Assembly (NCBI RefSeq): GCF_026130545.1
Contig: NZ_JAMOIM010000001.1
Span: 620,001-684,000 of the forward strand
Origin: Lichenifustis flavocetrariae
Lineage (GTDB): Bacteria; Pseudomonadota; Alphaproteobacteria; Rhizobiales; Beijerinckiaceae
Direction: 5' to 3'
Length of the DNA: 64,000 nucleotides
Numbering within the stretch: position 1 is the first letter of the stretch; every line of letters begins with the position of its first letter. The position numbers were made by a program, and so were the translations under genes. Under the pieces are notes generated by a model, which was not told where the DNA came from, ran no database searches, and saw only the letters and a program-made list of their open reading frames with translations. Shown piece by piece: positions 1-64,000 of the stretch.

Positions 1-520
1 GATTGAGCAGCGCGCCCGAAAGCGGCGCGCCCAGCACGAACGAGAGTGGCACCCCGAGGAAGAAGGTTGACATCACAAGCGCCCGTTCGCGCGCTGGAAA
101 CCAGCGTCCGAGATAGAACACAATGCCGGGCAGAAAGCCGGCTTCCGCGAAACCGAGCAGAAAGCGCACGACGGAAAAGCTTGCGGCGTTCCAGGTCAGG
201 GCTGTTGCGCAGGCCAGTAGACCCCAGGTGATCATGATGCGGGCAATCCAGACACGCGCCCCGACACGTTCCAGCAGCCAATTGCTCGGTAACTCGAAGA
301 CGAAATAGCCGAGGAAGAAGATGCCGCTGCCGACCGCATAGGCAGTCGGCGACAGCGCAAGGTCCTGGTTCATTTGCAGGGCCGCGACACCGACGTTTAC
401 CCGGTCGAGGTAAGCCACGAGGTAGGACGCGAGCAGGAAGGGCAGCAGTCGCCACTTCATCTTAGACAGCGTCGACGGTTGTATCTGTGCCACGCCCGTC
501 TTCTCCCTATTGGCTTGCAT
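1..520 (-). CDS. MFS transporter, ACS (anion:cation symporter) type, partial
   Basis: The reverse strand encodes about 173 residues from an ATG at 520 and runs off the left edge. The visible part has an N-terminal cytoplasmic stretch, a first membrane helix followed by the conserved D-R-x-N-x-G-x-A segment (LDRVNVGVAAL), the loop motif LPSNWLLERVGAR and a helix ending GFAEAGFLPG. This pattern is typical of MFS proteins of the anion:cation symporter family (tartrate, phthalate and hexuronate carriers). Substrate cannot be told. The gene is divergent from the YciI/GntR pair and shares a palindromic site with it, so the GntR protein may regulate it. Confidence 0.85.
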   Translation of the reverse strand, partial: MQANREKTGVAQIQPSTLSKMKWRLLPFLLASYLVAYLDRVNVGVAALQMNQDLALSPTAYAVGSGIFFLGYFVFELPSNWLLERVGARVWIARIMITWGLLACATALTWNAASFSVVRFLLGFAEAGFLPGIVFYLGRWFPARERALVMSTFFLGVPLSFVLGAPLSGALLN

Positions 521-603
521 GTATGCAGCCGCAGCGGGTTGATCCCCACTATGCGCCCGAAGCTCAGGCAAACTCCCCGGCATGTCAACAAAGATCGCGC
601 ATG

Positions 604-619
604 GTGCATCGTGCACGAT
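604..619. promoter_or_regulatory. Overlapping palindromes, candidate GntR operator
   Basis: Two overlapping inverted repeats lie between the divergent MFS and YciI genes: GTGCA-TCG-TGCAC (604-616) and the perfect 12-mer ATCGTGCACGAT (608-619). The GT..AC core fits operators of FCD-type GntR regulators, and such a regulator is encoded two genes downstream. The core TCGTGCACGA recurs at 53711-53720. Autoregulation is inferred. Confidence 0.5.
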
Positions 620-680
620 CCTTGTTCATTGCATTGAGATAGTTGCTGTGCGAAACCATGCGGATCGGGCTGGAGCCGTC

Positions 681-998
681 ATGCCTTATCTCATCGACAC
701 AACCATGGACCTTGCGAAAGCCGCCGAACGCGCGCAGGTGCGGCCGCAGCATCTCGCCTATCTGACCAGCAATGCTTCGTTGGTGTTGGCCGCCGGCGCG
801 AAGTTGGAAGACGATGGCCTGGTGGGGTCGGGCAGCTTTTATCTGGTCGAGCTTGAGACGCGTGCTGCGGCTGAGGCCTTTCTGGCCGACGATCCTTACG
901 CCCAATTCGGACTGATCGCCTCTGCGACATTCACACGCGTCCGGAAGGGCTTCTTCGATCACAGGCAGGTGCTGGCGGCCGGCACCGGCACGCCATGA
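681..998 (+). CDS. YciI-like small protein
   Basis: This 105-residue protein starts at ATG 681 (MPYLIDTTMD); an in-frame ATG at 582 lies in the operator region and is less likely. The sequence matches the YciI/YCII fold, a ferredoxin-like domain of about 90-100 residues, in the segments LVGSGSFYLVELETRAAAEAFLADDPY and FTRVRKGFF. Many members are of unknown function; some assist dehalogenation or lactone steps in catabolic operons. The stop overlaps the GntR start by ATGA, so the two are translationally coupled. Confidence 0.75.
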   Translation: MPYLIDTTMDLAKAAERAQVRPQHLAYLTSNASLVLAAGAKLEDDGLVGSGSFYLVELETRAAAEAFLADDPYAQFGLIASATFTRVRKGFFDHRQVLAAGTGTP

Positions 999-1732
999 GC
1001 GCCAGCTCCGCTCCGCGGCCGAGGAGCGCGCGTCAGCTAGACGCTCGGCCGAAGGCACCTCCGCTCGTTCGAACGACGTTGACCGAGCAAACCTACGAGT
1101 TGCTGAAAGAGCGCATCCTTGACCAGGTGCTCGCGCCGGGCACACGCCTCAACATCGATGCCTTGACGCGGGATCTCGGCGTCAGTTCCTCGCCGCTACG
1201 GGAAGCTTTGGCCCGGCTTGAGGCCGAACGACTGGTCGCCTCGGAACTTTACAGCGGCTATACGGTCGCGCCCGAGCCGACGCCACGCTACCTGCTCGAC
1301 CTCATTGATTTCCGGCTCATGCTTGAAAGCCATAGCGCGCTTGTCGGCGCACCGCGCAAGGACCCATCCATCCTCTCCGAGATGCGCGCTATGGTCCGCC
1401 AGATGGCTGCCACCCACAAGCTCGGTACGCGCTACAAGCAGTATCGTCGTTTCGTGGACGCCGACATCCGCTTCCATCAGGCGATCGTGCGCAGCGGTGG
1501 TAACGAGGTCGTGATCCAGGCATATTCCGGCATGAACGCCATCCTGCATCAGGCTCGGCTTTACCTCCATCGCTCAGGTGGCGAGGCGCGGGCCGTCGAA
1601 GTGGCGCAGGAGCATGGGACCATCTTGCGCGCATTTGAGGACGGCGACGGCGATGCCGCAAGTCGCGCACTAGCGTATCACCTTGAAGGCGGCAGGCGCC
1701 GGCTCATCATCAGCGGATCGAACCAAGCCTGA
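995..1732 (+). CDS. GntR family transcriptional regulator, FCD (FadR) subclass
   Basis: The 245-residue protein has a winged helix-turn-helix at about residues 28-90 (LTEQTYELLKERILDQVLAPG, then SSSPLREALARLEAERLV) and an all-helical FCD effector domain to about 235, with the usual D-x-x-FH (DADIRFH) metal/ligand motif and a late histidine (AYHLEGGRRR). FCD regulators bind small carboxylates or sugar acids and release DNA. Coupled to the YciI gene and close to the MFS gene, it probably controls a small uptake/catabolic unit. The palindrome at 53710 suggests it may also control the sugar operons. Confidence 0.88.
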   Translation: MSASSAPRPRSARQLDARPKAPPLVRTTLTEQTYELLKERILDQVLAPGTRLNIDALTRDLGVSSSPLREALARLEAERLVASELYSGYTVAPEPTPRYLLDLIDFRLMLESHSALVGAPRKDPSILSEMRAMVRQMAATHKLGTRYKQYRRFVDADIRFHQAIVRSGGNEVVIQAYSGMNAILHQARLYLHRSGGEARAVEVAQEHGTILRAFEDGDGDAASRALAYHLEGGRRRLIISGSNQA

Positions 1733-2252
1733 GCTCGGGTTTAGCCTTTGCAAGGCATTGAGCGACCCCCTCGACATTCCTCCTGCAAATGTCCGCTTCT
1801 GAGGAGCACCATTCTTGGAGCGTACGACTAAAATGGGCGCACTGCAGGCTGGCTGCTCTTCGCCGGATGTTGGCGGAAGAACGAACCCGCTGCGGGGGAT
1901 GGCGCTCGTGGCGAGGTTTGAGGTGAGAGGTCGTCCGGCAAGCGCTGTTTGGGCGCGCTCGGGCGCGGGCTGAGCATTGAGGTTCCTTTCACCCGAGGAA
2001 CCTCCGATGGACATTTTCATTCCCGCCGCCCCCGATCAGCCCGCTGCGCCAACGCCTGATCGACGACATCCCGAGACTGGCCGTTCGAGCCACTGACCTC
2101 ATTCCCAGTTCTCCATTTTCGATCGACAGTGTCGGGAAAATACAATCGGGAACAGGTTTCGGGAAAGGATGGTCTGGCAGGAGTGCATGGCGAGCGTCGC
2201 CGCTCGTGTTCCCGACTGCTGTTCGTTTCTGGGAAAGCGGAACGAGCAGCGC
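1733..2252. other. Intergenic stretch with little content
   Basis: No convincing full gene is visible between the GntR gene and the convergent TetR gene. ORFs here have no recognisable similarity and overlap on both strands. The only recognisable item is a short integrase-like fragment near 2035. The stretch may be a scar of a former mobile element. Confidence 0.5.
2035..2079 (+). pseudogene. N-terminal fragment of an IS/integron-type tyrosine recombinase
   Basis: One frame reads ISPLRQRLIDDIPRL. The segment SPLRQRLIDDM is the usual opening of the phage-integrase-like (XerC/D type) protein that accompanies IS91-like and related elements, where it continues into a core-binding domain. Here similarity stops after about 15 codons and no downstream domain is found. 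The match is very short, so this call is tentative. Confidence 0.3.
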
Positions 2253-2822
2253 TTATAACGGCAGCAATCCAGTCCCGCGGTATGCGCCGACGAGCGTATC
2301 GAACAGCGTGATGTCAGAACGGCTTCTGGCCATCAATTGTGCGCCGGCGATTGAGGCGAAAATCGCACGCGCCCTCGTCTCAGCCGCATCGTCCGAACCG
2401 ACGATCCCTGCCAAGACGAGCATACGGCTGAGCCACGCGACGTTGACGTCGGTGAACATCTGCACCTCCTTCATGACCGATTCGGGCAGATCGTCATGTT
2501 CCGCTGACATGAAACTGCCGAGGCACAGCCGGTTATCGCTTTCCAGCGAGCGGCGAAATACCTCCGGGTACCGCCGAAGCGATGCCTCGGCATCATCCTC
2601 CTCGGCGTTGATCGCGTCCAGATTGGCCACGGCATCCTCCCAGTAGCGCTTAGCGACAGCGGCCCCAAGATCCGCCTTGCTCGCGAAATGATGGTAGATA
2701 CTCGCCGGCTTGATACCCACCCGGTCCGCTAGCTCACGGAAGTTCATGCCGTTATAGCCGTGAGCCTGTGCAATCTGCCGGGCCTCGGAGAGGATCATTT
2801 CCTTCGCGCTCGTCGCCGCCAT
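2253..2822 (-). CDS. TetR/AcrR family transcriptional regulator
   Basis: The 189-residue protein has a TetR-type DNA-binding domain at about residues 8-55 (ILSEARQIAQAHGYNGMNFR, RVGIKPASIYHHFASKADL) and a divergent ligand-binding C-terminus. It is divergent from the amidase gene; the 105-bp gap contains two inverted repeats with the shared core CTAACG-NN-CGTTAG, spaced as expected for autorepression plus control of the amidase. The inducer is unknown; substrates of the amidase or the damaged oxidoreductase downstream are candidates. Confidence 0.9.
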   Translation of the reverse strand: MAATSAKEMILSEARQIAQAHGYNGMNFRELADRVGIKPASIYHHFASKADLGAAVAKRYWEDAVANLDAINAEEDDAEASLRRYPEVFRRSLESDNRLCLGSFMSAEHDDLPESVMKEVQMFTDVNVAWLSRMLVLAGIVGSDDAAETRARAIFASIAGAQLMARSRSDITLFDTLVGAYRGTGLLPL

Positions 2823-2844
2823 CGTTCCTGCTCCCGCAGTTATC

Positions 2845-2858
2845 CTAACGACCGTTAG
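2845..2858. promoter_or_regulatory. TetR operator 1 (CTAACG-AC-CGTTAG)
   Basis: Perfect 6-bp inverted repeat with a 2-bp spacer, 23 bp upstream of the TetR start codon. It shares its half-site with the second repeat at 2901, which supports a common regulator binding both. Confidence 0.75.
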
Positions 2859-2900
2859 TTAGCCATTGACGGAAACAAAGGGAAGGCCTAGATCTTTCAT

Positions 2901-2916
2901 CCTAACGAACGTTAGG
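2901..2916. promoter_or_regulatory. TetR operator 2 (CCTAACG-AA-CGTTAGG)
   Basis: Perfect 7-bp inverted repeat with a 2-bp spacer, 12 bp upstream of the amidase ATG. It sits immediately before the ribosome-binding site (TAGGAG), so a bound repressor would block early transcription of the amidase. The half-site matches operator 1. Confidence 0.78.
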
Positions 2917-2927
2917 TAGGAGATTTT

Positions 2928-4334
2928 ATGAGCTATGACATAATTTTTTCCGATGCAACGAAGCTCGCCGAGCTGATCCGCACGAAGGCGGTATCTCCGG
3001 TTGAAGTGGTTCAGGCGCACCTCGATCGGATCGAAGTCGTGAACCCGACAATCAACGCGATTGTCACAGTCGCCGATGGAGCACTCGCAGCAGCTAAGGC
3101 AGCGGAAGCCGCGGTGCTGGCGGGCGATGAGATCGGTCCCCTGCACGGCGTCCCTTTCACGGTGAAGGACTCGATCGACACCGCCGGCGTCTTGACCCAA
3201 CGCGGCTCGCCGATCTTCAAGGGCCGGCTCCCCGGGGCTGACGCGACCAGTGTGGCGCGCATGAAGAATGCTGGCGGTATCCTGCTCGGCAAGACCAACC
3301 TGCCCGAGTTCTCCTACTGGATCGAGAGCGACAACCTGCTCTCCGGCCGTTCGAACAATCCGTGGGATGTGGCCCGCACGCCGGGCGGTTCGAGCGGTGG
3401 CGAATCAGCGGCAATCGCAGCCGGCATGTCCCCCGTCGGCTTGGGCACCGATCTTGCAATCTCCGTTCGCGGCCCGGCTGCACAAACCGGCATCACTTCG
3501 ATGAAGGCGACGCACGGCCGTGTGCCGATGACCGGGATCTGGCCCCGAGCACCGCGTCGCTTCTGGCATGTCGGCCCCATGGCCCGGTCCGTGCGCGACA
3601 TCGCGCTCGCTTTCGCCCAGCTCCTTGGCCCCGATGGCCACGACGCTTATGCGTCCAGCACCGTGCAGTTCGACGCCGGTATCGGTCGCCAGCCATATCG
3701 CCCGCTGCGCGTTGGCTGGATGGTCGGACCGGGCTTCGGCCCGGTCGATCCCGAAGTGGTCGCGACGGTCAAGGCGGCAGCGGAGGCGTTGAAGGATACC
3801 GGCATCCATGTCGAGCAGGTCGGCATTCCAGCGCTAGAGCGCGACTTCGCGCTGAACGTGTTCAACCGGCTCCACGTCATGGAGATGAAGGTCGCCTTCC
3901 GCGATGCGACGGCCGGTCACGAAAACCAGATGTACAAGATGACCAAGACCATGCTGTCGCTGCCCGACACCTCGATGGCAGACTTCATCGACGCCGAGCA
4001 GGCCGCCGAGCGGCTCCGCGACGGCTATGCGGAATATTTCCGCGGCTTCGACGCGCTCATCACGCACGTCCTGCCGATCCCCGCGCACAAGCACGGCGTC
4101 GACGAGTTCGTCATCGACGGGCAAACGGTGGACGCCACCTACCTCCAGGGCGCAACCGTGCCGCTCAACGTGACCGGGCTGCCTGGGATCTCGATGCGCT
4201 TCGGCACGAGCAAGGAAGGCCTGCCGATAAACGTGCAGATCGTCGGTAGCTGGCAGACTGAGTCGACGATCCTGCATGTCGCTTCGCTTCTCGAAGGCGT
4301 CAGCCCGGCCCGTAACCTTCATCCGAATCTGTGA
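2928..4334 (+). CDS. Amidase signature family enzyme
   Basis: At 468 residues this is the usual length for an amidase-signature hydrolase (Ser-cisSer-Lys type; amide to acid plus ammonia). Lys80 is in PFTVKDSIDTAG, the cis-Ser region is GGSSGGE at about 153-159 and the nucleophile position is Ser179 in GTDLAISVRGP. In most members this last motif is GTD-x-GGS-[IV]R, so the two glycines of the oxyanion loop are Ala177-Ile178 here; this may change activity or substrate. TAGGAG precedes the ATG at 2928. The gene is controlled by the adjacent TetR pair and is followed by a damaged quinone oxidoreductase gene that was probably its partner. Confidence 0.88.
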   Translation: MSYDIIFSDATKLAELIRTKAVSPVEVVQAHLDRIEVVNPTINAIVTVADGALAAAKAAEAAVLAGDEIGPLHGVPFTVKDSIDTAGVLTQRGSPIFKGRLPGADATSVARMKNAGGILLGKTNLPEFSYWIESDNLLSGRSNNPWDVARTPGGSSGGESAAIAAGMSPVGLGTDLAISVRGPAAQTGITSMKATHGRVPMTGIWPRAPRRFWHVGPMARSVRDIALAFAQLLGPDGHDAYASSTVQFDAGIGRQPYRPLRVGWMVGPGFGPVDPEVVATVKAAAEALKDTGIHVEQVGIPALERDFALNVFNRLHVMEMKVAFRDATAGHENQMYKMTKTMLSLPDTSMADFIDAEQAAERLRDGYAEYFRGFDALITHVLPIPAHKHGVDEFVIDGQTVDATYLQGATVPLNVTGLPGISMRFGTSKEGLPINVQIVGSWQTESTILHVASLLEGVSPARNLHPNL

Positions 4335-4466
4335 CGGTCCGGCGCACTGGGGACGGATACTCCCGGGTGCGGCTGCCGGATCGATCGAGTCAAAGAAACC
4401 AGTTCCTAACCCCATGCGGCAATTCCGCTGCGGGTTGAGGCACCATCAAAAGCGAGGATTTATCGT

Positions 4467-4985
4467 ATGACCACTCAGATATGGCTCGACCACACCGGTG
4501 GGCCTGAGGTTTTGCAGGTTCGAACAGTCGATCGCGACGCACCCGGGCCAGGGCAGGTCTGGCTCGATCAGGAGGCGATCGGTGTCAACTATCTCGACGT
4601 GACGCAGCGCAAGGGCGCGGCGCCGATCCCTTTGCCGGGCGGGCTAGGCTTGGAAGGCGCGGGCACCGTCGCTGCGGTCGGAGCAGGCGTCACCGACGTT
4701 GCCGTTGGCGACCGCGTCGCATACGCGCTGGGGCCGCTCGGCGGCTATGCGGACGGGCGCCTGTATCCGGCTGAGCGCCTGATCAGACTGCCCGATGCCG
4801 TGACGACCAAGGATGCGGCAGCGATCCTATTCAAAGGAACTACGGCGATTGGTGTAATAGGCGCCTGCGCCCCCGCCGCTACCGAGACGGTGAAGCGAGG
4901 CCGTCACGGCTCGTCGCGCGGATACCGGCAGATGCGGAACAGGTCGACGGATCCAGGCCGCCACCCGAGCTCGCCTCTTCGATGA
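4467..4985 (+). pseudogene. Truncated zinc-free quinone oxidoreductase (QorA-like)
   Basis: The first 127 codons match NADPH:quinone oxidoreductases of the MDR superfamily: PGPGQVWLDQEAIGVNYLDV, GLGLEGAGTVAAVG, VGDRVAYA and AAAILFKGTTA. Normal members are about 325 residues and continue into a Rossmann NADPH-binding domain (GxxGGVG). Here similarity ends at about 4848, after which the frame reads 45 unrelated residues to a stop. The NADPH domain is missing, so the protein should be inactive. The break marks the left edge of a rearranged stretch. Confidence 0.8.
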
Positions 4986-5190
4986 AGGCGGCCATCTCGC
5001 CAATCTGGCGGTCGACGATCTCTTGGCGCTGCAGCAGGACCATGTGTCGGAGCGCGGCATCGAGGTGCTGTTCGAGGCAGGCCACCGCGAGCGTCTCGGG
5101 CATGACGCCTTGTGCTTGGGCGGCGGTCGTGAGACGGCTTGCGAGTGCGTCGTCGAGGGTGAGGGTGAGGGTGAGCGTGGTTGTGGCCAT
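4879..5190 (-). CDS. Ribbon-helix-helix-like small protein, antitoxin-like
   Basis: Translation from ATG 5190 gives 103 residues: an N-terminal strand of alternating Thr-Leu (TTTLTLTLTLDDAL), then two helices (ASRLTTAAQAQG, PETLAVACLEQHLDAAL) and a charged helix (RQIGEMAAFIEEA). This is the layout of MetJ/Arc/CopG-type DNA-binding antitoxins. No toxin gene is seen beside it. An upstream in-frame ATG would add 18 residues. The last 30 residues look unrelated and may come from the rearrangement junction. It lies on the opposite strand over the non-homologous tail of the broken oxidoreductase. Confidence 0.5.
   Translation of the reverse strand: MATTTLTLTLTLDDALASRLTTAAQAQGVMPETLAVACLEQHLDAALRHMVLLQRQEIVDRQIGEMAAFIEEASSGGGLDPSTCSASAGIRATSRDGLASPSR
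5155..5175. repeat. Hexanucleotide tandem repeat in the RHH-like gene
   Basis: About three and a half copies of GAGGGT on the plus strand, read on the minus strand as CTC-ACC (Leu-Thr) in the DNA-contacting beta strand of the predicted antitoxin. Because the unit is six bases, copy-number change would add or remove Thr-Leu pairs without a frameshift. Confidence 0.6.
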
Positions 5191-5424
5191 GGGCGTTGCG
5201 CGTTGCGCGGCCTTCACGTCGTCTTTGATGCCACGACGGCCCACAACGAGACAGCCCCACGTCGGCCTGTAGTGAACCGATCCGCACTTCAGTGCATGGG
5301 GTGTGGGGGTAGATCCTTAGTGGCCTTTTAGTGGCACTTGCACTGGCAAACGATGGCAAAGCTATGGTATGTCTGGCACTCGCAGGCAAGGCGCAGTGCA
5401 TAGCTCCTGAACCATCATCGTGCC

Positions 5425-5898
5425 ATGACCATTGATCCCAAGCGCCTGATGCGCGACGCCAAGAAGGCGCAGGCCAAACGCCCGGCCTTGATCGTCGGTC
5501 GGGAAACAACGGGCGCAACCCGGGCGATCCGTCTCATGCTTCCAACCATTCGGGAACTGCGCGCCTCCGGCGTGACATGGGCGGCGATCGCAGAGGCGCT
5601 TGCCGAACAGAAGATAACCCAAGCCGACGGCGAGCCGCTGACCGCCTCGCGCCTGACGTCGATCGTCGGACAGATCGAAGCACAGGACGCGCGCAAGACT
5701 AACCGGGAGGAGACGCGGCACCCTCGGAGCGATAACTTTCCGTCGCTTCGAAGGCCGGCCGACCAAATGCAGCGCTTGAGGCTCGCTCCCGAGCTGACAG
5801 CTGACGCCGAGCTCAAGGAAGTGGCTCGCCCGACCTCCGAGGACGAGATCCGGCGTGCGCATTACGCAAAGCATCGCCATCTTTTCAAAAAGGATTAA
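5425..5898 (+). CDS. Hypothetical protein with recombinase-like helix-turn-helix
   Basis: 157 residues, highly charged. The segment RELRASGVTWAAIAEALAEQKITQADGEPLTASRLTSIV (about 43-81) resembles the helix-turn-helix that follows the catalytic domain of large serine recombinases (LR..G.s...IA..LN..gi.T..G..W....V), but there is no catalytic domain. Similar short proteins occur on plasmids and integrative elements. It lies upstream of a headless serine recombinase and may be part of the same decayed element. Function unknown. Confidence 0.5.
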   Translation: MTIDPKRLMRDAKKAQAKRPALIVGRETTGATRAIRLMLPTIRELRASGVTWAAIAEALAEQKITQADGEPLTASRLTSIVGQIEAQDARKTNREETRHPRSDNFPSLRRPADQMQRLRLAPELTADAELKEVARPTSEDEIRRAHYAKHRHLFKKD

Positions 5899-6072
5899 AG
5901 CCTGCTGCGGGCTCGATGGCCTGCGCTTTGTCGACGAAGGCCGCCAAGGCGCTGTCTCTGTCTTGCAGCGCCATCGTCGTAGGATTGGGCGTGACCTTCT
6001 CGACACTCAGTATCGTGGCATGATCCAACATTGTTGTTGATCGTGGCAGCCTGGTCTTGACGCACGCTCTGT

Positions 6073-6945
6073 TTGGATCCGACACTTTTTCTCGCCACGG
6101 TCCAACGCCGGCTCGAAGCCCGCCGTCCGACCCGGACGGCGCCACGGGTCGTCAACGGACCGACGTTGCTGACGGGCTTGGCCAAGTGCGATTGCTGCAC
6201 CACGGAGCAGGGCGAACGGGCCGGCATGATGCTTCGCACGGGGAAGAGCGGGCAGTACCGATATCTGGTCTGCGCCAACCGGGCCACGAAGTCGGTGTTC
6301 GCCTGCACGGCGCCGGAGCTTCGCATGGAGCAGGTCGACGAACTCGTGCTGAGCGAAGTCGAGAGGCGCGTGTTGGCGCCCCACCGCGTGAAGGCGCTGT
6401 TGGCGAAGCTTTTCGAGCGCAGAGACAAGGATCGGCAATCAACCGAGACCGAACTGCAGCGCCAGCGCGAGGCGCTGAAGAGGGCGGAAAGCGGTCTTCG
6501 CAACATGTTCGCCGCGATCGCCGACGCACCCGATCTGATCCGAATCGATGATCCCCTCACGCGCGAGCAGATCGGTCTCCTGAACCGCCAACGCGCCGAA
6601 TTGTCCGCCTCCATCCCGGCCTTGCAAGACCGGCTTCGATCCGGGCCGGTCGCCATCTCGGATGCGCAGATCGCGACCTTCTCAACGCAGATGCGACAGC
6701 GCTTGCGCCACGCAGACCCCGCTTTCCGACGACAATGGCTTCACCTGTTCGTGGACGAGGTGATCGTTGGCCGGACTGAAATCACGATCAGCGGTCAAAA
6801 CGACGCCCTTCTAAAAGGCGTCACAGGCAAGCCCGATTTTTTTGGGCCTGTGGTGCCCAGTTTTGACCGGGAATGGCGCGCCCGGAGAGATTCGAACTCC
6901 CGACACCCAGATTCGAAGTCATGGTTTCTAAGTGAGCAGAGGTGA
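6073..6945 (+). pseudogene. Serine recombinase, C-terminal remnant
   Basis: The frame encodes the recombinase zinc ribbon (LAKCDCC at about 37-43, then YLVCAN and FACTAPELRMEQVDELV), a long coiled coil (about 105-145) and the conserved end HADPAFRRQWLHLFVDEVIV. Large serine recombinases carry a resolvase catalytic domain of about 140 residues first; nothing upstream of 6073 resembles it. From about 6871 the frame runs into the duplicated tRNA-Arg end (residues WRARRDSNSRHPDS), so its natural 3' end is lost too. It is a decayed integrase of an older element at the same tRNA locus. Confidence 0.75.
6874..6920. repeat. Left attachment site (displaced tRNA-Arg 3' end)
   Basis: 47 bases identical to 27841-27887, starting TGGCGCGCCC (the CCA end and acceptor stem on the minus strand) and ending CGAAGTC in the anticodon arm. 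Flanking bases differ immediately on both sides. It lacks the 5' half of the tRNA, so it cannot be functional; it is the copy left when the element regenerated the tRNA at its other end. Confidence 0.92.
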
Positions 6946-6947
6946 TC

Positions 6948-7072
6948 GGGAAGCAACTCAAATGCTGATCCTGCTTGCGTTTTGCGACGGACACGCAGAT
7001 TATTGGGATCAAGCGTAAGCTTTGGGAAGCGCAATGTTGCTTCCCATGTGCTTCCCAATCTTATGCTTCCCA
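6948..7072. promoter_or_regulatory. Cluster of GCTTCCCA boxes at the left end (candidate integrase arm sites)
   Basis: Five copies of GCTTCCC or its complement occur at 6948-6954 (inverted), 7023-7030 (inverted), 7039-7046, 7050-7057 and 7065-7072, between the left att site and the integrase start. A 22-bp stretch spanning two boxes (7039-7060) matches the right-end cluster with one mismatch. Repeated short boxes near both att cores are what arm-type sites of tyrosine integrases look like. Confidence 0.65.
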
Positions 7073-7081
7073 GGCAGCCAC

Positions 7082-8278
7082 ATGCGGTTCACGCGGTCGA
7101 ATTTAGCCAGCCTCAGCCTTCCTCAGGGAAAGAGCGAGGTCATTGTCTTTGATGATGCGACGCCGGGATTCGGCATGCGCATAAGGGCAGGAGGCAAGCG
7201 CACTTGGGTTGCTCAGTACCGCCTTGGCACCAAGCAACGGCGCATCACGCTTGGCACGCCCGAGACCGTTGACTTCGACGAGGCCAAAAAGCGAGCGAGG
7301 GCCGCGCTTGGCAAGGTCGCATTGGGCACCGATCCGCAGTCCGAGAAGCGGGAGGCGCGCGTTCAAGCCTCCGTCACGCTCGGGGTGGTCGCCGATCGCT
7401 ACCTAGCGACGCGAGCAGCGGTCCGGCTCAAGCCGAGAACCTTGCTCGAGGTGACGCGGCATCTCGAAAAGCACTGGGCGCCATTGAGGGGTGTAGCGGT
7501 TGGCTCGGTCAAACGGAGTCATGTTGCGAGCCGACTGGCAGAGATCGCGGTGGAGAATGGACCCTTTGCGGCAAACCGGGCCCGTGCCGCACTCTCCGCG
7601 CTCTACGGGTGGGCTGTTGGTGAGGGCCTTTCCGAGACAAACCCCGTTTTTGGCACCCACAAACCGGCCGAGGAAAAGACACGCGATCGAGTGCTGAGCG
7701 ACGAAGAGCTTGCTCTAGTTTGGCAGCTCGTGCCGGGCACCGACTTTGTCAGCATCGTCCGGCTTCTGATCCTCACAGGGCAGCGTCGCGAGGAGGTCGG
7801 TGGCCTGCTGTGGCATGAGGTCGGCGCCAGCCTGTGGCGGATCGGCAAAGAACGGACAAAGAACCGACTCCCGCATGAGGTTCCGCTCAGCCCTGCAGCA
7901 TTGTCCATTATCGGTGGGTTGCCGCATCGTGAGGGCAGGGATCTTGTGTTCGGCATCGGGCAAGGCGGCTTCTCTGGCTACGGCAAGCCCAAGGCCGAGC
8001 TCGACGCGCGCATTTTAGCCGCACTGAAACAGCGCCACGGCACCAAAACCAAGCTGGCCCCCTGGCGCCTCCATGACATACGACGCACAGTTGCAACGCG
8101 CATGGCGGATCTTGGCGTGCTGCCGCATGTCATTGAGGCCGTTCTGAACCACATCTCAGGCCATCGGGCCGGAGTGGCGGGGGTTTATAACCGGGCTGCT
8201 TACGCGGCCGAGAAGCGGGCCGCCCTGGATCTCTGGGGTGCCCGCGTCGCCAAGCTGGTGGAGGCGTCCGATGTCTGA
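7082..8278 (+). CDS. int: Tyrosine recombinase, P4-type integrase
   Basis: The 398-residue protein has an N-terminal arm-binding DUF4102-like domain (about 1-90; FDDATPGFGMRIRAGGKRTW, YRLGTKQRRITLG), a core-binding SAM-like domain (about 95-185) and a catalytic domain with Arg235 (LTGQRREEVGGLLW), His331 and Arg334 (RLHDIRRTVATRMADLG), His357 (VLNHISG) and Tyr369 (GVYNRAAY). ATG 7082 is preferred over 7022 because the extra 20 codons lie over the repeated arm boxes. P4 integrases typically use tRNA 3' ends, matching the tRNA-Arg att repeat beside it. All catalytic residues are present, so it may be active. The next gene overlaps its stop. Confidence 0.92.
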   Translation: MRFTRSNLASLSLPQGKSEVIVFDDATPGFGMRIRAGGKRTWVAQYRLGTKQRRITLGTPETVDFDEAKKRARAALGKVALGTDPQSEKREARVQASVTLGVVADRYLATRAAVRLKPRTLLEVTRHLEKHWAPLRGVAVGSVKRSHVASRLAEIAVENGPFAANRARAALSALYGWAVGEGLSETNPVFGTHKPAEEKTRDRVLSDEELALVWQLVPGTDFVSIVRLLILTGQRREEVGGLLWHEVGASLWRIGKERTKNRLPHEVPLSPAALSIIGGLPHREGRDLVFGIGQGGFSGYGKPKAELDARILAALKQRHGTKTKLAPWRLHDIRRTVATRMADLGVLPHVIEAVLNHISGHRAGVAGVYNRAAYAAEKRAALDLWGARVAKLVEASDV

Positions 8279-8933
8279 GGATGTCCCCGCCCTTTTTCCA
8301 GAAACAAAATCTGTTTTTGAGATGCGAAAACAGAAAGAGCAGGCGTATGAGTGGCCGCTTGCCGCGGCGCTGATCTGGATCGTGTGGCGCAACATCCACC
8401 TTGCGAACACGGAATGGGCGGCCTACTGCGAAGCAGGAACGCTGACATGGGGGGCCGCCGATCTAAGCACGGCAGCGTGTCCACCTGCCGAAGCCGAAAG
8501 CGTGTTGCACGAAGGCTTGAGGACTGGAGACATTCGCGCTTACGGTCAGCGATTGGAGGATCCTGACCCAGTGGCCATCCTACCTCATCAATGGGCCGTT
8601 CTGTTTTTAGAAAATTCGATTCCGCAGGCCCCCGACGGCTTCTATTCGGTGTTGGTCCAAGCAGCGGACGTGAAGCGGCTCATGAAAGACAATCCGGGAG
8701 CGAGGTCGGCATTCATGCCGGTTGACCGAGATCCTGGCCTCAAGAAGATGGGCCGCCCGGCCGTATATGATTGGCCGGCCGCCGCGGGGTTCGCCGCAAA
8801 ATATATGCTCGACAATCACCCTTTATCGGTAGCGGACCTCACGTTGGTCCTCCACGGATGGTTCGAAAAACGCGGGAAAGCTCCTGACAGGCGTGATGTC
8901 GAGCGGTTTGCGAGCCAAGCCTTGGCAGAATGA
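8271..8933 (+). CDS. Hypothetical island protein
   Basis: 220 residues from ATG 8271, overlapping the integrase stop by 8 bases, so likely cotranslated with it. No family is recognised. The N-terminus is charged (FEMRKQKEQAYEWPLAAALIWIVWRN), and the C-terminal third (GRPAVYDWPAAAGFAAKYMLDNHPLS...DVERFASQALA) has the appearance of a helical DNA-binding region seen in proteins of integrative elements. Immediately downstream is a triplicated GACTTTCCC motif. It could be an integrase accessory or directionality protein, but that rests on position only. Confidence 0.6.
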   Translation: MSEDVPALFPETKSVFEMRKQKEQAYEWPLAAALIWIVWRNIHLANTEWAAYCEAGTLTWGAADLSTAACPPAEAESVLHEGLRTGDIRAYGQRLEDPDPVAILPHQWAVLFLENSIPQAPDGFYSVLVQAADVKRLMKDNPGARSAFMPVDRDPGLKKMGRPAVYDWPAAAGFAAKYMLDNHPLSVADLTLVLHGWFEKRGKAPDRRDVERFASQALAE

Positions 8934-8959
8934 CTTTCCCGACTTTCCCGACTTTTCCC
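8932..8959. repeat. Three tandem GACTTTCCC units
   Basis: GACTTTCCC at 8932-8940 and 8941-8949, then GACTTTTCCC at 8950-8959, beginning within the last codon of the upstream gene and about 55 bp before the AlpA-like gene. Such phased short repeats often bind a protein, here perhaps the AlpA-like regulator; this is inference. Confidence 0.6.
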
Positions 8960-9013
8960 GGAGACACGCGCGCCAACTGATCTCAGGTTTGCCTTCATAG
9001 GACGGAGGTAATC

Positions 9014-9226
9014 ATGAGATATCAAACGGCCCTGCCGACATTCCTCGACCGGCATCGAATGTTGAATACCAAGCAATCAGCCGAGATGCTTGGCTTCAGC
9101 GTGGCTCATTTTCGCAGGCTGTACCGCAACGGGCGCGTGCCGAAACCGCAACAGATCGGCGGGCGGAAATATGGGTGGCCCGCGGGCGTGATCATCGACC
9201 TTACCTCGAAAGTCGAAGCGGCCTGA
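9014..9226 (+). CDS. AlpA/excisionase-like helix-turn-helix protein
   Basis: 70 residues with a strong ribosome-binding site (GGAGGT at 9004-9009). The core LNTKQSAEMLGFSVAHFRRLYRNGRVPKPQQIGGRKYGWPAGVI is the MerR-like winged helix of AlpA and phage excisionase proteins: helix-turn-helix, then a wing and a tryptophan in the last strand. In P4-type islands AlpA activates integrase expression or promotes excision. Its stop overlaps the next start (TGATG). Confidence 0.8.
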   Translation: MRYQTALPTFLDRHRMLNTKQSAEMLGFSVAHFRRLYRNGRVPKPQQIGGRKYGWPAGVIIDLTSKVEAA

Positions 9227-9600
9227 TGCGGAAAAAACACGACCCGGCGCCTGGGCGGGCGACCGGGTCGGGATCTGAATGCAGTGGCAGCATCAGTTCC
9301 GCACGAAATCGCCGTAAAAATCAAGGCATTTTCTACGCCGACCGGGAGCCGGACCGAACCGTCGGCGGGCAGCCGTACTGGCATGTCGGTGCGCACTCCC
9401 ACATGACCTTGGTCGGCATCGAGAGCCGGCTGGACCTCTACGTGTCTCTCTGCGCCCGGTGCGGAACGCCGTTCCTCGTCTCCGTGGCGGGTTGGCCCTA
9501 TCGGAATTGTCGTGCGAACCGCCGGTGTCCTGAGCACCGACGACCCGGCGTCAGGGTGAAGCGATTCGCGATCCCCTGGACCGTTGGGGGGCGCCCATGA
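9226..9600 (+). CDS. Small zinc-ribbon-like protein
   Basis: 124 residues from ATG 9226 (overlap TGATG with the AlpA-like gene). The N-terminus is basic and low complexity; the C-terminal half has CARCGTPF followed by YRNCRANRRCPEH, a Cys-x2-Cys ... Cys/Cys/His arrangement suited to binding one zinc ion. No known family is recognised. It overlaps the PrimPol gene by ATGA and so belongs to the replication operon; a role in binding DNA or a replication protein is plausible but unproven. Confidence 0.6.
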   Translation: MRKKHDPAPGRATGSGSECSGSISSARNRRKNQGIFYADREPDRTVGGQPYWHVGAHSHMTLVGIESRLDLYVSLCARCGTPFLVSVAGWPYRNCRANRRCPEHRRPGVRVKRFAIPWTVGGRP

Positions 9601-12200
9601 GCGATCACGGTCATGCTCCGCGCCCTCAGATCGAGAAGTTCAACGGTCTGCGGCCGAGCGCCGCCGCAGAACGCCTCCAAAAATGCAAACAATGGCTGAC
9701 CTGGACCTACGTATACCGGTCCGAAAAGGACAAATGGGATAAACCGCCCCATAGCGCTCGGACCGGAACTCCGGTCAGCGGTACCGATCCAGACAATTGG
9801 GATACTTACGCGGTGGCGGCCGCGACGGCGGCCCGAATGGGTTTGGCAGGAATCGGGTTCGCGCTGTCCAAAGATGACGGATTGACCGGCATCGACCTGG
9901 ATGACTGCCGAGATCCGGCCACTGGTGTTGTTGCGCCTTGGGCGGCCGAGATCATCGCTCTTGGTGAAACCTATGGCGAGGTCAGTCCGTCGGGCTGTGG
10001 CATTCGCCTGTTCGCGGAAGGGAAGGTCGCGTCGGCTCTGAAGTTCGACCCCGCGGGGGTCGAGATCTACGGCACCGGGCGGTATCTGACCGTGACGGGG
10101 CGGCATGTGACCGGCACCCCCGACAAGATTGCCCCGGCCCCTCGCACGATCGACGACTTGCGCCGCCGCGTCGAGACAATGCGGAGCGCGGTTGAAGCGG
10201 AAAAGATCAAGCAGGCACCATCTCCGAAAAAGGCGAAGCGGCCAGGAAGTGATTTCTTCCGCAATGTGAACGACGCCGCGCTGGCCAACTTGCCCGCGTG
10301 GGTGCCGAACTTATTCCCCGTCGTGGCCCGCTTCGTCAGCAGCAGCGGCATCTATCGCGTTTCTTCGAACGATCTCGATCGCGACCTCGAGGAAGATCTC
10401 AGCATCACGCCAGGAGGGATCGTTGATTTCGGCGTCGCCGACATGGGAGATCCGAAGCAGGGGAAACGCACGTCCATCGATCTCGTGATTGAGCATTCGG
10501 ACGTTCCAGAGGAGAAAACACCGCTTGGAGCCGCCCACTGGCTCTGCGCTCAGCTTGGTGTCGAGCCGGCTGAGGTGGGGTTCGGTCGCAACAGAGGTGC
10601 ACCTGAGATAAAGGTCGTGAACGGTGCGATCCGGGAGGCGGTGGACGCTGCAGAGGATGCGCTAATCGCACTGGGTGGAGTGTTCCAGCGGGCCGACCAG
10701 ATTGTGTGCCTCGGCGAGGTTCCAATGCTTACAGCGCACAGGCGGGAGGTTAGCGCACGAAGGATTCTGCCGCTCGGCGAGTACGCTCTTGGCGAGCGGC
10801 TGGCCGAGGCCGCAACCTTCATGACTTTCGACGGCCGCATCGAGGATTTCAAGGTCGTCGATCCGCCAACGAAAATTGTGCGGACAATGATGGAGCGGGC
10901 GGCACGCTGCCGCCTGCCGCAGCTTCGCAGCGTGATCAGCGCGCCAACGCTGCGCCATGATGGGTCGCTACTCTCACAACCTGGTTACGACGAGAGCACC
11001 GGCCTCTTCTTTGATCCGGCCGGCGTGGCATTTCCGACAATTGAACAGCGCCCATCACGCCAAGCGGCGCTAGTCGCTCTCGATCGGATCAAACTACTCT
11101 ACGAAGGCTTCCCCTTCGTGACCGAGGCGGACCGAAGCGTGGTGCTGGTGGCCGTCGTTACAGCATGCGTCCGGCAGGCCCTCTCGACAGCGCCAATATT
11201 CGGAGCTTCATCGCCGACACCCGGAACGGGCAAGTCGAAGCTCACTGACACCTACAGCGTCGTCGCTACGGGGCGCGAGGCCGGAGTTATCGCGCAAGCC
11301 GGAAACGAGGAAGAGCTCGAAAAGCGACTCGGCGGCATGCTGCTGCAAGGGGCAAGCTTCCTAGCAATCGACAACTGCACCGCGCCAATCGAAGGGATCT
11401 TCTTGGCAATGCTGCTCACGCAGACGGAGGTTCAGGTACGCCCGCTTGGCACTTCAAGGGCGGTGGCGGTTCCCACAAATGCATTCCTCGCTGTGACGGG
11501 AAACAATCTGCTTGTGGCGGCCGATCTAACTCGACGCGTGTTAGTCAGCAAACTTGACGCGCGTGTTGAACGCCCCGAGCTGCGAAAGTTCGATTTTGAT
11601 CCGGTGAAAAGGGCGAAACAGGAACGCCCGGAGCTCGTCGCCGCTGCGTTGACGATCCTCCTCGCGTTCAACCACGCCGGACGACCGGCGCAAGCCGATC
11701 CACTCGGATCGTTTGAGACGTGGTCTCGGTCTGTCAGGGACGCGCTGATCTGGCTCGGGTGCGCGGATCCCGTCGACACTATGGAGGTCGTACGCGCGGA
11801 AGATCCACGTCGTCGGGAACGTGCTGCCGTGTTGGCAAATTGGCGCGACATCATCGGGATGGATCGCATTACGACAGCGAAACTGATCGAACGTGCTGCG
11901 GCGCGAGGGCCGAGCGGCTTCCTACATCCGGAATGCCGTGAAGCGCTGCTGAGCGTCGCCGGGCAGGCAGGTTCGATCGACACGCGCCGCCTTGGCCGCT
12001 GGCTGGGCCAGAGCGCGAACGCGATCACGGACGGCGTTTGGCTCGAGCAGGTTGGTATTTCCCAAGGATCGTCGGCGTGGCGGCTCTGTTCCACAGCTCC
12101 GATTCCCTCGTCAGGTGGAGAAAAGGGGGGATTAGGGGATTTAGGGGGATTGTTTCATTCGACGTACGGAAAGTCGCAGACAGATCTGCAAGTTTTATAG
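9597..12200 (+). CDS. Bifunctional primase-polymerase / D5-like helicase
   Basis: 867 residues. The N-terminal part (about 1-200) resembles archaeo-eukaryotic primase domains of the NrS-1/phage type: GLTGIDLDDC (Asp100, Asp102/103 metal ligands), VSPSGCGIRLF and EIYGTGRYLTVTGRH. A linker of about 300 residues follows, then a P-loop ATPase from about 535, with Walker A SPTPGTGKSK (nt 11211-11240), a Walker-B-like ASFLAIDN and a sensor-like VTGNN. This is the layout of self-replicating satellites and phages that prime and unwind their own origin. It is the largest enzyme on the island. Confidence 0.82.
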   Translation: MSDHGHAPRPQIEKFNGLRPSAAAERLQKCKQWLTWTYVYRSEKDKWDKPPHSARTGTPVSGTDPDNWDTYAVAAATAARMGLAGIGFALSKDDGLTGIDLDDCRDPATGVVAPWAAEIIALGETYGEVSPSGCGIRLFAEGKVASALKFDPAGVEIYGTGRYLTVTGRHVTGTPDKIAPAPRTIDDLRRRVETMRSAVEAEKIKQAPSPKKAKRPGSDFFRNVNDAALANLPAWVPNLFPVVARFVSSSGIYRVSSNDLDRDLEEDLSITPGGIVDFGVADMGDPKQGKRTSIDLVIEHSDVPEEKTPLGAAHWLCAQLGVEPAEVGFGRNRGAPEIKVVNGAIREAVDAAEDALIALGGVFQRADQIVCLGEVPMLTAHRREVSARRILPLGEYALGERLAEAATFMTFDGRIEDFKVVDPPTKIVRTMMERAARCRLPQLRSVISAPTLRHDGSLLSQPGYDESTGLFFDPAGVAFPTIEQRPSRQAALVALDRIKLLYEGFPFVTEADRSVVLVAVVTACVRQALSTAPIFGASSPTPGTGKSKLTDTYSVVATGREAGVIAQAGNEEELEKRLGGMLLQGASFLAIDNCTAPIEGIFLAMLLTQTEVQVRPLGTSRAVAVPTNAFLAVTGNNLLVAADLTRRVLVSKLDARVERPELRKFDFDPVKRAKQERPELVAAALTILLAFNHAGRPAQADPLGSFETWSRSVRDALIWLGCADPVDTMEVVRAEDPRRRERAAVLANWRDIIGMDRITTAKLIERAAARGPSGFLHPECREALLSVAGQAGSIDTRRLGRWLGQSANAITDGVWLEQVGISQGSSAWRLCSTAPIPSSGGEKGGLGDLGGLFHSTYGKSQTDLQVL

Positions 12201-12352
12201 GGGCGTCCAAAAGTGATCCCCCAAATCCACCATCCCCCCTTCTCTGTTTTCGCACTGGCTGGCTCAACGGCGACAGCGCGCAACCTTGCGCTGCCGAACC
12301 CTGGCGAAGTTGTGCAGCGCCGATCAACCCACCCCCAGCATTGAGGAATCCA

Positions 12353-12508
12353 ATGACTTTGTCGGATTTCAAGGTCGAACTTAAGAATGTGATCAAGCCA
12401 GCAATGGCGGCTCTGTCTTCTGGCAAGCGCCCGGTCCTTAGCCTGAAGCGGCCGCCGGCTCTCGTGATGGAGGCGAAGCGGCGGCTGAGCCTGGGGCTCG
12501 TTCGATGA
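12353..12508 (+). CDS. Small hypothetical protein
   Basis: 51 residues from ATG 12353, preceded by a good ribosome-binding site (TTGAGGAATCC). Sequence is basic and helical (LSDFKVELKNVIKPAMAALS, EAKRRLSLGLV). Its stop overlaps the NusG-like start by ATGA, which supports translation and coupling. No family recognised. Confidence 0.55.
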   Translation: MTLSDFKVELKNVIKPAMAALSSGKRPVLSLKRPPALVMEAKRRLSLGLVR

Positions 12509-13101
12509 CCGGCCCGTCGGAAAGTGCGTGGTTTGCGCTCCTTATCGCGCCACGATCGCTCACCCGCGTTGAGGATTATATTCAACGCGTTGGCTACGTC
12601 AGTTTCATGCCGCGGACAAAATGCATGTCGAAGCGACCGAACCGCTCGCGCGTCAGGACAACCCGGCGCACACAATCGGCGTATGTTGCTGTGGTCGTGA
12701 CGGCTCCGTTGCTCCCGCGCTATCTGTTCGTCCAGCTCCCGGCTGTGGAAACGCCGTTCGGTGTTTTCGGCACGCTGCAGGCGCGCATCGCCGGCATTCA
12801 GTCATTCATCGGCACCGGTGCGGGCCCTCTCCGTATCCCTGATCTAGCGGTGGAAAGGCTCAAGTCCCGCGAGGCAGATGGCGAATTCGATGCGACCACG
12901 CGCCGCGGTCGGCGGCTGGTTGCGAAAGCTGCGTCGTGGATGACACCCGGCGCGGCTGTTCGGATCGGCACGGGTCCGTTTGCGGAGCTGGATGCACTTT
13001 TAGAAGAACTGATTGGCGCCGACCGGGCGAAAGTCTCTGTTTCGATGTTCGGACAGTCGACGATGGTGGACACCGACATCAAGCATCTTTTGAGGGTCTA
13101 G
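12505..13101 (+). CDS. NusG/RfaH-like transcription elongation factor paralogue
   Basis: 198 residues. The N-terminal NGN-like domain (about 5-120) shows WFALLIAPRSLTRVEDYIQR, FMPRTK, LLPRYLFVQLP and GIQSFIGTGAGPLRIPD, the pattern of NusG paralogues; the C-terminus has a KOW-like beta barrel (PGAAVRIGTGPFAELDAL...KVSVSMFGQSTMVDTDIKHLL). Specialised NusG proteins ride on RNA polymerase and stop early termination in particular long operons. Housekeeping nusG normally sits with ribosomal-protein genes, so this one is probably dedicated to the island, where it precedes the long phage-like and surface-protein transcripts. Confidence 0.78.
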   Translation: MTGPSESAWFALLIAPRSLTRVEDYIQRVGYVSFMPRTKCMSKRPNRSRVRTTRRTQSAYVAVVVTAPLLPRYLFVQLPAVETPFGVFGTLQARIAGIQSFIGTGAGPLRIPDLAVERLKSREADGEFDATTRRGRRLVAKAASWMTPGAAVRIGTGPFAELDALLEELIGADRAKVSVSMFGQSTMVDTDIKHLLRV

Positions 13102-13113
13102 ATGTCGACCACT

Positions 13114-13134
13114 TATAATGTTGTCACACGACAA
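13114..13134 (+). promoter_or_regulatory. Promoter -10 with adjoining operator
   Basis: A perfect TATAAT (13114-13119) is followed at once by the inverted repeat TTGTC-ACAC-GACAA (13121-13134). The position over the transcription start suits repression. A related palindrome lies at 26019-26032. No strong -35 is seen. The likely target is the helix-turn-helix gene at 13361. Confidence 0.45.
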
Positions 13135-13360
13135 AGTAATCGCCGCGTGATTTTTTGTGAAGAGACTTGCAATACTGCGTGAAGATGTGTATTTTGTTCC
13201 AAACGGCCTCTCGGCTGACGGTAAGTCGCGAAGATACAAGCAGGCAATCGCCTTCAACGCGGCTCCGGGTCTCCAATGAGCAATATCGTCGCTCGGGGAC
13301 GCGCCATCTGAGCGCATCGGCGAAGCTATGCGGCTATGCGTTCAACCCGAGATTTCGGCC

Positions 13361-13573
13361 ATGACTGATGCGGCAAACGATCTTGTTGGCGGCACGCGCG
13401 CGATTGCCGCAACGCTGCAGATGTCTCACAACCAGACCCGCTATCTGCTTGATCGCGGTGTGCTCCCCGTCTTTCATTTGCATCCGGCAGGAAAGAAGTT
13501 CTACGCCCGCCGAGGCGACTTGGCGCGATGGCTTGCCGACCGCGCGGCAAGCGCCGGGCAAAGCGCTGCATGA
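13361..13573 (+). CDS. Helix-turn-helix DNA-binding protein
   Basis: 70 residues from ATG 13361. The core VGGTRAIAATLQMSHNQTRYLLDRGVLPVFHLHPAGKKFYARRGDLARWLADRAA matches the MerR/excisionase winged-helix type: a recognition helix (SHNQTRYLLDRG), a short wing and an Arg-rich strand. It may be a second AlpA-like switch or a cro-like regulator. The upstream operator-like repeat (13121-13134) could be its own target. Confidence 0.65.
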   Translation: MTDAANDLVGGTRAIAATLQMSHNQTRYLLDRGVLPVFHLHPAGKKFYARRGDLARWLADRAASAGQSAA

Positions 13574-13582
13574 CAGCGCCAC

Positions 13583-13843
13583 TCATGTCCGAATGACGAT
13601 CGCCTCGATCCAGGGGTTCCGGTGGCCCGCATCGTAGAGGCTGCTGGCGTGGCGCTCGAGGACGCCTCGGCATGCCTGAAACATTTCAAGCAGGTCCGCA
13701 TCGCTCGCAGCTCGGCGATCCGCGGTCGCGGTTATTGCGGACCGGAACACATGACATCGGACGCGGTGCCCGCGCTCTTCCATTGTGAACCTCACACCAA
13801 ATGCGTCGACTTCCCCCGGCTCGTCGATGTGTGTCAGTGGCAT
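13583..13843 (-). CDS. DUF1488-like small protein
   Basis: 86 residues from ATG 13843 (MPLTHIDEPGEV). The body VRFTMEERGHRVRCHVFRSAITATADRRAASDADLLEMFQACRGVLERHASSLYDAG fits the DUF1488 pattern: an F-x-M strand, a central R-V-x-C strand and a C-terminal helix with FxxxR. These are common small proteins of alphaproteobacteria, of unknown function. It is transcribed against its neighbours and converges with the helix-turn-helix gene, 9 bp apart. Confidence 0.6.
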   Translation of the reverse strand: MPLTHIDEPGEVDAFGVRFTMEERGHRVRCHVFRSAITATADRRAASDADLLEMFQACRGVLERHASSLYDAGHRNPWIEAIVIRT

Positions 13844-14197
13844 GCGAGCAATCCTGTTCGGCGCCAGCATACCAGTCGGCGCACCCATAACGCCGCCTCG
13901 CGGTCTGTCCTCCACAGAGGAATAGGCTCAGTTCGCGCTTACAGCTGACGCACACATAGCAAGGGCGTCTCGAAACTCGGTCGCTGATGACCTTCTTGCC
14001 CCGTGGTCGGCGCAGCGACGCTGATTGCTCGATGCCAGCCAGGGAGTCGCTACGGGGCGGGAAGACAACACCCTCAGTTCGAGCAAAGAAAATGCAACCA
14101 CTACGGGTCCTTACCCGCCTTCGGTGCCCTGCGGGTATAGGGCTCCCGGGATGCATCTAGTTCTGAGGTCGAAAAACCGGGTGACCAGTTGACGAAA
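13844..14197. other. Gene-free stretch before the terminase-like gene
   Basis: No supported gene. A hairpin with 7-bp arms (TACCCGC at 14112-14118, GCGGGTA at 14131-14137) lies about 60 bp before the next start and could be a leader or attenuator structure. A GGTGACC box (14180-14186) precedes the start, and more copies occur inside the gene. Confidence 0.4.
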
Positions 14198-14803
14198 ATG
14201 ACGACCGGCCTCCGGGCCACGGCCCGGGCACTGAACATCGGACACAGCTACCTCTCGCGCCTAGCTGTTGAGCGAAAAGTGCCCCGAAACCCCGACCGCA
14301 GCTTCGACATCGAGGCCGTCAGAGCGGCGATCAAAGCGCAGACCGATCCCGCGTTGATCCGGCCAAAAAAGCACGCAACAGCTGGTCACCAGGTGGTCAC
14401 TCAGGTGACCAGTGACCAGCCGAAACCGGTGACCACTCCAGATGACGCACGAGAAGCCGTCGCGCTGATCGCTGCCGTCCTCCAGTCCGAAGGCATCGTG
14501 CCGGACGGTCCGATCGACTATCCGGCCGCGCGGCTGGCTGAGACGATTTTGAAAGCTCGAGAGCGCGATCTTCGTCTTGCCGAACGCCGCCGGAAGCTGG
14601 TGCCGCTCGACGCCGTAAGGGCTCACATCGCGAAGAGCTTCATCAATATGCGCCGGGAAATCGAGCGCATGCCCGATCGCCACGTGGCCGAAATGGCTGC
14701 GAAGCTGGGATGCGACCAGACCGCGCTCGACCAAGAAATCCGCCGCATGATCCACGCGACCATGACCGAAATGTCCGCGCCTGCGATCCGGGTGCGCGAC
14801 TGA
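14198..14803 (+). CDS. Phage small-terminase-like DNA-binding protein (Nu1/DUF1441-like)
   Basis: 201 residues from ATG 14198; a TTG at 14189 would add three. An N-terminal helix-turn-helix (LRATARALNIGHSYLSRLAVERKVPRNPDRSFD) is followed by a flexible linker and a helical oligomerisation region (RLAETILKARERDLRLAERRRKLVPLDAVRAHIAKSFINMRREIERMPDRHVAEMAAKLG), closely like small terminase subunits that recognise packaging sites. No large terminase is nearby. In satellites a lone small terminase redirects helper packaging to the satellite genome. A cluster of GGTGACC boxes inside this gene may be its own binding sites. Confidence 0.65.
   Translation: MTTGLRATARALNIGHSYLSRLAVERKVPRNPDRSFDIEAVRAAIKAQTDPALIRPKKHATAGHQVVTQVTSDQPKPVTTPDDAREAVALIAAVLQSEGIVPDGPIDYPAARLAETILKARERDLRLAERRRKLVPLDAVRAHIAKSFINMRREIERMPDRHVAEMAAKLGCDQTALDQEIRRMIHATMTEMSAPAIRVRD
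14382..14434. repeat. Cluster of GGTGACC/GGTCACC boxes inside the terminase-like gene
   Basis: Five copies of the GGTCAC/GTGACC motif occur between 14382 and 14434, including a 7-bp inverted repeat TGGTCACTCAGGTGACCA (14394-14411); one more copy lies upstream at 14180. They encode the linker (Val-Val-Thr-Gln-Val-Thr...). Small terminase genes of several phages contain the packaging recognition site, so this may be a pac/cos-type recognition cluster. Confidence 0.5.
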
Positions 14804-14834
14804 TCTCTCGAAACCTCCAACCAGAGACCGAACT

Positions 14835-15599
14835 ATGCCCAAGCCGACCAAGCAAACGCCTCTCGACATTGCGAAAGCCGAGATCGTCACGCTGACCAAA
14901 CGCGGCGCCGCGCTGGAGGCGCGCCGCGACTACGCCGTGGACGCGCTCGCCAAGGCCACGACTGCCCGCCGCAAGCTCCTGGTCGACCATGACGAACCGG
15001 ACGCCGCGGCTCTTGCCGAAGCGGATCGGATGGTGCGCGAGGCCACCGATGCCGAGGGTGCGGCTCGCGACGCCCTTCGCGAGATCGACGACAGGGTCGC
15101 CCAGCTCCGCGCCGACGTGAACCGGATGCAGGATGCCGAGGCGCGCGCCACGCAGGCTCTGCAACTCGAGGCCGCCGCTGCTGCGGTCGACGCCGTCGTG
15201 GCTCGCATGAGGCATGCCGCGGCGCTGATCGGCCAAGCGCAGGCCGACCTCGCCGTGATCATCGGAGAGGCCAACGTGACCACAGCTTACGCGCCTCCCA
15301 CGGAGGATCCCGATCGAAGCTGGGTCAGCTACTTGGGGATAAGATGGTACGGACCAGGCAATGATCGCGAGTACACGGATCCCCTGTCGCCCAGCGACGT
15401 CGCCGATCGCATCGCGGGACATATTGTTGCGTCGGCGCTGCCCTCCTGTGCCGTGACCACGCACAAGGAGCTGACCGACCCGCATATGAGCGGCACGCCG
15501 TATCGTTCATTGATGCCGCTTGCCGACCCGGCCGCCGTCTCCGCCCTGCTTGCCGAGCCGATCCGCGCGGCAGCGGGCAAAATCAAGCAAGCCGCGTGA
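14835..15599 (+). CDS. Coiled-coil phage-like protein of unknown function
   Basis: 254 residues. The first 160 are almost entirely charged helix (TLTKRGAALEARRDYAVDALAKATTARRKLL..., VREATDAEGAARDALREIDDRVAQLRADVNRM), predicted coiled coil. A compact region follows (SWVSYLGIRWYGPGNDREYTDPLS) and an Ala-rich end. It sits between the small-terminase-like and protease genes, where phages place portal, minor head or scaffold-like genes. Length and helical content fit a scaffold or chaperone, but no family is recognised. Confidence 0.6.
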   Translation: MPKPTKQTPLDIAKAEIVTLTKRGAALEARRDYAVDALAKATTARRKLLVDHDEPDAAALAEADRMVREATDAEGAARDALREIDDRVAQLRADVNRMQDAEARATQALQLEAAAAAVDAVVARMRHAAALIGQAQADLAVIIGEANVTTAYAPPTEDPDRSWVSYLGIRWYGPGNDREYTDPLSPSDVADRIAGHIVASALPSCAVTTHKELTDPHMSGTPYRSLMPLADPAAVSALLAEPIRAAAGKIKQAA

Positions 15600-15606
15600 G
15601 GCGACC

Positions 15607-16455
15607 ATGCCAGTCACAACCATTTCGGGCGAATTGTATCTTGACGGCGACGTCGGCGATTGCGGCTTCGCTGACTTCTTCACCGCGAAGGAGGTCGCCC
15701 AGGCGCTCGCCGGCCTCGGCACTCGCGCACCGGCCAAGGTGCGCCTCAACAGCGGCGGCGGCATTGCCACTGAAGGGCCCGCGATTGCTGCAGCGTTCCG
15801 GGCCCACAAGCCAGGCGTGTACGTGACGATCGAGGGTGTCGCCGCTTCGGCCGCTACCATCGCGGCCTGTGCCGCCACGCGCTGCACCATTGGTTTCGGG
15901 TCGTTGTTCATGATCCACGAGGCTTCAGGCTTGACGCTCGGGCCGGCCGATTCCCATCGCGATATGGCCCAACAGCTCGACATCATGAACGACACGATGG
16001 CGGCGAGCTACGCGGCGCGCACGAAGCGACCGGCATCTGAAATGCGCGCGATGATGAAATCCGAAACGTGGATGAGCGCCGAGACCGCTGTCGCCTACGG
16101 CTTCTGCGATGCGATCGTGGGCGCGCCGAGCGATCACCCAGCCTTCGCGCGATTCGACTACGGCAAGTACAAGCACGCACCCGCTTCGATCCTGTCTCAA
16201 GCCCGGCGCGTCGGCATGGCAAAGGTATCGGCGCAGGTTGAGCAGGAGCGTGCAGCTCAGATTGCGGATGCTTGCCTCGAGGCCGGCCTGCCGGAGATGA
16301 CATCCGAGCTGATCAAGGCGCCGATCTCGGTCGCTGAGGCCCGAAACCGCGCTGCGAAGGTTAGGTCCAGCAGAGAAGCCCGCGCTATGTCACGTGCTTC
16401 CATGGAAAAGATCATCCGACAACGGGGCGAGGAGCCGGTCAAGCTCCGACGCTGA
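15607..16455 (+). CDS. ClpP-type prohead (head maturation) protease
   Basis: 282 residues from ATG 15607. The protease domain (about 1-185) has RLNSGGGIATEGPAIAAAFRAHKP, nucleophile Ser81 in IEGVAASAATIAA, catalytic His104 in FMIHEASG and an acidic residue in QQLDIMND (Asp125 or Asp129), as in S14-type phage head maturation proteases. A C-terminal helical extension of about 75 residues (AKVSAQVEQERAAQIADACLEAGL...) is common in proheads, where it targets the scaffold. Active-site residues are intact, but no capsid gene follows, so its substrate in this island is unclear. Confidence 0.82.
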   Translation: MPVTTISGELYLDGDVGDCGFADFFTAKEVAQALAGLGTRAPAKVRLNSGGGIATEGPAIAAAFRAHKPGVYVTIEGVAASAATIAACAATRCTIGFGSLFMIHEASGLTLGPADSHRDMAQQLDIMNDTMAASYAARTKRPASEMRAMMKSETWMSAETAVAYGFCDAIVGAPSDHPAFARFDYGKYKHAPASILSQARRVGMAKVSAQVEQERAAQIADACLEAGLPEMTSELIKAPISVAEARNRAAKVRSSREARAMSRASMEKIIRQRGEEPVKLRR

Positions 16456-16606
16456 CAAAGATCGGGGCGTCGAGACGCGGCGCCGGCCCGTCGCGCCCTG
16501 GAAAGCCATCCCGCGCCCCATTGCTGAAGATGCGGGATGGTGGAGGCCGGCACGACAACGGCGGTCGCCTACGGGCGGCCGCCTTCCCCTCAGATCCTCG
16601 ACGGTG

Positions 16607-16819
16607 TCAGAGCTTGCCCCGTGTCTGGGCGGAGACCTTCAGGGTCGACATCGGCTTACCGCCATGCGGCCCTCCGCCCTGTTGCTTGTCGTTCAGCTTG
16701 CGCTCCTCAGTGCGCTTCGCCACCGCTTCAGCGAGCGCCGACTTGGCTTGCTCTGCTTTCGTCTCTGCTGTGTCGTTGGCAGCGTTGGTGGTGTGGTTCC
16801 GTGATTGCTGTTGATCCAT
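16607..16819 (-). CDS. Small hydrophilic hypothetical protein
   Basis: 70 residues from ATG 16819, with AGGAC upstream as a ribosome-binding site. The sequence is disordered and charged (MDQQQSRNHTTNAANDTAETKAEQAKSALAEAVAKRTEER), followed by a Gly-rich turn. No family recognised. It lies opposite to its neighbours, between the protease and the Gly-rich protein, a place where phages carry small accessory genes. An extension upstream to 17041 is possible but looks non-coding. Confidence 0.45.
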   Translation of the reverse strand: MDQQQSRNHTTNAANDTAETKAEQAKSALAEAVAKRTEERKLNDKQQGGGPHGGKPMSTLKVSAQTRGKL

Positions 16820-17004
16820 ACGCGCTGTCCTGTTGCTGAAGATGGTGACGGCTTGGCTGCCTAATGGAGAAGCCAACATGGCGACAGCGCCGTGGCTTAC
16901 AAGGCTGCCCTGAACCCCGTCTCTGCTTAGTGCCCTGAGATACGAGATCCCCGTGTCGTCATCGGGCGGGGTGGCCAAGTCGTGAGTGGCTCGTAACCGC
17001 GACA

Positions 17005-17039
17005 GCCGGCAGCCTCTTTTTCCGGGAGGCGTGGCCGGC
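17005..17039 (+). ncRNA. Nested RNA hairpin
   Basis: GCCGGC (17005-17010) pairs with GCCGGC (17034-17039) and, inside it, GCCTC (17012-17016) with GAGGC (17026-17030), giving an 11-bp interrupted stem. It lies just before a rho-independent terminator, so a short structured transcript is possible. No tRNA T-loop is present. Confidence 0.35.
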
Positions 17040-17061
17040 ACTCAACATTCCAACGACCCGA

Positions 17062-17085
17062 CCCGCCTTTTCCGGCGGGTTTTTT
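17062..17085 (+). terminator. Rho-independent terminator
   Basis: CCCGCC (17062-17067) pairs with GGCGGG (17074-17079) around a TTTTCC loop and is followed by six T (17080-17085). It separates the protease region from the exported-protein genes, beginning 24 bp before the Gly-rich protein start. Confidence 0.85.
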
Positions 17086-17108
17086 ATGCCTGAAAGGCTC
17101 AACTCACG

Positions 17109-18182
17109 ATGAAACGATCAATCCTTTCTTCCTTGCTTCTGGCCGCCGCGCTGGGAGCCGCATCGCCGGCCATTGCGAGCGGATATTATGGCGGTGTATC
17201 GACGGTTACGGGCGGCGCCTGCTCGGCTGGTCAATATGTCATTTCGATCTCACCAGCTGGCGTGCCGACGTGCTCGACGTCGATCGATCGCCAAGTCTTC
17301 ACCGCATCAGGCACGTGGGCCAAGCCTGCGTTCGGCACCCAGGTGACGCTCTTCGAGTGCGGTGGCGGCGGTGGCGGCGGTGGCGGAGGCATGCCGCCGT
17401 CTGGCACGGCCGGTTCGGGTGGCGGCGGCGGAGGCGGGGCCGAGTGCCTGACGAAGACGTTCGCCATCGCTGACCTGCCGAGCGCCACCTATGCCGTGAC
17501 CGTCGGCGCGGGCGGGACACCGGGTGCGGCTGCCACGACAAGCGGCGGAAACGGTACAGCAGGCGGCGTTGGAGGCAACACCTCCTTCGCGAGCAAAATC
17601 GCCTACGGTGGTGGCGGCGGTGGAGTAGGCGCTGGAGCGGCCACGGCTTCAACCGGGGGCGGAGGCGGTTCGTTCATCGGTGTTGGCTTGACCGGCAATG
17701 CCGCAAGCGCAAGCGGCTGTACAGCAGGGGGTGGCAGCGGCGCAGCCGCAACGCAAACGATCGAGTGTGGCGGTGGCGGTGGCGGAACGTCTGCTACGCT
17801 CGCCACAGCATCGGTCGGTGCCGTGTCCTCATTCTCGGCTCCAGGCGGAAGCTCGGGCGGCGGCCTGACGTCAGCGGGAGTCGCAGCCAACGGTAGCGCG
17901 GGCCAACGCGGCCAAGGTTGCGGTGCGGGGCCATCTACGGGCACGACGAGCACAACAGTCGCTGGCAATGGCGGCAACGCGACGGCGGATCAGGCCTACG
18001 GCATTGGGTGTGGCGGCGCTGGCGGAGGCTCGACCTCGGCCACGTCTGGCGGCACCTCGGGCAACGGTGGCAACGGCTTCAACGGCAGCGGCGCCGGCGG
18101 CGGCGGTGCGGCCTTGTTCGGCAATACGGCAGGCAATGGCGGAACGGGCGGCAGCGGTTTCGTGGTCATCGTCACGAACTGA
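17109..18182 (+). CDS. Exported glycine-rich protein, phage-tail/adhesin-like
   Basis: 357 residues with a clear Sec signal peptide (MKRSILSSLLLAAALGAASPAIA, cleavage near 23-24). After a short domain comes FTASGTWAKPAFGTQVTLFECGGGG, the usual entry to Gly-rich phage tail-tip and adhesin domains (a TW-x-KP strand then polyglycine), and then about 270 residues of Gly/Ala/Thr/Ser runs. Such runs form packed polyglycine-II helices in known phage receptor-binding adhesins. Having a signal peptide is unusual for a tail protein, since virions assemble in the cytoplasm; a secreted or cell-surface role is more likely. The codons are strongly GGC-biased. Confidence 0.72.
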   Translation: MKRSILSSLLLAAALGAASPAIASGYYGGVSTVTGGACSAGQYVISISPAGVPTCSTSIDRQVFTASGTWAKPAFGTQVTLFECGGGGGGGGGGMPPSGTAGSGGGGGGGAECLTKTFAIADLPSATYAVTVGAGGTPGAAATTSGGNGTAGGVGGNTSFASKIAYGGGGGGVGAGAATASTGGGGGSFIGVGLTGNAASASGCTAGGGSGAAATQTIECGGGGGGTSATLATASVGAVSSFSAPGGSSGGGLTSAGVAANGSAGQRGQGCGAGPSTGTTSTTVAGNGGNATADQAYGIGCGGAGGGSTSATSGGTSGNGGNGFNGSGAGGGGAALFGNTAGNGGTGGSGFVVIVTN

Positions 18183-18240
18183 ACCGCGGTCGTTATCCGT
18201 CGGCATAGTAGGCCCGATCACTTGAAATCCCTTCCACCCA

Positions 18241-18265
18241 GCCCGGCCGTCGTGCCGGGCTTTTT
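18241..18265 (+). terminator. Rho-independent terminator
   Basis: GCCCGGC (18241-18247) pairs with GCCGGGC (18254-18260), then five T. It sits after the Gly-rich gene and 18 bp before the next start. Confidence 0.85.
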
Positions 18266-18282
18266 CCTGCTTGGAGCTCACC

Positions 18283-18672
18283 ATGTTCCGATCCCTAGTC
18301 GCGGCCTGCTTTCTGGCGTCGTTCGCCCCGCCTGCGATCGCAGGCACCTTCAACGGCGTGGCATATCCGGTCGATCCGCGGGAAACCTGTGACAGCCTCG
18401 CCGAAGGCCGTGCAGCGATGCAGGTTCTAGCCTCGAACCATCACACGACGGTCTTCTACCTCGAAGGAGACCAGGCACACCGTTTCATCGCGGCGATCAA
18501 CCCACCCGGCTCGAAAATCGTGCTCGAGGCGGACTACGTCGCGGTGTTCCAGGAGCCGGCTTTCCAGTCGGGCTACGTGTGGATCGCCAACCTCCTGTGC
18601 GGAGGGTTCGGAACCGGGTTCCCGATGCGCCTGCCTGACCTGAAGGCCGCGCTTGCCAAGGCCCAGCACTGA
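18283..18672 (+). CDS. Small exported protein of unknown function
   Basis: 129 residues from ATG 18283, preceded by GGAGCTCACC. A Sec signal (MFRSLVAACFLASFAPPAIA) is followed by a 105-residue mature protein with two cysteines (ETCDSLAEG and NLLCGGFG) that could form a disulfide, as expected in the periplasm. No family is recognised. It lies between two larger exported proteins and may be an assembly partner or chaperone for them. Confidence 0.65.
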   Translation: MFRSLVAACFLASFAPPAIAGTFNGVAYPVDPRETCDSLAEGRAAMQVLASNHHTTVFYLEGDQAHRFIAAINPPGSKIVLEADYVAVFQEPAFQSGYVWIANLLCGGFGTGFPMRLPDLKAALAKAQH

Positions 18673-18715
18673 CCAGCGCCGGCGACTACCTCCTCAATTT
18701 CCGGGATTCAGAAAC

Positions 18716-21700
18716 ATGAAGTTTGACACCCTTCGATTCGCGCTCGTGCGCCTGCGCCGCTGGATGCAGAGCCGGAAGCATTCTGGAGCCGCTGCTCACG
18801 GTCGAGGTATCAGCCGACGGGCCGCACTCGCACTCACGGCGGGCGCTGTCTTTGGACCGCAGCCCGCTGACGCGGGAATGGGAGTGTGGATCCGCACGAA
18901 AAAGCCAGGGGCCGCGCCGCTCACGTCGACGATTCCTGCCCACTACAACTATCCGCAGTATCCGACATCGAACGGCGATGGGTTCTTCCACGCCCAATTT
19001 CCTGCCTTCAGCACGGGTCCGAACGGCACACCGCTTCTTCTCGATACCAGCCTTATCAACCAGGGCGGCACAGGCACGCTTACCGATAGCTTGACGGATG
19101 CCGGTGTCGGAGTTGGCGACAGCAGCGGTTTTGCAGGCGTGTTGAGCACCGCGAATGGCGTCACCATCGCGGAACTGATGCTCACCGATCATCATCGGTT
19201 TCGCGTTCGCACGTCCGGCGCGGCCAGGATCATGAATTGGGTTCAGACCCTCGGCAACCAGACGCTCGTTCAGCAGATCATGCTGACGCTTGATGCGACG
19301 CTCGCGCGGGTGTGGGATCAGTCGCTCGCATCAAGGGTAAGCCAAAACAGCACGACGCTGGCCTACCATTCCTTGACCTTGACGCAGGCCAATTTTCCGA
19401 TCGTGTCAGGCGTCTATGTGCGCCCCGGCGGCTGGGCTGGGCTCACCCACTTCGTCGGCGTGCCAGACGCGCGCCGCATCGCCGGGCTCAAGAAGGTCGT
19501 CACTGGCACGCCTGGCGAGGGGACTGCGCAAGCCCCTGGAACACAGCAGATCATCCCCGAGCTTGCGGCTTATTTTCAGGTCTATGCGCAGGGTTATGGC
19601 AACCCAAATACCCAAGGGAAAGGCAACGGCGTCGATACATTCACGACGCTGCATACTCTGCAATCGCCCCCGGCAGGATTTACGTTTGACGGCTACGATT
19701 TCGGGGACGTGATTACAGAGCTCAACCACAATGGGTTCAAATTCACGAACACTTATTTCGGCAGCCGGCAGCTCGGGCTCTATGCCAATTTCCCTGGCGT
19801 CAATTTCACGATCCTGAATGTCCGAACCGGAGATGACGGCGACACCGACATGTCGCATCTCTATGCCGACAACCTCGATGCTTTGCTCGCGCTTCATGCA
19901 AGCACGGCCGTCAACGGGTTCGGAATCTATGGCCGGCTGATCATTCCCTCTGCTCCGAGCACCTATGCGGATCAGAGCTGGAATCCGTTCATGAGCACGA
20001 CGCAGACAAACCTGAACGTCACGCTGCTCGACATCCTGACGAATTCGCAAGGCCACAAATACATCAAGCTCAACGTCACCGTCCCGACGAACAACATCAC
20101 CGGCGGGCTGCCGCCTGGATTGAACTGCAACCTGTCGTACGGGCTAACAACCGACTCTCGAAATCCCAATGGGATAGGGACCTTCGGGAACATGGACCGG
20201 GGCCTGCATGTGATCGGGATCGCCCCAGGTGTCTCGGCAGGCTTCGTAAGCTGCACGCTCGATGGCCTCGTCCCCGGGGCGAAATACGGCCAATCCGGGC
20301 TGAATGCTCTCACCGTTGCCGCGACCGGTGGTTTCGGCCCGGACGACGATGGCACCGGCCACTTCCTTGGGATGCAGAGCTGTGCCGTCGTCGACTCGCC
20401 TCAAGACAATCTCGACATCAATCAGGGGATCATCGACGACACGGCGATCATTTCAGGAACGCTCGCTGACGGCAGTCATGTCGACAACATCCAGGTTCTG
20501 CAGATCGGCGCTCCAAACCAGACCTACTTCAACCAGCGGCCAAGCCTGAAGATGCGGAACGGCTGCGTCGTCGCAAACCTTCCGCGCTACGCCACGGCAG
20601 GGGATCTGATCGACCCCATCATCAACGGTCAGTCGACAAACCCCTATCTGGCGATCCTGCAGGCCACTCAGATGAGGGTCGGCGGTGAAGATGCAGACAT
20701 CTATTTCGAACTCGGCAAGCAAAGCGGCGGGCAGGCAAACTACGGGGATTGTACCGCGACCGATTGCCTGCTTCAGGGCGGCACCTACGCGATCTTGATC
20801 TCGACCCTGATCGCGACATCCGCCAAGTTCACGCGGTCCAACCCTATGTCCGTTTTCCTGGACACGCCCAACGCCACCGGATACGCGCCGGGCGGCACCG
20901 GAGCAAATGGCATCGGAGGCCAGATCGCATTCATGCCGGGGTCGCTTCCGCCGGCTATCACCCCTCACAAGCTCTACACGGTGGCCGGGTTCAGCTATGC
21001 CTTCGTGTTCAGCATCCCCACCAACACGACGCACGATCTTGCCGTCGGGGACATCCTGATCGTGACCGGCGGCACCCTGGTGGCGGGTGGCCTTGGGGCA
21101 GCGACTTTCGCGGTCGCGAGTGTGGATGGAACAGGCAAAGCTCTGACTTTGAACGTGGTCAACCCCGGGCAATACACGACGGCAGCGCGAGCCGGCGCTC
21201 CGACCTTCAGCATGGCCATTCAATCGGCCGCAAGCAGCAGTGCGGGTGGTACGCTCACGGCGTCTCAGACATGGGTTTACAACGCCTTAGTGCTGAAGGA
21301 TCCGGCGACCGGAAGCTTTGTCGATACCAGCGCGAGTTCGACCGGCACCGGTTATGTGGCGGGCGCCTTCTTCAAGGCCATTTCAACCGGGCTGATCTCG
21401 GCGAACAACAACTTCGTGACGGATGTTCCGGCGACCCTGGCAAGCAAGCTGACGAGCGTCTCGCTCGACGCCAATAACAAGCCGTACCCGCAGATGAACA
21501 ACGTCTCGGCGTACAACAATCGCTGGCTCTATGCGGCGCCGGCGACGGAACCCACGTCAGATCCGGCGACCGGGGTCAGCGGCTATCCGCTGGTCACGAC
21601 GCAGGTCTTGTCGACGCGAGCTCCCTCGATCAATCCGCCGCCTACGCCGATCACATCGCTTGTCGCGGCGGCCGCAAGCGCAACGCAGATGCGGCTCACC

Positions 21701-22009
21701 TTCGTGCCGGACGGTAACGCGAGGCTCTCGCCGGATGGCGCCCTCAACCCGTCGGGCTATCAGTATGTCTTGCGACAGACCGGCGGCGCGTGGCCTATCG
21801 ATGGAAGCGGCAACATCGTTTGGTCGAACCTACCGGCCGTCTCCAGCTCTGGCAGCAATGTGACGGCGGTGCTGCCCGACGTCCTCACATCGAACCAGAG
21901 CTACGATGTCATGGTGCGTGGCGTGAACGCCTATGACAGCCCGAACCAGATCCCGATGCAGTTCGCAGCGAACAGCAACGTGCCCTCGGTGATTATGCCT
22001 GCGGCGTGA
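18716..22009 (+). CDS. Large exported tail-fibre/adhesin-like protein
   Basis: 1097 residues from ATG 18716. The N-terminus carries a Tat-like signal (GISRRAALALTAGAVFG...ADA, cleavage near residue 60). The mature part is Asn/Thr/Gly-rich beta sequence; around 330-430 the phrasing FDGYDFGDVITELNHNGFKF...FPGVNFTILNVRTGDDGDTDM suggests parallel beta-helix coils like those of depolymerase or fibre proteins. The last 100 residues (ITSLVAAAASATQMRLTFVPDG...SYDVMVRGVNAYD) look like a fibronectin-III domain. No catalytic signature is identified. With the two upstream exported proteins it forms a surface module; a virion fibre is less likely because of the export signal. Confidence 0.65.
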   Translation: MKFDTLRFALVRLRRWMQSRKHSGAAAHGRGISRRAALALTAGAVFGPQPADAGMGVWIRTKKPGAAPLTSTIPAHYNYPQYPTSNGDGFFHAQFPAFSTGPNGTPLLLDTSLINQGGTGTLTDSLTDAGVGVGDSSGFAGVLSTANGVTIAELMLTDHHRFRVRTSGAARIMNWVQTLGNQTLVQQIMLTLDATLARVWDQSLASRVSQNSTTLAYHSLTLTQANFPIVSGVYVRPGGWAGLTHFVGVPDARRIAGLKKVVTGTPGEGTAQAPGTQQIIPELAAYFQVYAQGYGNPNTQGKGNGVDTFTTLHTLQSPPAGFTFDGYDFGDVITELNHNGFKFTNTYFGSRQLGLYANFPGVNFTILNVRTGDDGDTDMSHLYADNLDALLALHASTAVNGFGIYGRLIIPSAPSTYADQSWNPFMSTTQTNLNVTLLDILTNSQGHKYIKLNVTVPTNNITGGLPPGLNCNLSYGLTTDSRNPNGIGTFGNMDRGLHVIGIAPGVSAGFVSCTLDGLVPGAKYGQSGLNALTVAATGGFGPDDDGTGHFLGMQSCAVVDSPQDNLDINQGIIDDTAIISGTLADGSHVDNIQVLQIGAPNQTYFNQRPSLKMRNGCVVANLPRYATAGDLIDPIINGQSTNPYLAILQATQMRVGGEDADIYFELGKQSGGQANYGDCTATDCLLQGGTYAILISTLIATSAKFTRSNPMSVFLDTPNATGYAPGGTGANGIGGQIAFMPGSLPPAITPHKLYTVAGFSYAFVFSIPTNTTHDLAVGDILIVTGGTLVAGGLGAATFAVASVDGTGKALTLNVVNPGQYTTAARAGAPTFSMAIQSAASSSAGGTLTASQTWVYNALVLKDPATGSFVDTSASSTGTGYVAGAFFKAISTGLISANNNFVTDVPATLASKLTSVSLDANNKPYPQMNNVSAYNNRWLYAAPATEPTSDPATGVSGYPLVTTQVLSTRAPSINPPPTPITSLVAAAASATQMRLTFVPDGNARLSPDGALNPSGYQYVLRQTGGAWPIDGSGNIVWSNLPAVSSSGSNVTAVLPDVLTSNQSYDVMVRGVNAYDSPNQIPMQFAANSNVPSVIMPAA

Positions 22010-22562
22010 CGACCTTTCCTCGGCGGCGCGCATAGGCCAAGCAGCCAAGGGTTAATAGGGCAGATCCGAAGAGCGGGGCGGAGGCCGGCAGCGGGACTTG
22101 AGAAATTGTCAGGGTAGCGTTGCTGTAGAATACCTGAGGCGCCGCGTAGCCAGTCTCTTCTTGCCCATCGGAATAATTATAATATGTATAGGACTCATAA
22201 TCTATATTACCCCCGACCACATAGTAGTTTGAAGTACCAACGCCGATCTGCTTGTTTCCGTCGATTTCACCATACCACAAATATAACCCTGCTTGGTCTT
22301 GGGGATATACATTCGACCCGATCCTAACGATTGAATCACCGTATGAATTGGTTGCGCTAAAATTTAGGGGATCACCCATGAAGTTGAAATAATACGTGTA
22401 GGCAAACGGCGGGCCAAAGGTATCGTATCCAGGTTCATTGATCTCCGAACTTCCAGAAAAATCAAGCTCAGCTCTATAGCTGGTTGCGTTCGCTTGGGTC
22501 GTCACCATCAAGCCACACGCCATCACCGCCGCAACCGCAGCGCCCAAAACCGCCTTCTTCAC
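21993..22562 (-). CDS. VPLPA-CTERM (PEP-CTERM class) secreted protein 1
   Basis: 189 residues. GTG 22562 is preferred over the ATG at 22586 because GGGAGAGA lies just upstream and the protein then opens as a proper signal peptide (KKAVLGAAVAAVMACGLMVTTQANA). The mature part is aromatic-rich (YTYYFNF, SNYYVVGG, SYTYYNYSDG). The C-terminus is a sorting signal: VPLPASAP, then a membrane helix (LFGSALLTLGCLAYA) and RRR. Such proteins are processed by an exosortase (XrtD type for VPLPA) and end up at the surface or in the matrix. No exosortase gene is in the window. It converges with the fibre-like gene, overlapping 17 bp. Confidence 0.78.
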   Translation of the reverse strand: MKKAVLGAAVAAVMACGLMVTTQANATSYRAELDFSGSSEINEPGYDTFGPPFAYTYYFNFMGDPLNFSATNSYGDSIVRIGSNVYPQDQAGLYLWYGEIDGNKQIGVGTSNYYVVGGNIDYESYTYYNYSDGQEETGYAAPQVFYSNATLTISQVPLPASAPLFGSALLTLGCLAYARRRGKVVTPQA

Positions 22563-23043
22563 GAGCTCTCTCCCTGGCGGGGCCATCCGCCGTGTGGGGA
22601 GACTGCGTTAACCATGCGTAATGTGTAAAGGGCCTCGAGAGCGCTTGAACTCTGGCGGGGTATGCGTGCGACGGACGGTGTGTCTGCGCTGCCACCGGGC
22701 GGACATGGCCTCGATAGGCGGCCGGTGTGGCGCTGGCATGGGCTCGACTCACTCCACCGCGTCGTGACACTATTCCGATGCGGCAGGACGCTCTTCATGC
22801 CGCAACCTACACCCGGCGTGTTCCGCGTTACGCGCCCGGTGTCTTCCCTGTAAGCGAACTTGCATTGGTGGCCTGGAGCTTTCACTGACTTTTCAGGAAA
22901 GGGTCGTCGCCTCTGAGGGTGATCGCCCGCGCCCGTAGCTCACACTGTGGGCATTTGCGTTCGGACGGGCGACGTTCTCCCGGGCCGACGGGAGCCCAGC
23001 CCTCTGCAAATCCTCGCTGTCCGGATCACCTGGCTTGCACGCC
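22563..23043. other. Gene-free stretch
   Basis: No supported gene. Small ORFs on both strands (for example 22662-22853) have no signal peptide, no recognisable family and no good ribosome-binding site. The promoter of the minus-strand VPLPA protein must lie at its left end. Confidence 0.45.
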
Positions 23044-23193
23044 CTAGGGCAAAACCCACCACAGCGCCAGGCCCAAGATCCCTATCAGGATGACAGCCCA
23101 TACCGCGCCAGTTGCCAGGCCGGCAATCACCATAGCCAAAGCCAGCGTGGATCTGTCGGGCAAGTGCCCGACCAATGCTTGCTTCCATGTCAT
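23044..23193 (-). CDS. Small membrane protein
   Basis: 49 residues from ATG 23193, with a strong GGGGGG ribosome-binding site 6 bases upstream. After a short polar start (MTWKQALVGHLPDRS) almost all of the protein is hydrophobic (TLALAMVIAGLATGAVWAVILIGILGLALWWVLP), enough for one long or two short membrane helices. No family recognised. It could be a holin-like, signalling or regulatory micro-protein. Confidence 0.5.
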   Translation of the reverse strand: MTWKQALVGHLPDRSTLALAMVIAGLATGAVWAVILIGILGLALWWVLP

Positions 23194-23396
23194 CGATCGC
23201 CCCCCAGCGCTCGACTTCTGAAACTGCATCTCGCGTGCCAAGGCGAACCACAGCACCGAACCATGCCGAAAAAGCTAAAGCACGGCGTCGGGTGCTTGTC
23301 GCCTCCCTTTTAACCATGCCGGCATTCTGTTCGGCGGCCGTTCAGTTCCGGCATGACACTCGCTGCCTGCGCTCATCAGGGCTCGTTGGGCTTCAC

Positions 23397-23573
23397 ATGT
23401 CGGACAACATTGTCCCAGTTCAAGACAAGAAAGAAACGGCCACAGACGCGCGCCGCGTTCCATGGATCGGGATCATGCTTGTGCTCTGCGGATCACTGCT
23501 GACCATCTTCTGGGCCGCCGGCTTGCTTTGGGCAGTGCTCGTGGTTCTGGAATTGGTCTGGAGATGGCTCTAG
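23397..23573 (+). CDS. Small membrane protein
   Basis: 58 residues from ATG 23397. A polar N-terminus (MSDNIVPVQDKKETATDARR) leads into one or two membrane helices (IGIMLVLCGSLLTIFWAAGLLWAVLVVLELVWRW). No strong ribosome-binding site is visible and an upstream in-frame start at 23175 exists, so the start is uncertain. Its stop overlaps the end of the convergent micro-ORF at 23570. Function unknown. Confidence 0.45.
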   Translation: MSDNIVPVQDKKETATDARRVPWIGIMLVLCGSLLTIFWAAGLLWAVLVVLELVWRWL

Positions 23574-23656
23574 TCGACGTCCATCTCCGGTGCGACGTAG
23601 AGCAGGTAGGCGAGAATGGCCAAGCCGGCGCATACGGCGCCTACAAAAATGATCAT
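23570..23656 (-). CDS. 28-residue membrane micro-protein
   Basis: ATG 23656 is preceded by a strong GGGGGGAG ribosome-binding site. The product MIIFVGAVCAGLAILAYLLY then VAPEMDVD is a single membrane helix with an acidic tail. The GLAILAYLLY-VA pattern recalls KdpF, but no potassium-ATPase genes are near, so this likeness is probably general to small membrane peptides. Confidence 0.45.
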   Translation of the reverse strand: MIIFVGAVCAGLAILAYLLYVAPEMDVD

Positions 23657-24122
23657 CGCCACTCCCCCCGGAGTTTCCAGGCAATCTGGTCAAGCGCCGA
23701 TTGCTTGAGACCAGGATAGGTAAAACTTTGATCTGGTCAAACGCTGATCACCACGTCGGGCGCGGGCAGTCAGCCTGACGCAAGGCTCCCGCGGCAGCCT
23801 TCACACCAAGCCGGACCGATCTGTCCCGGGCGGTCCGGCCCACCAGGCACTTGCGTGCCGACGCGCCGCCATCCGCCCCTAGGCGGTACGCGGCGGCGCG
23901 TCAGCCTGGCCACAATGCTGGATGAGGGTTGACGGTAGGTGAACGGGATCTCCGCCGCCTACGCGGCCCAAGGCGATGCATTGCTGATCGAGGGCCAGGC
24001 CAGGATATGGCTTGCTGATGAGTACGACGCTGCGCACGAGAACACTCGCAGCTCTCGCCACAGGTGTCTCGCGTTGACTTGCCTGCCTACTGACCGCGGC
24101 CAGGAGGCTTTAACAAGCGGTG
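23657..24122. other. Gene-free, repeat- and hairpin-rich stretch, candidate origin
   Basis: No supported gene. Two imperfect direct repeats (ATCTGGTCAAGCGCCGAT at 23684-23701 and ATCTGGTCAAACGCTGAT at 23731-23748, 16 of 18 identical) are followed by a nested palindrome at 23860-23902. This combination is unlike the rest of the island and could be a replication origin for the PrimPol/helicase. Confidence 0.4.
23860..23902. repeat. Nested palindrome (11-bp perfect arms)
   Basis: GACGCGCCGCC (23860-23870) pairs with GGCGGCGCGTC (23892-23902); inside, CCGCC (23873-23877) pairs with GGCGG (23882-23886) around a CCTA loop. No T-run follows, so a plain terminator is unlikely. Confidence 0.7.
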
Positions 24123-24833
24123 TCAGGCTGCGGCAGCAGCCTTCTTGCGCTTGGCCGCATAGCTGAAGCCGGCGAGGCCGAACAGAGCGGCGCCGAACAT
24201 GGGGGCGGAAGACGGAAGCGGGACTGCCGACACTCCGCTTGTGTAATCTAAGACGTCGGTCCCGTCGGTAACCGCAACCCCGTAATTCAGGCCGCCGGGC
24301 GTATTTCCGTTGCTCCAGAGGTTCACGGCATCACCGCCGGCAATTGTGAACACCAGGCCGTAGATGTCGAACGCGCCACCGTGGAACGGATAGTCGGTCG
24401 CGGTCTGCGGCGATCCGCTTGGATAGAATAGATTGTCGTAGTGAAGCCCCGGTGAGGGGTGTCCGGAGCCATCATCAACGCCATTGGCAACAGTGAAGAG
24501 GCTAAAACGAGCGGGCGCAAGCAGGTTGCCATGCTCCGGGTCCACCTGATTTAATTTTGCAAATCCGGTTATGGTTGCATTCGTGATGCCAAGCCCGTTG
24601 TTGGTGTCGGAAAACGTGCCGCTTACCGAGTTGATAGTATACGAGCCAACAGGGTCGTACTGATTCGGCGAAGTACCCAACGGGCCGGTATTCAGATCGG
24701 GTGAGACTGTAAGGGTCAACGCGGCAGCCACACCTGGACCGCTAAAGCTCAGGTTCAGCGTCTGCGCTTGTGAGATGCTTGGGATCATAACCGCCGTCGC
24801 TACGGCCAAGCCCGCCCAAAGACTGCTTTTCAT
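24123..24833 (-). CDS. VPLPA-CTERM (PEP-CTERM class) secreted protein 2
   Basis: 236 residues from ATG 24833, with GGGAGGAGG just upstream. A signal peptide (MKSSLWAGLAVATAVMIPSISQA) precedes a beta-rich mature domain (LNLSFSGPGVAAALTLTVSPD, YTINSVSGTFSDTNNGLGITNATITGF), a composition common in exosortase substrates. The end is VPLPSSAPMFGAALFGLAGF then SYAAKRKK, the tripartite sorting tail. It resembles the other island VPLPA protein only in its sorting tail and layout. Both are transcribed leftward as separate genes. Confidence 0.82.
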   Translation of the reverse strand: MKSSLWAGLAVATAVMIPSISQAQTLNLSFSGPGVAAALTLTVSPDLNTGPLGTSPNQYDPVGSYTINSVSGTFSDTNNGLGITNATITGFAKLNQVDPEHGNLLAPARFSLFTVANGVDDGSGHPSPGLHYDNLFYPSGSPQTATDYPFHGGAFDIYGLVFTIAGGDAVNLWSNGNTPGGLNYGVAVTDGTDVLDYTSGVSAVPLPSSAPMFGAALFGLAGFSYAAKRKKAAAAA

Positions 24834-25057
24834 GCGCCTCCTCCCTTTTATTCGCAATTCGCACTTTTTCGAATTGGGAACCCAGTTACGTTGGAGGCAT
24901 GACAAATTGTCAATCTTGGTTAACTACGAAGCGCCGGGAGCACTCGGGTCGGCCGTGTGGTCCGCCATCCTTCCCGCACCCGGGCGTCGCTCCGCCAGAC
25001 TATTGCGGTCGCTACGCGCCACCTGGGTGCTCGGTTTTGGACGCTTGCCGGCGGGCC

Positions 25058-25306
25058 TTACGGCTCGCTCGCCGCCAGAGTGGCAATGAGGTCTAGAAGC
25101 GCACCCTGTGCCGGACTTTTTTCATGAAGAAAGTCCGGCAAGCTCAGAATGAACGCTGTTTCGCTCGTGGCATGCGACGTGTCGTGCTCGGTTGTTTGCA
25201 GGTGAAGGACATGGACCGGCATGGACCCATGTTCCAGATCGTGCACAAGAAAGAACCGAGAGCCGATCTCGCCATCGCCTTCTTTATAAAACTCGCGTTG
25301 TGACAT
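25058..25306 (-). CDS. Hypothetical protein
   Basis: 82 residues from ATG 25306 (MSQREFYKEGDGEIGSRFFL), with GGAGAG 9 bases upstream; another ATG at 25315 is possible. The sequence is acidic and appears globular (VHDLEHGSMPVHVLHLQTTEHD..., AFILSLPDFLHEKSPAQGALLDLIATL). No family recognised. The coding DNA contains a 13-bp-arm inverted repeat at 25110-25139. Confidence 0.5.
   Translation of the reverse strand: MSQREFYKEGDGEIGSRFFLVHDLEHGSMPVHVLHLQTTEHDTSHATSETAFILSLPDFLHEKSPAQGALLDLIATLAASEP
25110..25139. repeat. Inverted repeat within a coding region
   Basis: GCCGGACTTTTTT (25110-25122), a CATG centre and AAGAAAGTCCGGC (25127-25139) pair with a single mismatch. It lies in the hypothetical gene at 25058-25306, so the RNA would fold strongly. 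It may be a terminator for the neighbouring direction or chance. Confidence 0.5.
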
Positions 25307-25445
25307 TGGCTGCATCTCTCCGGGGCCTTCTTCGCAAGTCAGCAGACTAGTCCGTTCCCGGCTCTCATGCCATGGCGATGCAACGCTCGAATTGACCAAG
25401 GTCGTCTGAGATGGCTTTTCGCTGGCTAGGGCCTAGCAGCCATCA

Positions 25446-25922
25446 TCATGGTTCGGCCAGCTCCGAAGGTCCGAAGGCCTCAGGGAACTCGGCACGGTAC
25501 AGCGCCATGGTCGCGTCGAGGGCGACCAAGAGGCGCACGCAAGAACCGTCAGGAAATTCTACGAGAAGATCGGACGGCATCGCGCCAAGAAGGCCGAAGG
25601 GAAACATTGGTGAGTACGACAAGACCCGATGCTTGTCAGTGTCGAAACCGGGTAGCTTCTTGATCGTGCCGTGCTTCGAGGCGAGGGCGAAGTTATTCAC
25701 GGCGTTAAAGCCCGGGTGAGATGGGCAGATACATTTCTTGAACGCATCTATTGCGTCCATCCCAGCCTGCGTCGTGGCGTTCCGGTACTGCATCACGAAA
25801 TCCACCACGTGCAACACCGCCATGCTGGCAAGCATGCCTCGGCGTAGGTCCGTGCGGTGCCGCCGAAACTCCTCGAGCGTAGGCTCCACAACGCGTGACA
25901 CGTACTCGGCTGCGGTCATCAT
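25446..25922 (-). CDS. Hypothetical protein
   Basis: 158 residues from ATG 25922 (a second ATG follows at once). Recognisable features are a charged helical start (AAEYVSRVVEPTLEEFRRHRTDLRRGMLASMAVLHVVDFV) and a C-terminal beta part (LVEFPDGSCVRLLVALDATMALYRAEF). Composition looks coding and continuous, but no family is recognised. It is divergent from the 26147 gene; the intergenic region holds a 12-bp palindrome that may regulate both. Confidence 0.6.
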   Translation of the reverse strand: MMTAAEYVSRVVEPTLEEFRRHRTDLRRGMLASMAVLHVVDFVMQYRNATTQAGMDAIDAFKKCICPSHPGFNAVNNFALASKHGTIKKLPGFDTDKHRVLSYSPMFPFGLLGAMPSDLLVEFPDGSCVRLLVALDATMALYRAEFPEAFGPSELAEP

Positions 25923-26018
25923 GGCGTTTGAGCTTTCCGCAGGCGCACGCCGGGCCCGTCCCCATTCTCGGGTACGAACACCACGCCGGCTGCCCAAAGT
26001 TGTCTCTTTTGTCGGGCT

Positions 26019-26032
26019 ATGTCGTACGACAA
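26019..26032. promoter_or_regulatory. Palindromic operator candidate
   Basis: TGTCGTACGACA (26020-26031) is a perfect palindrome within ATGTCGTACGACAA, which matches 11 of 14 positions of the repeat at 13121-13134 (TTGTCACACGACAA). It lies between divergent genes and upstream of a good promoter at 26053-26081. Confidence 0.45.
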
Positions 26033-26052
26033 AAGCTATTATCTTCAATGGC

Positions 26053-26081
26053 TTGACTGTGGCTAGGCTCCGGCGCATTAT
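26053..26081 (+). promoter_or_regulatory. Sigma-70-type promoter
   Basis: TTGACT (26053-26058), a 17-bp spacer and CATTAT (26076-26081), 66 bp upstream of the 26147 start. Good match to the housekeeping consensus. Confidence 0.5.
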
Positions 26082-26146
26082 GACGGCACCGGCAAGGAAT
26101 TGCAGTTCCTCACCGGGCCTAACCACCAAACGAAAGGCCTCGTCTC

Positions 26147-26611
26147 ATGGCTACCCAAATCCTTACCACGCCCTTCGGCGTGTACGACACCACTTTGCCG
26201 AACCACACCCCCGCCGATCCGATCGCCTTCGCGATTGCCCAGCACCGCCGCGCCTATGCGGCCGTCCTGGCCACACGCGAACGCTCGTGGGCCCTGCACG
26301 AGCTGTTCGACCCCCAGCACGAGATGGAGCAGCACGACGAGATCCGCGAGGCGCTGACCACCATCCATGGGCCGCACGCGCCCGAAGAGATCGCCACCTA
26401 CTTCGCGGCCGATGCCGCCGCCAATGCCGCGGGTTGGGACGAGGACGAGGCTTGGACCCGGTTCACCGCGTTGGTGCCAGGGTCAGGCCAGGAGCTTGCC
26501 ATGTGGCTGGATTACACGATCGAGCACGCCGACAAGCAGGACACGGGCGTGACGTTACAGCGGGCCCTTCGGCACGTGGCGGCCATGCTGGGGGATCGGC
26601 TGGCGGCTTGA
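26147..26611 (+). CDS. Hypothetical acidic protein
   Basis: 154 residues, acidic and mostly helical (FAIAQHRRAYAAVLATRERSWALHELFDPQHEMEQHDEIREAL, DAAANAAGWDEDEAWTRFTALVP, TLQRALRHVAAMLGDRLAA). No cysteine, signal peptide or known motif. It has its own likely promoter and is followed 30 bp later by another small gene. Proteins of this look are common as accessory genes on alphaproteobacterial islands; function unknown. Confidence 0.6.
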   Translation: MATQILTTPFGVYDTTLPNHTPADPIAFAIAQHRRAYAAVLATRERSWALHELFDPQHEMEQHDEIREALTTIHGPHAPEEIATYFAADAAANAAGWDEDEAWTRFTALVPGSGQELAMWLDYTIEHADKQDTGVTLQRALRHVAAMLGDRLAA

Positions 26612-26641
26612 GATTTTCGATTTTTATCAGGAGAGACGTGC

Positions 26642-26848
26642 ATGATCTTGATTGACGAGCCCCTTAGCGACGAGCTGACTAGCGTTGCCAGAAAAGCACT
26701 ATTCCGCCAGCGCAACGATAGCGAATCGGCGCAGCAATTGCTCACCGAACTGCTGAAGCAAAGCGACGATCTTAGATCACAACTGGCAGGAATGATCATT
26801 AGATCGGTTCAACGCGACACCGTCCTAAAAGGCGGGATCGCCGTCTAG
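26642..26848 (+). CDS. Small hypothetical protein
   Basis: 68 residues with AGGAGAG before the ATG. Short, charged, helical (ELTSVARKALFRQRNDSESAQQLLTELLKQSDDLRSQLAGMIIRS). Probably cotranscribed with the preceding gene. Its stop overlaps the end of a convergent integrase fragment, so its last codons (VLKGGIAV) may derive from a recombination junction. Confidence 0.5.
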   Translation: MILIDEPLSDELTSVARKALFRQRNDSESAQQLLTELLKQSDDLRSQLAGMIIRSVQRDTVLKGGIAV

Positions 26849-26976
26849 GTCGCAAGATTCGGCGCGGTGCCCCTGATCGTATCGGCCACATAGGACGGCG
26901 CAAGGTGAGCGTAGTGCTTGTCCACCATTCGCGTGTCGGTGTGGCCGAGCGCTTGAGCAAAGACGATCAGGGGCGC
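26845..26976 (-). pseudogene. Tyrosine recombinase, C-terminal remnant
   Basis: The minus strand reads APLIVFAQALGHTDTRMVDK then HYAHLAPSYVADTIRGTAP and stops at 26845. The ALGH-x4-M-x-x-HYAHL segment contains the second catalytic His and the Tyr nucleophile region of phage integrases. Upstream of 26976 the similarity ends, leaving 43 codons. It differs from the intact integrase at 7082, so it comes from another element. Confidence 0.75.
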
Positions 26977-27009
26977 GCCGGCAGATTGTTGCCAGCCTCC
27001 AGCACCTAC

Positions 27010-27708
27010 TCAGCAATTACTGAACACGTGGCGCACGAGGACGCTCAAAATGCCTTTGGCGTCGCCAAGCGACATAGGTACTTCCGGAGGCGGAAACTGC
27101 CGGTTGGCATGTCTCGCGATCGTGTTGGCTGTACGCTTCAGCAGCTTGATTCGGCTGGTTGGTACAATCTCGGCCGCCGTTAGCCCACGTTCGCCACCAA
27201 AGATCCTCTCGATGCATTCGATTGCTTTGTAGATGTCAAACCAGTTGTCGGCTCGCGACGCATAAACGAGCAGGTCGGAGCGGTCGGGGTCAGCTTCAGC
27301 GCTGCCCAACCAATTCTGCACTACGCTGGGGATCTGTGGTTGCCTTTCAGCGCCAACGGTCAGCGTGGCCGAAACTCGGGAACGAGCGTTAACGGTGCCG
27401 GCTAGGTGGACGTGATGGTTGATTGAACCGTCGGCTAGCAGCTCTAGCACCGCTCCGAGTGTAACCCTTTCACCCCCGGGATTGCTCGCGAGCAAGGCGC
27501 CGTTGATCAGCTCGACAAGGAAAGTCGCGGCATCAATAATCTGGGCCGGGTCAGCGAGACTGTCGAATGAGATGGATCGAAGGACGTGTTCGTCTCGAAC
27601 CTTCACAACCCAAGGGTTCGCCCCCGTGGGTAGCGCTTGCAACCACGCATCCAAATCGAAAGGGTGGCCGGTCAGTACCACTCCCCACTCTGATTGGGTC
27701 TCAGGCAT
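27010..27708 (-). CDS. Hypothetical protein near the right end of the island
   Basis: 232 residues, globular, no signal peptide. Segments include WGVVLTGHPFDLDAWLQALP, VKVRDEHVLRSISFDSLADP, FDIYKAIECIERIFGG and RTANTIARHANRQFPPPEVPMSLGDAKGILSVLVRHVF. No known family is recognised; similar cargo proteins are often found beside att sites. The start codon lies close to the right arm-box cluster, so its promoter may overlap the recombination sites. Confidence 0.6.
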   Translation of the reverse strand: MPETQSEWGVVLTGHPFDLDAWLQALPTGANPWVVKVRDEHVLRSISFDSLADPAQIIDAATFLVELINGALLASNPGGERVTLGAVLELLADGSINHHVHLAGTVNARSRVSATLTVGAERQPQIPSVVQNWLGSAEADPDRSDLLVYASRADNWFDIYKAIECIERIFGGERGLTAAEIVPTSRIKLLKRTANTIARHANRQFPPPEVPMSLGDAKGILSVLVRHVFSNC

Positions 27709-27752
27709 CGTTCAGCGGTGGTCCAAGACACATTGTCGGAGTAGGTCGAACC

Positions 27753-27812
27753 GGGAAGCTGTGGATAACTCCCAGCTTCCCATGCGCTTCCCAATCGCCA
27801 TCTATGGGAAGC
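27753..27812. promoter_or_regulatory. Cluster of GCTTCCCA boxes at the right end (candidate integrase arm sites)
   Basis: Four copies at 27753-27759 (inverted), 27775-27782, 27786-27793 and 27805-27812 (inverted), just inside the right att site. Two of them with their spacer match the left-end cluster over 22 bp with one mismatch. Confidence 0.65.
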
Positions 27813-27840
27813 ACCAATCCGGCTAAGTATCTGATTTCAT

Positions 27841-27887
27841 TGGCGCGCCCGGAGAGATTCGAACTCCCGACACCCAGATTCGAAGTC
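27841..27887. repeat. Right attachment site within tRNA-Arg
   Basis: 47 bases identical to 6874-6920. It covers the acceptor stem 3' strand, T arm and part of the anticodon arm. The tRNA remains intact here, so this is the regenerated copy. Confidence 0.92.
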
Positions 27888-27917
27888 TGGTACTCTATCC
27901 AGCTGAGCTACGGGCGC
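27841..27917 (-). tRNA. tRNA-Arg(UCG), island integration site
   Basis: 77-nt cloverleaf on the minus strand: acceptor GCGCCCG (5' end at 27917) pairs with CGGGCGC, discriminator G, encoded CCA; D arm with AGCTCAGCTGGATAGAG; anticodon loop CTTCGAA giving anticodon UCG (reads CGA); T loop TTCGAAT. Its 3' 47 bases are the right att core, supplied by the inserted element. Confidence 0.96.
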
Positions 27918-28120
27918 GCGGTTCACTGAGGTCGGCCAATTCTGCGCCGCCGAACAGGACACTAAAGGAGCGGGGCGTCGTCTGCAAGAAGGTTCGGCAC
28001 GATGCGGGCAAAGCGTGACGTGGAGGGGGCAACGCTTGGCACGGGCTCGTCGGACTCTGGGAACTGTGCGCGTTGCCTATGGCGCCTTCGGGGTGATCGA
28101 GGCGTTGATGCCGATGTCGA

Positions 28121-29302
28121 TCAGATGCGGAGCAGGGCCCTGAAGATCTCCGATTCGCCGATCGTGCCGAGGAGCGCGCCGTGAGCATCGACCACGAGAA
28201 GCGGACAATTCTGGCTATGCCGGAGCGCGACAGCCTGCTTCAAGGGCAGATCACCCGGGATCGTGATGGCGGACGCACCGATTCCGTGTCCGTTCAAGCC
28301 CGACGAGGGGGCGATGGTTCCCGGCACCGCCGCCTCGCCGTGAGAGGAGGCCAGGATCTTGTTGTCGGCCTGCAATGTCACGCGCAGCCGCGAAATGGCG
28401 CATGCCATCACGGTCGATCCATCCCGCTGCATCTCAGCGAGCGGGGTCATCACGGATGCGGCCCGTAGGGCTTCCAATGGATTCATGTGCCGGACGAATT
28501 CGGCCACATAGGCGTTCGCGGGGCGGAGCACGATGTCCTGGGCCGTCCCGGCCTGGATGATCCGGCCACCTTCCATGATGACGATGCGGTTTCCGAGCTT
28601 GATCGCCTCGTCGAGGTCGTGGCTGACAAACAGGATCGTCTTCTTCAGCTTGCTTTGCAGGTCGAGCAATTCGTCCTGCAGCTTGGTGCGGATCAGCGGG
28701 TCGAGGGCCGAGAAGGGCTCGTCCATCAGCAGAATGTCGGCATCCGTGGCGAAGGCGCGGGCGAGGCCCACGCGCTGCTGCATGCCGCCGGAGAGTTCGT
28801 GGGCGTATTTTTCCGCCCAACGGTCCAGTCCCACCATCGCGAGCTTGGCATCGACGATGCGGTCCCGCTCGGCACGGGCGATGCCGCGCAGCTCCAGACC
28901 GAGGCCAACATTGTCGCGCACCGTTCGCCAGGGGAGAAGGCCGAACTGCTGGAACACCATCGCCACGCCGCCGGAACGCAGGTCGCGCAGCGTCGGAGCG
29001 TCACAGGTGGTGACGTTCACGCTGCGGCCCTTGTAGTCGACCAGCACATCGCCGCGCGCTGGTTTATTCAGCTTGTTGACGGCGCGCAAAAGCGTGGACT
29101 TGCCCGACCCGGACAAGCCCATCAGCACGCAGATCTCGCCGCGTTCCACGGTGAGATTGGCCTTGGCCACGCCGACCACCTGGCCCGTGGCGGTGATGAT
29201 CTCTTCACGGGTCTTGCCGGCATCGAGCAGGGCGAGCGCCCGCTTGGGCGAGGCATTGCCGAAGACGATATCGACATCGCGGAAGGTAACGGCTGCGTCC
29301 AT
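28121..29302 (-). CDS. choV: Choline/glycine betaine ABC transporter, ATP-binding protein
   Basis: 393 residues from ATG 29302 (the open frame continues upstream through the permease gene in another frame, which is a shadow). The protein has an extended N-terminus (ALALLDAGKTREEIITATGQ) as in ProV/OpuAA, Walker A GLSGSGKST, signature LSGGMQQRV, Walker B ILLMDEP and H-loop FVSHD. A degenerate CBS region ends the protein (ITIPGDLPLKQAVALRHSQN...LLGTIGESEIFRALL), where osmotic or ionic sensing occurs in relatives. It powers uptake by the ChoW-type permease, overlapping that gene's stop. Last gene of the operon. Confidence 0.9.
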   Translation of the reverse strand: MDAAVTFRDVDIVFGNASPKRALALLDAGKTREEIITATGQVVGVAKANLTVERGEICVLMGLSGSGKSTLLRAVNKLNKPARGDVLVDYKGRSVNVTTCDAPTLRDLRSGGVAMVFQQFGLLPWRTVRDNVGLGLELRGIARAERDRIVDAKLAMVGLDRWAEKYAHELSGGMQQRVGLARAFATDADILLMDEPFSALDPLIRTKLQDELLDLQSKLKKTILFVSHDLDEAIKLGNRIVIMEGGRIIQAGTAQDIVLRPANAYVAEFVRHMNPLEALRAASVMTPLAEMQRDGSTVMACAISRLRVTLQADNKILASSHGEAAVPGTIAPSSGLNGHGIGASAITIPGDLPLKQAVALRHSQNCPLLVVDAHGALLGTIGESEIFRALLRI

Positions 29303-30162
29303 CAGGCGGGCCTCAAGGTCTGCGCGGGGCGCCGGAACGTGCGGTCGAGCAGGATAGCGACGAGGACGATCGCGAGACCGGCCTCGAACCCCATGGCGGG
29401 CTTCACCTGATTGAGCGAGCGCAGCACCGGCACCCCGAGTCCGCCCGAGCCGACCATCGTGGCGATCACCGACATGGACAGCGAGAGCATGATGGTCTGC
29501 GTCAAACCTTCCATGATCGCCGGCGCGGCATGCGGCAACTCCACCTTGCGCAGCAATTGGCTCCGCGTCGCCCCGAAGGCTTCGCCAGCCTCGCGGAGGG
29601 GCAGGGGGACGCTTGCGATGCCGAGCTGGGTCATGCGGATCGGCGCCGGGATCGAGAAGATCACAGTTGCGATAATGCCGGGGACCACGCCGAGCCCGAA
29701 CAGAGACAGCATGGGGATCAGATAAACGAAGGTGGGAAGCGTCTGCATCAGGTCGAGCAGCGGCCGCAGGGCTTTTGCGAGCCAGTCGCGATGCCCGGCC
29801 GCAATGCCGATCGGCACACCCACCAGCATGGAGGCGAGCGTGGCATAGAAGGTGATGACGAGAGTGATGATCGTGTCGGCCCAATAGCCCTGGTTCAGGA
29901 TGAACAGAAGCGCCAGGAAGGCGAAGAGAGCGACCCGCCACGACCGGCGGATCGCATAGACGACACAGGCCAGGAGCACGCAAAACAGGAGCGGCGGCAC
30001 CGCCGTCAGGGTTGCCGACGTATGGTCGATGAGGAAGCTCAGGCCGTCCGAGACATCGTCGAAGAACGCCCCCGACCCGTCCTTCAGGGCATTCATCGCC
30101 ATGTTGAGTTCGCGGCCGACCGGAATTTTATGATCGGAAACGAAACCTGTGACCGGGTCCAT
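29302..30162 (-). CDS. choW: Choline/glycine betaine ABC transporter, permease
   Basis: 286 residues with six to seven membrane helices. The inner-membrane component of an OpuA/ProW-type importer; the coupling motif EAGEAFGATRSQLLRKVELPHAAPAIMEGL is typical (EA-A-G-x9-I-x-LP, here L-P-H-A). It overlaps choV by one base and lies 68 bp after the binding-protein gene. The sequence LMQTLPTFVYLIPMLSLFGLG matches the conserved helix of the family. Confidence 0.92.
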   Translation of the reverse strand: MDPVTGFVSDHKIPVGRELNMAMNALKDGSGAFFDDVSDGLSFLIDHTSATLTAVPPLLFCVLLACVVYAIRRSWRVALFAFLALLFILNQGYWADTIITLVITFYATLASMLVGVPIGIAAGHRDWLAKALRPLLDLMQTLPTFVYLIPMLSLFGLGVVPGIIATVIFSIPAPIRMTQLGIASVPLPLREAGEAFGATRSQLLRKVELPHAAPAIMEGLTQTIMLSLSMSVIATMVGSGGLGVPVLRSLNQVKPAMGFEAGLAIVLVAILLDRTFRRPAQTLRPA

Positions 30163-30230
30163 GGATCAGCGCCGCTCCTGGGCCGAGACGCCGGGCGAGG
30201 GCAGGGCGCCCTTGCTTGGCAGTCGGAAGA

Positions 30231-31181
30231 TCAAAGGCCGAGGCTTTTCTTGACGGCCGGCAGGCCGGGCTGGCCATCGAAGGTTGTGACGCCGGCCAGC
30301 CAGGCGTCGAGCATGCCCGGATTGGCCTTGAGCCAGTCGGTTGCCGCCTTGCCGGGCTCCTGGTCGTCGAACAGGATGGAGCCCATGATCTGGTTCTCCA
30401 TCGGCAGCGTGAACTTCAGGTTGGCGACGAGCTTGCCCACATTGGGGCATGTCTTCGCATAGTCGGCTCGCTCGTTGGTATAGACGGTGGCGCCGCCGTA
30501 ATTCGGCCCGAACACGTCGTCGCCGCCCGACAGGTAATCGATCTTGAACTTCACGTTCATCGGATGCGGTTCCCAACCCAGGAAGACGATCGGCTCGTTG
30601 CGTTTCGTCGCTCGCTCCACCTGCGACAGCATGCCCTGCTCGCTCGATTCCACGAGCTTGAAATCCTTCAGGCCGAACTTGTCGTCCTTGATCATTCCGA
30701 GGATGAGACGGTTGCCGTCATTGCCCGGCTCGATCCCGTAGATCTTGCCATCGAGCTTGTCTTTGAACTTACCGATATCCGCAAAGGACTTGAGCCCCGC
30801 ATCGAACAGATATTGAGGGACCGCCAGCGTGTATTTGGCGCCCTGCAGGTTGTCGCCGACGATGTCGACGGACTTGTCGTCGATAAAAGGCTTGCGATCG
30901 GCCTCCATGGTGGGCATCCAGTTGCCCAGAAACACGTCGATCTGTTTGTTCTTGAGAGACGTATAAGTGACAGGGACGGAGAGGACCGTGGTGGTCGGCG
31001 TGTAACCCAACCCCTTGAGGATGGTGGAGGCCGTCGCGGTGGTGGCGGTGATGTCGGTCCAGCCGACATCCGAAAACCTCACCGTCTTGCAGCTCTCGGG
31101 TTCGGCCGCCGCTGCTGCTGCTCCGCTTAGCAGCAGAGCGGGAAGCAACAATGAAGCGGCTTTCGCGGTCCAATATCCCAT
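30231..31181 (-). CDS. choX: Choline-binding periplasmic protein
   Basis: 316 residues from ATG 31181 (MGYWTAKAASLLLPALLLSGAAAAAAE signal). The mature protein has VRFSDVGWTDITATTATA, FLGNWMPTMEADRKPF, VPQYLFDAG and VFLGWEPHPMN; the tryptophans and tyrosine in these segments are those forming the aromatic cage for the trimethylammonium group in ChoX. It should deliver choline (possibly also acetylcholine) to the ChoWV complex. First gene of a three-gene operon. An in-frame ATG 37 codons upstream gives a poor signal peptide. Confidence 0.88.
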   Translation of the reverse strand: MGYWTAKAASLLLPALLLSGAAAAAAEPESCKTVRFSDVGWTDITATTATASTILKGLGYTPTTTVLSVPVTYTSLKNKQIDVFLGNWMPTMEADRKPFIDDKSVDIVGDNLQGAKYTLAVPQYLFDAGLKSFADIGKFKDKLDGKIYGIEPGNDGNRLILGMIKDDKFGLKDFKLVESSEQGMLSQVERATKRNEPIVFLGWEPHPMNVKFKIDYLSGGDDVFGPNYGGATVYTNERADYAKTCPNVGKLVANLKFTLPMENQIMGSILFDDQEPGKAATDWLKANPGMLDAWLAGVTTFDGQPGLPAVKKSLGL

Positions 31182-31398
31182 TCTGTTTCCCCGTCGCGTT
31201 CCGGCTGTCCGACGCGCCACATCATGGGCGCGCTGTTCCCCGATCCGGAGTTGACCCGAACCGTTTCTGCAAGACTTGTTCCGATCCGACATGTCGAGGT
31301 CGGACGAAGGGAAGAGTGCGGAGAAATGCGCCTTGTCACCAGGTTGGCCGATAGCCGTCCTTGTCAGGACGCGCCGATCTTGATAGCTGGAAGGGCCT

Positions 31399-31474
31399 GC
31401 CGGTTTAGCTCAGTTGGTAGAGCAACTGATTTGTAATCAGTAGGTCGCGGGTTCGATTCCTGCAACCGGCACCA
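31399..31474 (+). tRNA. tRNA-Thr(UGU)
   Basis: 76-nt cloverleaf: acceptor GCCGGTT/AACCGGC, discriminator A and encoded CCA (31472-31474); D arm TAGCTCAGTTGGTAGAG; anticodon loop TTTGTAA, anticodon UGU (reads ACA); T loop TTCGATT. No mobile element at its 3' end in this window. Confidence 0.97.
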
Positions 31475-31602
31475 AACGTCTGCAATTCGCTGATGCGCTC
31501 GATTTGCGGGCGCCATGCGGACGAGGCGCCAGACGAACTTCAATCGGGCGTGCTGCCTCGATGCGCAAAGGACGATCCGTCGTCCAAGGCTTGAAAGAGG
31601 AT

Positions 31603-32796
31603 ATGTCGACGCCCCGAAGCGTACTTTTCGTCATCGCGGAAGACTGGTTTTTCGCCTCGCATTTCTTGCCCATTGCAAGTCTCGTTCAGCGGAATGGCTA
31701 CACCGTGAGCGTCTTGCTCCGCGTCAACGACCCGGATTTAAGACGCCGGATCGAGGCCGCCGGGATAAGGGTTCTCGACACCGCGTCGTTTCGCGATCGC
31801 CAAGGCCTGTTCGGGTGCCTGGCTCAAATTCGTCGAATCCACGCGGTCCTGCGGCGTGAACAGCCTGCGATCGTTCATCTGATCTCGCTGCGCATGATCG
31901 TCATCGGCGGCCTTGCAGCCATGTGGGCCGGCATCCCCGTACGTGTCCAATCGCTGACGGGCTTGGGCCTGCTGGGTGCCTCGAAGGGCCTGCGGGCTCG
32001 CGCCATCCTGGTGGCGCTGGGTTGGTGCCTGAAGTACGTCTTGGGCGGGCGTCGCGCAGCCTATATCTTCGAGAATCGCCAGGATCCCGAATGGCTCGGG
32101 ATCGATCCTCAAGGCCCCAAGGCGTTGGTGGTCGGCGGCGCGGGAATCGATCCGACGATCGACATCGCCATGCCGCTCCCGAGCGCTCCGCCGCTGCGGA
32201 TCGCGATGGTGGCCCGCATGATCTATTCGAAAGGCGTGACGGTTGCGGTCGAGGGGATCGCGCTTGCGCGGGCTGCCGGAGCGGACGTCACGCTGACGCT
32301 GGTCGGCACCCCGGATCTGGGAAATCCGCGCAGTCTCTCCGAAACCGACCTGCGGGCTCTCGCCGATCGGCCCGGCATCACGTGGGTGGGCCGCACCAAC
32401 GACGTGCACGCCGTATGGCGCGACCACCACGTCGTCTGTGTGCCGTCGATCGGCGGCGAGGGACTGCCGCGGTCCCTTCTGGAAGGGGCTGCGGCCGCGC
32501 GCCCGATCGTGACCACTGCCACCCCTGGTTGCGCCACATTCGTGCGGGACGGTGTCGAGGGGTTGGTGGTCCCCCCGGGAGATGCGGCCGCCCTGGCCCG
32601 GGCCTTCGTATGGCTTTTCGAGAACCCACGCGCCATCGCTCGGATGGGCACCGCGGCGCGCAATCGCGTTCTCGATGGCTTTACGATACAGCAGGTGGCC
32701 GAAGCCACCACCCGCCTTTATGGTCAATGTCTGCAGACCGGGCAGGTCGACGGAATCGGCCGGCGCGAAGCCTCCCGGCAGAAAGCGCGGGGATGA
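31603..32796 (+). CDS. Glycosyltransferase, family 4 (GT-B)
   Basis: 397 residues from ATG 31603 (other in-frame starts at 31504 and 31561). N-terminal half begins SVLFVIAEDWFFASHFLPIA and the C-terminal half carries the donor-binding pattern: LRIAMVARMIYSKGV, ITWVGRTNDVHAVWRDHHVVCVPSIGGEGLPRSLLEGAAAARPI, with the E-x7-E motif (EGLPRSLLE). These enzymes transfer a nucleotide-linked sugar onto lipid carriers or growing polysaccharide. With the next three genes it forms a surface polysaccharide cluster. Confidence 0.85.
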   Translation: MSTPRSVLFVIAEDWFFASHFLPIASLVQRNGYTVSVLLRVNDPDLRRRIEAAGIRVLDTASFRDRQGLFGCLAQIRRIHAVLRREQPAIVHLISLRMIVIGGLAAMWAGIPVRVQSLTGLGLLGASKGLRARAILVALGWCLKYVLGGRRAAYIFENRQDPEWLGIDPQGPKALVVGGAGIDPTIDIAMPLPSAPPLRIAMVARMIYSKGVTVAVEGIALARAAGADVTLTLVGTPDLGNPRSLSETDLRALADRPGITWVGRTNDVHAVWRDHHVVCVPSIGGEGLPRSLLEGAAAARPIVTTATPGCATFVRDGVEGLVVPPGDAAALARAFVWLFENPRAIARMGTAARNRVLDGFTIQQVAEATTRLYGQCLQTGQVDGIGRREASRQKARG

Positions 32797-32878
32797 GAGT
32801 GGTTTTTGGGTGCGGTTCAGCGCGCGCTGAAGTGAAACGCGGACGCTGTGCGACAGTCCTCGATCCTAGGTCTCCGAT

Positions 32879-34219
32879 ATGATCGCGCCTGTCACGGTCG
32901 ATGATCTGGTCGAGCGGATCGCAGCGCGACACTACTCTCTCGGGGTGATCGGCCTCGGCTATGTTGGCCTTCCGCTCGCCTTGACGGCATGCGAGGCTGG
33001 GTTCGCAGTGGTCGGATTCGACGTGAACCCCGCACGCGTCGCCGAGATCAATGCAGGAACGAGCTTTACGACGCACGTTGCCGATGCGCGCATCGCGTCG
33101 GCGCTCGCAGAGGGACGCTTCGAAGCGACCACCAATTTCGACAAATTGGCCAGCGTGGACGCCGTCATCATCGCGGTCCCGACGCCGCTCACCAAAACCC
33201 GCGACCCTGACCTCTCCCATGTCGCTGACGCCGCGCGACAGATCGCACGCCGCCTGCGGCCGCAGCACCTTGTCGTTCTTGAATCCACCACTTGGCCGGG
33301 CACCACGATGGAAGTCGTCGCGCCGATCCTCGACGAATCGGGTCTCCGGCGGGGAGCGGATTACTTTCTGGCCTATTCCCCCGAGCGCGAGGATCCCGGC
33401 AATCGTGAATTCCGAACGGCCGTGATCCCGAAAGTCGTCGGCGGCGATGGGGCCGCGGCCGCGACGCTCGCCACAGCGCTTTATCAGGCCCTGGTCACGA
33501 AGGTCGTCCCCGTATCTTCCACCACGACCGCCGAAGCCGTGAAGCTGACAGAGAACATCTTCCGGTCGGTGAATATCGCGCTCGTGAACGAATTGAAGCT
33601 CATCTACGACAAGATGGGGATCGACGTCTGGGAGGTGATCGAAGCCGCAAAGACCAAACCCTTCGGCTTCATGCCGTTCTATCCCGGGCCCGGCCTTGGT
33701 GGACATTGCATCCCGATCGACCCCTTCTACCTGACCTGGAAGGCGCGTGAGTTCGATTTCACGACACGGTTCATCGAACTTGCCGGTCAGATCAATACCG
33801 CCATGCCACAGCACGTCGTCGACCGGCTGGCCGAGGCTCTCGACCGTGACCAGGGCCGCGGGCTGTCGGGCGTGGCCATCCTGGTTCTTGGGATTGCCTA
33901 TAAGAAGAACATCGACGACCTGCGCGAAAGCCCGTCGATCCGCTTGATCGAGCTTTTGGAGCTGCGGTCGAGCCAGGTCGACTTTCATGATCCGCATGTG
34001 CCGGTGGTCCCGCCGGACCGCGATCACACGCGACTTGGGGGTCGGCGCTCTGTCGAACTCACCCCTGAGGCCTTAGGCCGCTATAATGTCGTGCTGATCG
34101 CCACCGACCATGACGCGGTCGACTATGGCATGGTGGTGGCCTCGTCCAAGCTCGTGATCGACACAAGAAACGTCTGCGAACGGCTTGGCCTTTCCGCACC
34201 ACATGTCATCAAAGCCTGA
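32879..34219 (+). CDS. Nucleotide-sugar 6-dehydrogenase, WbpA/TviB-like (UDP-HexNAc to uronate)
   Basis: 446 residues, usual for the UDP-glucose/GDP-mannose dehydrogenase superfamily. Rossmann motif LGVIGLGYVGLPLA (about 21-34), ESTTWPGTTMEVV, and catalytic Cys277 in GLGGHCIPIDPFYLTWKARE. The PIDPFYLTWKA form is typical of UDP-GlcNAc 6-dehydrogenases rather than UDP-glucose dehydrogenases. Reaction: two-step NAD-dependent oxidation of C6 to a carboxylate, giving UDP-GlcNAcA for an acidic surface polysaccharide. Confidence 0.88.
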   Translation: MIAPVTVDDLVERIAARHYSLGVIGLGYVGLPLALTACEAGFAVVGFDVNPARVAEINAGTSFTTHVADARIASALAEGRFEATTNFDKLASVDAVIIAVPTPLTKTRDPDLSHVADAARQIARRLRPQHLVVLESTTWPGTTMEVVAPILDESGLRRGADYFLAYSPEREDPGNREFRTAVIPKVVGGDGAAAATLATALYQALVTKVVPVSSTTTAEAVKLTENIFRSVNIALVNELKLIYDKMGIDVWEVIEAAKTKPFGFMPFYPGPGLGGHCIPIDPFYLTWKAREFDFTTRFIELAGQINTAMPQHVVDRLAEALDRDQGRGLSGVAILVLGIAYKKNIDDLRESPSIRLIELLELRSSQVDFHDPHVPVVPPDRDHTRLGGRRSVELTPEALGRYNVVLIATDHDAVDYGMVVASSKLVIDTRNVCERLGLSAPHVIKA

Positions 34220-34324
34220 TCTATCCGGGGCAGAAGCCGACCTGCTAAGGTGAGGGCGAAGCGTGGGATCCGAAAGCCTGCCCTGATCGATGTCGACGCG
34301 AGAAGATCAAGAACGACCTGGTTG

Positions 34325-36313
34325 ATGGCGAAACGGATTTCCAAACGAACTCTGATGCTTCGAGGGGCCGCTTTCCTCCACGACGTCGTCATGTCGGCGG
34401 CCGCCTATGTCGTGGCCCTCATGCTTCGCCTTGGCGCCGATCGGTTTGCCCACGAATTCTCCGACTACCTTCCGCCCTTGCTGGTGTTCACCGCGATCGC
34501 CGCCATCATCACACCGCTGACCGGCCTCAATGCCGGGATCTGGCGCTACGCCTCGCTGACCGATCTCGTGGCCGTGATGAAGGCCGCAACGGCGACGTCG
34601 GTGTTCTTCACGCTGGTTTATTTCGTGGTCGCCCGCCTCGAATATGTCCCGCGCACCTCGGTGATCGCGGCCTGGGCTTTTATGATCATCTTCCTGGCCG
34701 GGCCGCGTGCGGTGTACAGGATCTGGAAAAGTCATCGCGCGACGGGTGGAGGACGGTTCCGCCGACACCTCAAGCCGGTCCTCCTGATCGGCGCCAGCGA
34801 CCAGACCGAGGCCTTCATCCGCGCCGTCACCGAACGCAATGACATGCCATTCGATGTTCTCGGCGTGATCGACGACAGTGGGCGCCGAACGGGGCGCATG
34901 CTGCGCGGCGCAAAGGTCCTGGGCACGATCGAAGATATTCCTGACCTGGTGCATCGCTACGGCTTGAAGGGTCGGCGACCGGAAAGCCTGCTGCTCGTCA
35001 AGGGGGAGCGGGAACTCGGCGCCGACAAGGTCGAGCTCCTTCTCGAACAAACGCGGGAACTCGGTATCGATCTGCTGCGGCTGCCGAATCTGGCGGACTT
35101 GCGGGACGCCGATCTCAGCCATATCGAACTGAAACCGATTGCCATCGAGGATCTGCTCGACCGTGAGCCGGTGACGTTCGACCTGCCGCGCATCTCGCAG
35201 ATGGTGGAAGGCGCCAGCATTCTGATCACCGGCGCAGGGGGGTCGATCGGGTCGGAGCTCTCGCGGCAGTTGGCCGCTCTCGCGCCGGCCAAGCTCACCC
35301 TGATCGATGCCTCCGAGTTCCTGCTCTACAGCATCGACGGGGATTTGCGCCGCGCCCATCCCGGACTCGATATCGTGGCCCGCGTCGGCAACGTGCGCGA
35401 ACGCGATACGGTGCATCGGCTCTTCGAGGCGGCGCGCCCCGACATAGTCTTCCACGCGGCAGCCCTCAAACATGTTCCGATCGTGGAGGCTCAACCTCTT
35501 GAGGGATTGCACACCAATGTGATCGGGACCCGGAATGTCGCCGATGCGAGCATCGCCTTTGAGGTCAACGCCATGGTGATGGTGTCGACCGACAAGGCCG
35601 TCAATCCGACCAACATCATGGGAGCAAGCAAACGGTTCGCTGAAATGTATTGCCAGGCCCTCGACGTGAGCGAGAGTGGCAATCGCACCCGGTTTGTCAC
35701 CGTACGATTCGGCAACGTGCTCGGCTCGGCCGGCTCCGTCGTGCCGCTGTTCGAGAAGCAGTTGAAGGCAGGGGGCCCGATCACGGTCACGCATCCCGAC
35801 ATCGAGCGCTTCTTCATGACCATTCCCGAGGCCTGCGAGCTTGTCCTCCAGGCGGCCGTTCAGGGCCTCGATCCGCAGACGCAGAGAGGCGGCATCTTCG
35901 TCCTCGATATGGGCAAGCCGGTCAAGATCGTCGACCTCGCCTACAAGATGATCCGCCTCTCGGGCCTTCGGGTCGAGCAGGACATCAAAGTCGTCTTCAC
36001 CGGATTGCGGCCTGGCGAGAAGCTCTTTGAAGAATTGTTCGATGCCCGCGAGACGCTCAGTCCGACCGGGGCGGCCGGCATCAAGGCCGCGCTGCCGCGC
36101 CTGATCGAACTCGGCGAGATCGCGAGGGTCACCGAGGGGCTCGAACAAACCATTCTGGCGGGAGACGAGGTGGGCGCCTGTGAACTCCTGGCCCGCACCG
36201 TCCGGGAATATACCGGCCGCATCCCGGCGCGGACCGAGATCAGCGGGACGCCAGCGTCCCGCGAGTTAGGGGTGCCGCAGGCGATCGCTCGCGCTGTGGC
36301 CCTGCCGACCTGA
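34325..36313 (+). CDS. Membrane nucleotide-sugar 4,6-dehydratase, CapD/WbpM-like
   Basis: 662 residues from ATG 34325; an in-frame ATG at 34250 is also possible. The N-terminus has four membrane helices (HDVVMSAAAYVVALMLRLG, LVFTAIAAIITPLTG, ...), a CoA/NAD-like middle domain (LLIGASDQTEAF) and a C-terminal SDR dehydratase: TGAGGSIGSELS (about 302-313), HAAALKHVPI, STDKAVNPTNIMGASKR. The latter is the Ser-Met-Lys variant of the SDR catalytic motif seen in WbpM. It probably converts UDP-GlcNAc to the 4-keto-6-deoxy sugar, the committed step to QuiNAc or FucNAc. Confidence 0.88.
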   Translation: MAKRISKRTLMLRGAAFLHDVVMSAAAYVVALMLRLGADRFAHEFSDYLPPLLVFTAIAAIITPLTGLNAGIWRYASLTDLVAVMKAATATSVFFTLVYFVVARLEYVPRTSVIAAWAFMIIFLAGPRAVYRIWKSHRATGGGRFRRHLKPVLLIGASDQTEAFIRAVTERNDMPFDVLGVIDDSGRRTGRMLRGAKVLGTIEDIPDLVHRYGLKGRRPESLLLVKGERELGADKVELLLEQTRELGIDLLRLPNLADLRDADLSHIELKPIAIEDLLDREPVTFDLPRISQMVEGASILITGAGGSIGSELSRQLAALAPAKLTLIDASEFLLYSIDGDLRRAHPGLDIVARVGNVRERDTVHRLFEAARPDIVFHAAALKHVPIVEAQPLEGLHTNVIGTRNVADASIAFEVNAMVMVSTDKAVNPTNIMGASKRFAEMYCQALDVSESGNRTRFVTVRFGNVLGSAGSVVPLFEKQLKAGGPITVTHPDIERFFMTIPEACELVLQAAVQGLDPQTQRGGIFVLDMGKPVKIVDLAYKMIRLSGLRVEQDIKVVFTGLRPGEKLFEELFDARETLSPTGAAGIKAALPRLIELGEIARVTEGLEQTILAGDEVGACELLARTVREYTGRIPARTEISGTPASRELGVPQAIARAVALPT

Positions 36314-36349
36314 GCGCATGCCTGAGGATGCCGTGACCCAGGTGGCGTC

Positions 36350-37279
36350 ATGATCGCCGTCACGGGCGCAACCGGTTTCGTCGGCCGCGCGCTGTGCGAT
36401 CTTCTGGATGCGAAAAGGATCGAACACAGACAGATCGGCCGCCGACCACAGCCGGGCATTTTTGGCATCGGCGAGATCGGGCCGGAGACGAACTGGCGTA
36501 ATGCGCTCGGCGGTGCCCGTGTGGTGATTCATCTGGCGGCTCGCGTCCACCAGATGCAGGACGCGACTGTGGACCCTCTGGCGGCGCACCGCCACACCAA
36601 TGTCGATGGCACCCTGGCGCTCGCCCGCCAGGCGCAGGCGAACGGAGTCAAGCGCCTGATTTTCATGAGCTCGATCAAGGTCAACGGAGAACAGACCGAG
36701 CCTGGGCGACCGTTCCGACCCGGAGATGTGCCGGTACCGCTCGATCCCTACGGCCGTTCAAAATTCGAAGCCGAGGTCGGCCTGCGGGAACTGGCGAATC
36801 GAACCGGCATGGAGGTGGTGATCATCAGGCCGCCGCTTGTCTATGGAGCCGGGGTGGCAGCCAATTTCCGGGCACTCCTGTCGCTCGTCGCGCGCGGTGT
36901 GCCGCTGCCGCTCGGCGCCGTGCGCAACAAGCGCTCGCTGATCGCTGTCGGGAACTTGGCGGATCTCATCCGTCGCTGCATCGAACATCCCGCCGCGCCC
37001 GGCGGTGTGCTCATGGCCAGCGACGGCGTCGATCTGTCGACGCCGGGCTTGTTGCGGGCGCTTGGACGTTCCCTTGACCGTCCCGTCCGCCTCGTGCCGG
37101 TGCCCGTCTGGTCGTTGCGCGCCGCTGCGATCCTGGTCCGTCAGCAGGCGGCGATACAGCGTCTCACCGGCTCGCTGCAGGTCGACATCGGCGACACCCG
37201 CCGGCGTCTGGATTGGGTGCCGCCCTTCAGCCCAGACGCAGCGTTCGCGCAAGCTGCGGCCAAAGGGTGGTTCTCATGA
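36350..37279 (+). CDS. NAD-dependent nucleotide-sugar epimerase/reductase (SDR)
   Basis: 309 residues. N-terminal TGATGFVGRALCDLL, then VIHLAARVHQM, FMSSIKVNG and YGRSKFEAE (Tyr-x3-Lys). This combination matches WbpV/WbpK-like extended SDRs that reduce or epimerise UDP-4-keto-6-deoxy-GlcNAc to UDP-QuiNAc or UDP-FucNAc. Its position directly after the WbpM-like gene supports it acting on that product. Confidence 0.82.
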   Translation: MIAVTGATGFVGRALCDLLDAKRIEHRQIGRRPQPGIFGIGEIGPETNWRNALGGARVVIHLAARVHQMQDATVDPLAAHRHTNVDGTLALARQAQANGVKRLIFMSSIKVNGEQTEPGRPFRPGDVPVPLDPYGRSKFEAEVGLRELANRTGMEVVIIRPPLVYGAGVAANFRALLSLVARGVPLPLGAVRNKRSLIAVGNLADLIRRCIEHPAAPGGVLMASDGVDLSTPGLLRALGRSLDRPVRLVPVPVWSLRAAAILVRQQAAIQRLTGSLQVDIGDTRRRLDWVPPFSPDAAFAQAAAKGWFS

Positions 37280-37422
37280 GGGACTTGATCGTTTCGTAAA
37301 CCTTGAGCGGATGTATAGAATATATTGAGCGGTCGCGCCTATGATGGTCGCAGCGATGGTCCGCTTCGCCCGAGAGTTGTGCGACGGGCGCAAGGGTTGT
37401 CGTTCCCGTAAGCGAGATTGCG

Positions 37423-38016
37423 ATGCGTTTCAAAGTCGTTGCCGCCCTGCGACAAACCGTGTGGATCTCCGTCATGGCCTGCGGTGCCCTGCTGACGGCC
37501 GGGGTCGCTCAAGTGACTGCATTTCAGGTCGCGCAATCGGCGCCTGCCGCTTCGCCACCCGAGGCGCCGGCCGCCGCGGCGCCGGACGGCAAGCCACCCG
37601 AAACGGTCGGCACGCCTGCGACCGTCATCGACGGCAAGGCTGCTGAAAGCTTGCTCGGCAAGAAGGTTCAAAGCAATACGGGGGAGGATCTCGGCCGAAT
37701 CGTCGACGTCATCGTCGACAAGGCTGGGCAGATTCGTGCCGCGGTGATCGATTTCGGTGGTTTTCTCGGCGTCGGCAGCCGGAAGATCGCAGTGGACTGG
37801 CGCTCGATCCGCATGGCTGCCGATGGCAAGCTCGATCATCTCATCGTCGGCTTGCCCCAGGATCAACTGCGCTCGGCTCCCGTCTACAAGGAGGGGGAGC
37901 CCGTGGTTGTGCTGGGTCCGGCGGCCGACCAGGTTAAACCGTCGCCAACTCCTACGCCTGCACCAGCTCCCACACCCGCACCTGCACCAGCGCTTGCCGC
38001 GCCCCCGCCCAATTGA
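37423..38016 (+). CDS. PRC-barrel domain exported protein
   Basis: 197 residues. N-terminal signal (about 1-36, LRQTVWISVMACGALLTAGVAQVTAFQ), an Ala/Pro-rich linker, then a PRC barrel (AESLLGKKVQSNTGEDLGRIVDVIVDKAGQIRAAVIDFGGFLGVGSRKIAVDWRSI) and a Pro/Ala-repeat tail (TPTPAPAPTPAPAP). PRC-barrel proteins bind RNA or protein partners; exported versions are common in Hyphomicrobiales and often respond to envelope stress. The PAPTPAPAP tail may span peptidoglycan. Confidence 0.82.
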   Translation: MRFKVVAALRQTVWISVMACGALLTAGVAQVTAFQVAQSAPAASPPEAPAAAAPDGKPPETVGTPATVIDGKAAESLLGKKVQSNTGEDLGRIVDVIVDKAGQIRAAVIDFGGFLGVGSRKIAVDWRSIRMAADGKLDHLIVGLPQDQLRSAPVYKEGEPVVVLGPAADQVKPSPTPTPAPAPTPAPAPALAAPPPN

Positions 38017-38034
38017 GGTGCTGCCAAACAGAGC

Positions 38035-39324
38035 GTGACGAATCGTATCGAGCCCATTGCCGCACCTGCGCCTTCCAGGCCGAGGCCTTTGCCGTCGCGC
38101 AGGAGCCGTTGGGCTCTCGATTGGTTCGTGTTCTTCGTGGCCGACATTCAGACAGGGTTCGGTCCGTTCGTGGCCGTCTATTTGACGTCCGAGAAATGGA
38201 CGCAGACGGATATCGGACTCGTTTTGACCGCTGCCGGATTGGTGGGGCTCTTCGCGCAGGTCCCACTCGGCGCCTTGGTCGATTCGGTTCGCTCCCTCCG
38301 TGCGACGGCGGCCGTGGCCGTGTCGGCGATCGGCGCGGCGGCCTTCGGTTTGGCGGCATGGCCGGTGTTTCCCCTGGTTCTGGCAACGCGATTGGTCCAC
38401 GCCGGCGCCAGTTGTGTCCTCGGGCCGGCGATTGCCTCGATGAGCCTCAACCTCGTCGGGCCTCCGGGGATCAGCGCGCGGCTCGGCCGTAACGCCTCCT
38501 TCATGTCGATCGGCACCGGCCTTGCGGCGGCCGGCATGGGCGTCTGCGGCTACTATCTGTCGAGCCAGGCCGTCTTCTATGTGGCTGCATTGCTTGTCGT
38601 ACCGGCCTTGCTGGCGTTGCTCCGCATCCAGCCGGCGGAGGTCGCGCCTCGGACGGCCCCAGTGGCACCTCATCCTGGTCAATCCTGGACGGTTGCCTTC
38701 GCGGGTCTGCGAGTTTTGCTCAGAGACCGGGCCCTGATGGTCTTCGCCGGTTGTATGGTTCTGTTTCAGCTTGCCAATGCGGCCATGCTCCCCCTTGCAG
38801 CCAGCATGGTGACCCTTCGCTCCTCATCTTCGGCCACCGTCATGGTCGCTGCGGCGATCGTGGTGCCGCAAGCGATCGTCGCGATCCTGTCGCCGCTCGT
38901 CGGCATCAAGGCCCAGGCCTGGGGGCGGCGGCCTCTGCTTCTGATCGGCTTCGCGGTTCTGCCAATTCGCGGGCTGCTTTTCGCTGTGGTGGTCGACCCG
39001 CATCTACTCGTCCTGGTCCAGGCACTCGATGGCGTGTCTGGCGCCGTCCTCGGTGTCTTGGTTCCTCTCACAATGGCGGATGTCACGCGACGCACAGGGC
39101 ATTTCAATCTCGCCCAAGGCGCCATCGGTTGCGCCGTAGGGCTTGGAGCCTCGATCAGCAGCACGGTGGCCGGCAGTCTTGCGGATCGCTTCGGGAGCTA
39201 CACGGCTTTTGTCGCCATGGGGATCGTGGCCGCCGTCGCCTTCCTGGCCGTCTTCCTGGCCATGCCGGAGACGCGGCCCTCGGATGAAGCAGAGCTTGAA
39301 GCCGATACACCAACTCAGCCCTGA
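38035..39324 (+). CDS. MFS transporter
   Basis: 429 residues with about 12 membrane helices; GTG start at 38035 (no closer strong ribosome-binding site). Motif-A-like loops GALVDSVRSLRAT and SLADRFGS. The first helix WFVFFVADIQTGFGPFVAVYL is typical of a poorly characterised MFS_1 subgroup found in proteobacteria. An efflux role is likely but the substrate is unknown. It lies 18 bp after the PRC-barrel gene and may be cotranscribed. Confidence 0.8.
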   Translation: MTNRIEPIAAPAPSRPRPLPSRRSRWALDWFVFFVADIQTGFGPFVAVYLTSEKWTQTDIGLVLTAAGLVGLFAQVPLGALVDSVRSLRATAAVAVSAIGAAAFGLAAWPVFPLVLATRLVHAGASCVLGPAIASMSLNLVGPPGISARLGRNASFMSIGTGLAAAGMGVCGYYLSSQAVFYVAALLVVPALLALLRIQPAEVAPRTAPVAPHPGQSWTVAFAGLRVLLRDRALMVFAGCMVLFQLANAAMLPLAASMVTLRSSSSATVMVAAAIVVPQAIVAILSPLVGIKAQAWGRRPLLLIGFAVLPIRGLLFAVVVDPHLLVLVQALDGVSGAVLGVLVPLTMADVTRRTGHFNLAQGAIGCAVGLGASISSTVAGSLADRFGSYTAFVAMGIVAAVAFLAVFLAMPETRPSDEAELEADTPTQP

Positions 39325-39451
39325 CCTTTGATGTCGCCGGTCGTTTCGCCTTGGCCTAAAAGCTTGCGGCCTGTCGCATGATTTGTTTGGATTAGGCGCT
39401 AGATAGGTAGACACGACGAAGCGGTGAGGATCGGGAATCATTTCTCCATCA

Positions 39452-41209
39452 ATGGATGAATATGCGGATCGCCCGTTCGCCTTCTTCGCGCGCTACGTGC
39501 AGCGCAGACGTTTGGCGCATGCGTCGATCCTGATCGCCGTGCTTGGGGCGGTGACGTGCTCGGTGAGCACGCAATACGGCGTGAAATTCCTGGTCGACAC
39601 TCTGTCGAGGGGGCCGGGAAACGATTCCGGCCCCTGGACGGCCTTCGCTGTTCTGGTGTCGTTCGTGGCCTGCGACAACTTTCTCTGGCGGATCGCCAGC
39701 TGGATCGCGAGTTTCGCCTTCGTCAGCGTCACCGGTGATCTGCGCTCCGACTTGTTTCGCTATCTGACGGGTCACGCGCCGAGCTATTTCGCCGACCGGC
39801 TACCCGGTGTCTTGACGAGTCGCATCACGGCGACGTCCAACGCCGTGTTCACGATCGAGAACATGTTTGTCTGGAACGTCCTGCCGCCGTGCGTCGCGAC
39901 CGTGGGCGCCATCGCGTTCCTGACGGTGGTGAGCGTCAAGATGGCGGGTTTCCTCGTCGTGGTCGCGGGCGGCGTGATGTTCGTGATGTTCCGCATCGCG
40001 GCCGCCGGCAAGCCGCTGCATCATGATTTCGCCGACAAGGCCGCCGCCGTCGACGGCGAGATGATCGACGTGATCGGCAATATGAATCTCGTCAAAGCCT
40101 TCGGCGGCGTGGCGCGCGAGCACAACAGGTTCGACGTGACGGTTGGTCGCGAACTCCTCGCACGTCGTAAGAGCCTTCAATATCTCGAGAAGATGCGCCT
40201 GCTGCACGCTTTCGTGGTCGTGGTGATGACGCTTGGCCTCTTGGCCTGGGCGATCCGGCTCTGGCAGGCCAAGGAAGCGACCGCTGGCGACGTGGTGCTT
40301 GTCGCCACGCTCGGGCTGTCGGTTCTCAGTGCCACGCGTGACCTCGCTGTCGCGCTGGTCGATGTCACGCAGCACCTGGCGCGGCTCTCGGAAGCCCTGA
40401 AGACGCTGCTCACGCCCTATCAGATGGCCAGCCATCCGGATGCCATGCCGCTGGTCGCTTCCGGGGCGCGTGTCACTTTCGACCGTGTGTCCTTCAAATA
40501 TCCGTCGGGCCGCGCCATCTTCGAAGACCTCACAATCGAAATCGAGCCCGGACAGCGCGTCGGCCTGGTGGGGCCGTCAGGCGGTGGCAAGTCGACGCTG
40601 ATCTCCCTGCTGCAGCGCTTCTACGACGTCCAGGGCGGCCGGATTCTGATCGACGGTCAGGATGTGTCCCGGATCACCGAAACGAGCTTGCGGGATGCGA
40701 TCGCCGTCGTGCCGCAGGATACAGCGCTGCTGAACCGCAGCCTCGCGGACAACATCCGGTACGGCCGTCCAGAGGCGTCTGACGAGGAGGTCTGGAATGC
40801 CGCCATCGCGGCCAAGTGCCGGCCCTTCGTCGAGAATCTCCCCGAGGGCCTCGAAACCATCGTTGGCGACCGGGGCACGAAATTGTCGGGCGGCCAGCGC
40901 CAACGCATCGCCATCGCGCGTGCCTTCCTGAAGAACGCCCCGATCCTCCTGCTCGACGAAGCCACGTCGGCACTCGATAGCGAATCCGAGGAGGCGATTC
41001 GGCAGGCGCTCGAACGTTTGATGACGCATCGGACAGTGCTGACTGTGGCGCACCGACTTTCCACGCTGCGCGGTTTCGATCGCATCCTCGTTCTACGCGG
41101 CGGCAAGGTCGTGCAGGACGGACCGCCTGACGAACTGATGCAATCCGAGGGACCTTACCGCGATTTGATCAACGAAGAAGTGAGCCGGCTCGCACCACAA
41201 GCCGCGTAG
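39452..41209 (+). CDS. ABC exporter, fused permease and ATPase (MsbA/Atm1 type)
   Basis: 585 residues: six-helix exporter domain (about 1-320, beginning FFARYVQRRRLAHASILIAVLG) and ATPase with Walker A GPSGGGKST, Q-loop AVVPQDTALLNRSLADNIRYG, signature LSGGQRQRIAIAR, Walker B PILLLDEATSALD and H-loop VAHRLST. As a half-transporter it works as a homodimer. Its place after the polysaccharide genes suggests export of a lipid-linked sugar or another envelope compound, but peptide or drug export is equally possible. Confidence 0.85.
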   Translation: MDEYADRPFAFFARYVQRRRLAHASILIAVLGAVTCSVSTQYGVKFLVDTLSRGPGNDSGPWTAFAVLVSFVACDNFLWRIASWIASFAFVSVTGDLRSDLFRYLTGHAPSYFADRLPGVLTSRITATSNAVFTIENMFVWNVLPPCVATVGAIAFLTVVSVKMAGFLVVVAGGVMFVMFRIAAAGKPLHHDFADKAAAVDGEMIDVIGNMNLVKAFGGVAREHNRFDVTVGRELLARRKSLQYLEKMRLLHAFVVVVMTLGLLAWAIRLWQAKEATAGDVVLVATLGLSVLSATRDLAVALVDVTQHLARLSEALKTLLTPYQMASHPDAMPLVASGARVTFDRVSFKYPSGRAIFEDLTIEIEPGQRVGLVGPSGGGKSTLISLLQRFYDVQGGRILIDGQDVSRITETSLRDAIAVVPQDTALLNRSLADNIRYGRPEASDEEVWNAAIAAKCRPFVENLPEGLETIVGDRGTKLSGGQRQRIAIARAFLKNAPILLLDEATSALDSESEEAIRQALERLMTHRTVLTVAHRLSTLRGFDRILVLRGGKVVQDGPPDELMQSEGPYRDLINEEVSRLAPQAA

Positions 41210-41320
41210 GCAGATTCGACTGCGTCCAGGGTTCAACCACACGCTCTCTGACCGATCCGGTCGCGAACGCAGAGCGAGACCGACCTTCCGGGTTCCCAGC
41301 GAGGCCGCTCATCAGCTCGG

Positions 41321-42409
41321 CTAGCGGGTGCTCTGACCTTGCTTCATACGCTCCACGATCGCGGCGTAGAGGGCAAGATCCTTCCGTGAGTCGGCGAGGT
41401 CGGTCTTGGGACGCGTGCCGTCGACGATATGGGCGTGGAAGGCCTTGAGTTCGTTGGTGAAGGCATCTTCGTAGAAGGGCCCGAACGTACGGCTTCGAAC
41501 GCCGTCCGGTGTTCCTTCCGTGATCTCCAGCCGGGTGGGCAGGCTGCGGATATAGGGCGTATCGTAGACGACGCGCATTCGCTTGGTGTTCGTCCGCACC
41601 TCGATCATGGCGTCGAAGAGGCCAACTTCATCCATCACTGCATCATAGTAAGCCGCATAGTGGCCATAGTCGAAGGTCACCGACGTATTGGCGCCCCCGT
41701 TGGTTCGGTGGGCTGCCAAGACACCGCGTGGCTCGCCGAGGAGTTCCCGCATGGCGGACAGGTGGTGGGACGAGAGCGAGAGGAGGCCGTGATAGGCGCG
41801 CACGAGATCGGCTGGCGCTTCTTTGCCCACGACTTCACGCAGCAAGGCGTCCTTGCGGGCCGCGCCCTCGGACAGGAGCGCGGGGTCGACGTCGGTGGGA
41901 TAGAGGATCTCCTGGCTGTGTCGCATGATCGAGCGCCCGACCGTGATCAGATCGAAGATGCGAACGTGCGTAATTTCGGCCGGATCAGGCATTTCGGCCT
42001 TGGCGGTCAGGAACGCGGGTGCATAGCGGCGCATGTAGGCGACGAAGAAGATCTTGCTGTAATTCGTCAGCAACGGCAGCAATTCGTCGATTTCACGCAC
42101 CGTGAGACAGGCCGGCTTTTCGAGAAGAACGTGCTTGTTCGCCGCGATGGCCTGCCGGGCGAAACGGCTATGCGTTTCATCTGCCGTGAGAATGAAGACG
42201 GCGTCGATCTCCGGGTCGTTGATCAGCGCCTCGGCCGACGAAAACGCCCTGACGCCCGCGTGGCGTGACACGGCGAGATCCATGAGACTCTGCGAGGCAT
42301 CGAACACGCCCGCGATGGCGAAGCGGGTTCTGAGATCGCTCAGGACCGGGAGATGAATGGATTGCGCGACCTCGCCGAGGCCCAGAAGGCCGACGCGAAC
42401 GATGGGCAT
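41321..42409 (-). CDS. Gfo/Idh/MocA family oxidoreductase
   Basis: 362 residues. N-terminal Rossmann fold (VRVGLLGLGEVAQSIHLPVLSDL), ADETHSRFARQAIAANKHVLLEKPACL with the EKP motif whose Lys sits at the active site, then the alpha/beta substrate domain. These enzymes oxidise or reduce a sugar, sugar acid or inositol hydroxyl with NAD(P). It is 28 bp after the CUT2 ATPase gene, the last of that four-gene operon, so it probably acts on the imported sugar. Confidence 0.88.
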   Translation of the reverse strand: MPIVRVGLLGLGEVAQSIHLPVLSDLRTRFAIAGVFDASQSLMDLAVSRHAGVRAFSSAEALINDPEIDAVFILTADETHSRFARQAIAANKHVLLEKPACLTVREIDELLPLLTNYSKIFFVAYMRRYAPAFLTAKAEMPDPAEITHVRIFDLITVGRSIMRHSQEILYPTDVDPALLSEGAARKDALLREVVGKEAPADLVRAYHGLLSLSSHHLSAMRELLGEPRGVLAAHRTNGGANTSVTFDYGHYAAYYDAVMDEVGLFDAMIEVRTNTKRMRVVYDTPYIRSLPTRLEITEGTPDGVRSRTFGPFYEDAFTNELKAFHAHIVDGTRPKTDLADSRKDLALYAAIVERMKQGQSTR

Positions 42410-42436
42410 TGTGAGTATCCTTGTCTTCGAACGACA

Positions 42437-43198
42437 TTACGCGGCGCGCGAGGCGCCTGTGATGAGAGCCACGAGTTCATTGCCGCTCGTTTCGCTTGCG
42501 CGGCGCGTTGCCACAACTTGCCCGGCGCGCATCACCCAGATCTGGCTCGCGAGCCGCATCACCTGATCGAAATTGTGGCTGATCAGGATGACGCTCACGC
42601 CTTCGGCCTTGAGGCGGGTGATCAGCCCTTCGACATTGGCGGTCTCCTGCACGCCGAGAGCGGCGGTCGGCTCATCCATCACGACGAGCTTGGCGCCGGC
42701 TCCGACCGCGCGGCAGATCGAGATGGCCTGACGCTGGCCGCCCGACAAGCGCCTCACCCGGCTCTTCACCGACGGCACGTTGATGGAGAGTCGCGATAGC
42801 AACGCCCCTGCCTCACGCCGCATCGCCCCACGATCCAGGAACGCGAAGGGGCCGATCCGGCGGACGATCTCGCGGTTGAGGAAGAGGTTCTGCATGACCG
42901 TCAGCTCATCCACGAGCGCGAGATTCTGATGCACGGTCTCGATGCCTGCCTGTCGTGCATCGTCGGGGTTGCCGAACGCGCTGGGCTTGCCGTCGAACGT
43001 GGTCGAGCCGCTGTCCGGAGTATGGACACCGACGAGGCAGCGGATGAGGGTCGATTTACCGGCGCCGTTGTCGCCGATGACCGCCGTGATCTCGCCGCGT
43101 CGGGCGAAGAAATCGACGTTGTTCAACGCCCGGATGCCGGCGAAATGCTTGCTGAGACCGGTGCAGCTCAGGATGGTGTCGGCGGGAGCGTCGGTCAT
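42437..43198 (-). CDS. Sugar ABC transporter ATP-binding protein, single-domain (CUT2/FrcA-like)
   Basis: 253 residues from ATG 43198. Walker A VIGDNGAGKST, signature RLSGGQRQAISICRA, Walker B KLVVMDEPTAALG, H-loop ILISHN. RbsA/XylG-type proteins normally carry two such domains (about 500 residues); this has one, as in the FrcABC fructose importer of rhizobia. It overlaps the permease gene by four bases. The open frame extending to 43849 on this strand is a shadow of the permease gene. Confidence 0.9.
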   Translation of the reverse strand: MTDAPADTILSCTGLSKHFAGIRALNNVDFFARRGEITAVIGDNGAGKSTLIRCLVGVHTPDSGSTTFDGKPSAFGNPDDARQAGIETVHQNLALVDELTVMQNLFLNREIVRRIGPFAFLDRGAMRREAGALLSRLSINVPSVKSRVRRLSGGQRQAISICRAVGAGAKLVVMDEPTAALGVQETANVEGLITRLKAEGVSVILISHNFDQVMRLASQIWVMRAGQVVATRRASETSGNELVALITGASRAA

Positions 43199-44187
43199 TT
43201 CTGATACCGCATGATGAGCGCCGCGATGACCACGATGATGCCGACCGCGAGCGGTTGGTAAAAGGCCGAGACGCTGAGCAGCGTCAGGCCGTTGACCAGC
43301 GTCGTCAGCATCAGCGCGCCGAACAGGGGGCCCAGGATGCTGCCGCGCCCGCCGAACAGACTGACGCCGCCGAGCACCACGGCCGCGACCGCATTCAGCA
43401 GCAGGTTGGTGTTGACGGTCGGCTCGGCCGAGCCGATGCGGGCCACGAGCAGAATCGCGGCCAAGCCGGCACAGAGACCCGAGATCGTGTAGGCGGCGAC
43501 CTTCACCCGGTCGGTGCGGATGCCCATCGCCCGGGCGCTCTCGACATGACCGCCCGTTGCCAGCAGATGCACACCGAAGCGCGTGTGGAACAGCCCGACA
43601 TGAGCACCTATCGCGAGCACGATCGCCACGAGCACGGGATAGCCTAAAAACCCCAGTTCGCCACTCGCGAAGCGCAGTAAAGTCAGGTCCGAGACAAGCC
43701 GCGGTTCGCCATTGGACATTACGAGGCCAAGACCGGTGACCGCCGACAGGCTGCCGAGCGTCACCACGAAATCCGGGATGCGGCCCTTGGTGATCACCAT
43801 GCCGTTGATGAAGCCGACGAGGCCAGCCGCACCAAGCGCCGCGAGGCAAGACAGCCCGATGTTGAGGCCGGTCTCGGAGCAGAGGCCAAGCACGACCGCG
43901 CTCAGCATGGTGTTGGCCGCCATCGAGAGATCAATGCCCGCTGTCGCGATCACGAAGGTCTGGCCGATTGCGATGACGATCAGGATCGCCGAGGCGAGCA
44001 GCACCGCATGGAGGTTCGAAGTCGTGAAGAAGCTCGGCGCCGTCAGGCCGAAGATGACGATCAGCCCGACGAGGCCGATGACCGCGGCCCAATCAGCCCA
44101 GAAGGACGGATCGAGCACCGCGGTCCACGAGGCGTGACGCGTCTTCGCGCCGGCGCCCAACGCGCCCGACGAGGGCGTGTCCGTCAT
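43195..44187 (-). CDS. Sugar ABC transporter permease (CUT2/RbsC-like)
   Basis: 330 residues with eight to ten membrane helices, including IVIAIGQTFVIATAGIDLSMAANTMLSAVV and LLLNAVAAVVLGGVSLFGGRGSILGPLFGALM, the conserved signatures of RbsC/FrcB permeases (the D-L-S and GG-x-S-x3-G-x-G segments). It forms the channel for the sugar delivered by the adjoining binding protein and overlaps both neighbouring genes by four bases. Confidence 0.92.
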   Translation of the reverse strand: MTDTPSSGALGAGAKTRHASWTAVLDPSFWADWAAVIGLVGLIVIFGLTAPSFFTTSNLHAVLLASAILIVIAIGQTFVIATAGIDLSMAANTMLSAVVLGLCSETGLNIGLSCLAALGAAGLVGFINGMVITKGRIPDFVVTLGSLSAVTGLGLVMSNGEPRLVSDLTLLRFASGELGFLGYPVLVAIVLAIGAHVGLFHTRFGVHLLATGGHVESARAMGIRTDRVKVAAYTISGLCAGLAAILLVARIGSAEPTVNTNLLLNAVAAVVLGGVSLFGGRGSILGPLFGALMLTTLVNGLTLLSVSAFYQPLAVGIIVVIAALIMRYQK

Positions 44188-45188
44188 TGGGCGCCCTTGG
44201 CCAGCATGTCGCGGAATGGGTCCGGGTAGGGTCCGGCCGGCTGCGGGAAGTTCTTGAGCGCCGTGTCGGCATTGGCCTTGGTGATCAGCTGCACCGGCGC
44301 GTCGACACTGGCCGGCAACGTCTTGCCTTGAGCGGCGGCAACGCAGGCCTCAAGCCCCATGGCGCCGACCACATAAGGGTATTGCGAGACCGTGGCGGTC
44401 AGCTGGCCCGCCGCGATGGATTTCAGGGCGTCGGTGATGCCGTCGAGCCCGATGACCTTGATGTCCTTGCCGGCCGTCAGCACAGCGCGTTCGACGCCCA
44501 AGGCCATGGTGTCGTTGGCGGTGAAGAACCCCTTGAGGTCGGGGTGGCCGCGCATGATCGTGTCGGCCGCCGTCAGGGCCTTTTCGCGATCCCAATCCGC
44601 GCTGACCATCTCGACAATGTCGAGCTTGCCTTCCGCGGCCTGTTTGAATCCTTTGATGCGAGCGTTGCTACCCACATCGCCGACGATGCCGGCGATCAGC
44701 GCCACCTTGGAGCCCTGGGGCAGAAGCCGGACCATTTCCGCGCCGGCTAACGCGCCGGCCACCACATTGTCGGTGCCGATATAGGTGTTGACCGCGAAGC
44801 CTGAGGCTTTGGCCTGTGCGGCATCGATGGAACTGTCGATGTCGACGATGGGCGCCTTCTTCTGCGCGACGGGCACGAGCGCCTGCACCAGGTTGCTGAC
44901 GCTGATCGGATTGACCAGATAGCAGCCGTAATCCTGCATCGCGACGGCCGAGAGCCGGTCGGCCTGGCCGGTCGCATCACCCATGCCGGTTGCCGCCTGA
45001 ACGTTGACCGTGACGTTCAGGGCTTTCGCCTGCGCGTCGATGCCTTGGCGCATGTATTGGAAGAAGGGATTGTCCAGCCCCTTGATGACGGCCGCGACCT
45101 TACTGGCGTCCGCCGCGTGGGCCGATGATGCGCTCATTCCAAGCGCAACAACGGATACAAAACCTGCGTATTTGTATAATGATTTCAT
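44184..45188 (-). CDS. Sugar-binding periplasmic protein (CUT2/RbsB-like)
   Basis: 334 residues with signal peptide (MKSLYKYAGFVSVVALGMSASSAHA) and strong GGGAG before the ATG. Two-lobed type I binding fold: SKVAAVIKGLDNPFFQYMRQGIDAQAKAL, IVDIDSSID, DRLSAVAMQDYG, FTANDTMALGVERAV, VIGLDGITDALKSI. First gene of the operon binding protein, permease, ATPase, dehydrogenase. It lies 87 bp after the end of the nine-gene operon, so it may have its own promoter or be read through from it. Confidence 0.92.
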   Translation of the reverse strand: MKSLYKYAGFVSVVALGMSASSAHAADASKVAAVIKGLDNPFFQYMRQGIDAQAKALNVTVNVQAATGMGDATGQADRLSAVAMQDYGCYLVNPISVSNLVQALVPVAQKKAPIVDIDSSIDAAQAKASGFAVNTYIGTDNVVAGALAGAEMVRLLPQGSKVALIAGIVGDVGSNARIKGFKQAAEGKLDIVEMVSADWDREKALTAADTIMRGHPDLKGFFTANDTMALGVERAVLTAGKDIKVIGLDGITDALKSIAAGQLTATVSQYPYVVGAMGLEACVAAAQGKTLPASVDAPVQLITKANADTALKNFPQPAGPYPDPFRDMLAKGAQ

Positions 45189-45275
45189 TGTTTTCTCCCA
45201 TTTTGGTTCTGACGCTCATCACGAACGTTCAGTTTCTTTTGTCCGGGCAGCAACGTTGCCCAGAGAGGATCGTCC

Positions 45276-46223
45276 TCAGGACTCCATGAGGATCAGCGAG
45301 GCGGCGCCGACCAGGCCCGCCTCGTGTCCGAGCGCGGCCGGCACGATCGGCGTGGTCCGGTAGGGTGCGAGCGCACGGGTCTGCACCGTGCGGGCGATCT
45401 CCCCGTCCATGAGGTCGAGGGCCGTTCCCAAGCCTCCGCCGACGACGATCCGCTCCGGCGCGTAAAGGTGCATGAGGTTGACGAAGCCGACTCCGAGCAG
45501 ATGCGCTTCCCGATGCAGGAGGGCGGTCGCGAGCGCATCGCCCTCACGGGCCGCGAGGACCACATGCCGGGACGACGCGGGACCCCAGCCGGCCAGGGCA
45601 CGGAGCCGGGCACCTTCGGCCGCACCCATCGACCGGGTCGCCTCGATCCCAAGCGCCGTGCCCGAGGCAAGCGCTTCCCAGGCGCCGGTTGCGCCGCCGA
45701 AGACGGATTTGTCCGAGCCGAGCGCGATCGTCATATGCCCGACCTCCGCCGCGAGCCCGCGCCACCCATGCAGGAGCCGCCCATCGGCGATGACGCCCCC
45801 GCCGATCCCCGTGCTGACGGTGACGAACACCATGTTCTGGGTGCCGCGTCCCGCGCCGAAACGCCACTCGCCGAGGGCCGCGGCATTCGCGTCGTTCTCC
45901 AACCGGACCGGCAGGCCGATCCTGTCCTGGAGCAGCGCGGTTAGCGGCACGTCATGCCAGCCTTGAAGGGTCGGGGGCGCCAGGGCGATACCTGCGACCG
46001 GATCGAGTGGACCGGGCGCCGCGATGCCGAGGCCGAGTGGTCGCAGCAGTCCGATCTCGGCCATGACCCGGTCGATCAAGGCGCTGATCTGCGTGATTAC
46101 GGCATCGGGGCCGCCGGCGCTATCGGTCGCGGTCTTGGCCAAGGCTTGCACGCGGCCCGTCTCGTCGACCAAAGCCGCGCGAAGCTCCGTCCCGCCGAGG
46201 TCGACCGCGAGCGCCTGACGCAT
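45276..46223 (-). CDS. ROK family sugar kinase-like protein lacking the zinc motif
   Basis: 315 residues from ATG 46223. ROK/ASKHA features: phosphate-1 motif AVDLGGTELRAALV, LENDANAAALGEWRFGAG with the catalytic Asp, VSTGIGGGVI and AEVGHM with the sugar-contacting Glu/His. Most ROK kinases continue with a Cys-x-Cys-x4-Cys zinc site before EALASG; here it reads SVFGGATGAWEALASG, with no cysteines. Some sugar-acid and glucomannokinase relatives also lack it. Probably phosphorylates a hexose or aminosugar from the CUT1 system. Last of the nine-gene operon; overlaps the Rpe-like gene by one base. Confidence 0.85.
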   Translation of the reverse strand: MRQALAVDLGGTELRAALVDETGRVQALAKTATDSAGGPDAVITQISALIDRVMAEIGLLRPLGLGIAAPGPLDPVAGIALAPPTLQGWHDVPLTALLQDRIGLPVRLENDANAAALGEWRFGAGRGTQNMVFVTVSTGIGGGVIADGRLLHGWRGLAAEVGHMTIALGSDKSVFGGATGAWEALASGTALGIEATRSMGAAEGARLRALAGWGPASSRHVVLAAREGDALATALLHREAHLLGVGFVNLMHLYAPERIVVGGGLGTALDLMDGEIARTVQTRALAPYRTTPIVPAALGHEAGLVGAASLILMES

Positions 46224-46951
46224 CAGGCGGCCTGCGGCGCCGGCAATCCGTGCAGCCACCCGATGCGCTTCGCGAGATCGGGATCGCCAAACGCGAGCGA
46301 CCCCATCACCACCGTCTCGGCGCCGGCGGCGCGGAGCTTCGGCACCGTTGTGTCGCGGATGCCGCCATCGGCGGCGAGGCGGATCGCAGCCTCGCGTCCC
46401 GCCGCGCGCATCAGCCGGCGCGCCTCCTGCAGGCGAGGGCAGGCGGTTTCGGACAGACCCTGGCCCTTGACCCCAATCGCCGTGCCGAGCAGCGTCACGA
46501 AGCTGATCCGGTCGAGCCAGGGCTGGATCGCCTCGACAGGCGTTTCGACCCGGAGCACAAGGCCCGCCGCGCACCCGAGATCCCGAATGAGATGCAGTGC
46601 CTCATCCACGACCGGGCCGTTCTCGGCATGAACGGTGATCAGGTCTGCGCCTGCCTCGGCGAATTGTTGGATCTGCGCCAGCACGATGTCGGCTTCGACC
46701 ATGAGATGCAGATGAAGCGGCTTGGCCGTGAGCGCCCGGATGCGGGCCACCTGATCCGGGAAGAACAGGAACGAAGGCGCGAAGCGGCCATCGGCGACGT
46801 CGATATGATAGAGGTCGGTATGAGGCTCGGTGCGCCGAATGTCGCGTTCGAGATTGGCGAGATCGGCCGACCAGAGCGAATATTCGCCGAGCATGCGATC
46901 TCGGGGGAGCGCGTCGAGCCAGCCGGCGGCGGGTTTGTTGGGTGATGTCAT
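46223..46951 (-). CDS. Ribulose-phosphate 3-epimerase family protein
   Basis: 242 residues, TIM barrel. Metal-dependent epimerase motifs: SLWSADLANLERDI in place of the usual start (SILSADF), HIDVADGRFAPSF (conserved His-x-Asp and Asp-G), PLHLHLMVE, LITVHAE and RLAADGGI (second Asp). Members interconvert D-ribulose-5-P/D-xylulose-5-P or D-allulose-6-P/D-fructose-6-P. Inside a sugar catabolic operon, a hexulose-phosphate substrate such as allulose-6-phosphate is more likely than the housekeeping reaction. It overlaps the hydrolase gene by four bases. Confidence 0.82.
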   Translation of the reverse strand: MTSPNKPAAGWLDALPRDRMLGEYSLWSADLANLERDIRRTEPHTDLYHIDVADGRFAPSFLFFPDQVARIRALTAKPLHLHLMVEADIVLAQIQQFAEAGADLITVHAENGPVVDEALHLIRDLGCAAGLVLRVETPVEAIQPWLDRISFVTLLGTAIGVKGQGLSETACPRLQEARRLMRAAGREAAIRLAADGGIRDTTVPKLRAAGAETVVMGSLAFGDPDLAKRIGWLHGLPAPQAA

Positions 46952-47775
46952 GAGCGGAACTCCGTCGGCATGGCCAAGTCGTGGAGGAAGCGAGTCACGG
47001 CCGCGCGGAAGGCCACGATATGGGCGGCTTTGTCGGTCGCCTTTGGCGGGATCTCGACGAGCCGGGCGTTCGGAATGGTCTCGGCCAAGATCTTGGCGGT
47101 CGCCAACGGGTGGGCATGATCGACGCCATGGCCGATCACGAGCGTCGGAAGCTTAAGCGCTCGTGCTTCCGCCCGGCTCACGCCGGGGCCATCGGCCGCG
47201 ATGGCTCCGAGCAAGTCGGCCGTGGGCTCCGGATCCGGGCGGTCGAAGAAGCCGAGCAGCGAGGCGAGATTGTCGGGTGCCTCTTTGGCCAGCATGGCGG
47301 CGGTGTCCGACCGTATAAAAGCGGCTTTGGCCTCAGCCGGAGGCGCGTGGCGCAAGGCGTGCGCGACCGCCGCATAGGGCCTCATATTCTCGGGTCCCGG
47401 ATCGAACAGCCAGGCGGGCCGCGCGAGGATCAAGGCACGCACGCGGTTCGGATGCCGAACCGCCAGATGCAACGCGATTGCGGCCCCCATCGAGATGCCG
47501 CCGACGGCAAAGCTCTCCACACCCCTTGCATCGCAAAACGCCAGCGCATCGGCAGCGAAGAGGCCGATCGAGAAGGGACGCGTCGTTCCCGCCGTCGAAG
47601 AGCCCTGAGCCCGGCAGTCGAGCGTCAGGCGACGCGTGCCTGCGAGATCCGGCACGTTCTCTGCGACCTGCATTTCCGACCCACCAAGGCCATGCTGGAA
47701 AAGCAAAGGCGCGCCTTCTCCTCGGTCATAGCCACGCAGGACCGCGTCGTCCCGCTCGAACACGATGCCGCTCAT
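46948..47775 (-). CDS. Alpha/beta hydrolase
   Basis: 275 residues from ATG 47775. The fold shows PLLFQHGLGGS (oxyanion HG), a nucleophile elbow GGISMGAA (Ser of G-x-S-x-G), ALILARPAW, and a late TLVIGHGVDHAHPLATA with acid and IPPKATDKAAHIVAF with the catalytic His. It should be an esterase, lactonase or C-C hydrolase. In this operon it may open a sugar lactone produced by the dehydrogenase. Overlaps both neighbours by four bases. Confidence 0.82.
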   Translation of the reverse strand: MSGIVFERDDAVLRGYDRGEGAPLLFQHGLGGSEMQVAENVPDLAGTRRLTLDCRAQGSSTAGTTRPFSIGLFAADALAFCDARGVESFAVGGISMGAAIALHLAVRHPNRVRALILARPAWLFDPGPENMRPYAAVAHALRHAPPAEAKAAFIRSDTAAMLAKEAPDNLASLLGFFDRPDPEPTADLLGAIAADGPGVSRAEARALKLPTLVIGHGVDHAHPLATAKILAETIPNARLVEIPPKATDKAAHIVAFRAAVTRFLHDLAMPTEFRS

Positions 47776-48596
47776 CGCAGCCCAAGCTCTTTGAGATAGG
47801 CGGCGACGCCGGCTGCCTCCGTCGCGGCGAGCCCGTGCGTCACGACGGGACCGTCGAAGCCTTCCGCCCACAACCGATCGAGAAAGTCGGGGAAGTCGAC
47901 CACACCCGTGCCGGCCGTGACGAAGCGACCGTCATGGGCGCGATCCTTGGCATGGGCCATGGCGATGGCGCCGTCGGCGATCGCAACCGCCTCGGCGACG
48001 ATCCGCCGGGCCTCGTCCGGTGTCGCCTGTTCGAACAGATTGGCGGGGTCGACTACGATGCGCAGGCGTTGGGAGCCCATATCGTCGATCAGGCGCCGGG
48101 CGTCGAGGGCCGAGGTCACGACATTGGCCTGTTCGGGTTCGATGCAGAGATCGATGCCCTCAGCCTCGGCCATGGCGAGCGCTTTCTCCATTTCACGGCA
48201 GAGGTCGAACCAAGCCTCCGGGGCGGCATTGTCGGGATGATGGCGCCATTGGTCGTCGGGATCGCGCGTGCCGGTGCAGAGCGTGACAAGCGGGATGCCG
48301 AGCGCCCGTGCCGTGTCGAGGATCACGCGCAGCCTGTGCAGGCCGGTCTGCCGGACCGAAGTGTCGGGATGGATCATGTTGTAGGTGGCCGAGAGCGCGC
48401 TGAGCGTGACGCCTGTGTCCCGCGACGCCTGCGCGATGGCCTCGATCACCCCGGGTTCGACCGCCTCCGGCATGGCCGGGAGACCGACGCAGGCCATGTT
48501 GAACTGCGTACAGCCATAGCCGGCGTCCCGCACGGCCGCCAGCACCGACGCCGCATCGGTCCCCGGAAAGGTCTTGGCGAAGATCCCGAGACGCAT
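47772..48596 (-). CDS. Sugar phosphate isomerase/epimerase (xylose isomerase-like TIM barrel)
   Basis: 274 residues. Members of the AP endonuclease-2 / IolE superfamily bind a divalent metal with Glu, Asp, His and Glu; visible segments are CIEPEQAN, VVDPANLFEQ, MAHAKDRAHDGRF and GVVDFPDFLDRL. They catalyse isomerisation, epimerisation or dehydration of keto-sugars and inososes. Its neighbours (a Gfo/Idh/MocA dehydrogenase and a second TIM-barrel protein) suggest work on an oxidised sugar. It overlaps the dehydrogenase gene by one base. Confidence 0.85.
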   Translation of the reverse strand: MRLGIFAKTFPGTDAASVLAAVRDAGYGCTQFNMACVGLPAMPEAVEPGVIEAIAQASRDTGVTLSALSATYNMIHPDTSVRQTGLHRLRVILDTARALGIPLVTLCTGTRDPDDQWRHHPDNAAPEAWFDLCREMEKALAMAEAEGIDLCIEPEQANVVTSALDARRLIDDMGSQRLRIVVDPANLFEQATPDEARRIVAEAVAIADGAIAMAHAKDRAHDGRFVTAGTGVVDFPDFLDRLWAEGFDGPVVTHGLAATEAAGVAAYLKELGLR

Positions 48597-49672
48597 CAGA
48601 CGGCGCCTTTCTGCTCGGCCACGGTGACGTTCCGGTCGCTTCGCACCGACTCGGCGATGGCGGCCATCACGCGCACAGAAGCGAGCCCGTCCTCAACGTC
48701 GGCACCACGCTGGGGTGCACCGGTCAGCACGCTCTCCGCGAAGCCCTCAAGCTGGCGGCGGAAGAAATGACCGTCGGCCCCGAGAACCCGGCGCGTGGTC
48801 GCATCGGCCTCGTCGAAGATCTCGACGTCGCTCGATTTATAATACCAGGGGTTATAGGTCTTGGCCAAGATGCTGCCGTGCTCGCCATAGAGTTGGAAGC
48901 CTTCGAACCAGTCCATCCGCACCGCGACGGTCAGGTCGAGATGACCAAGCGTGCCATTGGCAAAGCCCGTCTCGACAAACCAGCAATAGGCGCCGAACCG
49001 CTCCGACAGTCGCGCCCGAACTTCGGTGATCTCACCACATAAGAAGCGTGCCGTATCGACCAGATGGCTGCCGTGGGCCAGCATGAAATAGCGCCGGAGA
49101 TCCGCCTTCGGGTTCCCGCTCGGCTTCTTCTGGTGCGCGCTCGTCACCGGGAGCGGCTGCACCGCATCCGTCATCGTGTAGCGGTGAGTGGAATCGCAGT
49201 ACCAGGCTTTGAGTGCCAGTTGCTGTCCCATGCGGGTGTCGATGAAGTGCTTGGCGGCTTCGAGACCGGGGTCGAAGCGCTTCATGTGACCGACCTGCAG
49301 CACGCGGCCGGTGCGGTGGACCACCTCGCGGAGCTGCTCGACCTCTTCGACCGACACGCCCAGCGGCTTCTCGCAGAGCACCGCCTTGCCGGCTTCGAGC
49401 GCCTTGATGGCAGCCGCGACATGCCAAGTGTCCGAGGTGGCCACGATCACGGCTTCGAGGTCCGGGTCGGCCAGCATGGCCTCGTAATCCGAGTAGGTCT
49501 TCTGCGGCGCATAATAGGCGGCCATTCGCTCCAGCAGGTCGGGCGCGGCATCGCAGATGGCGTAGAGATCCGCGTTCCTGGCTTTCACGCAGGATTCGAG
49601 GTGAGCGAATTGAGCGATCGGGCCCGCGCCGAGAACACCGACCCGCAGTCGCCGGGCTTCCTTCTTGATCAT
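48596..49672 (-). CDS. Gfo/Idh/MocA family oxidoreductase
   Basis: 358 residues from ATG 49672 (LRVGVLGAGPIAQFAHLES). Conserved nucleotide site, then ATSDTWHVAAAIKALEAGKAVLCEKPLGV. The C-terminal domain includes VGHMKRFDPGLEAAKHFI and LAHGSHLVDTARFL, the latter a D-x3-H-type catalytic element. Predicted NAD(P)-dependent sugar dehydrogenase. One of three family members within 14 kb, each in a different transcript unit. Confidence 0.88.
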   Translation of the reverse strand: MIKKEARRLRVGVLGAGPIAQFAHLESCVKARNADLYAICDAAPDLLERMAAYYAPQKTYSDYEAMLADPDLEAVIVATSDTWHVAAAIKALEAGKAVLCEKPLGVSVEEVEQLREVVHRTGRVLQVGHMKRFDPGLEAAKHFIDTRMGQQLALKAWYCDSTHRYTMTDAVQPLPVTSAHQKKPSGNPKADLRRYFMLAHGSHLVDTARFLCGEITEVRARLSERFGAYCWFVETGFANGTLGHLDLTVAVRMDWFEGFQLYGEHGSILAKTYNPWYYKSSDVEIFDEADATTRRVLGADGHFFRRQLEGFAESVLTGAPQRGADVEDGLASVRVMAAIAESVRSDRNVTVAEQKGAV

Positions 49673-49691
49673 GTCCAGCCTTTCGGAAGGG

Positions 49692-50525
49692 TCAAACGCC
49701 GAAGCGGCGGAGCGTTTCACGATTCTTGGCGACGGCCGCCGCTGGATCGCGTCCGGCCTCGTCGGATTCCTCTTCGAGTACCAACCAGCCGTTGAAATGC
49801 GGCGCGGCCCGAACTGCGTCGATGACGGCCCGCGTGTCGCAGGTGCCGGCGCCGAGCATCTGCCATTTGCCTGCCGCATCGACGTCCTTCAAGTGCAGGT
49901 ACCGGATGCGGTCCCGGTAGGTTGTCAATGTGTCCAGAATGTCCTGGCCGCCGCGCAGGATATGCCCCGTGTCGGGAACCCAGCCGACCTGTGCCGGGTC
50001 GAGCAGCGCGAACATCTGGTCGTAGTCGGCGCGGGTGAACAGCAGGGTATTGTGATGGGACGACGGATGCACGGCGACCTGAACACCCGCTCGCGCACCA
50101 CGCTCGGCGGCGCCGTTGTAGAACCGAGCAGCCAGTTCGAATTTCTGCGAGCGCGGTCCGTCCGACATGATCGTTGCGCTGCCGAAGGACACAAGCGCGC
50201 CCGGGAAGGAGGCGGCAAACGAGACTGCCTGCTCGGCCATTCTCAAGTCGGCTGCGAGGTCGGCCTCTTCGGTGAAGCCACTGTCGCTGCCGCACGCGTA
50301 GGCGACCAGGGTGAGGTTGTTTCGGCTCAAGGCCTTCGCGAAGGCGTCCGGCTTTCCGGCATAGTTACCGATCATCGTGTCGGTGATCTCGATCCCGGTG
50401 TAGCCGCCCGCCGCGATTGCGGACAGAAGGTCGTCGGCAGTTCCCTTCCAGGCGTCGCCGAGCATCTCCCACGTGAAGGTCTGGCATCCGGCCTTGAGCG
50501 GCGCGGGGGTCTCGCGTGTATTCAT
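49692..50525 (-). CDS. Sugar phosphate isomerase/epimerase (IolE/Hyi-like TIM barrel)
   Basis: 277 residues. Begins KAGCQTFTWEMLGDAW and GYTGIEITDTMIGNY, with AVHPSSHHNTLLFT, GWVPDTGHI, HLKDVDAAGKWQMLGAG and VLEEESDEAG giving the usual Glu-Asp-His-Glu metal ligands. The GxQ-x-F-W/TW opening is common in proteins acting on keto-inositol and 3-keto sugars. It is 19 bp before the dehydrogenase gene and overlaps the permease gene by four bases. Confidence 0.85.
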   Translation of the reverse strand: MNTRETPAPLKAGCQTFTWEMLGDAWKGTADDLLSAIAAGGYTGIEITDTMIGNYAGKPDAFAKALSRNNLTLVAYACGSDSGFTEEADLAADLRMAEQAVSFAASFPGALVSFGSATIMSDGPRSQKFELAARFYNGAAERGARAGVQVAVHPSSHHNTLLFTRADYDQMFALLDPAQVGWVPDTGHILRGGQDILDTLTTYRDRIRYLHLKDVDAAGKWQMLGAGTCDTRAVIDAVRAAPHFNGWLVLEEESDEAGRDPAAAVAKNRETLRRFGV

Positions 50526-51361
50526 CCTTTGACGGCACCTTGGGTCAGGCCCTCGATGATGTGGCGCTGAAAGAACAGCACCAGCAGGATCAGGGGCAAA
50601 GTCACCACGACCGAGGCGGCGGCGATGTCGCCCCAGGGCACGTAGTAGAGATTGGTGAAGTTCGCGATGCCGACCGGAATGGTCTGGTGCTCGATGTTCG
50701 ACGTGAACGCGAGGGCGAACATGAATTCGTTCCAGGCCGCGATGAAGGCGAGCAGGCCCACCGTCACGAGCGCCGGAGCCGACAGCGGAACGATGATCCG
50801 GACCAGCAGGCCGATCGTGCCGATCCCGTCCATGCGCGCCGCCTCGTCGAGCTCGCGCGGGAAGGTCTCGAAATAGCCGAACAGCACCCAGGTCACCAAG
50901 GGGAGGCCCAGCGCCACATAGGTGATCACGAGGCTCGTGAACGTATCGAGAAGGCCGAGGTTTGCGGCGATCAGGTACAACGGGCCGACCAGCGCGATCT
51001 GTGGAAACATCGACACGGACAGGATCGTGATCAGGATGCCGAAGCGCTGCTTGATGCGCAGGCGGGACAGCGAGAAGGCCGCCATGGCGCCGATCGCGAG
51101 GCAGAACAGGGTCGTCAGACCGGCCACGATGATCGAATTCAGCACATAGAGCTGGAAGTGCTTGGCCGCGAAGACGTTGTAATAATGGTCGAGCGTGCCC
51201 GGCGAGGGCCAGAACGAGGGCGTCGCGGCGGTCAACGCCTTGTCGTCCTGAAACGATGTCGACAGCTGCCAGATGAAGGGCGCCGCCGACCAGACCAGGA
51301 TCGCGGTCGCGCCGGCAAAGATCAGCGCCTGTCGGCTGGCCGTGCGGCGCCGCCCGATCAT
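50522..51361 (-). CDS. Sugar ABC transporter permease, MalG-like (CUT1)
   Basis: 279 residues with six membrane helices and the coupling loop EAARMDGIGTIGLLVRIIVPLSAPAL (EAA-x3-G-x9-I-x-P). The final helices match MalG/UgpE. It pairs with the MalF-like permease (four-base overlap) to form the CUT1 channel. No MalK/UgpC-type ATPase is encoded in the operon, so the complex must borrow one. Confidence 0.92.
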   Translation of the reverse strand: MIGRRRTASRQALIFAGATAILVWSAAPFIWQLSTSFQDDKALTAATPSFWPSPGTLDHYYNVFAAKHFQLYVLNSIIVAGLTTLFCLAIGAMAAFSLSRLRIKQRFGILITILSVSMFPQIALVGPLYLIAANLGLLDTFTSLVITYVALGLPLVTWVLFGYFETFPRELDEAARMDGIGTIGLLVRIIVPLSAPALVTVGLLAFIAAWNEFMFALAFTSNIEHQTIPVGIANFTNLYYVPWGDIAAASVVVTLPLILLVLFFQRHIIEGLTQGAVKG

Positions 51362-52287
51362 CGTGCGCGTCCGAGTTGGCGGACGATGAAGACCGCGAAG
51401 CCCACAGCGATGATCGCCTCAGTGATGAACATGGCGGTCGAGAGCGTGGAGCCGTAGCCGAATTGCAGCGTGGAAAACAGGGTCTTGTAGCTGAGCGTCG
51501 ACAAGGTTTCGGTCGAATCGGCCGGGCCGCCGCCCGTCAACACATAGACGAGATCGAACACCCGGAAGGCGTCGAGCGCCCGGAACAGACCGGCGATGAG
51601 CAGCGTCGACCACAGCATGGGAAGCCTCACATAAAGAAAGGCCTGCCAGGTCTTCGCGCCGTCCATGCGGGCGGCTTCGGTGAGCGAGCCGTCGATCGTC
51701 TGCAGCCCGGCCAGCAGGAGCAGCGCCATGAACGGGGTCGTCTTCCAGACATCCGCCACGATGATCGTGCCGAGCGCATGGTCGACCGAGCCATACCAGT
51801 TGATGTTGTCGCGGATGAGCCCGGCGGAAAGCAGCAGCCAGTTGACCACGCCGTGCTGTCCGTCGAACAGCCATCCGAACATTTTCGACGTCACGACCGT
51901 CGGCATGGCCCAAGGAACCAGCATGGCGGCCCGGATGAGCGAGCGGCCGGTGAACTGCTCGAACAGAAGCAGCGCCATGCCCATCCCGATCACGGTTTCC
52001 AATGCCGTGGAGACGAAGGTGAACACCAACGTGTGGCGCCAGGCGTTCCAGAAGGCGTCGTCGCCCAGCAGAACGCCGTAGTTCAGCAAGCCGACGAAGT
52101 CATCCTGCTGGCTGACCAGCGAGGTGTTCCGCAGAGACAGCCATAGCCCGTTGAGGATCGGATAGACCGAGACGGTCCCGAGCGACACCGCGATGGGCAC
52201 GAGAAGCAGCCAGGGAGTCGCGTCGGGCCAACGGTTCCGAGGCTTCCGTGCCGCAACCGTTCCGAGGCGCACGGAAGCGCTGCTCAT
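51358..52287 (-). CDS. Sugar ABC transporter permease, MalF-like (CUT1)
   Basis: 309 residues with six membrane helices. Coupling loop EAARMDGAKTWQAFLYVRLPMLWSTLL, start PWLLLVPIAVSLGTVSVYPI typical of MalF/UgpA proteins without the large periplasmic loop. It is the partner of the MalG-like permease and begins one base after the binding-protein stop. Confidence 0.92.
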   Translation of the reverse strand: MSSASVRLGTVAARKPRNRWPDATPWLLLVPIAVSLGTVSVYPILNGLWLSLRNTSLVSQQDDFVGLLNYGVLLGDDAFWNAWRHTLVFTFVSTALETVIGMGMALLLFEQFTGRSLIRAAMLVPWAMPTVVTSKMFGWLFDGQHGVVNWLLLSAGLIRDNINWYGSVDHALGTIIVADVWKTTPFMALLLLAGLQTIDGSLTEAARMDGAKTWQAFLYVRLPMLWSTLLIAGLFRALDAFRVFDLVYVLTGGGPADSTETLSTLSYKTLFSTLQFGYGSTLSTAMFITEAIIAVGFAVFIVRQLGRAR

Positions 52288-52288
52288 T

Positions 52289-53605
52289 CTATTTGCCGAG
52301 GATCTGATCGATGCGCGTGTTCGCGGCTTCGAGTTCCGCCTTCACGTTGCCGGACACGAGCGCTTTCGACACGCCCGATTGGATCGCCAGCGTGACCTGG
52401 GCATATTTCGGCGTGACGGGGCGTGGCGTCGCCCCCACGAAGACGCTCTTCAGTTGTTTCATGAAGGGCTGCTCCTTGCCGAGCTGCGCGTCGTCGTAGA
52501 CGGCGGGCCGTGTCGGCGCGATGCCGAGCTGCAGGGCGAAGCGCAGTTGCGTGGCGGGCGACGACATCCAGGTCAGGAAGTCGATGGCGGCTTCGCGGTT
52601 CTTGGTCGCCGCATTGACGCCGAACTGGTAGCCGCCGAGACAGGCGGCCGATTTGCCGCCCGCGAAATGCGGGAGCGGCGCGACGCCGACCTTGCCCACC
52701 ACCGAAGAGCCCTTCGGATCCTGGGCGATCGAATAGACATAGGACCAGTTGCGCAGGAACGCCGCATCGCCGCCCGTGAAGGGCTGACGTGACGGTTCCT
52801 CGTCCCAGCTCAGCACGTCGGACGGGCTGATCTTGCTCTTATTGATCGTGTCATACAGGAACTGGATCGCCTCAATGCTCTTGTCGCTGCCGAGCGCGCC
52901 GGATTTGCCATCGGCCGACAGGATCGCGCCGCCGTTGGAGGCGATCACTTCCACTGCATCGCAGACCAGCACTTCAGCCTGCTTGCCCTGCCACAGATAG
53001 CCGAACTTGGCCTTGCCGCTCTTCTGGATGGCTTCGGCCGTTGAGACGAGATCGGCCCAGGTCTCGGGAACCTTGGCGCCGGCTGCTTCGAGCAGGTCGG
53101 TCCGATAATAGAGCATCCCCGAATCGACGAACCAGGGCAGCGCCGTCAGCTTGTTGTTGTAAGTACAGGCCGCAACAAGGCCCGGAAAATAGTCGGTGCG
53201 CGCCGATGCGGGGAAATATTCGTCGAGCGGGAGGGCCCAGCCGGCGCCCGCCATCTCGGCGATCCACACCACATCCTGTGTAAAGACATCCGGAGTGCCG
53301 GTCTTGCGGACGAGCTGCTGCACCAGAGCCTGATGGACTTCCGTGGAAGAACTCGGCGGCGGCAGTTCGACATAGGTGACGTGCACCTTGCTCTGCGACT
53401 GGTTATAGGCCTCGACCACCTCGGCCATGGTCTGCTTGCCGAAGAACTTCGCGCTCGAGAAGGTGATCTCAACCCGGTCGGCGGCTCGGGCACGTGGTGC
53501 GCCAAGCAGGCTGGCGCCTGCCGCGAGACCTGCGCCTGCCAGAAACTCTCGTCGTCCGATCGGACCAAGGCCCGACTGCAAGGCCGCCGTCTTGTCGTTG
53601 CTCAT
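52289..53605 (-). CDS. Sugar-binding protein of CUT1 ABC transporter, Tat-exported
   Basis: 438 residues from ATG 53605. Tat signal with twin arginine: IGRREFLAGAGLAAGASLLGAPRARA. The mature protein is a type II binding protein (VEITFSSAKFFGKQTMAEVVEAYNQ, TALPWFVDSGMLYYRTDLLEAAG, PFTGGDAAFLRNWSYVYS). Tat export of a folded binding protein is frequent in rhizobia for sugar and sugar-alcohol importers. First gene of the nine-gene operon; divergent from a plus-strand dehydrogenase across 186 bp. Confidence 0.9.
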   Translation of the reverse strand: MSNDKTAALQSGLGPIGRREFLAGAGLAAGASLLGAPRARAADRVEITFSSAKFFGKQTMAEVVEAYNQSQSKVHVTYVELPPPSSSTEVHQALVQQLVRKTGTPDVFTQDVVWIAEMAGAGWALPLDEYFPASARTDYFPGLVAACTYNNKLTALPWFVDSGMLYYRTDLLEAAGAKVPETWADLVSTAEAIQKSGKAKFGYLWQGKQAEVLVCDAVEVIASNGGAILSADGKSGALGSDKSIEAIQFLYDTINKSKISPSDVLSWDEEPSRQPFTGGDAAFLRNWSYVYSIAQDPKGSSVVGKVGVAPLPHFAGGKSAACLGGYQFGVNAATKNREAAIDFLTWMSSPATQLRFALQLGIAPTRPAVYDDAQLGKEQPFMKQLKSVFVGATPRPVTPKYAQVTLAIQSGVSKALVSGNVKAELEAANTRIDQILGK

Positions 53606-53709
53606 ATCAACTCTCCCCGTGGGCGCCGGTTCGTGCCGCCGGCTGCCTTGGGACTGAGCATCCCACACCGATTGTGGTAGTCAAGCAGAAAACAGCACGT
53701 TGACGCACA

Positions 53710-53721
53710 CTCGTGCACGAG
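53710..53721. promoter_or_regulatory. Palindrome CTCGTGCACGAG, candidate operator
   Basis: Perfect 12-bp palindrome midway between the divergent CUT1 operon and the dehydrogenase/TagK/GatZ genes. Its 10-bp core TCGTGCACGA is identical to that of the palindrome at 608-619 upstream of the GntR regulator gene. Confidence 0.5.
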
Positions 53722-53791
53722 GCACCCTATGGAAAAGGCGTAATGCTGCATTTCACGGTGCGGAGCATGGACGCGAAAAGGGAGTGCAGGC

Positions 53792-54925
53792 GTGGAATCG
53801 CTCAAGATCGGCGTTGTGGGATGCGGCAACATCTCAATGACCTATATGCGCAACGCGGCGCTCTTCCGCGGTGTCGAGCTCAGGGCCTGCGCCGACCTCT
53901 CGGCTGAACTGGCCGGCATTCGGGCCAAAGAGTATGGCATTCGGGCCGAGACGGTGGATCGGCTGCTCGCAGCCGACGACATCGACCTCATCCTCAACCT
54001 CACGGTGCCCAACGCACATTTCGAAATTTCGATGGCGGCGCTTGCCGCCGGCAAGCATGTGTTCACGGAAAAGCCGCTTGCCACCTCGGCCGCGAAGGGA
54101 CGCACGCTCGTGGCGGAGGCGGCACGGCGCGGTCTGAGCCTCGGGTCGGCGCCCGATACGTTCCTGGGCGCGGCAGGACGGCACGCGCGACAGTTGATGG
54201 AGGGCGGCGCCATTGGCCGACCCGTCACAGGGACGGCCTTCATGATGGGCCGGGGCATGGAACATTGGCACCCCAACCCGTCCTTCTACTATCAGCCGGG
54301 CGGCGGTCCCGTGCTCGACATGGGCCCTTATTACGTGACGATGCTGGTGAACTTGCTCGGCCCTGTGCGCCGCGTCCTGGCCATGGCGACGAGCGGGTCG
54401 TCCGAGCGGCTGATCACGGCCGAGGGTGCTTTGCAGGGCACGACGTTCGCGGTCGGCACGCCCACCACGATCAATGCGCTGCTCGAATTCGCGACCGGCG
54501 CGCTCGTCACGGTCGGCATGAGTTGGGATGTCTTCCGCCATTCGATCCCGCCGATCGAATTGCACGGGACTGAGGGGTCGCTGCGCTTGCCCGATCCCGA
54601 CACGTTCGGGGGCGAGGTGGCGATCAGCCGGGCCGGTGTGGCGTGGGAGGAGCGGCCGAGCGACGCGGCTCTTTATGGCGCGAAGAACTGGCCCTTCACG
54701 GCAGCCGATCGGGCGAATTACCGGATGCTCGGCGTCGCCGATCTGGCGCGGGGTCTTCACGAGGGTCGCCCTCCTCGCGCCTCCGGCGCCTTGGCGCTGC
54801 ACGTGCTCGAGGTGCTGGAAGCGATGTTGGAGACGGGAGCCTCGGGAATCTCACGCACCATGGAGACGACGGCGGTGCAGCCGGCGGCCTTGTCCGAAGA
54901 CGAGGCGGCCTCGCTCAAGGCATGA
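53792..54925 (+). CDS. Gfo/Idh/MocA family oxidoreductase
   Basis: 377 residues with a GTG start at 53792 (GGGAG upstream). Rossmann fold SLKIGVVGCGNISMTYMRNA, then LTVPNAHFEISMAALAAGKHVFTEKPLAT and the substrate-domain segment GGGPVLDMGPYYVTMLVNLLGPV with conserved D-x-G-x-Y/H. The GPY-Y form in place of the frequent GxH-x3-D is typical of the family branch with YteT-like and glycoside-oxidising members. It is divergent from the CUT1 operon and 151 bp ahead of the kinase gene. Confidence 0.86.
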   Translation: MESLKIGVVGCGNISMTYMRNAALFRGVELRACADLSAELAGIRAKEYGIRAETVDRLLAADDIDLILNLTVPNAHFEISMAALAAGKHVFTEKPLATSAAKGRTLVAEAARRGLSLGSAPDTFLGAAGRHARQLMEGGAIGRPVTGTAFMMGRGMEHWHPNPSFYYQPGGGPVLDMGPYYVTMLVNLLGPVRRVLAMATSGSSERLITAEGALQGTTFAVGTPTTINALLEFATGALVTVGMSWDVFRHSIPPIELHGTEGSLRLPDPDTFGGEVAISRAGVAWEERPSDAALYGAKNWPFTAADRANYRMLGVADLARGLHEGRPPRASGALALHVLEVLEAMLETGASGISRTMETTAVQPAALSEDEAASLKA

Positions 54926-55076
54926 GGATCCGGCCGCGACCAAGCGCGGTCGGCCACTCGATGCCTTGCACTCAGCGACCTCTTCGTCAAAAGCGCGTAC
55001 CGTGGCAGCATCGTTCGGGAGGCACCGCGGCAACGGGGTTGCGCGGGACCGCTTTGGCCATCGAAATGAGGCTGTT

Positions 55077-56030
55077 GTGAAGAAGGTCGTTACCATCGGG
55101 GAGATCCTCGTCGAGATCATGGCCACGACGCGCGGCACTGGTTTTCGCGAGCCGGTGGCCCTCGTCGGGCCATTCCCCTCCGGGGCCCCCGCCATTTTCA
55201 TCGACCAGGTGGCCACCCTTGGGCAGCCCTGCGCGATGATCGGCTGTGTCGGCAACGACGATTTCGGTCACCTCAATCTCGACAGGTTGCGCCGCGACGG
55301 CGTGGACGTGCGCGGGATCGCGGTCGACCCCGAGGCTGCCACGGGCAGCGCTTTCGTGCGCTACAGGACGGACGGCGCACGCGATTTTGTCTTCAATATC
55401 AAGCACAGCGCGTCCGGCCGCACGACCCTGACAGAAGCCGCCCGCGTGGTTCTGGCCGAGAGCGACCACCTTCACGTCATGGGCACGGCCCTGTTCTCGC
55501 CGGCTCTCGTGGCGACGATCCTGGAGGCCATCCAGGTGATCAAGCGCAAGGGCGGCACTGTGTCGTTCGATCCCAACGTGCGCCCGGAGATGCTTGGGCT
55601 CCCGGGCCTGCGCGACGCCTTCGGCACGATCTTCGCGCAATGTGATCTGTTTCTCCCAAGTGGTCCCGAACTGTTCCTGATGACGGGGGCCAAGACCTCC
55701 GACGCGGCTGTGGCCGAGATCCTCGGCACAGGCATCCAGGCCGTCGTGATCAAGAATGGCGCCGAGGGTGCCGGCTTTGCTTCGCCAACCTTCAAACTGC
55801 ATCAACCGGCCTTCCCGGTGCAGGAAGTCGATCCGACCGGTGCCGGTGACTGTTTCGGCGCCACCTTCGTCACGTGCTGGCTGCGCGGCATGGAGCCGGG
55901 CCACGCGCTGGCCTATGCGGCGGCGAGCGGCGCCCGTGCGGTCGAGCGGCAGGGGCCGATGGAGGGGGTGTCGAGTTTCGCGGCGCTCGATGCCTTCATG
56001 GCCACCCATCGAGCGGAGCCCTCGCGATGA
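55077..56030 (+). CDS. PfkB family sugar kinase, tagatose kinase-like
   Basis: 317 residues from GTG 55077, chosen because TGAGG lies 5 bases upstream and the protein then begins KKVVTIGEILVEIMA. Ribokinase-fold features: GPFPSGAPAIFIDQVATLG, CVGNDDFGHL, FDPNVRPE and the C-terminal signature VDPTGAGDCFGATF with catalytic Asp258. It overlaps gatZ by ATGA. In Agrobacterium a kinase of this type (TagK) makes tagatose-6-phosphate for GatZ, so the same role is proposed here; substrate is inferred from the neighbour. Confidence 0.78.
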   Translation: MKKVVTIGEILVEIMATTRGTGFREPVALVGPFPSGAPAIFIDQVATLGQPCAMIGCVGNDDFGHLNLDRLRRDGVDVRGIAVDPEAATGSAFVRYRTDGARDFVFNIKHSASGRTTLTEAARVVLAESDHLHVMGTALFSPALVATILEAIQVIKRKGGTVSFDPNVRPEMLGLPGLRDAFGTIFAQCDLFLPSGPELFLMTGAKTSDAAVAEILGTGIQAVVIKNGAEGAGFASPTFKLHQPAFPVQEVDPTGAGDCFGATFVTCWLRGMEPGHALAYAAASGARAVERQGPMEGVSSFAALDAFMATHRAEPSR

Positions 56031-57331
56031 GCCGAGCCATTCCCACCCTCATCCGCGAGCGTCTCACGGGACCGAATGCCGGCATCCCGTCGATTTGTAC
56101 GGCCCATCCGGTCGTGATCGAAGCGACGCTCCGGCACGGCAAGAGCACCGACGCCAAGGTGCTCATCGAGGCGACCTGCAACCAGGTGAACCAGGATGGC
56201 GGCTACACTGGCATGACGCCGGCCGGCTTCCGCCGCTTCGTCGAAGGGATCGCCGACACTGTCGGGTTCGATCGCGGCCGGCTGATCCTGGGCGGCGACC
56301 ACCTCGGCCCGAACCCGTGGAAGCATCTGCCAGCCGAAGACGCGATGGCCCGCGCGGCCGCAATGATCGACGCCTATGCGAAGGCAGGCTTCAGCAAGCT
56401 CCATCTCGACACCAGCATGGGCTGCGCGGGCGAGAGCGCGGCGCTGCCGGATGCCGTGACGGCGAGTCGCGCCGCCCGTCTTGCGAGAGTCGCAGAGACC
56501 GCGACGAATGCCTCCGAGAACCCGCCCGTGTATGTGATCGGCACCGAGGTGCCGGTGCCCGGCGGCGCCCTTGAGACTCTCGATCATCTTGAGCTGACGA
56601 CCCCGGAAGCCGCACTGGAGACCGTCGAGGTGCATCGGCGTGCCTTTGTGGCCGCGGGTGTGGAGGGAGCCTTCGAGCGCGCCATTGGCGTCGTGGTGCA
56701 GCCGGGCGTCGAATTCGGTCATGCCGAGGTGATTGCGTATCAACCTACCCGGGCGGCCGGACTTTCGGGAAGCTTGGCGCGCATGCCCCAATTCGTTTTC
56801 GAGGCCCATTCGACCGATTACCAATCGGGCGAAGCCTTGACGGCCCTGGTGCGCGATGGCTTTGCGATCCTCAAGGTCGGTCCCTGGCTGACCTTCGCGC
56901 TTCGGGAGGCGCTTTATGGTCTCGACGCGATCGCCCAAGTGATCGCACCGGCGGCCGAGGGTGAAGGGCTTCAGGCGCGCATGGAACAGTTGATGCTGCG
57001 CGAAGCCATTCACTGGCAAAAATACTATCACGGGACGCCGGATGAACTCCGCGTCCAGCGCCATTTCAGCTACAGCGACCGCATTCGTTATTATTGGCCC
57101 CATCCGGACGCGCAAGCCGCCGTGGCGCAGCTTCTGAGGCGCCTCGAAGGCCACATCATCCCGGACACGCTGGTCAGCCAGCACCTCGCTTGGGCCTATC
57201 CTGCGGTAAGCCGTGGCGACGTGCCGGCACGGGCCAAAGAGCTGCAGATCGCGGCGGTTCAGCGTGTGCTCGACCTCTATGCTCAGGCCTGTGCCGTGGC
57301 CCCGATGGCAGGCCCGGCGGTCGTGCCATAA
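56027..57331 (+). CDS. gatZ: GatZ/KbaZ-like tagatose-6-phosphate-metabolising protein
   Basis: 434 residues from ATG 56027. GatZ/KbaZ family signatures: GIPSICTAHPVVIEA, VLIEATCNQVNQDGGYTGMTP, GRLILGGDHLGPNPW, KLHLDTSMGC, PVYVIGTEVPVPGG, FEAHSTDYQ and HFSYSDRIRYYW. In enterobacteria it was seen as a non-catalytic aldolase subunit; in Agrobacterium it epimerises tagatose-6-phosphate to fructose-6-phosphate. No GatY/KbaY aldolase is present here, which favours the epimerase role. Its 3' end overlaps the convergent oxygenase gene by 49 bp. Confidence 0.85.
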   Translation: MSRAIPTLIRERLTGPNAGIPSICTAHPVVIEATLRHGKSTDAKVLIEATCNQVNQDGGYTGMTPAGFRRFVEGIADTVGFDRGRLILGGDHLGPNPWKHLPAEDAMARAAAMIDAYAKAGFSKLHLDTSMGCAGESAALPDAVTASRAARLARVAETATNASENPPVYVIGTEVPVPGGALETLDHLELTTPEAALETVEVHRRAFVAAGVEGAFERAIGVVVQPGVEFGHAEVIAYQPTRAAGLSGSLARMPQFVFEAHSTDYQSGEALTALVRDGFAILKVGPWLTFALREALYGLDAIAQVIAPAAEGEGLQARMEQLMLREAIHWQKYYHGTPDELRVQRHFSYSDRIRYYWPHPDAQAAVAQLLRRLEGHIIPDTLVSQHLAWAYPAVSRGDVPARAKELQIAAVQRVLDLYAQACAVAPMAGPAVVP

Positions 57332-58161
57332 ACGATGCCCTTTTCCTTGAGCCAGCGTCGATAGGCGACGGACGAGCCATCCGCCCGCGTCGGGATTTCA
57401 GCGCGCGGCTCAAGGGGAAGCAGGACCGGCCGTTGATTTTCAAGGATGATGCGGTCCTGCAAGAAGATCAGCTGCTGAAATTGGATCAGCGTGCCCAGCG
57501 GCGAGACGTCGTCGACCAGGAACATCACCGGATGGGCACGGCAGCGGCCTGGGTCGAGCGGCTGCACGAAGAGAGCGATCACGTCCCATCGGTCGTAGGC
57601 ATTGGGGCAGGTCTTATACAGTAGGGTCACGAAGGGTGAGGCGACGCGATACTGGTACTGCGTCATGATCCCACCTTGAGCCGAAGCGGCAGCCTGCGGC
57701 TGGAAAAACTGGCAGTTTGTGGCCCAGACCTCGTCGACGTCGCGCCGGATCTCGGTCGTGTAGTGAAGCACTTCGGTGTTCGGCTCGGCACCCAGGATAT
57801 CCGTATGCACAAAGGGGAAATGCGCCATGTCGAGAAAATTCTCGACGATCCGCAAGCCCGACGCCTTCACGGTCACGCTGCCGCACACGACATGGCGGCG
57901 GTCGACTTCGTCCGCTTCAGAAATGAGCGGGATGTCGCGGGGCGGGGCGCCGAGCGTGGTCCAGACGCAATCGTAACGCTCCCGCGCCGGCAGCGGATCA
58001 ACGCCATCGGCCGCGGTCACCACGATTCTGCCATTCCGGTCGCGCCGCACCGAGAGATCGACGCCGAGAAGCCGGGTCTGGCGCGGCGTCACCGTGACGG
58101 CGTCGCTGTTGTCGATGACGTACCATTGGTCGAGTGCGGCGGGTTCGGCGTGGCTCGGCAT
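57283..58161 (-). CDS. Rieske-type oxygenase catalytic subunit lacking the Rieske cluster (NdmC-like)
   Basis: 292 residues from ATG 58161. It opens like a vanillate-demethylase-type oxygenase (LDQWYVIDNSDAVTVTPRQTRLLG) but jumps from the strand DLSVRRDRNGRIVV directly to YDCVWTTLGAPPRDIPL, omitting the 40-residue segment holding CxH and CxxH. The catalytic domain is complete: NFLDMAHFPFVH gives Asp111, His114 and His119, and FLQDRIILENQRP gives Asp236, the mononuclear iron site. Without a cluster it needs an outside Rieske donor, and the divergent gene at 58593 encodes one. NdmC of the caffeine pathway is a known Rieske-less relative. Substrate unknown; demethylation or hydroxylation of a small aromatic or purine is expected. 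Confidence 0.82.
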   Translation of the reverse strand: MPSHAEPAALDQWYVIDNSDAVTVTPRQTRLLGVDLSVRRDRNGRIVVTAADGVDPLPARERYDCVWTTLGAPPRDIPLISEADEVDRRHVVCGSVTVKASGLRIVENFLDMAHFPFVHTDILGAEPNTEVLHYTTEIRRDVDEVWATNCQFFQPQAAASAQGGIMTQYQYRVASPFVTLLYKTCPNAYDRWDVIALFVQPLDPGRCRAHPVMFLVDDVSPLGTLIQFQQLIFLQDRIILENQRPVLLPLEPRAEIPTRADGSSVAYRRWLKEKGIVYGTTAGPAIGATAQA

Positions 58162-58338
58162 GGTGGCTCTTTTCCCAGTCGCTGCATTCAACCATGTTGG
58201 ATCCGGACGGGCTATTCTCCAAGATGCTGAGCTGAACGGAACACCCGACGCGCACGGAGCCAGGAGACTTTGGCCGGGATTGGCTCGCCTCCTGCATCGC
58301 GTGCCGGCCGTGTCCACCAGGGCGAATAGAGACAGGAT

Positions 58339-58596
58339 GTGAGAGAGGCAGCCACGATCAAGTTCAGCGGGACGCTCGATCCGGCACGATTCTGCGAATT
58401 CCTCGACCATCGCGCCCGACGGCTCGATCTCGACACGCGGCTCGATGGAGTGGGGTCGGAGGCCGTCACCGTGACGGTGGAAGGCGAGCCGGATCTCATC
58501 GACGCCTTCGAGATGGCCTGCAGCCTGGGGCCGGCCAACTGCCTCGTGCGCGAGGTCGAACGCTGCGCGCCTGCTCTCTCAAGGGACGCGACATGA
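58339..58596 (+). CDS. Acylphosphatase-like small protein without catalytic residues
   Basis: 85 residues, GTG start at 58339. The pattern IKFSGTLDPARFCEFLDHRARRLDLDTRLDGVGSEAVTVTVEGEPDLIDAFEMACSLGPANCLVREVE follows the acylphosphatase fold (beta-alpha-beta-beta-alpha-beta, with GP near the end), but the catalytic Arg of GVGFR and the Asn of the second loop are absent. It is the first gene of a tightly coupled set, overlapping the Rieske gene by ATGA. It may be a binding or scaffold protein of the oxygenase. The start is not certain. Confidence 0.6.
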   Translation: MREAATIKFSGTLDPARFCEFLDHRARRLDLDTRLDGVGSEAVTVTVEGEPDLIDAFEMACSLGPANCLVREVERCAPALSRDAT

Positions 58597-59264
58597 TGTC
58601 CGAGGACGGCTGGTATCCGGTGGCACTCGCGGACGATATCGAGCCTGGAACCTCGACCGGCACTCGGCTCTTCGGGCGCGAACTTGTGGTGTGGCGCGAC
58701 ATCACCGGACACTCCCACGTGTGGGAAGACCGTTGTCCGCATCGCGGCATGCGCTTGAGTTTCGGCTTCGTGCGCGGCAGCTCGATCGCCTGCCTGTATC
58801 ATGGCTGGCAGTTCGATGCGGGTGGCCGCTGCCGCTACATTCCCGCACATCCCAAGCTCGACGTTCCGGCGTCGATCGCGGTGGAGCGCTTCGCATCCGC
58901 CGAGCGGCTCGGGATCATCTGGGTATTCTCGGGTGACCCATCGGGTGCCGGTACGCCGCCCGGCGGCAATGCCGAGACCATGCCGGTTCGCAGCCTCTCC
59001 GTGAACGCACCGGCGATTTCGACTGTCGCGGCTCTGATGAAAGAAGCGTCGCTCCTCGTTGAGGCCGGAGCGTCCGGCCCGTTGCTGATGCTCCAGGCCT
59101 GCGGTGAGCCCGTTTACATCGCGGTCCAACCGACCGGCGCGCAGGAAACAACCTTGCATGTCGTGGTCGAACCGGGGTCCGACCGGCAGAAGGTGTCGCT
59201 CTGGGCCGAAGCCTTGCGCCATACCCTCGAAGCGGAGCCGACGCGTAGCGGAGTGACGGCGTGA
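58593..59264 (+). CDS. Rieske [2Fe-2S] protein, stand-alone
   Basis: 223 residues. Residues 1-115 match the N-terminal half of a Rieske oxygenase: WYPVALADDIEPGTSTGTRLFG, RCPHRGMRLSFG (Cys48, His50), CLYHGWQFD (Cys67, His70), IPAHPKLDVPASIAVERFAS and GIIWVFSGDP. The catalytic iron motif is missing; the rest is a short tail (VYIAVQPTGAQETTLHVVV) reminiscent of the last strands of the catalytic domain. So it complements the divergent gene exactly: one has the cluster, the other the iron site. It is likely the electron donor or trans-domain. Overlaps the GST-like gene by four bases (GTGA). Confidence 0.85.
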   Translation: MMSEDGWYPVALADDIEPGTSTGTRLFGRELVVWRDITGHSHVWEDRCPHRGMRLSFGFVRGSSIACLYHGWQFDAGGRCRYIPAHPKLDVPASIAVERFASAERLGIIWVFSGDPSGAGTPPGGNAETMPVRSLSVNAPAISTVAALMKEASLLVEAGASGPLLMLQACGEPVYIAVQPTGAQETTLHVVVEPGSDRQKVSLWAEALRHTLEAEPTRSGVTA

Positions 59265-59905
59265 CCGGGCTTGTTCTGCACGACTTCGAGCTCGACGAGG
59301 GCTGCTACAAGGTTCGCCTGCTGCTTGCGGCCTTGCATGTTCCGCATCTCAGGTCGGCCGTGAATATGGTGCCGGGCGGCGAGCAGACGCGGCCGCCGCT
59401 GCTGCTGCTCAACCCGCTTGGCACGCTGCCGATCCTGGAGGATGGGGCAGGGGACGACACGGTGGTGCTGCGCGACGCGGAGGCCATTCTGGCCTATTTG
59501 GCAGTGCGATACGACGCCGCACGTCGCTGGCTTCCGGACGAGCCAAAGGCCTTTGGGCAGGTCATGATGTGGATGACCTTCGCGTCGCGCGACCTTCACG
59601 CGGCGGTGCTGGCACGACGGCATGCGATGTTCGAGGAGATTGTCGATGGCGCGGCCATGACGTCCGCGGCGCGCCGTGCCTTCCGGGTCATGGACGATCA
59701 CATGACGATGCGTCGCCTCGATGGTGATGTTTGGTTCGTCGGGAAAGGCCCCACCCTGGCCGATTTGGCGCTGTTTCCGTCGTTTGCCCTGAGCCGCGAC
59801 TTTAGCATCGACCATGAGGCCTATCCGGCCCTTCGACGCTGGATGCGGCGTGTCCGTAGCATTCCGGGTTTCACCACGATGCCGGGCATCCCCGATTACC
59901 ATTAG
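59261..59905 (+). CDS. Glutathione S-transferase-fold protein (NdmE-like position)
   Basis: 214 residues, GTG start at 59261. N-terminal thioredoxin-like domain (LVLHDFELDEGCYKVRLLLAALHVPH, NPLGTLPILED, LRDAEAILAYLAVRY) and C-terminal helical domain (VWFVGKGPTLADLALFPSFALSRDF, with the conserved Asp of the N-capping box). In the caffeine pathway the GST-like NdmE is needed for assembly of NdmC with NdmD; here a GST protein is likewise coupled to a Rieske-less oxygenase set. A maturation, assembly or thiol-cofactor role is possible. Ser/Tyr catalytic residue is not obvious. Confidence 0.82.
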   Translation: MTGLVLHDFELDEGCYKVRLLLAALHVPHLRSAVNMVPGGEQTRPPLLLLNPLGTLPILEDGAGDDTVVLRDAEAILAYLAVRYDAARRWLPDEPKAFGQVMMWMTFASRDLHAAVLARRHAMFEEIVDGAAMTSAARRAFRVMDDHMTMRRLDGDVWFVGKGPTLADLALFPSFALSRDFSIDHEAYPALRRWMRRVRSIPGFTTMPGIPDYH

Positions 59906-60226
59906 GGAACAGCTTCGAAGCTCGCGCGAACGGCGCTACCGGCGCGAACTGGCGGCAGAGTCCCTGGCCAACAGGATGATGTTGGCAAGGTGCTCGCCGA
60001 GCCGCCGTACACTGAGCCCATGTCGAGAATTAGCAGTGACTATATTCCTAGAAAGAGTGCACAACCGCGTCCGAAATGTCCCAGAAAACCTTTCCTTAAG
60101 CGGACTGTCCAAAATGACGACAATCAGGATTGAATCATCATCGATCAAGGCTCATCTTATAATCATCGACTCGGACCCAGGAAGGTTGAGCCACTGATCA
60201 CTCCAGCTTCTGACATTGCGGTTGCC
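59906..60226. other. Gene-free stretch upstream of rsfS
   Basis: No supported gene. A 37-codon ORF at 60019-60132 (basic, MSRISSDYIPRKSAQ...) lacks a ribosome-binding site and is probably chance. The palindrome AGCTTCGAAGCT lies just after the GST gene stop. Base composition is lower in GC than neighbouring genes, fitting a promoter region or an inversion edge. Confidence 0.4.
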
Positions 60227-60598
60227 TTGCCGTTGACCGCCAACTCCGCCGACGCCCGTATCAAGTTGCTGGCCCGCGGAATTCTCGACAGCCTCGACGA
60301 TGCCAAGGCAGAAGACGTTTTGGCGATCGAGCTCGAAGGCAAGACATCCATCGCCGATACGATGGTGATCGCAACAGGCCGATCGAACACCCACGTGAAT
60401 GCCATTGCGGACCGGGTGTTGAAATCGTGCAAGGAGAGCGGTCATCTGGCTCGCGTCGAGGGCCTACCACAGTGCGACTGGGTGTTGATCGACGCCGGTG
60501 ACATCGTGGTGCACGTGTTCCGCCCCGAAGTCCGGCAGTTCTATAACCTCGAAAAGATGTGGGGCATGGACAGGCCGAACGAGCGTCGAGCCGGATAG
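60227..60598 (+). CDS. rsfS: Ribosome silencing factor RsfS
   Basis: About 123 residues. Conserved RsfS features: ILDSLDDAKAEDVLAIELEGKTSIADTMVIATGRSNTHVNAIADRV, GLPQCDWVLIDAGDIVVHVFRPEVRQFYNLEKMWG. It binds L14 (uL14) and blocks subunit joining on starvation. The start is uncertain: TTG 60227 has no clear ribosome-binding site, while CTG 60194 in the same frame follows AGGAAGG at good distance. Followed 10 bp later by rlmH. Confidence 0.9.
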   Translation: MPLTANSADARIKLLARGILDSLDDAKAEDVLAIELEGKTSIADTMVIATGRSNTHVNAIADRVLKSCKESGHLARVEGLPQCDWVLIDAGDIVVHVFRPEVRQFYNLEKMWGMDRPNERRAG

Positions 60599-60608
60599 AT
60601 TTTCTTTA

Positions 60609-61088
60609 ATGCGGCTGGTTTTGCTTGCCGTGGGTCAGATGAAGGACGGCCCCGAAAGGGAACTGCTGCGGCGATACATGGGGCGATCTCAGGCGGCGGC
60701 TCGCGCGGTCGGCATCAGCGGCGTCCTTGATGTCGAGATCGAAGAGAGCAGTGCCCGCAGCGCCGCGCAGCGGAAGCACGAGGAGGCTGCAAGCCTCTTG
60801 TCGAAGGTTCCGGCTGGCGCGCGCGTGATCGTGCTCGACGAAAAGGGACGGTCGCTCAGCAGCACTTCCCTGGCCGAGACGATCGGAAAGGCCCGCGATG
60901 ACGGGCTTCCGGCCTGCTGCTTCATCATCGGCGGTGCGGACGGATTGTCGCCGGAACTGTTGTCCCGAAGCGAGACGCTGAGCTTCGGGTCCGCCACTTT
61001 CCCGCATCAGTTGGTGCGCGTTCTGATGGCCGAGCAGATCTACCGCATCATCACGATCCTGGCCGGCCATCCTTATCACCGCGTCTGA
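60609..61088 (+). CDS. rlmH: 23S rRNA (pseudouridine1915-N3)-methyltransferase RlmH
   Basis: 159 residues from ATG 60609. SPOUT fold: MRLVLLAVGQMKDGPERELLRRY, VIVLDEKGRSLSSTSLAETIG, CCFIIGGADGLSPELL (AdoMet knot), [34 protein letters not shown] (conserved end). It methylates Psi1915 in helix 69 of 23S rRNA. Its 3' end overlaps nadD on the other strand by 38 bp, which constrains both C-termini. Confidence 0.95.
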   Translation: MRLVLLAVGQMKDGPERELLRRYMGRSQAAARAVGISGVLDVEIEESSARSAAQRKHEEAASLLSKVPAGARVIVLDEKGRSLSSTSLAETIGKARDDGLPACCFIIGGADGLSPELLSRSETLSFGSATFPHQLVRVLMAEQIYRIITILAGHPYHRV

Positions 61089-61713
61089 GCGCTTCACGAA
61101 GCGCGGTGGAGGATTGCGGTGAGCGAGGCCCATGCAGGAACGCGAAGGCCGGCGGCTTTGCCAGGGCCAGCCGCGACGCTGCCTGTTCGGGCCGCTGCCA
61201 GCGTCCAAGATAGACTCCGGCACCACCCTGCCGGCTGCGCAACGTCGAGCCGGGACGATCGACCACGGCAATCGGCACCGTGCGGGCGATGGTGGTCCAC
61301 CGCTGCCAGCGTGGAAAGTTCGCAAGATTGTCGGCGCCCATGATCCAGACAAAGTGAACACCCGGGCAGCGGCGGACGAGCGTCTGCAGCACATCCACCG
61401 TGAACCGTGTCCCGAGGGCTGCCTCGACTCCGGTCACGTCGATGGCGGGATGGTGGGCCACGCGGCGCGCTTTTGCGATCCGGGCCTCAAGTCCTTCGAG
61501 CTCGTCCAGGCTCTTGAGCGGGTTGCCGGGCGAGACCAGCCACCACACGCGGTCGAGCTTCAGCCGCCGGAGAGCGATGAGGCTGGCGAGCCGGTGTCCC
61601 TCATGGGCCGGATTGAAAGAGCCGCCGAACAGGCCGATTTTCAGCCCAGCCGCATGTTTGGGAGGGAGACGGGCCAGCCACCCCGCCCGCACCTCCGGAT
61701 TTGGGTCTGTCAC
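61051..61713 (-). CDS. nadD: Nicotinate-nucleotide adenylyltransferase NadD
   Basis: 220 residues. Nucleotidyltransferase motifs [19 protein letters not shown] (G-x-F-x-P-x-H-x-G-H), [30 protein letters not shown] and [12 protein letters not shown] (the ISS-T-x2-R end). Makes deamido-NAD from nicotinate mononucleotide and ATP. It follows proA, overlapping by four bases; in most Hyphomicrobiales rsfS and rlmH would follow on the same strand. Confidence 0.95.
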
Positions 61714-63005
61714 GGTCGCGTTTGGCCCGTCCCACGCACCCGATAGTTGAAGGATGTCAGCTGTTCGACCCCGACGGGCCCGCGCGCGTGCATGCGGCCG
61801 GTGGCGATGCCAATTTCTCCGCCAAACCCGAATTCGCCGCCGTCGGCGAATTGTGTCGACGCGTTGTGTACCACGATAGCGGAGTCCACACGGGCCAGGA
61901 AGGCCTCGGCCGTCTCAAGATTCTCGGTGACGATCCCATCCGTGTGATGCGATCCATAAGACGCGATATGGTCGATCGCGGCTTCGAGACCGTCCACAAC
62001 ACGGCAGGCGATGATGCGGTCGAGATATTCGGTTCGCCAGTCCTCTTCGGTTGCCGCTACGACGCGCGGATCGGCTGCCTGGGTGGTGGCATCGCCACGC
62101 ACTTCACAGCCGGCATCGATCAGCGCGGTCACGAGCGGGGCTAGGTGCGTGGCCGCGACGGCTTGATCGATCAGCAGGGTTTCAACTGCGCCACACACCC
62201 CCGTGCGACGCAGCTTGGAATTCAGCACGATCGCACGGGCCCGTTCAAGATCGGCATCCCGATCGATGAAGAGATGAACCAGTCCTTCGAGATGGGCGAA
62301 GACCGGAACGCGCGCCTCGGCCTCCACGCGCCCCACGAGGGCCTTGCCGCCACGGGGCACCAAGACGTCGATGTTGCCCCGAAGACCGCTCAGCATGGCG
62401 CCGACGGCATCGCGGTCGCGGGTGGGCACGAGCGTGATGGCGGCGGCCGGAAGTTCCGCCGCGGCCAGGCCTTCCAGCAGGCACTCGTGGATGGCCATGC
62501 TCGACCAGAAGCTTTCCGAGCCGCCGCGGAGAATACAGGCATTGCCGGCCTTGAGGCACAAGGCGCCGGCATCGGCGGTCACATTGGGACGGCTCTCGTA
62601 GATTACCCCGATGACCCCGAGCGGCGTTGCCACGCGTTCGATCACGAGACCGTTTGGTCGCTCGTATCGCGCAAGCATCCGACCGACCGGATCGGGCAGG
62701 GCCGCGATCTCTTCGATGGCATGCGCCATCGCGTCAATGCGGGAGGGGTCGAGCTTCAGGCGATCGAGCGACGCCGGGCTCAACCCGCGCCGGACACCTT
62801 CCGCCATATCGCGGACGTTGGCGTCGAGGATGGCGGTTCGCCGATCACGCAGAGCCAGCGCGGCCGCACGGAGCGCCGTCGAGCGGGCCGCATCCGTGGA
62901 TGTCGCGAGACGGCGCTGGGCAGCCCGTGCCGCTTCACCCAGTTGCAACATCATGGCCCGAACGTCCGAGGGCGCGTCGCTCTCGACGAGTTTCAGCCGA
63001 TCCAT
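61710..63005 (-). CDS. proA: Gamma-glutamyl phosphate reductase ProA
   Basis: 431 residues from ATG 63005; 63062 is an alternative, but the extra 19 residues are not family-like. ALDH-type fold: [44 protein letters not shown], catalytic Cys in [17 protein letters not shown], and the end [32 protein letters not shown]. Second step of proline synthesis. proB is expected next to it but is not in the window; a VanX-like gene follows instead. Confidence 0.96.
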
Positions 63006-63095
63006 CTTGGTCCCCAATTTGGAGGAGCCTTGTTGCGCAGGTGCGAGGGATTGTCCATCCATGTCGACGACTTCGCCCGACCGGGAAGGCCGACC

Positions 63096-63698
63096 CTAAG
63101 GCATGAGGCGGAACTGCGCCCGGACAATCTCGGGTGGTAGAGCATCGAAGTGCCACCATTCGATCGCGAGAGACTGAAAGCCGGCCGCCTCCATGACATG
63201 ACGTAAGAGCGCGCGATGACGAACCTGTGCAGGCGTGAGCGCCCCCGTCGCCAGGTAGGCAGCTTCCCGACGCGGCTCCGCCAGCGGCGTGAAATCGTCG
63301 AACGGCGTTCCCATGTCGACCTCGCGGCCGCTCTCGTCGAGCAGGGAGAGATCGACCGCAAGGCCGAACCCGTGGATCGAGCCGATGGCGGGGTCGCCGA
63401 CATAAATCTGCTGAGGCGTGCCTCGCACGAGATCCCAGAAGATCTGCTGGATAGTGTTCGGACGCAGGCCGTCGAACACGAGAAGCTTCCAACCCGGCTC
63501 CCGCTCGTTCAACAAGGTCACGGCGCGACAAAGCTTTTCGCCCGCGATCCGGTGCAGGATCAGGCGGTCGAAGCCACCGTAGATGGGACGCCCGACGAAA
63601 TTATTTGTCGTTGAATAACGAATGTCGAGGACGACACCGTCACCAGGGGTGATCTCGACGAAATCACCTGTGGCCAGCAGACCCTCGGTATCGATCAT
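63096..63698 (-). CDS. D-alanyl-D-alanine dipeptidase, VanX/DdpX family
   Basis: 200 residues. VanX features: DIRYSTTNNFVGRPIYG, GWKLLVFDGLRPNTIQQIFWD (Arg), zinc motif SIHGFGLAVD (S-x-H-x3-G-x-A-x-D) and EWWHFD with the catalytic Glu and zinc His. Hydrolyses D-Ala-D-Ala. Without vanA/vanH genes it is probably for peptidoglycan recycling (DdpX-like). No signal peptide is seen, so it acts in the cytoplasm. Confidence 0.9.
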   Translation of the reverse strand: MIDTEGLLATGDFVEITPGDGVVLDIRYSTTNNFVGRPIYGGFDRLILHRIAGEKLCRAVTLLNEREPGWKLLVFDGLRPNTIQQIFWDLVRGTPQQIYVGDPAIGSIHGFGLAVDLSLLDESGREVDMGTPFDDFTPLAEPRREAAYLATGALTPAQVRHRALLRHVMEAAGFQSLAIEWWHFDALPPEIVRAQFRLMP

Positions 63699-63714
63699 AA
63701 ACGTGGTGCCTGGA

Positions 63715-64000
63715 TCATCCCTCGTTCAAAGGATGCAAGTCCCGCACCATAGCCTTCATGCGTTCGTCGAGCACGTGCGTGTAGATCTGGGTCGTCGCGA
63801 TGTCGGCATGGCCGAGCAATTCCTGCACGATTCGCAGGTCGGCACCATTCTGCAGCAGGTGGCTCGCGAAGGCGTGCCGCAACACGTGCGGGCTGACCCG
63901 GGCGAGGTGAAGTCCGGCCGCGCCCGCCAGCCCCTTGAGGTCCCGTGCAAAGGCCTGACGGGTCATGTGCCCGCTCTCGCTGAAAGCGGGAAAGAGCCAG
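63715..64000 (-). CDS. xerD: Tyrosine recombinase XerD, C-terminal part (partial)
   Basis: The minus-strand frame enters from the right edge as [20 protein letters not shown] and continues to the stop at 63715; the ATG at 63966 is internal. Signature segments: [48 protein letters not shown] with the catalytic His, Arg, His and Tyr. The ending [10 protein letters not shown] is typical of alphaproteobacterial XerD, which resolves chromosome dimers at dif. This is not a mobile-element integrase. Confidence 0.92.

Follow-up and report, generated by a model that had tools for sequence, protein, structure and literature searches.

On balance, we infer that four adjoining genes, C, R, E and A, encode a single heteromeric Rieske-type monooxygenase, whose subunits would pass electrons between them and N-demethylate a methylated purine of the sort found in RNA or caffeine. 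The genes lie in the window (the 64,000-nucleotide stretch of the Lichenifustis flavocetrariae genome analysed here), and the split oxygenase set that they represent is found in a widespread group of bacteria from soil and plants. C (57283–58161, minus strand, 292 aa, ATG start) is a Rieske-less oxygenase subunit, identified from its ORF, VanA_C profile, identity to NdmC and motif alignment. Across a 177-base intergenic region defined from the sequence (58162–58338, no strand), presumed to be regulatory for both C and A, it diverges from three plus-strand genes with 4-base overlaps at A/R and at R/E: A (58339–58596, 85 aa, GTG start), an acylphosphatase-fold protein (ORF, NCBIfam score, predicted fold, alignment); R (58593–59264, 223 aa), a Rieske protein (ORF, profiles, NdmD alignment, predicted fold, motif count); and E (59261–59905, 214 aa, GTG start), a GST-fold partner (ORF, Pfam profiles, NdmE identity). 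An earlier note on this DNA had described the same four genes in this arrangement, with C divergent from the tightly coupled A, R and E, and they are present as described.

C matched VanA_C (PF19112) at 68.9 bits (cut-off 23.5), showing that the catalytic domain of a VanA-type alpha subunit is present. The iron ligands His114, His119 and Asp236, which the note had reported as intact in a 292-residue oxygenase, are invariant in 152/152 homologous ORFs, as is Asp111, which we take to be the bridging residue, with the role it has in other Rieske oxygenases. The [2Fe-2S] segment, reported as missing around residues 49–62, is indeed absent: profile alignment, with the gap placed against full-length relatives and against R, puts the loss of 48 residues containing CxH...CxxH between residues 50 and 51. 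In profile comparisons, C residues 1–85 nonetheless matched both the Rieske domain of R (97.5% probability; ≤1.9% in 30 shuffles) and full-length relatives (99.1%); judged by these alignments, C still has a Rieske domain, minus its 48 cluster-binding residues. The iron motif occurred in 152/152 C and the Rieske motif in 93/93 R of 195–260 aa; both motifs occurred on one chain in 19/19 full-length relatives, in 0/93 R of that length and in 0/152 C, the last count being partly by construction, as ORFs with a Rieske match were classed as full-length. The note had asked whether a sequencing error might conceal a Rieske motif in C; none of the 152 C homologues examined has the segment, and the Rieske-less rows of the tree described below form a single clade, making such an error very unlikely and leaving no case for a pseudogene.

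R carries the complementary site, with Rieske ligands Cys48, His50, Cys67 and His70, and has no reductase domain within its 223 aa, so that the proposed free Rieske protein without a fused reductase holds up. It aligned with NdmD residues 7–221 (29% identity, 3e-31), while NdmD 284–588 aligned with a free VanB-like protein, which shows NdmD to consist of an R protein joined to a reductase of VanB type. The predicted model of R (pLDDT 91) superposed on dicamba monooxygenase residues 3–311 over 218/223 residues (2.6 Å, Z 19.6); by this model, R would have a whole oxygenase subunit fold with a shrunken, iron-less catalytic domain (residues ~124–223). ‘Rieske-only’, the note's term for R, thus fits the ligands but not this remainder, and length, NdmD alignment and fold together rule out a plain Rieske ferredoxin. 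By profile alone, the C-terminal part of R matched C weakly (17–18%, 23 columns) and full-length relatives at 1.5%, and the relict catalytic domain in R therefore rests mainly on the predicted fold. The middle part of NdmD matched the C catalytic domain at 86.6% probability in profile comparison, against ≤1.0% when columns were shuffled 30 times in each direction and 0.1–0.7% for two other families, but full-length relatives at just 7–11%; given that NdmD comprises R plus a reductase, this part is probably the remnant of a catalytic domain. R being iron-less but [2Fe-2S]-bearing and C the converse, sequence and predicted fold make the two look like alpha subunits that have degenerated reciprocally. 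An enzyme that normally has two metal sites on one chain would thus be divisible into two subunits, each disabled where the other is intact, and could be retained across a bacterial order; the set offers a natural system for testing inter-subunit electron transfer, each metal site being on its own chain.

The tightly coupled set of C, R, E and A recurs through the order, beyond what chance would give, and the question whether the genes co-occur elsewhere can be answered from 297 of its genomes: all 46 with a Rieske-less C also had R, free in 31 and fused to a reductase in 15, as in the NdmD of caffeine breakdown, and E was present in 31/31 split loci. A (E≤1e-10) was found in 30/31 free-R genomes and in 0/15 fused-R genomes. 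Rhizobium etli CFN42 carries a locus with C, R, A and E on p42c. At the level of the class, the R profile matched at E≤1e-45 in 5/289 genomes, own genome included (≤10 candidates scored per genome), making the set a sparse one among those genomes. In the tree, 100 Rieske-less rows formed one clade (support 100/99), which rules out an origin independent of NdmC, and split loci nested among NdmD-type loci, although backbone support was moderate; free R therefore most likely arose by fission of an NdmD-like fusion. The independent version that the note had envisaged must be given up: on this phylogeny, the split set is a variant of the NdmCDE kind and no independent invention. Two loci were found on viral contigs, both of full-length relatives.

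NdmC, NdmD and NdmE of Pseudomonas putida CBB5 are described, in the part of PMC4408171 that reports Summers et al. 2013, as the N7-demethylase of 7-methylxanthine. Identity to homologues on P. putida plasmid pTmex-577K, where Ndm names were assigned here from gene order and partners, was 45% for C (NdmC), 40% for E and 29% for R; that cluster also has frmA- and fghA-type genes, and a frmA-like gene of ≥50% identity was found in a single split locus, that of Komagataeibacter. NdmCDE shares with the window set a Rieske-less iron oxygenase, a GST-like partner and a Rieske domain on another protein, but in the window R is free, the NdmD-type reductase with its fused extra Rieske domain is absent, an acylphosphatase-fold protein is added and the gene neighbours are different. 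Komagataeibacter nataicola plasmid pKNA08 (its host is a kombucha Komagataeibacter) likewise has free R, C and E genes, together with a 48-aa ORF matching A; unlike the window, it also carries another R/C/GST set, in which R (177 aa) is without the standard Rieske motif, and a VanB-like reductase as a free protein, and its split genes lie between NdmA- and NdmB-like oxygenases. SxtT/GxtA, dicamba monooxygenase and NdmA/NdmB are related to C and R in sequence and to R in fold, but have both metal sites on one chain. In the chlorophyllide a oxygenase of Micromonas pusilla, the Rieske and iron sites are on different chains. That enzyme, like C/R one oxygenase over two polypeptides, for which a trimer of dimers was suggested, differs in being eukaryotic and in its substrate, and the portion of PMC9615114 consulted mentions no GST or acylphosphatase-fold partner.

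E scored above cut-off for the GST N- and C-terminal domains (PF13409, 38.5 over 25; PF00043, 35.2 over 20.7) and matched NdmE over 209 residues, bearing out the proposed GST-fold partner. The model of A (pLDDT 92) matched 3br8 over 77 residues (Z 11.8, 2.0 Å), giving an alpha/beta acylphosphatase fold, yet A scored 16.4 against the NCBIfam acylphosphatase cut-off of 114. At the positions that we take to correspond to the catalytic Arg and Asn of acylphosphatase, Arg occurred in 3/44 and Asn was outside the eight commonest letters; with both so variable, an active acylphosphatase is unsupported. The acylphosphatase-like addition claimed for this locus therefore stands as to fold and conserved presence, though not as to catalytic residues. 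No paper on a Rieske oxygenase with an acylphosphatase was found in the open-licence literature. E and A would be non-catalytic, holding R and C together or keeping both soluble, as reported for NdmE.

In other Rieske oxygenases, electrons pass across subunits from a ligand His through an Asp to a His. Here, an unlinked reductase would supply R, whose cluster could pass electrons through a ligand His to Asp111, His114 and the iron of C, across the subunit interface. No VanB-like gene was found in the window, and a dedicated linked reductase can be set aside for split loci generally, one being linked in just 2/31 (order sample) and 1/68 (genome-contig set), with the Komagataeibacter plasmid a further case. 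That plasmid gene, two unlinked VanB-like reductases on other contigs of the own genome (39% and 36%), and a VanB-like match at E≤1e-40 in 12/30 split genomes would suit a plain NdmCDE system with its VanB-type reductase encoded separately and A incidental. We consider this quite unlikely: 18/30 split genomes had no match at that threshold, and the distribution of A between split and fused genomes argues against an incidental role. When 17 of those 18 VanB-poor genomes were searched at 1e-5, four had no match and 13 had weaker ones (best 5e-22), so that the source of electrons for R in genomes lacking a strong VanB-like reductase becomes a question. PF14759, the GR-type ferredoxin reductase family, was present in 17/17 VanB-poor split genomes, the search covering only genomes with the set, and four of its genes (G099, G223, G021, G130) had no homologue at E≤1e-25 in 154 neighbourhoods, so it is a mere candidate donor to R. 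FAD_binding_6, also in 17/17, was uninformative.

The substrate, which the note had left as unknown, is not wholly open, as neighbours in relatives point to a purine. Guanine deaminase (421 and 415 against a cut-off of 375 bits) and 8-oxoguanine deaminase (602 and 557.5 against 532) in relatives' loci both pass NCBIfam cut-offs, the latter directly adjoining C in locus L109 and standing next to it in L176, and a BMP-type ABC importer recurs. In the order sample, only 9/31 split loci had a linked guanine deaminase, 9/31 an 8-oxoguanine-deaminase-like protein and 17/31 a BMP protein, and 12/31 lacked all of these within the stretch covered. In the own genome, all three lie outside the window on other contig(s); the window locus is flanked by tagatose genes, with no purine gene adjoining among the flanking genes examined. 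Kinship to NdmC suggests N-demethylation, maybe of 7-methylguanine or 7-methylxanthine. The likeliest substrate, one or other of these, would be imported by the BMP-type transporter; the iron of C would activate O2 and hydroxylate the N-methyl group, yielding formaldehyde and the free purine, and guanine/8-oxoguanine-type deaminases would follow. A more specific version, in which two reciprocally degenerate alpha subunits and two non-catalytic adaptors, lacking a dedicated VanB-type reductase, demethylate 7-methylguanine from RNA turnover as a step of purine salvage or breakdown, is rather unlikely when taken as a whole. Searches of open-licence papers turned up no 7-methylguanine-demethylating enzyme of this kind, and no paper joining Rieske with 8-oxoguanine deaminase or with 7-methylguanine.

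An 8-oxoguanine deaminase beside C is equally consistent with a C8-hydroxylase. The split oxygenase might hydroxylate a purine ring carbon, turning guanine, say, into 8-oxoguanine for the linked deaminase to convert to urate; homologues of the L109 and L176 deaminases are similarly placed elsewhere, and one distant homologue (29%) of the oxygenase is HpxD, whose annotation is that of a Mo-independent xanthine hydroxylase. This is unlikely, however, as C is far closer to NdmC (45%), whose complex is a reported N7-demethylase, and a guanine-to-urate route is already provided by guanine deaminase plus xanthine-dehydrogenase-type genes. The latter form an ORF cluster in 24/123 loci, another group of loci; in the representative ORF, from locus L180, the domains are MoCoBD, FAD-binding and Ald_Xan_dh_C.

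Methoxy-aromatic substrates are less likely. A methylated or methoxylated non-purine aromatic, with the purine neighbours coincidental, would accord with a window copy that stands apart from purine genes and with GMC oxidoreductase and aldehyde dehydrogenase among the other recurrent neighbours, but is very unlikely given that deaminases of two families, and a BMP importer, are repeated neighbours of C in many loci, and that the nearest characterised enzymes found, SxtT/GxtA aside, are methylxanthine demethylases. Demethylation of a purine, the reading preferred here, suggests a purine-related role for maybe hundreds of genes (at least 531 relatives), several of which are annotated just as aromatic ring-hydroxylating dioxygenases.

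The Rieske-less architecture described in the earlier note was confirmed, with all four genes located in the window sequence: the 292-residue oxygenase subunit C (57283-58161, minus strand) and, divergent from it across 177 bases, the plus-strand genes for the acylphosphatase-like protein A (58339-58596), the Rieske protein R (58593-59264) and the GST-fold protein E (59261-59905), with A/R and R/E overlaps of 4 bases each. Pfam matched C to VanA_C (68.9 bits, cut-off 23.5) and, barely, to KshA_C (23.6, cut-off 23.3), and found no Rieske domain in it; R matched Rieske (82.9, cut-off 20.3) and E matched GST domains. No Pfam model matched A above its cut-off, acylphosphatase models being reached only far below theirs. 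In a PDB sequence search, SxtT and SxtDIOX (GxtA) were best for C and R alike, with NdmA and NdmB also among the matches. Tail to tail with C, and overlapping it by 49 bases, lies a tagatose catabolism cluster (51358-57331) comprising a Gfo/Idh/MocA protein, tagatose kinase (446.5, cut-off 420) and GatZ/AgaZ (614.5, cut-off 568.8), with upstream sugar ABC genes assigned by eye.

Motif content was reciprocal between C and R, which look like alpha subunits degenerated in opposite ways. The iron site (D..H....H plus Asp236) was kept in 152/152 C-homologue ORFs and the Rieske motif occurred in 0/152, a count that is partly by construction because the sorting of C from full-length relatives (Rieske and iron sites on one chain) relied on the Rieske match. 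R homologues of 195–260 aa (93 of 108 R-labelled ORFs, 15 being dropped) had the Rieske motif in 93/93 and the iron motif in 0/93; 20 fused ORFs followed the same pattern, and 19/19 full-length relatives had both motifs. Among the dropped ORFs, those of 351 and 361 aa carried both motifs and are mislabelled full-length oxygenases, those of 291, 187 and 189 aa and one fragment carried the Rieske without the iron motif, and eight pieces of 47–159 aa, most beginning or ending at a stretch end, carried neither. The last dropped ORF, a Komagataeibacter R of 177 aa, has no second Cys in the alignment and thus an incomplete Rieske motif; this R may be dead.

In profile alignments (percentages are probabilities), C residues 1–85 matched full-length relatives at 99.1% and R at 97.5% (30 shuffled controls ≤1.9%), and a 48-residue gap in the C alignment takes out the cluster-binding segment. 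NdmD, the Rieske-reductase of NdmCDE, reported as the N7-demethylase of 7-methylxanthine in Pseudomonas caffeine breakdown, aligns over 7–221 with R, nearly whole length, and over 284–588 with a free VanB-like reductase. Its middle matched the C-terminal part of R at 96.8% and the catalytic domain of C at 86.5–86.6% (shuffles ≤1.0%; GST and reductase families 0.1 and 0.7%), against 6.7–11% for full-length relatives; the C-terminal part of R alone gave 17–18% against C, over 23 columns, and 1.5% against full-length relatives. It is mainly the predicted fold that makes R resemble an entire alpha subunit whose catalytic domain has shrunk: R was modelled as a whole protein (pLDDT 91, 57-sequence alignment) and the shrinkage judged within that model. 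The model superposes on dicamba monooxygenase chain residues 3–311 over 218/223 residues (Z 19.6, 2.6 Å), on GxtA and SxtT at Z 18.7–19.1 and on NdmA at Z 17.6–18.2; GxtA was its best Foldseek match. The model of A (pLDDT 92) has an acylphosphatase fold (Z 11.8), and no conservation was found at the positions we take to be the catalytic Arg and Asn.

The set co-occurs widely. At E≤1e-10, P0001, the query for C, matched 52/297 genomes of the order. All places listed by this search were covered by 58 stretches, which were typed by profile: C came with a free R in 31 (split), with R fused to a reductase in 15 (fused) and alone in 4, and the other 8 encoded full-length oxygenases. R was present in 46/46 genomes with Rieske-less C, lying elsewhere in the genome for the lone-C loci (L045, L047–L049; 4/4). 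At E≤1e-33, a cut-off chosen in this analysis, there was no R match outside C-matching genomes of the order sample (≤9 candidates scored per genome); the 48 R matches include two Rieske parts of full-length oxygenases (G114, G144). Split loci had E in 31/31 and A in 29/31, fused loci E in 14/15 and A in 0/15. By genome, A was found at E≤1e-10 in 30/31 split (exception G226), 0/15 fused and one without C (G188); a looser 1e-6 adds one fused genome (G034, 1.9e-8) and six more without C. The genome encoding this last A-like small protein (G188:C37:88544-88768, E 2e-12) gave no C or R match at the cut-offs used. A scan of named genomes (genome_contigs set) gave at least 531 relatives, of which 80 were kept, 68 split and 12 without R within the fetched stretch (E or A at the stretch edge in 7; no A, R or E in 5). 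Plasmid loci L031 and L033 had no R in view, the L031 record starting ~3 kb before C. Hosts include Rhizobium, Bradyrhizobium, Bosea, Gluconobacter, Asaia and Pacificibacter.

The earlier interpretation, an independent or relocated NdmCDE with a free Rieske protein, was partly right. In NdmCDE the Rieske domain is fused to the reductase, whereas R in the window is free; the set is thus not NdmCDE by the NdmD test, but it probably works like it. Rieske oxygenases on two chains have a precedent in Micromonas CAO, for which a trimer of dimers was suggested (PMC9615114).

In a tree of 119 rows (a selection of C and full-length ORFs, the latter as outgroup), the 100 Rieske-less rows formed one clade (100/99), with fused forms first, in more than one group, then the caffeine-type NdmC group and, nested inside, the split forms (72 rows, 99/96; 90/60 with the odd Komagataeibacter copy; backbone 88/82 and 93/94). 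The simplest reading would be one loss of the C cluster segment, an early R-reductase fusion, then release of R by fission and gain of A; with moderate support along the backbone and several long rows in the outgroup, this direction of change is likely, not proven. Seven NdmD-type loci (L072, L073, L074, L077, L079, L080, L098) have two C genes per R-reductase fusion, as if two oxygenases shared one Rieske protein.

As a possible electron donor, a VanB-like reductase was found in 2/31 split loci of the order sample and 1/68 of the genome_contigs set, and anywhere in the genome at E≤1e-40 in 12/30 split genomes, own genome included. At 1e-5, 17 of the 18 VanB-poor split genomes (G134, 78% complete, being excluded) gave weaker matches in 13 and none in 4. 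GR-type ferredoxin reductase (PF14759), another candidate donor, occurred in 17/17 VanB-poor split genomes, a count covering those genomes alone.

Neighbours of C in relatives included genes of purine type: guanine deaminase (L032 421, L109 415; NCBIfam cut-off 375), 8-oxoguanine deaminase (L109 602, L176 557.5; NCBIfam cut-off 532) with sub-cut-off relatives of the latter (L035 369, L034 365), and a BMP-type ABC importer. With guaD counted at ≥45% identity to the L032 protein and 8-oxoguanine-deaminase-like proteins at ≥30% to the L035 protein, split loci of the order sample had guaD in 9/31, the latter in 9/31, BMP in 17/31 and at least one of the three in 19/31 (genome_contigs set: 28/68, 18/68, 47/68 and 47/68). 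A second kind of locus (L180, L172, L150 and similar) has a different amidohydrolase before C (best NCBIfam match in L172 340 bits, cut-off 609). R or E, where visible, lies some kilobases upstream, and in L180 C is followed by domains of xanthine-dehydrogenase type. In the window's own genome, contig C169 carries a BMP protein, guanine deaminase (578) and 8-oxoguanine deaminase (654), away from the window on C92.

On one P. putida plasmid, frmA- and fghA-type genes are clustered with genes for NdmA/B-like oxygenases, a GST, a Rieske-less C and an R-reductase fusion; from gene order and partners this was taken for the ndm caffeine cluster. Komagataeibacter nataicola plasmid pKNA08 (L097, 4905-16970), from a kombucha isolate, holds two C/R/GST sets, in one of which R lacks the full Rieske motif, together with two NdmA/NdmB-like oxygenases and a VanB-like reductase as a free protein; in this acetic acid bacterium they make up a candidate pathway for methylxanthines. 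These two clusters tie the C family to methylxanthines. Because of the purine-type neighbours and the methylxanthine-linked clusters, we are committed to a reading from sequence in which the set would be an N-demethylase of a methylated purine, 7-methylguanine or 7-methylxanthine first; the chief rival is C8 hydroxylation of the purine instead. The best explanation, to which we give somewhat better than even chances, is that C, R, E and A form one heteromeric Rieske-type monooxygenase acting on a methylated purine. The narrower proposal of a four-protein oxygenase without a dedicated VanB-type reductase, with non-catalytic A and E, demethylating RNA-derived 7-methylguanine, we consider rather unlikely. 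The weak profile match between the C-terminal part of R and full-length relatives slightly lowers the odds of both. On two IMG/VR contigs (L183, L184), a Rieske oxygenase of full length is encoded next to a BMP-type protein; this may be phage-borne or misassigned bacterial DNA.
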